From a virus, in IMG/VR virus record IMGVR_UViG_3300042386_000246, positions 1 to 36,792 of that record: a stretch of DNA of 36,792 nt, one strand, 5' to 3'. Each line of letters begins with the position of its first letter. Position 1 is the stretch's first letter. The position numbers and the translations under genes are program-made. The notes beneath the pieces were generated by a model, which was not told the DNA's origin, searched no databases, and was given only the letters and a program-made list of their open reading frames with translations. Positions 1 to 36,792 of this stretch are shown here, piece by piece.

Positions 1-3000
1 TATAATAGTATTTACATTAGACCTGAATCATTTGTGTTCACTTGTGATATGGATGGTAATAGAACGGAACATAAGTTACCTTCAATTGGACAATACGCAT
101 ATTCTAACAAATTACAAATACAATCAGTAACAACTAATACGATAACTGTAAATGTTGGAGCATCAGGACCTAATGTAGAGTTTACTCCAACATCGGCATC
201 ATATAATCCGGCAACTGGTAATTTTGTAGTTACTGTGGGGACTCACAATTTAAGTGTGGGTGAGGGTATAGTACTTTCTACTGGTTCATTTGCGTTTACT
301 TGTGATATGGATAATAATCAATCTACTAAATCTTATCCTAGATTTGGTATTGACCCATATTCAGTTCGTTCTATTCCACTTACCGCTGTAACCGATACTA
401 CATTAACTTTTAACGTTGGTGTATCCGCAGCTAACAAATATTTTACACCAACATCAGCATCCTACAACGCCCTAACAGGTGATATGGTTGTAACCGTTGG
501 TCAGCACGGATTAGGAGTTGGTAGGAGTGTTACTTTAGCAAGTGCTTCAATAGCATTTACTTGTGACCAAGACAATAATTCAACAACTCATAGTTATCCT
601 AGAAGTGGTAGTGACCCATATGCTGGAAAATCAATTGTAATTACTTCAGTTGGTACTTCATCCCATACAATAACTAACGCTCCTTATAATTCATCAACGG
701 GAGTGGTTACTTTAACGGTAGCAGGACATGGATTTAGTAATGGAGATTATATTAAGATTTCTGACAATTCATTAACTTACACTTGTGTATTGGATGATTA
801 TAGTGTTTCTAAATCATATCCAAGACCTGGTTACGATTACCCATCTGGAAGATGGTTAGAAATATCTAATGTAACAACAAATACATTTACTATTAATGTT
901 GGGTCATCTAACTATATTGGCGCACATACATTTATATCAGCAACAGCAAATGGATTACAAAGACAAACTGGTACATTTACAATTAATGTAGGAGATGCTG
1001 GAAGTGCTTCTGGTTCTATTCATACATTTGTATCGGCATCAGCAAATGCTATTGCACATTTACCTCAATCAGTACATACATTTGTATCTGCATCAGCTGG
1101 GGCAATTAAACATTTACCACAAGCAGCTCACACATTTGTTAGAACTACTAAAAATTCAATAAGTACTATACCTGTATTGGTTCAAAATGGAGATGGTTTA
1201 ATTAAAGTAACAAATACAGCTCAATACTCATCATCAATATCAGCAAGTGGAGCTGAATTAGATATTATTACATCATCATTTAAGCATGTAGCTGATATTA
1301 TTGAAAACGGTGTTGCATTTGTACCGGATTCATTAGCAAGAAACTATGATTATGGATTTGAATTATCTACACCAACTTTATTACATATAAGTTCTAAAGA
1401 GCAAACAATTGGTATGGGTTCATATAACTTATCAACTCAAATTACAAACGTAAGTTCTTCTTATGGTACTGTTGTAAACGTTGTTAAAAACGGATTGAGT
1501 GTATTACCTACATTAGTAACAAATACATCATCATCTTTAAAAGTAACAAACGTAAATCCTATAAGACAAGCAACATCAGCATCATCTTTTGATACTAATA
1601 AGATTTCAAGTGGATTTGATTTGATATTAAGTGTAATTGAAAATGGAACATCGGTTCTACCAACAATTATATCAAACACATCAGCAAGTATTAAAGTAAC
1701 TAACACCCCACAATTAATAAGTGGAAGTGCTGCTGGAAGATTGCAAGGTAAATTAATATCAGCATCTTTATCTTTGGTAATTGATGTGTTATTAAGTAAT
1801 GGTACAAGTTCAATTGGACTTAAACAATCAACATTCCCAATAGCAAATTCAAATGCAAAAATAAATTCGGCATATAATCTATTAGTGAGTAACTCTAAAT
1901 TTATAGTTGATGAAACTATTGCTTATATGAGTTCATCTTGGAGTGGATTTGCATATACACAAAGTAAATGTGAAAGAGATTTGACAGGAATACTTAGTGG
2001 TTCGGCATTTGACCTTTTATATGGTGGTAATTCCGCATCTTTATTTAATGGTAAGTTCTATTTTGATTTCCCATCTCAAGCTACTGGTTCTCAATTAGAC
2101 CAAACAATTACGGCAATCAAATACGCAAGTGGATTGGCAGAAAAGGTTGTATTGAATACTGCATTTGTAACTGCATCGCAAGAAACATCGGCATCTTGGA
2201 ATTCATTGAGAGAAAACAAAGCATTCATACAAAGTGAATCAATTGCTTATCTATCTTCTTCTTGGAGTAACTTTGATTATAACGAAACTACTTGTAAGAG
2301 AGATATTGGATACGTTATAGATGCAGTAGCAACGGATTTACTATATGGTGGAAATGAAAGAAGTGTTGTAGCTGGACGATACTACTATGACTTCCCATCT
2401 CAAGCTACAAACGCACAATTAGAACCAACATTGACTGGTATAAGATACGCTAAAGGAACAGCTATGAATGTAGTTGTTAATAAGCAGGTATTTACAGCAT
2501 CTTTGGAAGCTCAATACGCATACGATTTAATAAAAGCTAACAAAGTATTCATACAAAGTGAAAGTATTGCATTTGTAAATGTTAAATACCCTAACTTAGA
2601 TTATAGTGAAAGTAAATGTTATAGAGATTTAGGATATATCATTGATGGAGTAGCAACTGATTTACTTTATGGTGGTAATGAAAGAAGTAGAAAGAACGCA
2701 GATTACTATTATGAGTTCCCATCTCAAGCTAATGGGTCTGGTTCGCAAGTTGTGGAAACGGTAGAGGCAATTAAGTACGCAGCTAGAATAACAACGGCAT
2801 CTATTAGTAGTGCATTAATACCAACACCACAAACTATACCTAATACGTTAGCAAATATTAAAGTAACAAACGCTAATCAATATATTTCAGCATCATCGGC
2901 AACTTCTACTGAAGCAACAATACTATCAGCATCAATTGCTATCGTAACTAACATAGTTGCTAACGGAACTGGTTCAGCAATAGTATCCGCATCATTAAGT

Positions 3001-5346
3001 TTACCAACTTCATCTTATACAACGCCGGTAAGTAATGATAATAGATGGATTGCATACGGAATACTAAAAAATAATATTTCATTCATACAGGATGAAACTA
3101 TCGCATATCTATCATCATCTTGGTCAACTGCATCTTATGATGAAAGTAAGTGTAGACGTGATGTGGGATTGATTATAAGTGGAGCAGCTGAGGATTTAAT
3201 ATTTAACTCAAATTCAGCATCATTATTTAATGGTATATTCTATTATCAGTATCCATCACAGGCGCAAGGAGCACAATTGAATCAAACGCTTGATGGAATA
3301 AACTACGCAAGTAAGTTAGCACAAAAAGTAATTCAAAATGTAACTTATGTAACTGCATCAGCAGTTGTATCAGCATCATACGCATTGATAAGAAAGAATA
3401 GAGAGTTTATACAAAATGAAACTATTGCTTATCTATCTTCTTCTTGGAGTACGGCATCTTATATTGAAGTAACTTGTAAGAGAGATGTTGGTCATATCAT
3501 AGATGCAGTTTCTACGGATTTATTATATGGTGGAAATGAAAGAAGTACAAACGCTGGAGTATTCTATTACTTATATCCATCACAAGCGCAAGGTTCACAA
3601 TTACAACCAACATTAGCAGGTGTTAATTACGCAGGACAACTTTCTAAGAATGTTGCGGCATCATTAACATTTGTGACAGCATCTCAAATTGTATCAGCAT
3701 CGGTTAATTTGTTGAGAAAGAATAGAGAGTTTATACAAAATGAAACCCTAGCTTACTTAACTGCTAGCTGGAGTACATTTGAGTATGATAAAGATAAGTG
3801 TAAGAGAGATGTTGGTTATATCTTAGATGGTGTAACAACTGATTTATTATATGGCGGAAACGAAAGAGGTGTATTGAATGGTAAATTCTATTACGAATAT
3901 CCATCTTTAGCAATCGTTGAAGGTGATGGTGATGGTGTTGGACAATTAGGACAAACAATTGATGGTATAAACTACGCAGGTAGAATAGCACAAAAGATTG
4001 CACAAAATATACTATTCGTAACGGCATCAGTAGAGGCATCGGCATCATTTGATTTATTAAGAAAGAATAAAGCATTTGTGGCAGCTGAAACTATTGCTTA
4101 TGTAAGTTCTTCTTGGAGTGGTGTATATTATAACGAAGCAACTTGTAAGAGAGATGTAGGATACCTAATAGATGCAGCAGCAACGGATGTATTATATGGT
4201 GGACAAGAAAGAAGTGTGATAGCAGGACAGTATTATTACTTATATCCTTCTAACGCAATCAATAAAGGTGTACCATCTACTCAAAATCAATTAGACCCAA
4301 CCCTTACTGGTATCAGATATGCTGGAAAGACAGCTAAAAAAGTAATAATCAATCCAACGTATTTAGTACCATCTGCATCTTTAATAGATACTGCAAAATT
4401 ATTGACAGATAATAAAGAATTAATACAAAAAGAAACTATAACATTCTTAAGTTCGTCTTGGAGTAATTTGAAATACAATGAAGTAAGTTGTAGTAGAGAT
4501 TTAGGATTTATCATAGATGCAATCAGAACTGACTTAGTTTATGGTGGTAACGAAAGAAGTATTGAAGCAGGTTCATATTATTACAAATTCCCATCGGTAG
4601 CAATATTGGATAGTTATGGTGATAATAATGGACAAAAGAAGCAAACGATAGATGGCATAAACTTCGCAAGAGGAATATCTGAAAAAATTGTAGCAAATAC
4701 TCTATTAACTTACTTAGCACCATCTACTAAGAGAAGACAAGCAGCTGAAAGATTGAAATCTGGTAAAGATGAATTGAAACAAAGAGCAATTGGATATACA
4801 AATGGAGCTTTTCCATATTTAGTATATAATGAGGCAAGTTGTTCACGTGATACAGGATTTATTGTAGATGCAGCTGTAACGGATTTATTGTATGGTGGAA
4901 ATGAAAGAGGAATCAGAGCAGCATCTTCATATTATGATGGTCAGTACGGAAGTGCAATAGCTGTGACTAGAGACCAATTATTAGAAACATTGGAAACAAA
5001 TCGTTATCTAAGAACTAGAGCAGAGTTTATAGCAGCTGGAGCACCATTAGAATCATTTGGTTCTTTGATTGTAGCAACTGGTATTGACTACTCTTATAAT
5101 GGTAGTGGTGTGACATTCAAAGCACTTCCTCCAAATCAGGGTGGTAGTGGTGTGGCTGACCCAATATACGAAATTACCGAATTGGGTGGAGGTAGAATCT
5201 TCTTCACATCTGGTAATCAGGATGGTGACTTTAGAATTGGTACGGGATTAAGTATTAATCAGGCAACTGGTACTCTTGTGGGTAGAACATTTAGTAAATC
5301 TTTATTCTCATTAGTAACTCCGTTCTCATTGGCACTACAAATATAA
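1..5346 (+). CDS. Giant repeat-rich phage structural/adhesion protein, 5' end missing
   Basis: The frame is open from base 1, so the gene starts upstream of the window and the first visible ATG (34) is probably internal. Two repeat families are visible. The N-terminal part has four copies of a beta-rich unit with the motif F-x-[FY]-T-C-x-x-D, usually followed by SYPR and DPY (near 34, 290, 560 and 775). From about 1894 to 5040 there are nine helical units of roughly 85-95 residues. Each has F[IV]xxE[ST][IL]AY, then C-x-RD, then DLLYGGNERS and YYY-x-[YF]PS. Between the two families lie shorter repeats of the type VLPTxxxNTSxSxKVTN. I recall similar units in giant structural proteins of marine T4-like phages, but their biochemical role is unknown to me. 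The C-terminus (about 5040-5346) is a non-repeated beta-rich tail. The position beside fibre genes suggests a baseplate-attached fibre or tail decoration. No enzyme motif is evident. Confidence 0.8.
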   Translation, partial: YNSIYIRPESFVFTCDMDGNRTEHKLPSIGQYAYSNKLQIQSVTTNTITVNVGASGPNVEFTPTSASYNPATGNFVVTVGTHNLSVGEGIVLSTGSFAFTCDMDNNQSTKSYPRFGIDPYSVRSIPLTAVTDTTLTFNVGVSAANKYFTPTSASYNALTGDMVVTVGQHGLGVGRSVTLASASIAFTCDQDNNSTTHSYPRSGSDPYAGKSIVITSVGTSSHTITNAPYNSSTGVVTLTVAGHGFSNGDYIKISDNSLTYTCVLDDYSVSKSYPRPGYDYPSGRWLEISNVTTNTFTINVGSSNYIGAHTFISATANGLQRQTGTFTINVGDAGSASGSIHTFVSASANAIAHLPQSVHTFVSASAGAIKHLPQAAHTFVRTTKNSISTIPVLVQNGDGLIKVTNTAQYSSSISASGAELDIITSSFKHVADIIENGVAFVPDSLARNYDYGFELSTPTLLHISSKEQTIGMGSYNLSTQITNVSSSYGTVVNVVKNGLSVLPTLVTNTSSSLKVTNVNPIRQATSASSFDTNKISSGFDLILSVIENGTSVLPTIISNTSASIKVTNTPQLISGSAAGRLQGKLISASLSLVIDVLLSNGTSSIGLKQSTFPIANSNAKINSAYNLLVSNSKFIVDETIAYMSSSWSGFAYTQSKCERDLTGILSGSAFDLLYGGNSASLFNGKFYFDFPSQATGSQLDQTITAIKYASGLAEKVVLNTAFVTASQETSASWNSLRENKAFIQSESIAYLSSSWSNFDYNETTCKRDIGYVIDAVATDLLYGGNERSVVAGRYYYDFPSQATNAQLEPTLTGIRYAKGTAMNVVVNKQVFTASLEAQYAYDLIKANKVFIQSESIAFVNVKYPNLDYSESKCYRDLGYIIDGVATDLLYGGNERSRKNADYYYEFPSQANGSGSQVVETVEAIKYAARITTASISSALIPTPQTIPNTLANIKVTNANQYISASSATSTEATILSASIAIVTNIVANGTGSAIVSASLSLPTSSYTTPVSNDNRWIAYGILKNNISFIQDETIAYLSSSWSTASYDESKCRRDVGLIISGAAEDLIFNSNSASLFNGIFYYQYPSQAQGAQLNQTLDGINYASKLAQKVIQNVTYVTASAVVSASYALIRKNREFIQNETIAYLSSSWSTASYIEVTCKRDVGHIIDAVSTDLLYGGNERSTNAGVFYYLYPSQAQGSQLQPTLAGVNYAGQLSKNVAASLTFVTASQIVSASVNLLRKNREFIQNETLAYLTASWSTFEYDKDKCKRDVGYILDGVTTDLLYGGNERGVLNGKFYYEYPSLAIVEGDGDGVGQLGQTIDGINYAGRIAQKIAQNILFVTASVEASASFDLLRKNKAFVAAETIAYVSSSWSGVYYNEATCKRDVGYLIDAAATDVLYGGQERSVIAGQYYYLYPSNAINKGVPSTQNQLDPTLTGIRYAGKTAKKVIINPTYLVPSASLIDTAKLLTDNKELIQKETITFLSSSWSNLKYNEVSCSRDLGFIIDAIRTDLVYGGNERSIEAGSYYYKFPSVAILDSYGDNNGQKKQTIDGINFARGISEKIVANTLLTYLAPSTKRRQAAERLKSGKDELKQRAIGYTNGAFPYLVYNEASCSRDTGFIVDAAVTDLLYGGNERGIRAASSYYDGQYGSAIAVTRDQLLETLETNRYLRTRAEFIAAGAPLESFGSLIVATGIDYSYNGSGVTFKALPPNQGGSGVADPIYEITELGGGRIFFTSGNQDGDFRIGTGLSINQATGTLVGRTFSKSLFSLVTPFSLALQI
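34..1140 (+). repeat. Four-copy FTCDxD beta repeat region (protein-level)
   Basis: Four imperfect protein repeats lie here. Each has FTCD or YTCV at its core, a polar loop, [SL]YPR, DPY and a strand ending in T[IF]xVNVG. They diverge at DNA level, so they are old duplications rather than recent slippage. Degenerate half units with HTFVSASA follow at about 930-1130. Confidence 0.7.
1894..5040 (+). repeat. Nine tandem helical C-x-RD / DLLYGG repeats (protein-level)
   Basis: Nine copies begin near 1894, 2215, 2536, 3073, 3403, 3724, 4066, 4411 and 4756. Each has one conserved Cys directly before x-RD. Copies 1 and 4 have lost the NERS part and read NSASLFNG instead. Copy 9 is the most divergent. 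Confidence 0.75.
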
Positions 5347-5373
5347 AAAAAAAGAAAATAAAAAAATAAAAAA

Positions 5374-6291
5374 ATGGCAGAAGTTTTTGTACCCTTAAAT
5401 CGGTTTCAGTCAGTAGTAACAGGATTGACTGGAGAGCCCGATGAAATTTATACAACACCAGCAGGTGTATCATCTATTGTGTTATCTTGTCAAATTACAA
5501 ATAATAGTTTGGTAACACAACCCGTAACTATATTTGTAACATCAAATAAAGAAATACCTGTACCTGAATTTGGAAATGTATATAGTGGTAGTTCATTTAT
5601 AAGTTCTTCTGTAAATTTATTAAATTTTAGTGGTAGTTTTGCTAGTGCATCTTTATTATTAAATGCAAATAGACAATTTTTAAGAAAAGAAATTGCAGCA
5701 TATACACAAAACCAAAATAGTTTATCAGAAACTCCATTTACTTTTATATCATCTTACTTTGAACAAAATACTTTGGATGATGTGGATGCAATAAAATATG
5801 ATATTGTTAATAACACAACAATTAGAACAAATAAAGCAGCAAAAGCATACTTTGATAAAAATGGTGTATCTTTAATTGATTCAACTGAATATTCTGCATC
5901 TATATTTGCTTTAGATTATTTAAAAGTATTATCAAATCAAATTATAAAAAACGAATCTGTAACTGGTTCTGCACTTTCACCATTATTATTTCAAAGTGGA
6001 GTTACTCAATCTGTATTGACATCATTTAATAACGGAACGAACGCTGGAGTTTCTGCATCTATATATGTTGTAAATTCTTTGGTAGACGTTATTAAAGCTA
6101 CAATTGAATCTCCTGTACTTGCTGAGCAAGAAGCTGTAAGATTAGTGACGAACGTAACAATACCACCAGCTGATTCACTATCACCGGTAGTTTCTGGTAA
6201 ATTAGTATTAGAAGAAACATACGGATTTATTGTTTCTGGTTCAACTCAATTAACTGTGGTTCTTTCTTTGTTAGAAAGTGCGAATGAATAA
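5374..6291 (+). CDS. Small structural protein: beta-sandwich with an inserted helical repeat
   Basis: A 305-aa protein of unknown function. Residues 1-60 (with YTTPAG, then a V-rich strand and NNS) and residues about 265-305 (KLVLEETYGFIVSGS, then VVLSLLE) together resemble the complete 110-aa protein at 18170-18502. This suggests one beta-sandwich split by an insert. The insert (about 98-195) contains QFLRKEIAAY, then DDVDAIKYDIV and KAAKAYF, which aligns by eye with the nine-copy unit of the upstream giant protein, but without its Cys. The start follows an A-rich 27-nt gap with no Shine-Dalgarno. The alternation of this gene with fibre genes suggests a tail or baseplate decoration. Homology is judged by eye only. 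Confidence 0.7.
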   Translation: MAEVFVPLNRFQSVVTGLTGEPDEIYTTPAGVSSIVLSCQITNNSLVTQPVTIFVTSNKEIPVPEFGNVYSGSSFISSSVNLLNFSGSFASASLLLNANRQFLRKEIAAYTQNQNSLSETPFTFISSYFEQNTLDDVDAIKYDIVNNTTIRTNKAAKAYFDKNGVSLIDSTEYSASIFALDYLKVLSNQIIKNESVTGSALSPLLFQSGVTQSVLTSFNNGTNAGVSASIYVVNSLVDVIKATIESPVLAEQEAVRLVTNVTIPPADSLSPVVSGKLVLEETYGFIVSGSTQLTVVLSLLESANE

Positions 6292-6310
6292 CAATAATAT
6301 CATTGATTGA

Positions 6311-6338
6311 TATTTATAAGGGATTCTCTATATTTATA
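6311..6338 (+). promoter_or_regulatory. Double TATTTATA promoter-like element before the giant fibre gene
   Basis: Two copies of TATTTATA, at 6311-6318 and 6331-6338, are spaced exactly 20 bp apart. The second ends 20 nt before the ATG at 6359. A perfect 7-bp inverted repeat (6296-6302 with 6308-6314) overlaps the first copy. The role is inferred from recurrence of the motif in other intergenic gaps. Confidence 0.5.
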
Positions 6339-6358
6339 ACAAAGCTGGAAAGTAACGC

Positions 6359-9300
6359 ATGGCAATAAGTAATCTATTAACGGGCAGGGTAAGGGTTGTA
6401 AGCCCGAAAAATGTAACATCTGATAGGTATCAATTCTTGGATTTATCTCAAGCAGAGCCGAATTTGGGTGTTCCTAGCTTTTCTGCATCATTATTAACGA
6501 ATCCTGCTATTGTAGTTTCGGATAGTGAAGGTAATAGAGGATTTGCAAGAACAATTAGTTTAGACCAAATTTCAGGTTCTTTTTCTGGTTCATTTCAAGG
6601 GGACGGTAGTAACTTAACAAATCTACCTGCAGCAATTAGAATAGCTAGTGGTTCGGCAACTGCATCTTTTATAGGAGGTAATTTAGTTGTAAATACAAAT
6701 ACAACAGTTCAAGGAAATTTAATTGTAAGAGATTCTATATTTGCAGAACAATTAGTAGTATCTTATATTTCATCATCTGTAATATATTCATCGGGTTCAA
6801 ATAAGTTTGGAGATGATATATTAGATATACAACAAATAACTGGTTCACTTAATATTAGCGGCAGTGTTACAATAACTGGTTCACTTAAAGCGCAACAAAT
6901 AACAGGTTCTGTATCTGGTGCATTTACTGGAGATGGTGCTGGATTGTTTAACATTCCTCGTTCTGCATTTAGTGGTGATTCATTTAGAATAGCTAGTGGT
7001 AGTGTAACTGCTTCCGTAGACCCTACATATGGATTTAAAGTTGAATCGGCATTAAGTGGTTCTGAATTTACTGGTAGTGTAGATATTAGTGGTAGTATAT
7101 CAGCATCTTTATTTATCGGAGATGGTAGAGGATTATTTAATTTACCAGCTTTAACAGCAACATTAATAGCAAGTGGTTCTGCAACTGCATCTATCGCACC
7201 AAACACTGGATTGGTTGTAAATACATTCTCAACATTCCAATTTCCAGTATCCGCATCAATGTTTAGTGGTAGTGGTAAGGGATTATTTGATATTCCACAA
7301 TCAGCTTTAGCAGAGGATGCAACTTTAATAGCAAGTGGTAGTGTAACGGCATCGGTATCACCTAATTTTGGATTTAGAGTAGAATCTGCTACGGTTGGTT
7401 CTCAGATAACTGGTAGCATGTTTGTTACTGGTAATATTCAATTGGGTGTTGGTGGTGTTTATTCTGGTAGTGGTGCAAGATTATTCGATATACCACGTTC
7501 AGCATTAACTCCGGATGCATTGGTAGCAACATTAATAGCAAGTGGTAGTGTAACGGCATCAACATCTCCGGATTTTGGATTTAAAGTAATATCTGCACAA
7601 AGTGGTTCTAGTTTTACTGGTAGTTTATTTGTAAGTGGTGGAATTGAAATTAATTCTGGTTCATCTTACTCTGGTAGTGGTGCTAGATTATTTGATATTC
7701 CAGTAAGAGCATTAAGAGATTTAGACTTATCTAAGATTTCAAGCGGTTCGGCAACTGCATCAATTTCTCCTGATAAAGGATTGGTAGTAAATACATTCTC
7801 TACATTTAGTGGAAGTATGCTTATTTCAGCATCTAAGCAATATTTTCCATCCGAATCTATACAAACTGTATTTAACGTAACTAATAATGATAATTTAAAT
7901 TATAATTTTACTGGGGCAGCTATTGGTTCGAATCCAACATTAACATTAGTAAGAGGTATAACTTATATTTTTAATTTAAATGTAAGCGGACATCCTTTTC
8001 AAATAAAAACAATTAATACAACCGGAACAAACGATTTATATAATACGGGTGTAACGAATAATGGAGGTCAAGTTGGTACTTTAATATTTGCAGTACCATC
8101 AAATGCACCTGATAGACTTTATTATATTTGTCAATTCCATGCATCTATGGCTGGTACTATTAATATAGTAGATGGATTATTGCAAAAAGGTGATGGTGTT
8201 ACCATAACAGGAAGTTTGGATGTTAGTGATATTATTAGAGCTAGAGAATTTACTGGCTCATTTAGTGGTTCGTTTTTCCAAGGTGATGGTGGGGGATTAT
8301 TTAATATTCCAAGAGCAGCATTTACTGGAGATTCTCCTAGAATAGCAAGTGGTTCTGTAACGGCTTCTGTAAGTCCTGATGATGGGTTTTTAGTAAAATC
8401 AGTTGAAAGTGGTTCAACTTTTAGTGGGTCTGTTGATATTAGTGGTTCTTTAATTATATTTGGAAATTTAATTGGACAAGAAATTAGTGGTTCAAGCTTT
8501 AGTGGTTCATTTCAAGGAGATGGTAGTAGATTAACAAATATAAACGTACCACCTCAAGTTGCAACAAAGATAGTATCTGGTTCGGTAACAGCTTCTGTAA
8601 GTCCTGATTCTGGATTCGTAGTAGTATCTTCTGATAAAGGTTCTCAATTTACTGGTAGTATATTTTTAAGTGGTAGTATATTTGGAAATTCAAGTATAGA
8701 AATATCCAGTGGTTCGTTTAGCGGTAGTGGTGCTAGATTATTTGATATACCAAGAGCAGCTTTAACGCCAGATGCTTTATTATCTACTGAAATAAAAAGT
8801 GGTAGTGTAACGGCATCGGTTAGTCCTGAATTTGGATTTAAAGTATTATCTGCGGAAAGTGGTTCTCAATTTACTGGTAGTTTATTTGTTAGTGGTAATA
8901 TATCATTAGCAAGTGGTTCATCTTATTCTGGTAGTGGTAAAAATTTATTTGATATCCCACTATCAGCATTGGCAAACTTAGACCTTTCTAAAATTTTCTC
9001 TGGTTCTGCAACTGCATCAATTTCTCCTGATAGAGGATTTGAGGTATTCGCTTCAGTATCAAACTTTTCTGGTTCAGTATCAGCATCCGTATTTAGTGGT
9101 AGTGGTAAAGGATTAACAGATATTCCATTTTCAGCGTTATCAGAAGAATTAAAAAGAATTGCTAGTGGAAGTGTAACTGCATCGGTTTCTCCTGATGATG
9201 GATTTAGAGTAATATCAGCTGAAAGTGGTTCTCAATTTACAGGTTCTTTATTTGTAACTGGTGGATACATTAGAGTTGAGACTGGCTCATTTTTCTCTGG

Positions 9301-12300
9301 TTCTGGTGCTGGATTAAAAGATATTCCTAGAAACGCATTGACCGAAGATGCTTTAATATCTACCGAAATTAAAAGTGGTAGTGTAACTGCATCTGTTTCT
9401 CCTGATTTTGGATTTAGAGTAATATCAGCTGAAAGTGGTTCGCAATTTACTGGTAGTTTATTTGTAACTGGTGGATATATTAGAGTTGAGACTGGTTCTT
9501 TCTTTAGTGGTAGTGGTGCTGGATTATCTGATATTCCTGAATCTGCATTATCATTTAAAATTAATAGAATTGCAAGTGGTTCGGTAACTGCATCAATTTC
9601 GCCTGATTATGGGCTTAGAGTAAATACATTTTCTACAATTAGTGGAAGTTTTATAGTATCATCTTCGGCAAGAGAATTAGCATATTCTGATATAGATACT
9701 GTATTTAACGTAACCAATGCTGGAAGTAGTGCATATAATATAAGTAATAGATTAGTAAGTGGTTCAAACCCAACTTTAACTTTAGTTAGAAATGTAAATT
9801 ATACATTTAATGTAAATGCTAGTGGGCATCCATTTTGGATTAAAGATACAAATAGTACAGGTACTGCAAACTCATATGATACTTGGGTAACTAATAATGG
9901 TGATGATGTTGGTGTTATAACATTTTTAGTTTCAGGAAGTGCACCGGATACACTTTATTATAATTGTCAATTACATGGTTCAATGGCCGGCACTATTAAT
10001 GTAGTAGATGCATTATATGTTCCAGCAGAAATAAAATTAATTGGAGATACAAAAGTAATTGGTGTAGTAACTGCTTCTGTATTTAGTGGTAGTGGTAAAG
10101 GATTATTTGATATTCCTTTCTCAAATATTACTGGTGATGCAGTACGAATAGCAACTGGTAGTATAACAGCATCGGTATCACCACAAAAAGGATTTTTTGT
10201 TGAATCAGTTGAAAGTGGTTCATCTTTTAGTGGAAGTATTTTAATTGATTCATCTTCTTTTATTTATTCAGAAGGTACTTATTTACGAAATATTCCTCGT
10301 TCTGCATTAACTGAAGATGCATTAGCTTCATCTGAAATTAAATCAGGTTCAGTAACAGCATCGGTATCTCCTGTATTTGGATTTATAGTAAAAACACCAT
10401 TTACTTCATCAGTAAGTGAAAGTTTCTTTGTTACACAAATAGCATCTCAATTTACGGGTTCAATATCCGTATCTGGTAGTTTATTTGTAAATGATACAAG
10501 CGGAGGACTATTTATAGATTCATCATCATTTATATTTGCTGATGGAACATATCTTAGAAATATTCCTCGTTCTGCATTAACTGAAGATGCACTATTATCA
10601 TCGTTTATTGTATCTGGTTCAGTAACGGCATCTGTAAGTCCTGATTTTGGATTTAAAGTAATAGCAACTAATATATTTAGTGGTTCTGAGTTTGGTTCTC
10701 AATTTACTGGAAGTGTTGATGTAAGTGGAAGTGTTAGAGCATTTAGATTTATAGGAGATGGTTCTCAAATTACAAATGTACAAGCGGCAGCATCACCTTT
10801 AATAGCAAGTGGTTCTGCAACGGCTTCGGTAGCTAGTGGTGATACTTTTGTAGTTACAACCGGTGCAACTGGTTCTGGCTTAAATTATCAAATTGGTACT
10901 CGTATAACTGGTAGTGTTGATGTTAGTGGTAGTTTAAAAGCTCAATTTATATTAGGTGATGGTAGATTTATAACAAACGTACAAGCGGCAGCTGCACCAT
11001 TCATTGGTAGTGGTTCTGCAACTGCATCGGTTCAAAGTGGTGATTCCTTTGTAGTAACAACTGGAGCAACTGGTTCGGCCATTGGTTCTAGATTTACGGG
11101 TTCAATTGACGTAAGTGGTAGTGTTAGAGCATTTTCATTCATTGGAGATGGTTCTCAATTAACGAATGTACAAGCATCTGCAGCTCCATTAATAGCAAGT
11201 GGTTCTGCAACGGCATCCGTTCAAAGTGGAATACAATTTGTAGTAACAACGAATGGTGTATTCTCAAGTGTAGGTTCTAATTCTGGTTCTTATTATGGTT
11301 CTATATTCACTGGTTCGGTAAGTATTAGTGGTTCGATATCATCATCTCGTTTTGAAGGTGATGGTGGTGGATTGTTTAATATCCCAGCATCGGCATTAGA
11401 AGATTTACAATTAAGTATAATTCAATCTGGTTCTGGTAGAGCAATTGTAGACCCAGAAAAATTAGATGTAAACGTACCTATAACAGCTGCATTATTTATT
11501 GGTGATGGTGGTGGATTATTTAACATTCCGGCAAACGCATTACAAGACCTTAAATTAGATAGAGTTATATCTGGTTCGGTTGAAGGTGTGATATCTCCAA
11601 ATAAAGGATTTGAAGTAAATACATCTGTAAGAATATTCTCTGGTTCACTAACTGTGAGTGGTTCGGTATTTGTTAGTGGTGGAAATGTAATAGCAGCATC
11701 TGGTTCTTCATTTATTGGAGATGGTAGTGGATTAAGAAATATCAATATCGCTAATTTAGCATTTGAAACTTCTCTATTACAATCTGGTTCTGTAACTGCA
11801 CAAATCTCTCCAAATTTAGGATTAGTTGTAAATACATCAGCATCTATACAAGGTGATTTGAATGTATTGAATAAAATATTAGTAAATAATATTACGGCAA
11901 GTAATGTTATTAAATCTCAATTATTTACCGGTTCATTCTTAGGTACATATAATTTCCAAGGAGTTGGGGCTACGGCTAGTGCAGAATATGATATTTTAAG
12001 ATTCAATCCAACACAAGGATATTTCATACCTCAGCCGGAAACATCATTAACTGAAACAGTAGCATTTAATAATGTAAGTAATTTAACTATTGTACACAAT
12101 TTGGGTATAAAATATCCAATGGTTCAGGTGTACGCTACTGGTTCTGAAGACCAAATTTTACCTGGAACAATAAAATCAATTGATGATGATACTATACAAA
12201 TTGTATTTAGTGGATTAACATCTGGACATGTTGTAATTGGTAGTGGTGGTTCTTTAATAAATGGAACTATTAATGGAGATAGGGTATTTGGTGAAGTTTA

Positions 12301-15300
12301 TTCGGCATCTTATGCTAGGAGAGCAGCTTTAGCAGACGCTGTAACTGGATTTGATTCGGCATCGTTGGTAGCATTATCAGCATCGTTATCAAATGCAAAC
12401 GCTTATGTAAGAAATGACCAAACAGCTTCAATGGCTGTTTTAAATTCTAAATTTGCAGAAACCGCATCATATGTAGCTGATTTAAGTAATCTTAATTTAA
12501 CTGATTATGTAAGAAATAGTAGAACATCTTCAATGACTGTTGGTACTGCTTCTTTAGCAATTACCGCATCATATGCATTATTTGCACAAAATGCATCAAA
12601 CGTTGATACGGCTAACTTTATACAAAATTTCCAAACCGCATCAATGAGAGTTGGTACGGCTTCATTAGCAATATTTGCATTTACTGCATCATACGCTTTA
12701 AATGCAGCTGGAAGTGATACTTCATCGTTCTTACAAATTAATACTGACCAAACTTTTAGAGCATCTTTAGTAGTTAGTGCTAGTTTGGGTGTGAGTGGTA
12801 GTGTATTTTTTGGAAATTTACCATCTGCATCATATGAGCAAGTAGTAATATGGGATACAGTAACAAAAAAATTAGGATATAGAAATATAGCAGCAGCTGT
12901 GGGTTCATCTGGTACATCAGGAACTTCTGGTATAAGTGGAACGGATGGTACATCAGGAACTTCTGGTACAAGTGGTACAAGCGGTACTTCTGGGACTTCT
13001 GGAACATCTGGAGTAGATGGTACATCAGGAACTTCTGGTACATCAGGAACTTCTGGTACATCAGGAACTTCTGGAACTTCTGGATTAGATGGTACATCAG
13101 GAACTTCTGGTACATCAGGAACATCAGGAACTTCTGGTACATCAGGAACATCAGGAACTTCTGGAACATCAGGAACATCTGGAACATCGGGAACTTCTGG
13201 AACATCTGGAACATCGGGAACTTCTGGAACATCTGGGACATCGGGAACTTCTGGAACATCAGGCACAAGCGGAACATCTGGAACATCAGGCACAAGCGGA
13301 ACATCAGGAACTTCTGGAACTTCTGGAACATCAGGAACATCAGGAACAAGCGGTACAAATGGAACTGCAGGAAGTGGTGGTTCATCAGGAACTTCTGGAA
13401 CATCAGGAACTTCTGGAACATCAGGAACTTCTGGAACATCGGGAACAAGCGGTACAAATGGTTCTGCTGGTACAGCAGGTACTTCTGGTACATCGGGTAC
13501 TTCAGGAACTTCTGGTTCTAATGGTAGTAGTGGTACTTCGGGAACTTCTGGTACATCGGGAACTTCTGGTACATCGGGAACTTCTGGTAGTGGTGGTGAT
13601 AGTGGTAGTAGTGGAACATCTGGTAGTGGTGGTTCTTCTGGTACATCTGGAACAAGTGGTACATCTGGTTCAACTGGTTCAGATGGTACATCAGGAACTT
13701 CTGGTACATCCGGCTCAGCTGGACAAGATGGTACATCGGGAACTTCTGGTTCATCAGGAACTTCTGGTTCAACTGGTTCGGCTGGAACTTCGGGTACATC
13801 GGGAACTTCTGGAACTTCTGGAACATCAGGAACTTCTGGTTCGGATGGTACATCGGGTTCATCTGGTACAAGCGGTACATCGGGAACTTCTGGAACAAGC
13901 GGTACATCTGGTACAAGCGGTAGTGATGGTTCGTCTGGTACAAGTGGTACTAGTGGTAGTAGTGGTACATCGGGTACTTCGGGAACTTCTGGTACATCTG
14001 GAACATCAGGCACAAGTGGTAGTGATGGTTCGTCTGGTACAAGTGGTACAAGCGGAACTTCTGGTACAAGCGGCGTTGGTACTGATGGTACATCTGGTAC
14101 TTCAGGAACTTCTGGAGAAAGTGGTTCATCTGGAACTTCAGGTACATCTGGTACAAGTGGTACAAATGGTAGTGCTGGTTCAAGTGGTACAAGTGGTGTT
14201 GGTACTGATGGTACATCAGGAACTTCTGGAACTTCTGGAGAAAGTGGTTCATCAGGAACTTCTGGAGCAAGTGGTACATCGGGAACTTCAGGTACAAATG
14301 GTTCAGCTGGTACATCCGGTACAAATGGTTCAGATGGAACTTCTGGAACATCAGGAACTTCTGGTAGTGATGGAACAAGCGGTACAAGCGGCACAAGTGG
14401 TAGTGATGGAACTTCTGGAACATCTGGAAGTGGTGGTACAAGTGGTACATCAGGAACATCTGGATTAGATGGAACTTTCTTTGGTAGTAGTGGTACTTCT
14501 GGTACAAGCGGTACAAGTGGCACATCAGGAACTTCAGGAACTTCTGGAGAAAATGGTTCATCAGGAACTTCTGGTTTAAACGGAACATTCTTTGGTAGTA
14601 GTGGTACAAGCGGCGTAAGTGGTTCTGATGGTACATCGGGAACATCAGGAACTTCTGGGGAAAATGGCTCATCAGGAACTTCTGGAGAAAATGGTTCTTC
14701 TGGAACTTCTGGATTAAATGGTACATTCTTTGGTAGTAGCGGTACTTCTGGAACATCGGGAGAAAGTGGAAGTAGTGGAACGAGTGGAATAAATGGTACG
14801 GATGGTACTAGCGGAACTTCAGGAACTTCTGGATTAAACGGAACTTTCTTTGGTTCTTCAGGAACTTCTGGTATAAATGGTACTGATGGTACGTCTGGTA
14901 CAAGTGGTACAAGTGGTACATCGGGAATAAATGGTACTGATGGTACTTCAGGAACTTCTGGATTGAATGGTACAATGTTTGGAAGTAGTGGTACTTCTGG
15001 AATAAGTGGTACTTCAGGTACTTCTGGAGAAAGTGGTTCTTCTGGAACTTCTGGAACTTCAGGAACTTCTGGTTTAAATGGTACAATGTTTGGAAGTAGT
15101 GGAACATCTGGTTTTGATGGTACTTCTGGTACAAGCGGAGCTGGTACATCTGGAACTTCTGGAGAAAGTGGTTCATCGGGAACTTCTGGTTTAAATGGTA
15201 CAATGTTCGGAAGTAGTGGTACTTCTGGAGAAAGTGGTTCATCGGGAACTTCTGGTTTAAATGGCACGGATGGTTCATCAGGAACTTCTGGTACATCGGG

Positions 15301-16468
15301 AACATCAGGAACTTCTGGATTAAATGGAACTTTCTTTGGAAGTAGTGGTACAAGTGGTACTTCAGGAGTAAGTGGAAGTAGTGGAACATCAGGAACTTCT
15401 GGAACATCAGGAACATCAGGAACTTCTGGATTAAATGGTACAATGTTTGGAAGTAGTGGTACTTCTGGAACATCGGGTACTTCCGGAGTAAGTGGTACAT
15501 CGGGCACATCTGGTATTTCTGGGACAGCAGGAACTTCTGGATTGAATGGTACTATGTTTGGTAGTAGTGGTACAAGCGGCACATCAGGAACTTCTGGAGT
15601 ATCTGGTTCTGCTGGTACATCGGGAACTTCTGGTACATCAGGAACTTCTGGATTAAATGGTACAATGTTCGGTTCATCAGGAACTTCTGGAATAAGTGGT
15701 ACGGCTGGAACATCGGGAACGTCTGGATTAGGAACTTCTGGAACTTCTGGTACATCAGGAACTTCTGGTGTTAATGGTACATTCTTTGGTAGCAGTGGTA
15801 CGAGTGGTATTAATGGTGAGACTGGCGCTTCCGGTTCTTCTGGTACATCAGGTACAAACGCTCCGGGATTTTCATCTGGTACTTCTGGTAGTGGTGGTGC
15901 AAATGGTACTTCTGGATTAAATGGTACATTCTTTGGTTCATCTGGGACTAGTGGTGCAAATGGTACATCGGGTACTAATTCACCGGCATTTTCATCTGGA
16001 ACTTCTGGTACAAATGGATTTTCTTTGGTTGGAACAACCAATGATGGATTATTAACTTACACAAATGCACCCGTTGGTGCAACTGTTGAAAGTAATATAA
16101 CATTTGATGGTACGAATTTAGCAGTAGTAGGTAACGTAATATCAACAACATATAGAGAAACATTTAATGATTTAGGAACTGGTGGAAGTGCAACATTGGA
16201 TTTATCAACAGCAAACAACTTTAGAAGACAATTTAACGGAACTGCAACAATAACAATAACAAACGCACCTAATTCTCCAATTGGATTTGGATTTACATTA
16301 GTAACCGTAAATGCCGGAGCATATGCAATTACTTGGCCTGCTAGTGTTGATTGGGTTGGTGGAAGTGCGCCAATACTTACTTCTTCTGGAACTGATGTTT
16401 TAGTATTCTACACTTATAATGGTGGAACATCTTACTATGGATTTGTAACAGGTAAAAACTTAAGTTAA
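6359..16468 (+). CDS. Giant tail fibre with cupredoxin-like domains and collagen-like GTS stalk
   Basis: A 3369-aa protein. Residues about 60-1870 are dominated by short beta repeats of two linked types, SGSVTASVSP-x-x-GF and F-x-GDGxGLFNIP, as in many trimeric phage fibres. Two cupredoxin-like domains sit at about 501-605 and 1112-1217 with His545/Cys591/His594/Met597 and His1157/Cys1203/His1206/Met1209. Residues about 1876-1970 form a domain with HNLG (His about 1913) and VQVYATG, of a kind seen in phage fibre tips. Residues about 1985-2135 carry ATASYA-type repeats. Residues about 2181-3222 are Gly-Thr-Ser triplets with regular FFGSS or MFGSS interruptions. A beta domain of about 145 residues closes the chain. 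The product should be an elongated, probably trimeric fibre or whisker. There is no S74 chaperone here, unlike the second fibre. Receptor and attachment site are unknown. Confidence 0.85.
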   Translation: MAISNLLTGRVRVVSPKNVTSDRYQFLDLSQAEPNLGVPSFSASLLTNPAIVVSDSEGNRGFARTISLDQISGSFSGSFQGDGSNLTNLPAAIRIASGSATASFIGGNLVVNTNTTVQGNLIVRDSIFAEQLVVSYISSSVIYSSGSNKFGDDILDIQQITGSLNISGSVTITGSLKAQQITGSVSGAFTGDGAGLFNIPRSAFSGDSFRIASGSVTASVDPTYGFKVESALSGSEFTGSVDISGSISASLFIGDGRGLFNLPALTATLIASGSATASIAPNTGLVVNTFSTFQFPVSASMFSGSGKGLFDIPQSALAEDATLIASGSVTASVSPNFGFRVESATVGSQITGSMFVTGNIQLGVGGVYSGSGARLFDIPRSALTPDALVATLIASGSVTASTSPDFGFKVISAQSGSSFTGSLFVSGGIEINSGSSYSGSGARLFDIPVRALRDLDLSKISSGSATASISPDKGLVVNTFSTFSGSMLISASKQYFPSESIQTVFNVTNNDNLNYNFTGAAIGSNPTLTLVRGITYIFNLNVSGHPFQIKTINTTGTNDLYNTGVTNNGGQVGTLIFAVPSNAPDRLYYICQFHASMAGTINIVDGLLQKGDGVTITGSLDVSDIIRAREFTGSFSGSFFQGDGGGLFNIPRAAFTGDSPRIASGSVTASVSPDDGFLVKSVESGSTFSGSVDISGSLIIFGNLIGQEISGSSFSGSFQGDGSRLTNINVPPQVATKIVSGSVTASVSPDSGFVVVSSDKGSQFTGSIFLSGSIFGNSSIEISSGSFSGSGARLFDIPRAALTPDALLSTEIKSGSVTASVSPEFGFKVLSAESGSQFTGSLFVSGNISLASGSSYSGSGKNLFDIPLSALANLDLSKIFSGSATASISPDRGFEVFASVSNFSGSVSASVFSGSGKGLTDIPFSALSEELKRIASGSVTASVSPDDGFRVISAESGSQFTGSLFVTGGYIRVETGSFFSGSGAGLKDIPRNALTEDALISTEIKSGSVTASVSPDFGFRVISAESGSQFTGSLFVTGGYIRVETGSFFSGSGAGLSDIPESALSFKINRIASGSVTASISPDYGLRVNTFSTISGSFIVSSSARELAYSDIDTVFNVTNAGSSAYNISNRLVSGSNPTLTLVRNVNYTFNVNASGHPFWIKDTNSTGTANSYDTWVTNNGDDVGVITFLVSGSAPDTLYYNCQLHGSMAGTINVVDALYVPAEIKLIGDTKVIGVVTASVFSGSGKGLFDIPFSNITGDAVRIATGSITASVSPQKGFFVESVESGSSFSGSILIDSSSFIYSEGTYLRNIPRSALTEDALASSEIKSGSVTASVSPVFGFIVKTPFTSSVSESFFVTQIASQFTGSISVSGSLFVNDTSGGLFIDSSSFIFADGTYLRNIPRSALTEDALLSSFIVSGSVTASVSPDFGFKVIATNIFSGSEFGSQFTGSVDVSGSVRAFRFIGDGSQITNVQAAASPLIASGSATASVASGDTFVVTTGATGSGLNYQIGTRITGSVDVSGSLKAQFILGDGRFITNVQAAAAPFIGSGSATASVQSGDSFVVTTGATGSAIGSRFTGSIDVSGSVRAFSFIGDGSQLTNVQASAAPLIASGSATASVQSGIQFVVTTNGVFSSVGSNSGSYYGSIFTGSVSISGSISSSRFEGDGGGLFNIPASALEDLQLSIIQSGSGRAIVDPEKLDVNVPITAALFIGDGGGLFNIPANALQDLKLDRVISGSVEGVISPNKGFEVNTSVRIFSGSLTVSGSVFVSGGNVIAASGSSFIGDGSGLRNINIANLAFETSLLQSGSVTAQISPNLGLVVNTSASIQGDLNVLNKILVNNITASNVIKSQLFTGSFLGTYNFQGVGATASAEYDILRFNPTQGYFIPQPETSLTETVAFNNVSNLTIVHNLGIKYPMVQVYATGSEDQILPGTIKSIDDDTIQIVFSGLTSGHVVIGSGGSLINGTINGDRVFGEVYSASYARRAALADAVTGFDSASLVALSASLSNANAYVRNDQTASMAVLNSKFAETASYVADLSNLNLTDYVRNSRTSSMTVGTASLAITASYALFAQNASNVDTANFIQNFQTASMRVGTASLAIFAFTASYALNAAGSDTSSFLQINTDQTFRASLVVSASLGVSGSVFFGNLPSASYEQVVIWDTVTKKLGYRNIAAAVGSSGTSGTSGISGTDGTSGTSGTSGTSGTSGTSGTSGVDGTSGTSGTSGTSGTSGTSGTSGLDGTSGTSGTSGTSGTSGTSGTSGTSGTSGTSGTSGTSGTSGTSGTSGTSGTSGTSGTSGTSGTSGTSGTSGTSGTSGTSGTSGTSGTSGTNGTAGSGGSSGTSGTSGTSGTSGTSGTSGTSGTNGSAGTAGTSGTSGTSGTSGSNGSSGTSGTSGTSGTSGTSGTSGSGGDSGSSGTSGSGGSSGTSGTSGTSGSTGSDGTSGTSGTSGSAGQDGTSGTSGSSGTSGSTGSAGTSGTSGTSGTSGTSGTSGSDGTSGSSGTSGTSGTSGTSGTSGTSGSDGSSGTSGTSGSSGTSGTSGTSGTSGTSGTSGSDGSSGTSGTSGTSGTSGVGTDGTSGTSGTSGESGSSGTSGTSGTSGTNGSAGSSGTSGVGTDGTSGTSGTSGESGSSGTSGASGTSGTSGTNGSAGTSGTNGSDGTSGTSGTSGSDGTSGTSGTSGSDGTSGTSGSGGTSGTSGTSGLDGTFFGSSGTSGTSGTSGTSGTSGTSGENGSSGTSGLNGTFFGSSGTSGVSGSDGTSGTSGTSGENGSSGTSGENGSSGTSGLNGTFFGSSGTSGTSGESGSSGTSGINGTDGTSGTSGTSGLNGTFFGSSGTSGINGTDGTSGTSGTSGTSGINGTDGTSGTSGLNGTMFGSSGTSGISGTSGTSGESGSSGTSGTSGTSGLNGTMFGSSGTSGFDGTSGTSGAGTSGTSGESGSSGTSGLNGTMFGSSGTSGESGSSGTSGLNGTDGSSGTSGTSGTSGTSGLNGTFFGSSGTSGTSGVSGSSGTSGTSGTSGTSGTSGLNGTMFGSSGTSGTSGTSGVSGTSGTSGISGTAGTSGLNGTMFGSSGTSGTSGTSGVSGSAGTSGTSGTSGTSGLNGTMFGSSGTSGISGTAGTSGTSGLGTSGTSGTSGTSGVNGTFFGSSGTSGINGETGASGSSGTSGTNAPGFSSGTSGSGGANGTSGLNGTFFGSSGTSGANGTSGTNSPAFSSGTSGTNGFSLVGTTNDGLLTYTNAPVGATVESNITFDGTNLAVVGNVISTTYRETFNDLGTGGSATLDLSTANNFRRQFNGTATITITNAPNSPIGFGFTLVTVNAGAYAITWPASVDWVGGSAPILTSSGTDVLVFYTYNGGTSYYGFVTGKNLS
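6580..11870 (+). repeat. SGSxTASxSP / GDGxGLFNIP beta repeats (protein-level)
   Basis: Well over ten imperfect copies occur in tandem. Each has a strand with SGS[VA]TAS, a turn SPxxGF, a strand with SGSxFTGS, and a loop [GS]G-x-GLFDIPRSAL. The DNA is also similar between neighbours (for example around 9180-9330 and 9370-9520), which indicates some recent duplication. Confidence 0.7.
12901..16020 (+). repeat. Long Gly-Thr-Ser (GTS) collagen-like triplet repeat
   Basis: About 1040 residues are built almost wholly of Gly-X-Y triplets, mostly GTS, with GSS, GSD, GTN, GTD and GES variants. At DNA level the core is an 18-bp unit in which GGT ACA TCA alternates with GGA ACT TCT. After about 14460, thirteen interruptions of the type [LV][ND]GT[FM]FGSS break the Gly register by one residue at intervals of roughly 105-150 nt. 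Confidence 0.9.
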
Positions 16469-16479
16469 TAATTATAGTT

Positions 16480-17382
16480 ATGGGAATATTTAGAAGACTA
16501 GTAGAATCAGAATCATCGGCAGTTTTTCCGTTTGTATTTAGAATAACAACGACTACGGCTAATACTGTATTTACAACTCCTTTAGTAGATTATGGTGGTT
16601 TAACTCCTAATTTAACGATTAGCTGGGGAGATTCTACATCATCACCACTAATAACATCATCAAATTCAGTAGATAGAATACATACCTTTGTAACAGCCGG
16701 AACTTATACAATTACTATAAATGGATTTATGCCAGGTTTTCGTGTCGATAATAATGCTGGTATTAGAACTCTTGTTACGGAATTAGTACAATGGGGAATT
16801 GTTGGATTAAGAACTATAAATTTTTATGGATGTACTAATTTGACAGCAATACCTGGAAGTGCTTCATTGAGTGGTGTGGGTGGGTATACTGGTTTAGCAG
16901 AGGTAGTTTCTTTTGCCTCTTTTATGAGAGGTACTAGAATAACAGCAATTCCTGAGGATGTATTTGATTATTCACCAAACGCAACAACATTTACGGATAG
17001 TTTTTCTGGTATAACAACTATAACAACCGTACCAACTGGATTATTTGATAATGTAACTTTAGCAACAACATTTGCATCTTGCTTTTTTGCTTGTACTGGA
17101 TTAACATCAGTACCTTCTACATTATTTGATACTAATACTTTAGTAGTAAACTTTTCATCAACTTTTAGAAATTGTAGAGCATTAACAAATGTATTACAAT
17201 TTACATTTAATACAAACGTAACTATTTTTAATAATATTTATAATATGAGTTCAACTGTAAATTCATTAACGGGAACTGCACCTGAATTGTGGTTAAGAAC
17301 TCCAACTCCATCTGGAACTGATGCATTCAACAATTGTACTGGTTTATCAAATTTTGCATCAATACCTGTAAACTTTAAATAA
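16480..17382 (+). CDS. PKD-like plus BspA-type leucine-rich-repeat tail adhesin candidate
   Basis: A 300-aa protein. Residues about 35-90 look PKD-like: WGDS, then HTFVTAGTYTITI. Residues about 110-300 form repeats with a period of about 24 residues, containing F-x-x-C-x-x-L[TR]-x-[VI]P and then LFD, as in the DUF285/BspA-like class of leucine-rich repeats. No signal peptide is evident, as expected for a virion protein. The gene begins 11 nt after the giant fibre and ends one nt before the fibre-chaperone gene, so it is probably translated with them. I infer a surface-binding or fibre-tip role. A host-derived surface-protein module is an alternative origin. Confidence 0.65.
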   Translation: MGIFRRLVESESSAVFPFVFRITTTTANTVFTTPLVDYGGLTPNLTISWGDSTSSPLITSSNSVDRIHTFVTAGTYTITINGFMPGFRVDNNAGIRTLVTELVQWGIVGLRTINFYGCTNLTAIPGSASLSGVGGYTGLAEVVSFASFMRGTRITAIPEDVFDYSPNATTFTDSFSGITTITTVPTGLFDNVTLATTFASCFFACTGLTSVPSTLFDTNTLVVNFSSTFRNCRALTNVLQFTFNTNVTIFNNIYNMSSTVNSLTGTAPELWLRTPTPSGTDAFNNCTGLSNFASIPVNFK

Positions 17383-17383
17383 T

Positions 17384-17827
17384 ATGTATTTACGAATTAT
17401 AGATGAAACAATAAACTATCCTTATAGTATTCCTCAATTAAGAGCAGCATTTCCAAATGTAAGCTTACCTAGCGAATTAACTGATACATCATTGATAGAG
17501 TGGGATATGTATGTAGTTACTCCAACTCCAATGCCAACCGATTACACAAAAAATATCACCGAAGGAACGCCTGTTTTAACTGATGGTGTATATTATCAAA
17601 ATTGGATTCAAACCAATGCATCTCAAACTGAAATAGATTATAGATTAGAAAATCAATGGTTTATTGTTAGAGAAACTCGAAATGAATTATTGGTAGAGTG
17701 TGATTGGACACAATTAGCAGATGTATCAGCTGAAACAAAAGCAATTTGGTCTGAATACAGACAATCTTTAAGAGATATTACATCTCAACCCAATCCATTT
17801 AGTATAACTTGGCCTGTGAAACCTTAA
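17384..17827 (+). CDS. Tail fibre assembly chaperone-like protein (Phage_tail_APC type)
   Basis: A 147-aa protein. The C-terminal half has the pattern typical of the Phage_tail_APC family: RNELLVECDWTQLADV, then W-x-x-YRQSLRDI, then SITWPVKP at the end. The N-terminal half (YLRI and PYSIPQLRAAFPNVSLP) also matches the usual start of such proteins. These small proteins usually sit directly downstream of fibre genes and assist fibre folding or assembly. This one lies one nt after the LRR gene, between the two giant fibre loci, so its client could be either fibre or the LRR protein. Family assignment is from memory of the motif, without a search. Confidence 0.75.
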   Translation: MYLRIIDETINYPYSIPQLRAAFPNVSLPSELTDTSLIEWDMYVVTPTPMPTDYTKNITEGTPVLTDGVYYQNWIQTNASQTEIDYRLENQWFIVRETRNELLVECDWTQLADVSAETKAIWSEYRQSLRDITSQPNPFSITWPVKP

Positions 17828-17836
17828 AAGGAAAAT

Positions 17837-17850
17837 TATTTATATTTATA
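17837..17850 (+). promoter_or_regulatory. Overlapping TATTTATA pair, promoter-like
   Basis: TATTTATA occurs at 17837-17844 and again at 17843-17850. The second ends 28 nt before the ATG at 17879. The 51-nt gap between genes holds nothing else obvious. Confidence 0.45.
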
Positions 17851-17878
17851 CACATAACACAAAAGTATATAGATATAG

Positions 17879-18157
17879 ATGGTAATACATAGTCCAATAT
17901 TTTCAGGTTCAATTATTCAAGCTTCAAATGCATACGCAAATTTAAGCGGTTCATTTACTGGTTCATTTACTGGTTCATTTAAAGGAACTATTGATGTATC
18001 TCAAGCATCTTTTGATTTTCTTAATATAAATCAAAGATTATCTGTTACTGGTTCTCAAATAATTACTGGTTCTATTAGATTAACACAAGGTGGTTATTTA
18101 GTAGATGGTGTGGACGTATTAGATTCGGCAATAGCCTTTGCAATAGCATTAGGATAA
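17879..18157 (+). CDS. Small fibre-like structural protein
   Basis: A 92-aa protein rich in Ser, Gly and Thr. GSFTGSFTGSF near residue 25 and VTGSQIITGSI near residue 60 use the same beta-repeat vocabulary as the large fibres. It ends in a hydrophobic stretch, AIAFAIALG. A TATTTATA element precedes it. The next gene starts 12 nt later. The function is unknown. It could be a fibre adaptor or a shed fragment of a fibre gene, but the intact frame and its own leader argue for a functional gene. Confidence 0.6.
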   Translation: MVIHSPIFSGSIIQASNAYANLSGSFTGSFTGSFKGTIDVSQASFDFLNINQRLSVTGSQIITGSIRLTQGGYLVDGVDVLDSAIAFAIALG

Positions 18158-18169
18158 AAATAAAACAAA

Positions 18170-18502
18170 ATGGCAAATACATTTAAAAATAGTATAACAA
18201 GTTCAATCGGAATAACAGGCGTAAAAGTATATGAAGCTCCGGCAGGAACAGCAGCAACTGTAATTGGTGTCAATGTAGCAAATACATCAACTCAAAATAT
18301 TTCTGTAAGTGTAATGCTTAGAGACAATGGTGGAAACAAATGCGTATTTTTGGTAAAGAATGCTTTAATTGTACAAGGTAGTTCAAATGTTATGGTAGGT
18401 GGAGACCAAAAAGTTGTATTAGAAGCAACAGACTTTATTTCAGTTACATCATCGTTAGCAGCTTCGGCAGATGTAATTGTTTCAGTATTAGAATTGACAT
18501 AA
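18170..18502 (+). CDS. Small beta-sandwich structural protein
   Basis: A 110-aa protein with no cysteine-rich or enzymatic motif. It has alternating strands: VYEAPAG, then ANTSTQNISVSVML, then KVVLEATDFISV, then a C-terminal VIVSVLEL. This matches the split halves of the 5374-6291 protein, with YTTPAG and NNS at the front and KLVLEETYGFIV with VVLSLLE at the back. I infer a shared fold used for tail or fibre decoration. The start has an A-rich leader and no Shine-Dalgarno. Confidence 0.6.
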   Translation: MANTFKNSITSSIGITGVKVYEAPAGTAATVIGVNVANTSTQNISVSVMLRDNGGNKCVFLVKNALIVQGSSNVMVGGDQKVVLEATDFISVTSSLAASADVIVSVLELT

Positions 18503-18518
18503 TAAAAAGATATATTAA

Positions 18519-21500
18519 ATGGCGTTTAACGGTAATAATCCAAATGGTTTAAATCAGACTAGTGTAAATAGTGTATCACTTTTTGTAAGTGGTTCTCCTA
18601 TTTTAAATGCCTCATCTGAATCTGTTAATATTGTAGGAAATTTTAGTTCTTCTGCAGTACAAACAAATGTAATTGGAGTAATTGGTACATCACCACTTCA
18701 AATAAAAGCAAATACCCAAATTAGTGGCTCTTTTAATATTTCATCATCAATATCAGCATCTTTGTTTAGAGGAGATGGTAGTGGATTGTTTAATATATCA
18801 GCTACATCAATTGGTGATTTGGATAGATTAAAATCAGGTTCAGCAACGGCAATAATTTCTCCAAATAAAGGTTTAGTAGTTAATACTGATTTAACAGTAG
18901 CTGGTACAATAAATGCAACTGAATTAAAAGTAACTTATATATCATCATCAATAATCTACGCAAGTGGTTCATCAAAATTTGGTGATGCTCAAACTGATAA
19001 GCAGGAATTTACTGGAAGTGTTGGGATTACTGGTTCATTAACATTTGGTGTTGGTTCTTTACCGCAAGATGGTAGTACAAATGAAGTTTTAGTTTATAAT
19101 ACAACAACTGGTAGAGTTGGTGTAAAAACAGCAGCAGCAACATCAGGAACATCTGGTACTTCTGGAACATCGGGAACATCAGGAACATCTGGTTCATCTG
19201 GTACATCGGGTTCATCAGGAACTTCTGGTTCTCAGGGTTCGTCTGGAACTTCTGGAACATCAGGAACTTCTGGAACATCAGGAACTTCTGGTTCAACTGG
19301 TTCGGCTGGCACATCAGGAACTTCTGGAACATCAGGAACTTCTGGAACATCAGGAACTTCTGGTACAAGCGGTAGTAGTGGTACAAGTGGTACATCAGGA
19401 ACTTCTGGAACATCGGGCTCAACCGGTAGTAGTGGTACAACGGGTTCGGCAGGAACTTCTGGAACATCAGGAACTTCTGGAACATCAGGAACTTCTGGTA
19501 CAAGCGGTACATCTGGACTAAGTGGTAGTAGTGGAACAAGCGGTACGAGTGGTTCATCGGGAATAAGTGGTACAAATGGTACGGGTGGTACAACTGGTAC
19601 AGCTGGTACATCGGGAACCTCTGGAAGAAGTGGTAGTAGTGGTACTTCGGGAACTTCTGGAACTGCAGGAAGTGGTGGTATAACTGGTGGTGGCGGTTCA
19701 AATGGAACATCAGGAACTTCTGGTAGTAGTGGGACAAGCGGTACAAGTGGAACGAATGGAACGGCTGGTAGTGGAGGTTCATCGGGAACTTCAGGTATAA
19801 CTGGAGCCGGTGGAGGAAGTGGTTCATCGGGAACTTCGGGAACAAGTGGAAGTAGAGGTACATCAGGAACTTCTGGTTCATCAGGAACTTCTGGTTCATC
19901 TGGAACTTCTGGAATAAGTGGTAGTGGGGGTTCATCGGGAACTTCAGGAACTTCGGGAACAAGTGGAAGTAGAGGTACATCAGGAACTTCTGGAGCACAA
20001 GGTTCATCGGGTTCAGCAGGAACATCTGGAACTTCTGGAGCACAAGGTTCTTCTGGTTCAGCAGGAACATCAGGAACTTCTGGTACATCTGGAATTTCAG
20101 GTTCGGCAGGTACATCGGGAACATCTGGAACTTCTGGAGCACAAGGTTCTTCTGGTTCAGCAGGAACATCTGGAACTTCTGGAGCACAAGGTTCTTCTGG
20201 TTCAGCAGGAACTTCTGGTACAAGTGGTAGTAGAGGCACTTCAGGAACTTCTGGTATAAGTGGTAGTAGTGGGACTAGTGGTAGTAGTGGGGTGAGTGGT
20301 TCGGCTGGAACTTCAGGAACTTCTGGTACAAGTGGTTCGGCTGGAACTTCTGGTACAAGTGGTAGTAGAGGTACTTCAGGAACTTCTGGTACAAGTGGCT
20401 CATCGGGAACTTCTGGAGTAAGTGGTTCTGCTGGTACAAGCGGTAGTAGTGGTACTTCTGGAACTTCTGGAACTTCTGGAAGTAGTGGTACTTCTGGTTC
20501 TTCTGGAACTTCTGGAAGTAGTGGAACATCAGGTACGCGTGGTACATCTGGTACATCTGGATTATTAGCATTAACTGGTACAACTGATAATGGTGTAATC
20601 ACACTAAATGGTTCAGCTCCTAACGGAACTGTTGAAGCAAATTTAAGATTCGATGGTACTACATTAGCAGTAACTGGTAACGCTACAATTAGTGGTGACC
20701 TTACTGTAAGTGGTACAACAACATATATTAATACAACAACATTAAATGTAGGTGATAATATCATTACACTTAACGCAGATATTGGAGCATCAACTACACC
20801 AACTGAAAATGCTGGTATAGAAGTTAAGAGAGGCAATGCAGCAACAAAACAATTTTATTGGGATGAAGGTAGTGATAGATGGTATCACGACGATAACACA
20901 TACATAGCTGGTAATTTAGTTCTTAGTGGAACTGTTGATAGTGGACAAGGAGCAACTGAAGTTCATTTAATGAACCAAAATGTTCGTACAACTGATTCAC
21001 CATCATTCAATAGAATAACATCAACTGTAGCAACTGGTACATCACCATTAGCAGTATCATCTACAACTTTAGTTAGTAACTTAAACTCTGATTATTTAGG
21101 TGGACAACAAAATTCATTATTCTTTAGAAATTTAAGTGGAGGTACTGGTACTAGTATTGATACTTATGTTGATAATGGATTTAGAACCTTAAGTTATACA
21201 GGATATAGTTCTGGATTGTGGTCTACTAATATGGGTGGTTCTACTGGAACAGTTCAAATGGAGTTTGAATATAATACTCCTGTTAGAGGATTCAAAATAA
21301 GAAATAGAACGGATAATACATCTTGGTCATCGGTTGGATGGGTAACTATGACAACTGCAAATCAAGGACATATTGCTGGAACAATTTGGCATAGTGCAAA
21401 TGATGGAACTGGTACTGGATTGGATGCGGATTTATGGGACGGTTACCAATTCTCAGATTATTTAAACCAACCGGTTAGAACAACTGATAACGTAACACAT

Positions 21501-24500
21501 AATAGACTAACATTAGGAGTTGCAACTGGTACATCTCCATTGGTAGTTTCATCAACTACATTAGTATCAAGCCTCAATTCAGATTTATTGGATGGGCAAG
21601 AAGGTACTTATTATGACCAAAGACAATATACAAGAGCAGATAACTATTTAGGTGGTTACTATGTGAGTGGTGGTAGTGAAAAACCAAACAACGCTATATT
21701 TGGAGCTGGTAAGTTTAAAGTAGCAATGCTATCCAGTGGTAATTTAGGATTTAGTGGTCCTTGGAGTGATGTGTTATGGACAAGTACATATAGTGGTGGT
21801 GATGTTAAGAGTAGTTTCGCTATTGTAAGTGACAAATACTCAGAAAATGTTTTCTTCGCAAAACAAGCATTTGATTCGGCAAATTGGGGAAGTGGTAGAT
21901 TAGTTCTTACTGATTTCAATTCTCCATATGCATATTATATGAATCAGTATGTTCGTACAACCGATTCTCCTACTTTTAATGATTTAACAGTAACAGGTAG
22001 AGCTGTAATTGGTGGTAACTTTAGTAATCAGGCATATAGTTCAGTAGGTTCTACTAGATTACATTTTGGTGGTGGTGACTCTGATGCAAATAGCAATTAC
22101 TACATCGGTACAAACTTAGAAAATTTTGGTGGTAACTATACTAAATTGGATTTAAGATGGCACACTGGTATTCGTATGGGTGCACAGCCTGGATATGGTG
22201 GTGTTCGTTTCTATAATAATGAAGATTTAGATGCAGTTATTTTATCAGTTGGTACTAGTGATGCAAACGTTAAAGTAACAAATAGCTTAATAGCTGGAAG
22301 TACTGGTACTCCTCAAGCTACTATACAAGCGGTTGGTAATTTAAGATGGTCTTCTGGTGGTAACTCATATTACACTTATAGTGATATGGATAGTGGAGGT
22401 CTTTATATAGAGACTGTAGATAATGGCACCAGCCGTGCAAAAATGAGATTCCAAACTAGACCTTCAAACTCTGGAGCATATACAACATATCAAATTGATT
22501 CTAATAATAACGCTCATTATTGGAGTATTAATGGAACAAATTATTTAACATTAGATACTGGTAATTTGAATGTAAATAATGCCGGTTTAATTGTAAATGG
22601 TTTAGCAAGATTCAATAGTAGTGGCGCTCCGTTTATGAGATGGCATAATACATCTGCATCTGGATATATGTTATTGGGAATGTATGATGATAATAGTACT
22701 CAAAGAGTTTGGTTTGGTATGGGTGGTAGAACACAATCTTTTGGTTCTTATGCAGCATATTCTACTGATGGATTATCTATGAATTTAGATGGAGCTGGCG
22801 CAATCAATATATCAAATAGAGGTTCATCAAAAAGAATCAATTTAAATACTGGTACTGAAGGTGCATCGAATTTTACTACATTAAGAATGGTAAATCAGGA
22901 AGTATATGTAACGCCTGATTCGGTAAATGGTAATTTACGTTCACCACTATATTATGTTTCGGATGATACAACTTATTTATGGAATAGTAATAGAATAGTA
23001 GTAAACCAAGTAACATTCCCTTATAGAGAATGGGATTATAGTTGGGGAGCTCATGGTACTGGTAGTGGTACTCAATCAATGTCCTTTAGAATGTGGGATA
23101 GTTACACTCAAAGTGGAGCACCTTCATCTTATGGTACATTAATTGAATATTATGGATTAGGTGGGCATCAACATGACCAATACTATTTCTATCAGGGTGA
23201 AATTCTTCATAGATACGGATGGTATGGTACTACGAACTGGCAAAGTGGGTGGAGAGCAATGTTGCATGCTGGAAACTATTCTGGATACGCAATTCCTATT
23301 AGTGGTGGTATAAATATGACTGGTTCTTATGGTTTAAATGACCAAAGATTATATCTAAGAACTAACGGAGATACCAATCACTTTATATGGAATGCGGATG
23401 ATGATTGGGAAGAAATGAGATACTATTTTGGAACTGGATTTAGAGTTCAAAGTAGTAATGGTGTAACATCGGCAACATTTACAAATAGTGGTATTAACGC
23501 CGTTAATATGACCATTGGTGGCGCACAAGTTTGGTATAATAGTGGTGGTTGGTTAGGTGATTTAGCATCTTATGGATTTACTAGAGCTTGGGGACATGCT
23601 ATGTCTGGGGGTTCTGAATTTGTAATCCTATATAAAGGTGGACAAGGATATACATTAGTTGATGGCTCTTATTACGCTTACGAAGCAGGTGGATTCTATT
23701 CATCAAATAACTCAGCAGGAAACACATTATTAGGATTTAATGCAGATAGTACATCTTCTGTTAGATTTAATTCGGCAGTTAGAATTGGTACAAACAATAA
23801 CCTTTACTTAGATTACAACTACGGACAATCTGTTGTAGGTGTTTATACATCTACTAGATATCAGGGTGTATTTGCAATGAGTGATTCATATAAATTGGCA
23901 ATTGATGGAAGTAGTCCTGGTAACTTATATGGTTTAGCTTGGTCACATCCAAACGCTGGAGGACAAGCTGGATTTTTAAATGACCACGGATTATTAGTAA
24001 TGAACTATGGTACTACATTCGCAGCAATTTCTTCTAGAATTTGGGCAAGAGACCAAATGAACGCACCAATTTATTACGATAGAGATACTGGATATTATGG
24101 TGATTTTAATAGTGAGACCAACTGGCAAGGTTTGACCAATTATGGTAAAATGAGAATTGGTTTAACTGCAAAGGGTAACTTTAGAAGAAATGATTATACT
24201 GGAGATACTAACTATTGGGTAGGTTCAATGGGATGGGGTACAACGGACCTTATCTCTGTATTTACTTGGGGTAGTGGATTCTTTGATACATGGAGTAATC
24301 CGGCTAACCAACCTGCTGGTACATCTCACTGGACTGGAGTTCAGGCACTTCACTATGTAAGTTCATATAATAGTGGATATGGGTGGCAATTAGTTGGTGG
24401 ACCTATTGAAGGTGCATGGTGGACATCTTATTGGAGTTCAAAGCGTGCTTGGTATAAGTTAGCAATGTACGGATTGAATGAAGTTGGTGTTGGTTCACTA

Positions 24501-25877
24501 TATTCTACAATTATGTACGATGCCAATGACACATCTCGATATGTAGACCCTAATGGATATAGTTATTTTACAAACACTGGTTTAGTATTAGAAGTTGTAA
24601 AACTTGGAACAGGTCCTAATAGTAGAGCATTTATGGCAGCAAACAACCAGGGTGATAACTCTTGGGGTATTGTTGGTGAATTTAGAGTAAATGGTGGACC
24701 TGGAGGTGATAGACCTTCTATCTTATTCTCAAGCGGATTTAATAGTAATACATGGTCTTGTGGATATGGATATGCAGATGATTCTTATTTTAGAATCAAT
24801 CACGACCACGGACATAGAAACCAAAGTTGGGGTACTACCGACTTCTATATTGATAGAGGTGGTAACTCATATTCAAATGGTAGTTCTAGAGCACCAATAT
24901 TCTATGACCAAAACAATACGGCATATTATACTGACCCTACTGGATATTCTCAAATGAGTTCTGGTGAATTCAACAACTATATGAGAGCAGCTCGTATAGA
25001 TTTCATTGGTACTGGTGGTAACTCTGGACAAGGTACAAATGCATACTCTATCTTCCAAGAAGGTGGTGGATGGGGTTATCCTTATCCGGATTTAAGAATT
25101 GCATATCATACTGGTATTAAATTGGGAGGAAATGCTGGTTCTTATGAAGGAACTAGAGTTTATTCTGATTACGATATGAGTGATTTGTGTATCCAATTGG
25201 CAGGTTCATCAAACTATTCATTTAAGTATAAATGGATGTGGACCAATGACACGGGATATTACGCCAGTCAAAACGGAGCTCACTGGTATCCAAACAACAT
25301 CACATATGGTGCTTGGAGAATGAATGGTAATAGAAATGGATGGTATGGACACGTAATCGATTCAGCATATTTACCTCACTATATGTGGGAGAGTGGTAAT
25401 GGTGGAATATATTTACAAGACGCTGGAAGATGGGTATTGTATCATTCGTTAGGAAATAACTGTACGGGATTTTGTACATCTTCAACATCTGGAGCATATG
25501 GTATATATGTAGCTAAAGGTATTTATTCTGAAGGTAATATAGTAGCTTATTCTGATAGACGAGCAAAAGAAAATATTATAACTGTTGATAATGCTTTAGA
25601 TAAAGTATCACAAATGAGAGGTGTATTTTATAGTAGAATTAATGATGAAACCAAAAAAAGAAATATAGGGGTAATTGCACAAGAAGTAGAAAAAATATTA
25701 CCTGAGGTAGTAACATACGCAGCTGATGTGGATGAGTATGGTGTTTCATATGGTAATTTTGCTGGTTTATTTATTGAAGCAATAAAAGAACAAAATGAAA
25801 TTATAAAAAAACAATCAGCTGAAATTAAAGAATTGAAAGAAATTTTAAATAATTTAATACTTAATATTAAAGGATAA
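18519..25877 (+). CDS. Giant tail fibre with GTS stalk and C-terminal S74 chaperone domain
   Basis: A 2452-aa protein. Residues 1-205 resemble the first part of the other giant fibre (YISSSIIYASGSSKFGD). Residues about 206-684 are Gly-Thr-Ser triplets. Residues about 685-2340 are beta-rich, with two copies of ATGTSPLxVSSTTLVSxLNS and several YD-x-N-x-T-x-YY-x-DP units, rich in Tyr, Trp and Gly as in receptor-binding fibres. Residues 2345 to about 2452 form an S74 (endosialidase-type) intramolecular chaperone: SDRRAKENI, GVIAQEVEKILPEVV, YGVSYGNF, then a C-terminal coiled coil (about 2420-2450). In this family the domain trimerises, folds the fibre and cuts itself off just before the Ser of SDxRxK, here Ser2345. 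This is the best candidate for the main host-recognition fibre. Confidence 0.88.
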   Translation: MAFNGNNPNGLNQTSVNSVSLFVSGSPILNASSESVNIVGNFSSSAVQTNVIGVIGTSPLQIKANTQISGSFNISSSISASLFRGDGSGLFNISATSIGDLDRLKSGSATAIISPNKGLVVNTDLTVAGTINATELKVTYISSSIIYASGSSKFGDAQTDKQEFTGSVGITGSLTFGVGSLPQDGSTNEVLVYNTTTGRVGVKTAAATSGTSGTSGTSGTSGTSGSSGTSGSSGTSGSQGSSGTSGTSGTSGTSGTSGSTGSAGTSGTSGTSGTSGTSGTSGTSGSSGTSGTSGTSGTSGSTGSSGTTGSAGTSGTSGTSGTSGTSGTSGTSGLSGSSGTSGTSGSSGISGTNGTGGTTGTAGTSGTSGRSGSSGTSGTSGTAGSGGITGGGGSNGTSGTSGSSGTSGTSGTNGTAGSGGSSGTSGITGAGGGSGSSGTSGTSGSRGTSGTSGSSGTSGSSGTSGISGSGGSSGTSGTSGTSGSRGTSGTSGAQGSSGSAGTSGTSGAQGSSGSAGTSGTSGTSGISGSAGTSGTSGTSGAQGSSGSAGTSGTSGAQGSSGSAGTSGTSGSRGTSGTSGISGSSGTSGSSGVSGSAGTSGTSGTSGSAGTSGTSGSRGTSGTSGTSGSSGTSGVSGSAGTSGSSGTSGTSGTSGSSGTSGSSGTSGSSGTSGTRGTSGTSGLLALTGTTDNGVITLNGSAPNGTVEANLRFDGTTLAVTGNATISGDLTVSGTTTYINTTTLNVGDNIITLNADIGASTTPTENAGIEVKRGNAATKQFYWDEGSDRWYHDDNTYIAGNLVLSGTVDSGQGATEVHLMNQNVRTTDSPSFNRITSTVATGTSPLAVSSTTLVSNLNSDYLGGQQNSLFFRNLSGGTGTSIDTYVDNGFRTLSYTGYSSGLWSTNMGGSTGTVQMEFEYNTPVRGFKIRNRTDNTSWSSVGWVTMTTANQGHIAGTIWHSANDGTGTGLDADLWDGYQFSDYLNQPVRTTDNVTHNRLTLGVATGTSPLVVSSTTLVSSLNSDLLDGQEGTYYDQRQYTRADNYLGGYYVSGGSEKPNNAIFGAGKFKVAMLSSGNLGFSGPWSDVLWTSTYSGGDVKSSFAIVSDKYSENVFFAKQAFDSANWGSGRLVLTDFNSPYAYYMNQYVRTTDSPTFNDLTVTGRAVIGGNFSNQAYSSVGSTRLHFGGGDSDANSNYYIGTNLENFGGNYTKLDLRWHTGIRMGAQPGYGGVRFYNNEDLDAVILSVGTSDANVKVTNSLIAGSTGTPQATIQAVGNLRWSSGGNSYYTYSDMDSGGLYIETVDNGTSRAKMRFQTRPSNSGAYTTYQIDSNNNAHYWSINGTNYLTLDTGNLNVNNAGLIVNGLARFNSSGAPFMRWHNTSASGYMLLGMYDDNSTQRVWFGMGGRTQSFGSYAAYSTDGLSMNLDGAGAINISNRGSSKRINLNTGTEGASNFTTLRMVNQEVYVTPDSVNGNLRSPLYYVSDDTTYLWNSNRIVVNQVTFPYREWDYSWGAHGTGSGTQSMSFRMWDSYTQSGAPSSYGTLIEYYGLGGHQHDQYYFYQGEILHRYGWYGTTNWQSGWRAMLHAGNYSGYAIPISGGINMTGSYGLNDQRLYLRTNGDTNHFIWNADDDWEEMRYYFGTGFRVQSSNGVTSATFTNSGINAVNMTIGGAQVWYNSGGWLGDLASYGFTRAWGHAMSGGSEFVILYKGGQGYTLVDGSYYAYEAGGFYSSNNSAGNTLLGFNADSTSSVRFNSAVRIGTNNNLYLDYNYGQSVVGVYTSTRYQGVFAMSDSYKLAIDGSSPGNLYGLAWSHPNAGGQAGFLNDHGLLVMNYGTTFAAISSRIWARDQMNAPIYYDRDTGYYGDFNSETNWQGLTNYGKMRIGLTAKGNFRRNDYTGDTNYWVGSMGWGTTDLISVFTWGSGFFDTWSNPANQPAGTSHWTGVQALHYVSSYNSGYGWQLVGGPIEGAWWTSYWSSKRAWYKLAMYGLNEVGVGSLYSTIMYDANDTSRYVDPNGYSYFTNTGLVLEVVKLGTGPNSRAFMAANNQGDNSWGIVGEFRVNGGPGGDRPSILFSSGFNSNTWSCGYGYADDSYFRINHDHGHRNQSWGTTDFYIDRGGNSYSNGSSRAPIFYDQNNTAYYTDPTGYSQMSSGEFNNYMRAARIDFIGTGGNSGQGTNAYSIFQEGGGWGYPYPDLRIAYHTGIKLGGNAGSYEGTRVYSDYDMSDLCIQLAGSSNYSFKYKWMWTNDTGYYASQNGAHWYPNNITYGAWRMNGNRNGWYGHVIDSAYLPHYMWESGNGGIYLQDAGRWVLYHSLGNNCTGFCTSSTSGAYGIYVAKGIYSEGNIVAYSDRRAKENIITVDNALDKVSQMRGVFYSRINDETKKRNIGVIAQEVEKILPEVVTYAADVDEYGVSYGNFAGLFIEAIKEQNEIIKKQSAEIKELKEILNNLILNIKG
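19138..20570 (+). repeat. Second Gly-Thr-Ser triplet repeat
   Basis: About 475 residues of GTS-type triplets, with GSS, GSA, GAQ and GSR variants. They include repeated GAQGSSGSAGTSG blocks near 19990-20210. The 18-bp core unit is the same as in the upstream giant fibre. It lacks the FFGSS interruptions. Confidence 0.9.
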
Positions 25878-25881
25878 TAAT

Positions 25882-26313
25882 ATGGCACTAATTAGAGATT
25901 ACGAATTACCAGGAACTGGATTGACTGTACCAAATGCATATCACGTTGTTACAAATATAAAAGTTGAAAAAAGAATGGCAGATTTTAAGCCACCTGTTGA
26001 CCTATCTAGACCCGATGGTTTAACGCCAATGAATAGAAGCGCAGGTACGGAAGTATATTGGTCTGCTGGATATACTGGAGAAGTGGCAGTAACTATTTGG
26101 GTAAATAAAGCTGCAAGGGATGCCAATGCAAACCCAATTGGATTTATAGGAACTAACCCATCTGATAATAAACATGGTGTTAGTATTGGTACTGCTGGTA
26201 TGGACCATAAGTGCGTATTTTTTATAGACCAATCATCAACATTGGACCATATGGCACAAGCATATAGACATTTATTAACTACCGATTATTATAGTGGTTC
26301 ATTGGAAGTTTAA
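25882..26313 (+). CDS. Conserved-looking structural protein, function unknown
   Basis: A 143-aa protein that starts 4 nt after the second fibre ends. It begins MALIRDYELPGTG, has a mid-region WSAGYTGEVAVTIWVN (probably strands), and a His/Asp-rich end DHMAQAYRHLL. There are no transmembrane segments and no recognised catalytic motif. Its place between fibres and sheath, and its tight spacing, suggest a virion protein or a fibre or baseplate adaptor. I cannot assign a family. Confidence 0.6.
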   Translation: MALIRDYELPGTGLTVPNAYHVVTNIKVEKRMADFKPPVDLSRPDGLTPMNRSAGTEVYWSAGYTGEVAVTIWVNKAARDANANPIGFIGTNPSDNKHGVSIGTAGMDHKCVFFIDQSSTLDHMAQAYRHLLTTDYYSGSLEV

Positions 26314-26321
26314 AATCAATA

Positions 26322-26329
26322 TATTTATA
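26322..26329 (+). promoter_or_regulatory. TATTTATA promoter-like element
   Basis: The octamer ends 19 nt before the ATG at 26349, in a 35-nt AT-only-like gap. Confidence 0.45.
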
Positions 26330-26348
26330 TAATATAAAATAAAAAATT

Positions 26349-26750
26349 ATGGGATTAACATACGATTGGAAATTAATAGGACTTAAAAAACAAAACACAG
26401 AAAATTTATCTGATGTAATTGTTGGTACTAATTGGAGATTAACAGGTACCGATGAAGATGGTAATAGCGGTATATTCAATGGAGCAACTCCTTTTGAAAT
26501 ACAAGACCTTAATGGTGATGGTTTTGTTGATTATAGAGATTTGACAGAAGAATTAGTATTGGGTTGGATACAAAACCATGTAAGTGGTTCATCTCCATCG
26601 AACTATATGAATCATATAAATCAACAAATACAAAAACAAATTAATACTGTAAAATTTGCAACAATAGATGTAAATGAAATTGATTTACCTTGGTCACCAA
26701 CATCTGGTAGTGCTACACCAACCCCACCAGAGGTTGCACCAACAACTTAA
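26349..26750 (+). CDS. Small probable structural protein with a dockerin/EF-hand-like loop
   Basis: A 133-aa protein. The first 45 residues (YDWKLIGL, then VIVGTNWRLTGTDEDGN) resemble a small beta domain found in many phage proteins near tail genes (I believe the DUF7936 type). Residues 59-70 read DLNGDGFVDYRD, which fits the calcium loop D-x-N-x-D-G-x-x-D-x-x-D of dockerins. LTEELVLGWIQNHV follows. The last 15 residues are a Pro/Thr tail. A TATTTATA element precedes it and a hairpin follows it, so it may form its own transcription unit or end one. Confidence 0.6.
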   Translation: MGLTYDWKLIGLKKQNTENLSDVIVGTNWRLTGTDEDGNSGIFNGATPFEIQDLNGDGFVDYRDLTEELVLGWIQNHVSGSSPSNYMNHINQQIQKQINTVKFATIDVNEIDLPWSPTSGSATPTPPEVAPTT

Positions 26751-26776
26751 TAATATTTAAAGATTTTTATTGTAAT

Positions 26777-26827
26777 ATGTTCAAAGCACTTATTTATAAA
26801 CAAATTTGTGTTTTGAACATTTTCTTT
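26777..26827 (+). terminator. Hairpin with T-rich 3' side, probable terminator before the sheath gene
   Basis: A 13-bp stem pairs 26777-26789 with 26808-26820 (one G-U). The loop is 18 nt, and TTTCTTT follows. The loop itself contains TATTTATA (26791-26798) and the palindrome ACAAATTTGT begins in it (26800-26809). It lies 26 nt after the stop codon at 26750. The stem is AT-rich, so termination may be partial. Confidence 0.5.
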
Positions 26828-26828
26828 A

Positions 26829-26836
26829 TATTTATA
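26829..26836 (+). promoter_or_regulatory. TATTTATA promoter-like element of the sheath gene
   Basis: The octamer lies just after the hairpin and 59 nt before the sheath ATG, which is farther than for the other genes. The leader holds a 15-nt sequence (26864-26878) repeated exactly at 29869-29883, and a real Shine-Dalgarno-like GGAG at 26884-26887. Confidence 0.45.
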
Positions 26837-26895
26837 TAGGTAATTACATGGGATTTTCTTAATTACAAACTTAAAATACAAATTGGAGAAATAAA

Positions 26896-29244
26896 ATGGC
26901 AGAAAGAATCGTATCACCGGGAGTTTTCACAAGAGAAAATGACCTTTCATTCTTAGCACAAGGTGTAGGAGAAATCGGAGCAGCATTTATAGGACCTTTT
27001 AAGCAAGGACCTGCATTCGTACCTACTATTGTGAGAACCCAATCAGAGTTCGAAGATATCTTCGGTACTCCTGATGGAACTTATTATACTGAATATGCAG
27101 TACAAAACTATTTAAGAGAAGCTGGACAAGCAACAATCGTAAGAGTTGCTGGTATTGGTGGATATCAACAATTAGCACCTTTGGCAATATTTGCATCTGG
27201 TTCTAATAGAGATACCCAAGCTAAATTAGTTGGAGTATTACATTCAACATATACTGGTAACGAAGGTGTTGGTTTTCCATCAACAACTTTAGTACAAAAT
27301 GATGCTAGTATTGGTTCGTTTGTACTTTCTAGTTCAGCAGTAACTTTTAATGTATCTGCATCTATTTTACCAACAGATACTAATGATTTAGCAGATGTAT
27401 TTGGTGAATCTCCATATGGTTCAAAAACAGCATACGCTTACAAATACTTTGAAAACATTGCACAATTTTACACTGGTTCATCTAATGTAATTGGTAATAA
27501 GACAGTTTTAACTGTAGCTCAATTACCAACACAAGAATTCGGTGATGCAAAAGAAGCTGAAACTCCAATTGTTCAATCACAATTAATTAGTGGTGAAAGA
27601 TATAATCTATTCCAATTTAAAACTATTGGACATGGTACATTATATAATACTAAATTTAAAGTTGGTATTTCTAATGTAAAAGCAGCTGGTGAAGATGGAG
27701 CAACTGATTATTCTACATTTACTGTAACAATTCGTTCATATAGTGATACTGATAAGAGAAAGAGTGTTGTTGAAACATTTAACAATGTAAACTTAGACCC
27801 TGCTTCTCCAAACTATATCGCTAGAAGAATTGGTGATAGATATTTCACAATTGATTCTAATGGTAAAATTACTGAATATGGTGATTATACTTCAAAATCA
27901 AAATATGTAAGAGTTGTAGTTCAGGATTCAAACGCTAATATTTTAGGACCTGGTTCTTATCCAATATCAGCAGCACCATTCGGACACGAAGCATACACTA
28001 ACCCTGTTTATTTAGGTAGTACTGAAAGTAGAGTACCTGCAGTGGTTTACCAAACTGGTTCAGCAAACAACACATCATCATCTCCTGTATATTATGCTGG
28101 TTTTGATTTTGAAACTGCTGGTGTAAAAAATGATAACGCTCAGTACTTAGCACCAATACCTGCATCAGCAGTTGCTGGGGCAAACAAAGCATTCGCATTT
28201 GATGGTGAGCAAGGGTTATCATATGTAATGACCGGTTCAGCATCAACTGATATGGTTAAGAGACAATTTATATTAGGATTCCAATTCGGATTTGATGGTA
28301 CTAACCCAACTGTAAAAATAGCTAAAGCTGGTGATACTGATTGGGGAAATGCAAATCAGCAAGGATTCAATTGCGCAACTTCAACAGCATCTGGTTCGGT
28401 AGCATATACAAAAGCAATCAACGCTGTATCTAATCCTGATGAGTATGATATCAATATGGTAGTAACTCCTGGTATTGTAAGACAATTACATCCGGCTATT
28501 ACTTCTAAAGTAATTGATATGGTTGAAGATAGACAAGATTGTTTCTACATCGCTGATTTCAACGATTATGATGATACAATTACTGAAGCAACTGAGCAAG
28601 CAAATTCAGTAGATTCAAACTATGTAGCAACTTACTATCCTTGGGTTAAAACAATTGATAGTAACACAAATAAATTAACAACTGTACCACCATCAGTATT
28701 GATGCCGGCTGTATTCGCTTCTAATGATAGATTAGCAGCTGAATGGTTCGCACCTGCTGGTTTAAATAGAGGTGGTATCACTGGAGCAGTTAGTGTATTA
28801 AATAGATTAACGCACGCTGAAAGAGATACTCTTTATGAGAACAAAGTAAACCCAATCGCAGCATTTCCTGGACAAGGTATTGTAGCATTCGGACAGAAGA
28901 CATTGCAAGATAAGGCATCTGCTTTAGATAGAATCAATGTTAGAAGATTACTTATCACTCTTAAGAAGTTCATCGCTTCAACATCTCGTTTCTTAGTGTT
29001 CGAACAAAACACATCTACGACTAGAAATAGATTCTTAAATACTGTTAATCCTTATTTAGAGTCTGTACAACAAAGACAAGGTCTTTACACATTCAAAGTT
29101 GTAATGGATGAAAGTAACAACACACCTGATGTGATTGATAGAAACATATTAGCAGGACAAATTTTCTTACAACCGGCTAAGACAGCTGAATTCATCGTAA
29201 TTGATTTCAACATCTTACCAACTGGAGCAAGTTTCACAGCATAA
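26896..29244 (+). CDS. gp18: Contractile tail sheath protein
   Basis: A 782-aa protein, somewhat longer than T4 gp18 (659 aa). The N-terminus SPGVFTREND with GPFKQGP and FGTPDGTYYTEYAVQNYL is typical of phage sheath proteins. So is the C-terminal region: LNRGGITGAVSVLNRLT, FPGQGIVAFGQKTL, INVRRLLITLKKFI, then an exit NTPDVIDRNILAGQIFLQP with AEFIVIDFNI. The conserved ends form the inner core that winds around the tube, while the middle (about 130-480) is the variable, exposed part and accounts for the extra length. The sheath stores energy and contracts on infection. The start is supported by a GGAG nine to twelve nt upstream, one of few Shine-Dalgarno sequences here, fitting a very highly expressed gene. 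The tube gene follows 51 nt later. Confidence 0.97.
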   Translation: MAERIVSPGVFTRENDLSFLAQGVGEIGAAFIGPFKQGPAFVPTIVRTQSEFEDIFGTPDGTYYTEYAVQNYLREAGQATIVRVAGIGGYQQLAPLAIFASGSNRDTQAKLVGVLHSTYTGNEGVGFPSTTLVQNDASIGSFVLSSSAVTFNVSASILPTDTNDLADVFGESPYGSKTAYAYKYFENIAQFYTGSSNVIGNKTVLTVAQLPTQEFGDAKEAETPIVQSQLISGERYNLFQFKTIGHGTLYNTKFKVGISNVKAAGEDGATDYSTFTVTIRSYSDTDKRKSVVETFNNVNLDPASPNYIARRIGDRYFTIDSNGKITEYGDYTSKSKYVRVVVQDSNANILGPGSYPISAAPFGHEAYTNPVYLGSTESRVPAVVYQTGSANNTSSSPVYYAGFDFETAGVKNDNAQYLAPIPASAVAGANKAFAFDGEQGLSYVMTGSASTDMVKRQFILGFQFGFDGTNPTVKIAKAGDTDWGNANQQGFNCATSTASGSVAYTKAINAVSNPDEYDINMVVTPGIVRQLHPAITSKVIDMVEDRQDCFYIADFNDYDDTITEATEQANSVDSNYVATYYPWVKTIDSNTNKLTTVPPSVLMPAVFASNDRLAAEWFAPAGLNRGGITGAVSVLNRLTHAERDTLYENKVNPIAAFPGQGIVAFGQKTLQDKASALDRINVRRLLITLKKFIASTSRFLVFEQNTSTTRNRFLNTVNPYLESVQQRQGLYTFKVVMDESNNTPDVIDRNILAGQIFLQPAKTAEFIVIDFNILPTGASFTA

Positions 29245-29265
29245 TATGAAAATAAACAAAGTAGA

Positions 29266-29273
29266 TATTTATT
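29266..29273 (+). promoter_or_regulatory. TATTTATT, near-match to the promoter-like octamer, before the tube gene
   Basis: Seven of eight bases match TATTTATA. It ends 22 nt before the ATG at 29296, the same spacing as the full matches. Confidence 0.35.
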
Positions 29274-29295
29274 AATATAATAAAAAGGAATAAAA

Positions 29296-29784
29296 ATGGC
29301 AGAAATATTAGAGTTTGATAAGATGTTCTATACGAACTTCGAACCGAAGATGAAAAATAGATATGTGATGGAGATTGAAAATATCCCTTCATATCTTGTA
29401 AAGGCAGCAAATAGACCTTCAATTCAATTTGAACCTATTGTAATGGACCACATCAACGTTAAGAGAAAGTTGAAAGGTAAGGGAGATTGGCAAGATGTGA
29501 CTATCACTTTGTATGACCCAATTGTTCCTTCAGCAGCTCAGGCGGTAATGGACTGGATTCGTTTAGGACATGAATCAATAACTGGTAGAGATGGATACGC
29601 TGACTTCTATAAGAAAGATATCACATTCTATCTATTAGGACCTGTTGGTGATAAGATTGAACAATGGACTTTAAAAGGTGCATTTATCTCTCAGGCTAAC
29701 TTTGGTGACTTAGCATTTGATTCTAATGAACCTGCAACAATAGAATTAACATTAACTTACGATTACGCAATCTTAGAATTCTAA
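29296..29784 (+). CDS. gp19: Tail tube protein
   Basis: A 162-aa protein, nearly the length of T4 gp19 (163 aa). It has the family pattern: FEPKMKNRYVMEIENIPSY near residue 16, AANRP with a following beta strand, KGDWQDVTITLYDP near 63, and a C-terminal L[TS]LTYDYAI-type strand. It polymerises as hexameric rings into the tube through which DNA passes, inside the sheath. It follows the sheath gene, as in T4, with an AAGGA Shine-Dalgarno 9-13 nt upstream of the ATG. It is closed by a strong intrinsic terminator. Confidence 0.95.
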   Translation: MAEILEFDKMFYTNFEPKMKNRYVMEIENIPSYLVKAANRPSIQFEPIVMDHINVKRKLKGKGDWQDVTITLYDPIVPSAAQAVMDWIRLGHESITGRDGYADFYKKDITFYLLGPVGDKIEQWTLKGAFISQANFGDLAFDSNEPATIELTLTYDYAILEF

Positions 29785-29802
29785 TCAAAAGTATATAAAA
29801 TT

Positions 29803-29831
29803 AAGGGGATTTCAAAAGAATCCCCTTTTTT
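29803..29831 (+). terminator. Intrinsic terminator after the tail tube gene
   Basis: A 9-bp stem, AAGGGGATT with AATCCCCTT (29803-29811 with 29819-29827), encloses a short loop. A run of Ts (29826-29831) overlaps and follows the 3' arm. It lies 18 nt after the stop codon. It is the clearest terminator in the window. Confidence 0.85.
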
Positions 29832-29858
29832 GTGCTTTCTATTTTTTTAAAAACTATG

Positions 29859-29866
29859 TATTTATA
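29859..29866 (+). promoter_or_regulatory. TATTTATA promoter-like element after the tube terminator
   Basis: The octamer sits 27 nt downstream of the terminator T run and ends 25 nt before the ATG at 29892. The 15-nt leader repeat shared with the sheath gene follows at 29869-29883. Confidence 0.5.
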
Positions 29867-29891
29867 TATACAAACTTAAAATAACAAAGTT

Positions 29892-30653
29892 ATGAGCGAA
29901 AAACAATATGATTTTCCAACGGAGGTATTAGACCTTCCATCTCAAGGTAAAGTATATCCAAAAGATAATCCATTATCATCTGGCAGAATTACTATAAAGT
30001 ACATGACTGCAAAAGAAGAAGATATTCTATCAAATCAAAATCTTATCAAAAAAGGTATTGTTTTGGATAAATTATTTGAATCTATTATCGTTGATGGTGT
30101 AAACCCAAATGATATTATATTGGGTGACAAAAACGCTATTATATTAGCAACAAGATTATTAGGATATGGTCCTGATTATGTATTTAATTTCTATTCTTCT
30201 AAATTAGGACAATCAATACAAGCAACGGTTGATTTGGGTAAAGTTAAAACAAAAGAAGTAGACTTTTCAATGTTCAATAATAAAAATGAATTTGAATTTA
30301 AATTACCAAGCAACGGAACTAAGATTACATTTAAATTACTTACACACGCAGATGAAACGGCTATTGAAAGAGATATTACCGCATTGGAAAAACTTGGTAA
30401 AGATGTATCTGCATCAATCACAACTCGTTTAAGATATATGATTAAATCAGTTGATGGTGATAACGCTATTGGTACTATTAATAAATTTGTTAATGGTATG
30501 TTAGCTAGAGATAGTAGAGCATTTAGAGAATATATAAAAACAATATCACCTGATTTGGATATGAAGTTTGAATATACCCACGAAGATGGTGAGGTGGAGG
30601 AGGCGCCTATCTCGATGGGGGTAGGGTTTTTTTGGCCTGGCTCCGAATCATAG
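29892..30653 (+). CDS. T4 gp26-like baseplate/tail-assembly protein (frameshift upstream partner)
   Basis: A 253-aa protein. The N-terminus has VLDLPSQGKVYP, then ITIKYMTAKEEDILSNQ, then ATRLLGYGPDY, the pattern of the T4 baseplate family that includes gp26 (PF12322, as I recall it). Length fits that family (about 207-257 aa). The C-terminal end turns acidic (EDGEVEEAPI), then meets GVGFFWPGSES and a TAG stop. The Phe codons lie in a seven-T run (30627-30633). Directly behind the run, the frame one base further on is open for 70 codons, so a +1 or -2 slip would give a fusion of about 317-318 aa. Position between the tube and the tape measure is where tail-assembly-chaperone frameshift pairs (lambda G/GT) usually lie. 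The family call is fairly firm; the frameshift is inferred. Confidence 0.82.
   Translation: MSEKQYDFPTEVLDLPSQGKVYPKDNPLSSGRITIKYMTAKEEDILSNQNLIKKGIVLDKLFESIIVDGVNPNDIILGDKNAIILATRLLGYGPDYVFNFYSSKLGQSIQATVDLGKVKTKEVDFSMFNNKNEFEFKLPSNGTKITFKLLTHADETAIERDITALEKLGKDVSASITTRLRYMIKSVDGDNAIGTINKFVNGMLARDSRAFREYIKTISPDLDMKFEYTHEDGEVEEAPISMGVGFFWPGSES
30598..30633 (+). promoter_or_regulatory. Candidate programmed frameshift site (T7 run with upstream SD-like AGGAGG)
   Basis: TTTTTTT at 30627-30633 is read as GGG TTT TTT TGG in the zero frame. In the frame of the downstream gene the previous stop is TAG at 30622-30624, and the frame is then open from 30625 to 30843. AGGAGG lies at 30598-30603, GGGGGTAGGG precedes the run directly, and AGGCGCCT (30601-30608) is a perfect palindrome. 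The local GC content is far above that of the rest of the gene. Confidence 0.5.
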
Positions 30654-30657
30654 TATT

Positions 30658-30846
30658 ATGGTCCATACCCAAATATTTGATATGGTTCAATATGGGAATG
30701 GATTTACTATAATGGAAATGTATAAAATGCCAACTTATCTTAGAAATTTTTACTATAATAAGTTGGTAGATGCAAAGAAAAAAGAATCAGAAGAAGTTCA
30801 GAAAACAAATAAATCATCAAATTCTAAAGTTAGGATACGCCGATAA
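30658..30846 (+). CDS. Small downstream partner (candidate frameshifted T-like chaperone domain)
   Basis: The frame is open from 30625. The first ATG (30658) gives 62 aa and lies 4 nt after the TAG of the gp26-like gene, with no Shine-Dalgarno. The protein has QIFDMVQYGNGFTIMEMY, then MPTYLRNFYYNKLVDAKKKE, a short helical region ending in a basic tail. A short MP-x-x-L-R-x-FY helix would suit the C-terminal extension of a tail assembly chaperone that binds the tape measure. T4 order would place gp51 here, which is an alternative name. It could be made by frameshift fusion, by coupled re-initiation, or both. A terminator stem overlaps its last codons. Confidence 0.6.
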   Translation: MVHTQIFDMVQYGNGFTIMEMYKMPTYLRNFYYNKLVDAKKKESEEVQKTNKSSNSKVRIRR

Positions 30847-30869
30847 TCATTGGTAATCCTAACTTTTTT
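30826..30869 (+). terminator. Terminator overlapping the stop codon of the preceding gene
   Basis: A perfect 11-bp stem, AAAGTTAGGAT with ATCCTAACTTT (30826-30836 with 30856-30866), encloses a 19-nt loop. Three more Ts follow, so the T tract runs 30864-30869. The TAA stop (30844-30846) lies in the loop, so ribosomes finishing the gene would compete with hairpin formation. Confidence 0.8.
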
Positions 30870-30879
30870 ATTTATGGGA

Positions 30880-30887
30880 TATTTATA
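30880..30887 (+). promoter_or_regulatory. TATTTATA promoter-like element before the tape-measure gene block
   Basis: The octamer starts 11 nt after the terminator T tract and ends 20 nt before the ATG at 30908. It would restart transcription for the following genes, whose own gaps hold no further copy. Confidence 0.5.
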
Positions 30888-30907
30888 GATGTTAAATTGT
30901 ATATACT

Positions 30908-31147
30908 ATGAAAAGATATAAAATATCAGAATCAAAATTAAATGAGTTTTGGGGATTATTTGGTAAGAAAAAACCTGAAACTATGCAGCAAATTATTGAT
31001 GATGACCCAATATTAAAAAAATTAGATGCTGAATTAGCAGATATTAATCAATCATATGTTCCTAGACTTAGACAAATGAAAAAAGAAGACCCAAGATTGT
31101 TTAAAAAAATGCAAGATATGGGGATTATAGGAAAAGATTTTAAGTAA
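30908..31147 (+). CDS. Small charged protein of unknown function
   Basis: A 79-aa, mainly helical, lysine-rich protein. It begins MKRYKISESKLNEFWGLFG, a type of start I have seen in small phage proteins with an I-[ST]-ES-x-L motif. It ends 8 nt before the tape measure gene and is the first gene after a terminator and a promoter-like element. It has no transmembrane segment or recognised domain. A role in tape measure or tail assembly is possible from position only. Confidence 0.6.
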   Translation: MKRYKISESKLNEFWGLFGKKKPETMQQIIDDDPILKKLDAELADINQSYVPRLRQMKKEDPRLFKKMQDMGIIGKDFK

Positions 31148-31155
31148 TACTATAA

Positions 31156-33576
31156 ATGGCAATAAAACCACTTACACCAGCTGAACAATCAGAATTAAAT
31201 CGTTTGTTAGAAGAAAACGCTCAGATATCTGAACGTATTCGTATTATAAACGAAAAAATTGCTACTGCCGTAGGTTCTGAAAAACAGCAGTTGGAAGATA
31301 TGATGGAGCAGGAAAAAATAAGATTAAAGCTCCAAAAAGAATCTGCAATTCAATATCAAAAAAGAAAGGAATATTTAGATTACGAAGAAGATGCATTGGA
31401 ATCAATTGCATCGTTAAGTAAGGCCACTAAAAAAATTATAGATGGTAAGTTTACTACTGAAAGTTCATTAGCTTCTGTTACTCAACGAGTAATTAAAATG
31501 AAGCAAGCTGAGGTAAACTTGGATGGCGCTGCTTTAGAAAAATCAATAGCAAGGAGAGAAACATTAGAAGGGTTGCAAAAAGCTGTAATCGAACAAGCAC
31601 AATCATTAGCACATCACAGCGGAGAGCATATTGCTCATGAGGAAAAAATAGAACAATTTGAGAGAAGTATATCTCATTTAACTACAAAACAAAAAGAAGA
31701 AGCTAGGCAATTATATAAAATAAAAGAGGCTTTAGAGAAAAAAGAAGAAAGAATTGCTGAATTGCATGAACAACAACATCAATTAATGCATCATTTGCCG
31801 GGGTTTATGAGTGAAGCTTTGGATTTTTCTAAAGGATTAATTAAAGCTATTACAAAATTAGGACCTTTGGCATTAGTATTTGCTGCAGCTGGGGCAGCAT
31901 TACATTCGTTTATTGCATTAGACCAAGCTGCAGAAGATTTTAGAAAAGAAACTGGATTAACACTATCACAAACAAAAGAACTAGCACATCAAGCGCATCA
32001 TATTGAGATGTATTATAGAGATGCTGGTATTGAGTTGAAGGATGTGTTTGATACAATGTCAGCATTAAAAACATCATTTAGTGATGTAGCACAATTTTCG
32101 GAAGAAACTGTAGCTGCATTAACTTTAATGAAAACCAATTTTGGTGTTACCGCTGAACACGCAGCTAATGTACAAAGTATATTTGAAAGTGTGGGTGGAT
32201 TGAGTTCCGATACAGCTGCAAATGTTCAATTGCAAGTTGCTAATATGGCTAAGATGTCTGGAATAGCTCCTGATAAAATATTTAAAGATATTGCAGAAAA
32301 TGCGGAAGCAGCATCAACATTTTTTAAAGGTGATTTGAATGCATTAACAAAAAATGCAGTACAAGCACAAAGAATGGGTACTTCTTTAAAACAACAAGTA
32401 TCTTTAGCAGAAAAATTATTAGATTTTGAAAATGGTATAGAGGAAGAATTGGTAGCAGCAACATTTGTTGGGGGTGAATTTAATTTAAGTAGAGCAAGAG
32501 CATTGGCAATGGAAGGTAAACTTGCTGAAGCTAATGCAGAAACGTTATCACAATTACAAAGAAGTGGTGACTTCCGTAAAAAAGATTACTTCACACAACA
32601 ACAATTAGCTAAAGCAGCTGGTATGAGTGTGGAAGAAATTAATAAGCAATTAAACGCACAAGAAAAATTAAACTCATTATCAGCTGAAGACCAAAAAATG
32701 GCACAAGAAGCTATTGATAAAGGATTAGATATAACTAATATAGATAAAGAACAATTAGGACTTGAAGTAAAGAAATTTGCAGCACAGCAAGAACAGCAAG
32801 GGCAATTGACTAGAATGCAAAACGCATTTATGGGTATTGTTGCTACTGTTGGTGGCGTACTATCTCCACTATTAGAAGGGGTAGCAAGTATAATGAATTT
32901 AATACTATTACCAATAAACGCAGCTGTTGAGGGATTGGCAAAAATGGCAGGATTCTTAAAAGAAAATTTGGATATAGCTGGTGTATTTTTAGGAGTATTA
33001 GGTGCAATATACGCACAGAAAATAGCAACTGTTGTTGTATCTCAATATGAAAATGCTATTATGATAGCTAAGCTGGCACTTACAAATAGGGCAGCATTAG
33101 CAGAGAAAAAAGGATTATTAGCTGGTGTAGCTAAAATGGCTATAAGTGCATATAACTCAATTGCAGCATTCATCCCTGTTATAGGTCCAATTTTAGGTGC
33201 GGTGGCAGCTGCTGGTGCATTGGCGTATGGATATAGTTTGGTTAGTAAAGCTGGAGACGTAATGTCACCTGCTGATGGTAAAACTAGAGTATCAACAAAA
33301 GAAGGTGGTTTATTTGAATTATCGCCAAACGATGATTTAGTAGCAGCACCTGGAGCAGCAAAAGCGATGCAAGGAGCAGCGGCTGGCGGAGGTACACCTC
33401 AAATTAATTTAGCAATTTTATCTGCACCATTAAATGCTATGATAGCTGAAATAAAAGGATTAAGAGCAGATATGGCTGCTGGTAAAATATCGGTACATAT
33501 GGATGGAGCAAAAGTTACAGCAGGAGTATCAAATCAGGTTAATAAGAGTACACGAAATAACTTTGCAATAGCATAA
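31156..33576 (+). CDS. Tape measure protein (tail length ruler)
   Basis: An 806-aa protein. Residues about 8-220 are strongly coiled-coil (many Glu/Lys/Gln, heptad-like). A hydrophobic stretch GPLALVFAAAGAALHSFIAL lies at 236-255. A helical middle follows, with ATFVGGEFNLSRARALAMEG near 435. Hydrophobic segments occur at about 555-630 and 672-697 (IPVIGPILGAVAAAGALAYG). The C-terminus has VSTKEGGLFELSPNDDLVAAPGA, a sequence type common at the ends of phage tape measure proteins. No lysozyme or peptidase domain is seen. The ruler lies in the tube lumen and is ejected into the envelope, where hydrophobic segments may help DNA entry. T4 gp29 is shorter (590 aa), so a somewhat longer tail is expected. 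Position after the chaperone-like pair supports the call. Confidence 0.85.
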   Translation: MAIKPLTPAEQSELNRLLEENAQISERIRIINEKIATAVGSEKQQLEDMMEQEKIRLKLQKESAIQYQKRKEYLDYEEDALESIASLSKATKKIIDGKFTTESSLASVTQRVIKMKQAEVNLDGAALEKSIARRETLEGLQKAVIEQAQSLAHHSGEHIAHEEKIEQFERSISHLTTKQKEEARQLYKIKEALEKKEERIAELHEQQHQLMHHLPGFMSEALDFSKGLIKAITKLGPLALVFAAAGAALHSFIALDQAAEDFRKETGLTLSQTKELAHQAHHIEMYYRDAGIELKDVFDTMSALKTSFSDVAQFSEETVAALTLMKTNFGVTAEHAANVQSIFESVGGLSSDTAANVQLQVANMAKMSGIAPDKIFKDIAENAEAASTFFKGDLNALTKNAVQAQRMGTSLKQQVSLAEKLLDFENGIEEELVAATFVGGEFNLSRARALAMEGKLAEANAETLSQLQRSGDFRKKDYFTQQQLAKAAGMSVEEINKQLNAQEKLNSLSAEDQKMAQEAIDKGLDITNIDKEQLGLEVKKFAAQQEQQGQLTRMQNAFMGIVATVGGVLSPLLEGVASIMNLILLPINAAVEGLAKMAGFLKENLDIAGVFLGVLGAIYAQKIATVVVSQYENAIMIAKLALTNRAALAEKKGLLAGVAKMAISAYNSIAAFIPVIGPILGAVAAAGALAYGYSLVSKAGDVMSPADGKTRVSTKEGGLFELSPNDDLVAAPGAAKAMQGAAAGGGTPQINLAILSAPLNAMIAEIKGLRADMAAGKISVHMDGAKVTAGVSNQVNKSTRNNFAIA

Positions 33577-33587
33577 AATATAAGTAA

Positions 33588-35489
33588 ATGCCAACAATAG
33601 AAGAATTATTTAAAAGTAAAAAATTAGTTAGTGGGCAAACTGCTGAACAACAATATGATATTCGTAATACTGCTGATTTACGAAGAAATCCATATAATGT
33701 TTTAATGACTCCATCTTTTAGAATTGCTGAAATTGGTAGAAGAAATTTATCAATCCGAACAAGAGAAAGAAGATTAGAAGAAGAAGTAACTGGACTAAGA
33801 ATATTAGCAACAACAACAAGCCCTTTTATATACGGAACTGATATAATTAAATTCACTACAAAAAGTAGAGGGATTGTGGATGATATGAAAAGTGGAGCTA
33901 AGGGTGTTAGTAATGGTGGTATATTAAGTACATTTTTAAATAAAGCAGAGAATTTAGGTAACAATATATTATCAAAATTAGGAGTTAAATTACCTGAACA
34001 ATTAATACCAAGCCGTATTGCTCTTAATAAAGATTTTGGAACAATAGGTCCATTAGGTCCTGGTGCAAAGCCGGGCGGAGAGTATGCAACTATGATTAGA
34101 TTACAAAAAATAAAATCAGCTGGTGCAGGAAATTTTTTAGGTAAAGTATTAGCCAATAACTTACAAGGAAGACCAAATGAAAATCAATTGATTGGTTCAG
34201 CTTTAGAAATTGGAAAAAAGGCGTTAAACAAATTATTATTGGGGTCACCATCGCAAGCAGCACAACTTAAAGCTAAATTGAGTGATACTGGTGAGACTGC
34301 AGGATACGCTAGTAATTATCCATATTCAAAAACTGTATTACCTTGGGTTGATGCGAGTACGATAGAAATTAGAGATGATTTATCTTCAAAGTATGTAACA
34401 TTTCCACAAAAAGAAATAGGTCCAGATGTTGAATGGGGTAAATATATTAGACCAAATGTAATAAAAACACCAAAAACAAAATTTAGTAGAAATGAAATAC
34501 AACGTAATAATAGTATTGAAAGAGTCAGAGCGATGTTTACAACATCAGATTACTTAAATAAACAGGTTTCATATCCATCAGCAACTGGGTTAAAAAATGA
34601 TTTAATCAAAGATGCGGAAAAGCAATTAGATGATTATGATTTTGTAACTTTAAAATTTTGGTCTGTTGTTAAAAAAGCAGCTGTAAATTTTAGAGCAACT
34701 ATAAGTGGATTATCTGAAACATTAACTCCTTCTTGGGATACTAACAAATTTATTGGAAATCCATTTAATTTTTATACATACAATGGTATTGAGAGGAGTC
34801 TAACATTTAGTTTTAAAGTATATTCTTTATCATATGATGAACATGTAGCAGCTTGGCAACGATTAAATTTTTTAACAAGTCTTACTTATCCACAAGGGTA
34901 TTCACAAAATTCAGTATATGCACCTTTTATTAAATTTACATTAGGAGATATGTTTAGAAATAAAGAAGCATATATAGATTCATTAACATATACAATTGAT
35001 GATAATTCACCTTGGGATATTGGTCTTGATGCTGAAACTAAAAATTGGAAATTGCCAAAAATTGTAAATGTTGATATTACGCTTAAATTAGTAGAAACAA
35101 TTGGAAGTACATATCAAAAAAGATTATATGGATATGGTGATGTTCCTGCTAATGTTTCAATTAAGCAAGATAGTAACAAAGAATTAAATGCGGATGGTTC
35201 TCCTAAAAAGAAAGAAGATGGCACTCAGACTGATGTAAAACAGGATTCAAATACAAAAAATCCATCCGAAGAAAAACCAAAAGAAAAAATAGGTCCACAT
35301 GGTATATTTGTAGAAAAATACAAAGATTTCAATATATACAAAAAACCAAAACCACCAAATATGCAATATTCGGTAAGAGATGGAGAGCAACCACTTCATA
35401 CAGGACCTGAAAGTAGAGGGGATGAGGGAGAATTACTACGTTATGAAAGAAAGTGGATTGATAATTTTATTGCAGAACCATCACGTTAA
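33588..35489 (+). CDS. Baseplate-tail tube junction protein (gp48/gp54-like)
   Basis: A 633-aa protein. Residues about 355-525 contain VNFRATISGLSETLTPSWD, GNPFNFYTYNGIERSLTFSF, HVAAWQRLNFLTSLTYP, GDMFRNKEAYIDSLTYTID and SPWDIG. This pattern fits the tube-like domain of T4-type baseplate tube initiator proteins. The N-terminal 350 residues are not recognised. Residues about 525-600 are a charged linker (many Lys, Asp, Ser), then a short conserved-looking end with HGIFVEKYKDFNIYKKP. In T4 the tape measure gene (29) is followed by 48 and 54, the same relative position. It would cap the baseplate and nucleate the tube. Assignment between gp48 and gp54 cannot be made by eye. Confidence 0.7.
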   Translation: MPTIEELFKSKKLVSGQTAEQQYDIRNTADLRRNPYNVLMTPSFRIAEIGRRNLSIRTRERRLEEEVTGLRILATTTSPFIYGTDIIKFTTKSRGIVDDMKSGAKGVSNGGILSTFLNKAENLGNNILSKLGVKLPEQLIPSRIALNKDFGTIGPLGPGAKPGGEYATMIRLQKIKSAGAGNFLGKVLANNLQGRPNENQLIGSALEIGKKALNKLLLGSPSQAAQLKAKLSDTGETAGYASNYPYSKTVLPWVDASTIEIRDDLSSKYVTFPQKEIGPDVEWGKYIRPNVIKTPKTKFSRNEIQRNNSIERVRAMFTTSDYLNKQVSYPSATGLKNDLIKDAEKQLDDYDFVTLKFWSVVKKAAVNFRATISGLSETLTPSWDTNKFIGNPFNFYTYNGIERSLTFSFKVYSLSYDEHVAAWQRLNFLTSLTYPQGYSQNSVYAPFIKFTLGDMFRNKEAYIDSLTYTIDDNSPWDIGLDAETKNWKLPKIVNVDITLKLVETIGSTYQKRLYGYGDVPANVSIKQDSNKELNADGSPKKKEDGTQTDVKQDSNTKNPSEEKPKEKIGPHGIFVEKYKDFNIYKKPKPPNMQYSVRDGEQPLHTGPESRGDEGELLRYERKWIDNFIAEPSR

Positions 35490-35514
35490 AAGATACAACA
35501 ATTGTAAATAAAAT

Positions 35515-35805
35515 ATGCAAAGCAGATATAAAAATAGTAGATTCAAAAAAACAATAGATGGTAGGGAGGTACTACAATCTAAAATATATCCTAATATCGC
35601 AAAAACGGATGATGATATATATGTTGCAACTGAAACTGGTGATAGATTTGATACATTAGCATATCAATTTTATAACGATTCTACTTTATGGTGGATAATT
35701 GCTTGTGCTAATAATATTCATAATGCAAATATTGGAATAAAGGAAGGAACGATTTTAAGAATACCACAAAATTACATTGATATTTTGCGTGATTTTGAAC
35801 AATAA
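35515..35805 (+). CDS. LysM-like baseplate wedge protein (gp53-like)
   Basis: A 96-aa protein. YPNIAKTDDDIYVATETGDR leads into a LysM-like core: DRFDTLAYQFYNDSTLWWII, ANNI, then KEGTILRIPQNY. This matches the small LysM-type tail proteins (gpX class) and the LysM-like part of T4 gp53. In baseplates such proteins link the wedge to the central hub rather than bind free peptidoglycan. It begins 25 nt after the gp48/54-like gene and ends 12 nt before the next one, so the three form one block. The A-rich leader has no Shine-Dalgarno. T4 gp53 is about twice as long, so gpX-like is an equally fair name. Confidence 0.75.
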   Translation: MQSRYKNSRFKKTIDGREVLQSKIYPNIAKTDDDIYVATETGDRFDTLAYQFYNDSTLWWIIACANNIHNANIGIKEGTILRIPQNYIDILRDFEQ

Positions 35806-35817
35806 TAATTTACATAT

Positions 35818-36792
35818 ATGTGGCCTAAGCTAAGTAACATTGAAGATAATATTTATATAAATTTAACATCTGAGGTATCCAGCAGTAAAGTAGGATTTAA
35901 TGCAAGTAAAAGAATGGCTTGGATTAGAGTTTTTTCTGGGGCAAGGGTGCTTGAATATGATAGTAGTAAAGATACTATTGTTAAAGATAAAGATGGAAAG
36001 GAGACAACAAAAAAAGGAACTAGAGCTAGAAATGGTCTTATATTATCATCTGTAAACCAATCCGATGTTTTTAAAGGTACTACTGAATTTACAAGTACAT
36101 ATGGTGATAGTGTTAGTAGTGGTGATATGGGTCTTAGTTGGGACGGTAACCCAATATCATCTGGAATAGGTGCACCATTAAGACCATCTCCAATTATAAC
36201 TGCATTGGAAATAAAAGAAGGCAAAGACCAAATATCAAGAGAATGCACATTAACTATGAAAGCATTTTCATTAGCCCAAATAGAGTTAATGCAGACTTAT
36301 TTTTTGGAACCTGGATATTCTTTATGTATTGAATATGGTTGGAATAGTGTAAATGGTATAAAAAGTGCAATTAATACAAATGTTAAAGAAAATAAAGCAC
36401 AACATATACTATCTCAAGCTGTAAATATAAATTTAGATTATAACAAATTACATTCAATACGTGTAAATTCTGCTGGAGACTATGATTCTTTTTTAGGATT
36501 TATAGTTGGTGGTACGGTATCATCTGATGGAGATAAATGGACAGTATCTGTTAAACTTAGAGGAGCTCCCGGATTACCAACATTTTTACAAACTCAAAAT
36601 AAATCACTACAAATTGATGGTAAGGGTGATATAGTTGATAAACCTGGAGAACCCAAACCTTATGGGGTATCTGAAACAGAAGAAGCAGGTAGTGGTGAAA
36701 TTCGTAGAGATAGAAGATTCAAAAATATGTTTAATCAGTTACCATCTCAAAGGCAAACTGACCAAGTACGAAAATTAATGCCCACAACTGAT
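35818..36792 (+). CDS. Probable baseplate hub protein, 3' end outside the window
   Basis: The frame is open from ATG 35818 to the last base, giving 325 codons with no stop. It starts MWPKLSNIEDNIYIN. Near residues 120-180 it has RPSPIITALEIKEGKDQISR, then CTLTMKAFSLAQIELMQTYF and LEPGYSLCIEYGWN. The last element resembles the L-x-x-G-x-x-[IL]-x-I-x-x-G turn of hub proteins (gp27/gpD type). The following strand-rich part (GFIVGGTVSSDGDKWTVSV) also fits. Its place after the gp48/54-like and LysM genes supports a baseplate role. I cannot tell whether it carries a lysozyme or spike domain, because the rest is not in the window. Confidence 0.6.
   Translation, partial: MWPKLSNIEDNIYINLTSEVSSSKVGFNASKRMAWIRVFSGARVLEYDSSKDTIVKDKDGKETTKKGTRARNGLILSSVNQSDVFKGTTEFTSTYGDSVSSGDMGLSWDGNPISSGIGAPLRPSPIITALEIKEGKDQISRECTLTMKAFSLAQIELMQTYFLEPGYSLCIEYGWNSVNGIKSAINTNVKENKAQHILSQAVNINLDYNKLHSIRVNSAGDYDSFLGFIVGGTVSSDGDKWTVSVKLRGAPGLPTFLQTQNKSLQIDGKGDIVDKPGEPKPYGVSETEEAGSGEIRRDRRFKNMFNQLPSQRQTDQVRKLMPTTD

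What the first reader, a model, noticed from the sequence alone, without database searches (positions are those of the whole stretch)
30600..30846. Likely programmed +1 or -2 frameshift at a seven-T run joining a gp26-like gene to a second frame
The gp26-like frame reads GGG TTT TTT TGG and stops at 30651-30653. The next gene's frame begins right after TAG at 30622-30624 and stays open for 70 codons beyond the run. A +1 slip (or -2, as known for phage Mu) would make a fusion of about 317-318 residues. A -1 slip would give only about 26 extra codons. The locus lies between tube and tape measure, where frameshifted tail assembly chaperones occur in most long-tailed phages. That would suggest gp26/gp51-type genes of T4-like phages are the counterpart of the G/GT system.
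Basis: partly seen in the sequence, partly recalled or inferred. Interest (0 to 1): 0.8.

Follow-up and report, generated by a model that had tools for sequence, protein, structure and literature searches.

The report
Phage tail chaperone with +1 frameshift
In a large group of T4-like phages, ribosomes appear to skip one base at the end of a tail-assembly gene so that one gene yields a short and a long helper protein; the trick is known for phage tails, but this forward version at a sense codon in the gp26 family looks like a new variant.

Summary
In detail: the gp26-like gene (29892-30653) ends GGG TTT TTT TGG ... TAG and the +1 frame is open from 30625 to 30846. The motif alone proves nothing (two in the window, about one expected); conservation does. 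Of 275 related loci scored, 183 carry the second domain in the +1 frame, 89 in the -1 frame (cyanophages, KVP40 and others, at T_TTT_TTC), 3 in neither. The second frame is under purifying selection, also in 27 of 86 representatives with no start codon before it. Seventeen loci argue against a -2 slip, short T runs against polymerase slippage. T4 gp26 and gp51 belong to the same family, and gp51's tail matches the frameshift domain through the -1 group: T4 probably replaced the frameshift by duplication. That T4 gp26/gp51 are the chaperone pair is already published (Vladimirov 2022; known to me only through citing papers). New as far as I could check: the +1 UUU_UGG class, its avoidance of the -1 heptamer, and the change of direction inside one family. 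No wet-lab proof.

The parts
29892..30653 (+). gp26-like gene, short product (tail assembly chaperone N form, 253 aa)
   Evidence: PF12322 24.9 bits, cut-off 24.5; phrog_150 E 2.8e-8; model residues 2-92 and 129-219 best match HK97 TAC 2ob9 and YqbN 3klu, weakly
30627..30635 (+). slip site TTT TTT TGG; P-site codon TTT 30630-30632, A-site TGG 30633-30635 (which codon slips is inferred)
   Evidence: TTTTTTTGG in 81 of 81 loci L001-L081; P-site codon plus next base TTTT in 82 of 86 representatives
30651..30653 (+). 0-frame stop TAG, 21 nt after the start of the P-site codon
   Evidence: 12-21 nt in 86 of 86 representatives
30622..30624 (+). last +1-frame stop (TAG), which sets the upstream limit of the slip
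30625..30846 (+). +1 frame, C-terminal domain of the long product (fusion 317 aa)
   Evidence: in the +1 group pN/pS 0.26 in this frame over codons 8-20 and 20-40, 0.82-4.33 in the others
30596..30603 (+). GGAGGAGG, Shine-Dalgarno-like, starting 34 and 31 nt before the P-site codon; role unknown
   Evidence: GGAGG within 70 nt in 41 of 86 representatives, 34 of them at 31-35 nt, against 47 of 1625 background stretches
30606..30625 (+). possible hairpin just before the T run in this sequence
   Evidence: z -2.6 for 30590-30660; not conserved
29296..29784 (+). tail tube gene upstream
   Evidence: PF06841 E 6.9e-8
30908..31147 (+). 79-aa ORF between the chaperone and tape measure genes
   Evidence: tblastn match in 78 of the 189 loci L002-L190 (many loci end before it); no family at a meaningful E-value
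31156..33576 (+). tape measure gene
   Evidence: phrog_167 E 6.1e-7

Best explanation
One gene makes two tail assembly chaperones. Most ribosomes read GGG TTT TTT TGG and stop a few codons on, giving the short form (253 aa). A minority slip one base forward: tRNA-Phe on UUU (30630-30632) re-pairs with the next UUU while UGG waits in the A site, the next codon becomes GGC, and translation runs on 70 codons to give a 317-aa form with an extra helical domain. By analogy with lambda G/GT the short form would coat the tape measure protein and the long form would bring tube subunits to it. Shown by sequence comparison: both frames are protein-coding and meet at this place, and the slip codon and its avoidance of a -1 signal are conserved. 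Inferred: that the ribosome does it, which codon slips, the rate ('most', 'minority'), and the chaperone function.
For: +1 relation with a slip codon in 183 of 275 loci, the others being -1 (89) or none (3); 183 of 183 extensions are homologous by profile, the profile being built from 35 of them; 9 of 9 readable loci from bacterial MAGs agree. Second frame under purifying selection: codons 8-20 pN/pS 0.26 against 0.82 and 4.33; in the 27 of 86 representatives with no ATG/GTG/TTG from the opening of the frame through codon 15, codons 7-15 give 0.37 against 0.78 and 7.66. Base before the seven T is T in 0 of 73, and N, D and AGY codons there end in C in 32 of 32 against 24% elsewhere: avoids T_TTT_TTT, a -1 signal. 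Seventeen loci where a -2 slip re-pairs badly. C domains of the +1 group and the -1 group are homologous, and those of the -1 group and T4 gp51 (hhalign 96.9% and 97.7%). Position between tube and tape measure. Fold: the two best VIA-align rows of 983 chains are HK97 tail assembly chaperone and YqbN.
Against: No protein, ribosome-profile or reporter data. L100 and L105 carry the second domain as a separate ORF with its own ATG. In 51 of 86 representatives an ATG, GTG or TTG (32 an ATG) stands in the +1 frame before the slip site, and in the window an ATG follows the stop at 30658, so an own start is excluded by sequence only in the 27 strict cases. Codons 0-5 of the second frame show no clear selection (0.83). 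C domain of the +1 group against gp51 directly: only 30%, E 5e-4. Fold matches are weak (Z 5.6 and 5.4; Foldseek none at E 0.001 or better). PF12322 is only just met, and immuto and Mel-JY01 do not reach it though they match phrog_150. No stimulator of known type is conserved: downstream folding z -0.6, GGAGG too far upstream. In SP-15, LIS04, GXN1 and LR756508 the slip codon is my assignment. Counts treat related sequences as independent.
Confidence: 0.86

Rival explanations
1. A -2 slip (as in phage Mu) on the seven-T run, giving a 318-aa fusion with three Phe.
For: In sites with TTT TTT or CTT TTT the P-site tRNA could also re-pair two bases back; Mu is a precedent (passages of PMC5009743).
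Against: In 17 of 183 +1-type loci the -2 codon would be TCT, ACT or AGT: 14 of one kind with TTC TTT TGG, plus L084, L085 and, by my assignment, L191; the frame relation is the same there.
Confidence: 0.05
2. Two separate genes: the second ORF starts on its own (in the window at ATG 30658) by re-initiation or an internal start.
For: ATG 4 nt after the stop in the window; L100 and L105 are organised like this; 51 of 86 representatives have a possible start in the +1 frame before the slip site; Mel-JY01 is annotated with such an ORF from 4749.
Against: 27 of 86 representatives have no ATG/GTG/TTG from the opening of the frame through codon 15, yet codons 7-15 are under purifying selection in this frame; 10 of 86 have no ATG after the slip site and the place of the first one varies; the slip codon and the base before it are conserved without need.
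Confidence: 0.07
3. RNA polymerase slippage on the T run makes the second frame.
For: Long T runs can make RNA polymerase slip (recalled); seven is rather short for it.
Against: 14 loci have only four T (TTC TTT TGG) and immuto has runs of three (TTT CTT TGG) with the same frame relation; the base before the run avoids T, which would lengthen it.
Confidence: 0.02

Closest known systems
Lambda G/GT tail assembly chaperone frameshift
   Same: [quoted passage not shown] gene between tube and tape measure (recalled for lambda).
   Different: Lambda uses -1; here +1 on UUU_UGG; protein family PF12322. I did not compare with lambda G by sequence.
T4 gp26 / gp51 (tail assembly chaperones, Vladimirov et al. 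2022)
   Same: Same Pfam family for both T4 proteins; gp51 C-terminus matches the -1 frameshift domain strongly and the +1 domain weakly.
   Different: T4 carries two full genes instead of a frameshift; the tree places gp26+gp51 as one clade beside -1 frameshift phages.
-1 frameshift of cyanophage/KVP40-type gp26 genes
   Same: Same place (Phe-Phe at the gene end), related second domain; in Syn9 and S-PM2 annotated as a short 'gp51'.
   Different: Direction -1 at T_TTT_TTC, with GAGG (46) or GAAGG (19) 9-10 nt before the heptamer in 65 of 73, like the spacing of E. coli dnaX (recalled); the encoded Glu-Gly may explain part of it.
prfB (RF2) +1 frameshift
   Same: P-site tRNA re-pairs one base forward; Flavobacterium phage immuto even has CTT TGG, like CTT TGA of prfB (recalled).
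   Different: A-site is a sense codon, not UGA; no conserved Shine-Dalgarno at 3 nt; two products rather than autoregulation (inferred).
+1 tail frameshifts of SPP1 and HSTV-2
   Same: +1 at a tail chaperone locus (HSTV-2 'very likely' in passages; SPP1 recalled).
   Different: Not compared here; other protein families as far as I recall.

Membership tests
Tail assembly chaperone with G/GT-type dual product | Gene lies between tube and tape measure genes | tested here: met
   also Mel-JY01, SP-15 and LIS04, and immuto whose tube is annotated as tail completion protein; order differs in RM378
Tail assembly chaperone with G/GT-type dual product | Second, longer product by frameshift near the 3' end | tested here: met
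   comparative only; no protein data
Tail assembly chaperone with G/GT-type dual product | Chaperone fold (HK97 gp13, YqbN) | tested here: inconclusive
   top two of 983 chains, Z 5.6 and 5.4, third 3.8, plainly unrelated rows from 3.7 down; Foldseek E 1.7, prob 0.44 for 2ob9
Tail assembly chaperone with G/GT-type dual product | Binds tape measure and tube; absent from virions | not testable with these tools
   needs binding assays and virion proteomics
PF12322 / phrog_150 (T4 gp26 and gp51) | Profile score above the curated cut-off | tested here: met
   24.9 against 24.5 bits, only just; T4 gp26 and gp51 E 8.8e-64 and 3.9e-52; phrog_150 also matches immuto and Mel-JY01, PF12322 does not
Canonical -1 frameshift (X_XXY_YYZ) | Heptamer in the 0 frame and second domain in the -1 frame | tested here: not met
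   G_TTT_TTT in the window, domain in +1; T before the run in 0 of 73
prfB-type +1 frameshift | Stop codon in the A site and Shine-Dalgarno 3 nt before the P-site codon | tested here: not met
   A site is UGG; AGGG stands at that spacing in the window but the base before the run is G in only 25 of 73

The most novel reading that the evidence does not exclude
The UUU_UGG site is a new kind of +1 signal that works at a sense codon and evolved at the very Phe-Phe pair where relatives have a -1 heptamer; the family has changed the direction of its frameshift, counter-selecting the old -1 signal, and the GGAGG 31-35 nt upstream is a distant stimulator of unknown action.
Probability: 0.3. Interest if true: 0.65.

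Novelty: new variant of a known kind. Interest (0 to 1): 0.5.

Why it matters
It shows one orthologous tail gene making, by inference, the same pair of proteins in three ways: -1 shift, +1 shift, or two genes (T4). That turns the long-noted T4 exception into an evolutionary series, accounts for the shortened gp51 reported in cyanophages, and gives a natural comparison for what makes a ribosome slip forward or back at almost the same U run. It also means that the second domain is missing, cut short or separate in the annotation of the annotated phage records I looked at.

Tried and rejected
Rejected: -2 slip, polymerase slippage, an own start for the second ORF as the general case, sequencing error (see rivals). 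An upstream hairpin in the window is not conserved: the consensus of 20 relatives has 4 pairs, none covarying. Downstream structure: weak in the +1 group (mean z -0.59, 36 representatives), stronger in the -1 group (-1.51, 28). Rfam: nothing at gathering score in the window, two chance-level matches near the site. No tRNA. No solved structure by sequence (best E 0.078, unrelated). Foldseek gave no match at E 0.001 or better. The C domain alone matched no Pfam or PHROG family at a meaningful E-value.

Literature: ten searches; in their listings I saw no paper on a +1 shift in this family, but the most relevant one, Vladimirov 2022, is not held, so I cannot say it is absent from print. Seen as passages only: PMC5009743, PMC3004832, PMC10274946 and its journal version PMC10885494, PMC3711429, PMC3037559, PMC12846349, PMC12671138, PMC13222765, PMC11131426. 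PMC6321510 (upstream hairpin favours +1 in yeast) and PMC12421855: search listing only.

Dropped before counts: L108, L109, L146, L175 (gene runs off the contig), not scored; L295 not scored. L110 is the same phage as L087, and L001 is the window. Searches were capped: best 80 of 157, of 600 and of 597 relatives. One search looked only for TTTTTTC, or for TTT/CTT followed by T or C, with the other frame open 25 or more codons past the stop; other slip sites would have counted as none. In some searches pairs of 65-97% nucleotide identity were used.

Full report
What is there. The gp26-like gene 29892-30653 ends in GGG TTT TTT TGG CCT GGC TCC GAA TCA TAG, and a second frame, one base forward, is open from 30625 to 30846. 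Upstream are sheath and tube, downstream a 79-aa ORF and the tape measure gene. The record is a 36,792-base virus contig. The best match among phage records is Flavobacterium phage immuto, 51% identical, and 6 of 10 related contigs from bacterial genomes lie in bins named as Bacteroidota, so a Bacteroidota host is likely but inferred. The motif as such is not rare in the window (2 found, about 1 expected).

Close relatives. The 80 viral contigs kept of 157 found with the protein, and the window itself, have TTTTTTTGG (81 of 81) and the second domain in the +1 frame, while the bases around vary. More distant relatives show the same with variants of the site: TTC TTT TGG in 14, CTT TTT TGG in 3, TTT TTT TAC in 2. 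Phage records agree: immuto TTT CTT TGG; Microcystis phage Mel-JY01 and Rhodothermus phage RM378 TTT TTT TGG, SP-15 TTT TTT CAC, Streptococcus phage GXN1 TTC TTT CGT, uncultured LR756508 AAC TTT CTA; LIS04. Nine of nine readable loci from bacterial MAGs agree too (L290 with TTT TTT TTC).

Counts. One search scored 275 loci: 81 (window group), 97 (second set, four that run off the contig left out), 17 from the phage collection and 80 cyanophage-type loci. Result: 183 +1, 89 -1, 3 none (L100, L105, and L244 whose contig ends too early but which has the heptamer). A profile of 35 +1 extensions matches 183 of 183 +1 and 64 of 89 -1 extensions; one of 28 -1 extensions matches 89 of 89 and 79 of 183; no reversed decoy matches. 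At 90% identity 159 representatives remain, 86 +1 and 73 -1.

It is coding. In the +1 group codons 8-20 and 20-40 of the second frame have pN/pS 0.26, against 0.82-4.33 in the other frames; codons 0-5 show nothing clear (0.83). After the slip site 69 of 86 representatives have no ATG, GTG or TTG before codon 16, but 51 of 86 have one in the same frame before the slip site. In the 27 with none from the opening of the frame through codon 15, codons 7-15 still give 0.37 against 0.78 and 7.66, so there the domain must be reached by a shift or by an unusual start. The window is not among the 27: it has ATG 30658. The slip codon starts 12-21 nt before the 0-frame stop in all 86, and the second frame opens 5 nt or more before it.

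It is +1 and it is translational. A -2 slip would land on TCT, ACT or AGT in 17 loci; +1 lands on TTT or TTC. Short T runs in the TTC TTT TGG and TTT CTT TGG lineages speak against polymerase slippage. The base before the seven T is C 44, G 25, A 4, T 0 of 73, and for N, D and AGY codons it is C in 32 of 32, against 24% elsewhere in the same genes and 21 of 104 before other Phe codons. A T there would make T_TTT_TTT, a -1 signal: the site seems tuned against slipping back. These sequences are related, so I give no formal probability.

The -1 relatives. Cyanophage Syn9 has gp26, a 47-aa 'gp51-like' ORF and a large gene in a row; the ORF lies in the -1 frame, open from T_TTT_TTC. All 80 cyanophage-type contigs kept have that heptamer and, but for the cut L244, a -1 frame open 40 or more codons past the stop. 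KVP40, Ci1, YB07, S-PM2, Desulfovibrio phage 7757, Ah1, Rhizobium phage IC12 and Atu_ph07 have it too, and LR756511. GAGG or GAAGG stands 9-10 nt before the heptamer in 65 of 73; the Glu-Gly it encodes may be part of the reason. This accounts for the report that cyanophage and marine vibriophage gp51 lack the first 200 residues or so (passages of PMC3037559).

T4. Both gp26 and gp51 are PF12322. gp26 ends near the place of the slip and gp51 goes on with a tail homologous to the -1 domain (hhalign 97.7%, E 2.5e-12), which in turn matches the +1 domain (96.9%, E 1.8e-10); +1 against gp51 directly is weak (30%, E 5e-4). In the tree gp26 and gp51 form one clade (99/92) beside KVP40, Ah1 and Ci1 (93/85, just short of a starred branch); RB43 gp26 groups with gp51; all lie on the -1 side (100/98), with Atu_ph07 and LR756511 as -1 members on the +1 side; four changes in all; the root is the midpoint and several branches are long. 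In RB43 the two genes stand in tandem. So duplication most likely replaced a frameshift in the T4 line. That T4 gp26/gp51 are the short and long chaperones was published by Vladimirov, Gautam and Davidson in 2022; I saw only the title and how others describe it, and one of these says that poly-T -1 signals are known in TAC genes of T4-like phages. The 2016 review still named T4 as the exception (passages).

Fold. AlphaFold2 on the 317-aa fusion: mean pLDDT 91, pTM 0.84. The two best rows of VIA-align are HK97 tail assembly chaperone (Z 5.6, residues 2-92) and YqbN (Z 5.4, residues 129-219; a tail-chaperone relative as I recall), so the short form may hold two chaperone-like domains; the third row has 3.8 and plainly unrelated rows start at 3.7. 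The values are low and Foldseek alone would not have shown it.

What stays open. Whether and how often the shift happens; what drives it, since the downstream structure is weak and the enriched GGAGG (41 of 86 within 70 nt, 34 of them 31-35 nt upstream, against 47 of 1625; Glu as GAG 142 of 235 within 60 nt against 381 of 1648 elsewhere) is too far away for the Shine-Dalgarno effects I know; and what L100 and L105 do with a split second ORF.

Noticed in passing
window 30596-30603: Shine-Dalgarno-perfect GGAGG 31 and 34 nt before the slip codon, enriched in relatives also in synonymous choice (GAG for Glu); unexplained.
   Followed up: partly
L100, L105: Two relatives have the C-terminal domain as its own ORF with ATG and about 20 extra residues, not in the +1 frame.
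   Followed up: partly
L197:7248-7391; L282:2720-2893: The short 'gp51' annotated in cyanophages Syn9 and S-PM2 lies in the -1 frame open from the T_TTT_TTC at the end of gp26 and looks like its frameshift extension.
   Followed up: yes
L193:2001-3294: RB43 carries gp51 and gp26 in tandem on one strand, followed by a gp25-like ORF, unlike the divergent pair of T4.
   Followed up: partly
window 30908-31147: 79-aa ORF without family between chaperone and tape measure genes, conserved in close relatives.
   Followed up: partly
window 18519-25877 and 34-5346: Very long tail-fibre-like proteins (2452 and 1770 aa) by PHROG matches.
   Followed up: no
L088, L192: LR756511 and Atu_ph07 carry a -1 T_TTT_TTC site although their N domains group with the +1 side of the tree, so the direction changed more than once or the +1 side began as -1.
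   Followed up: partly
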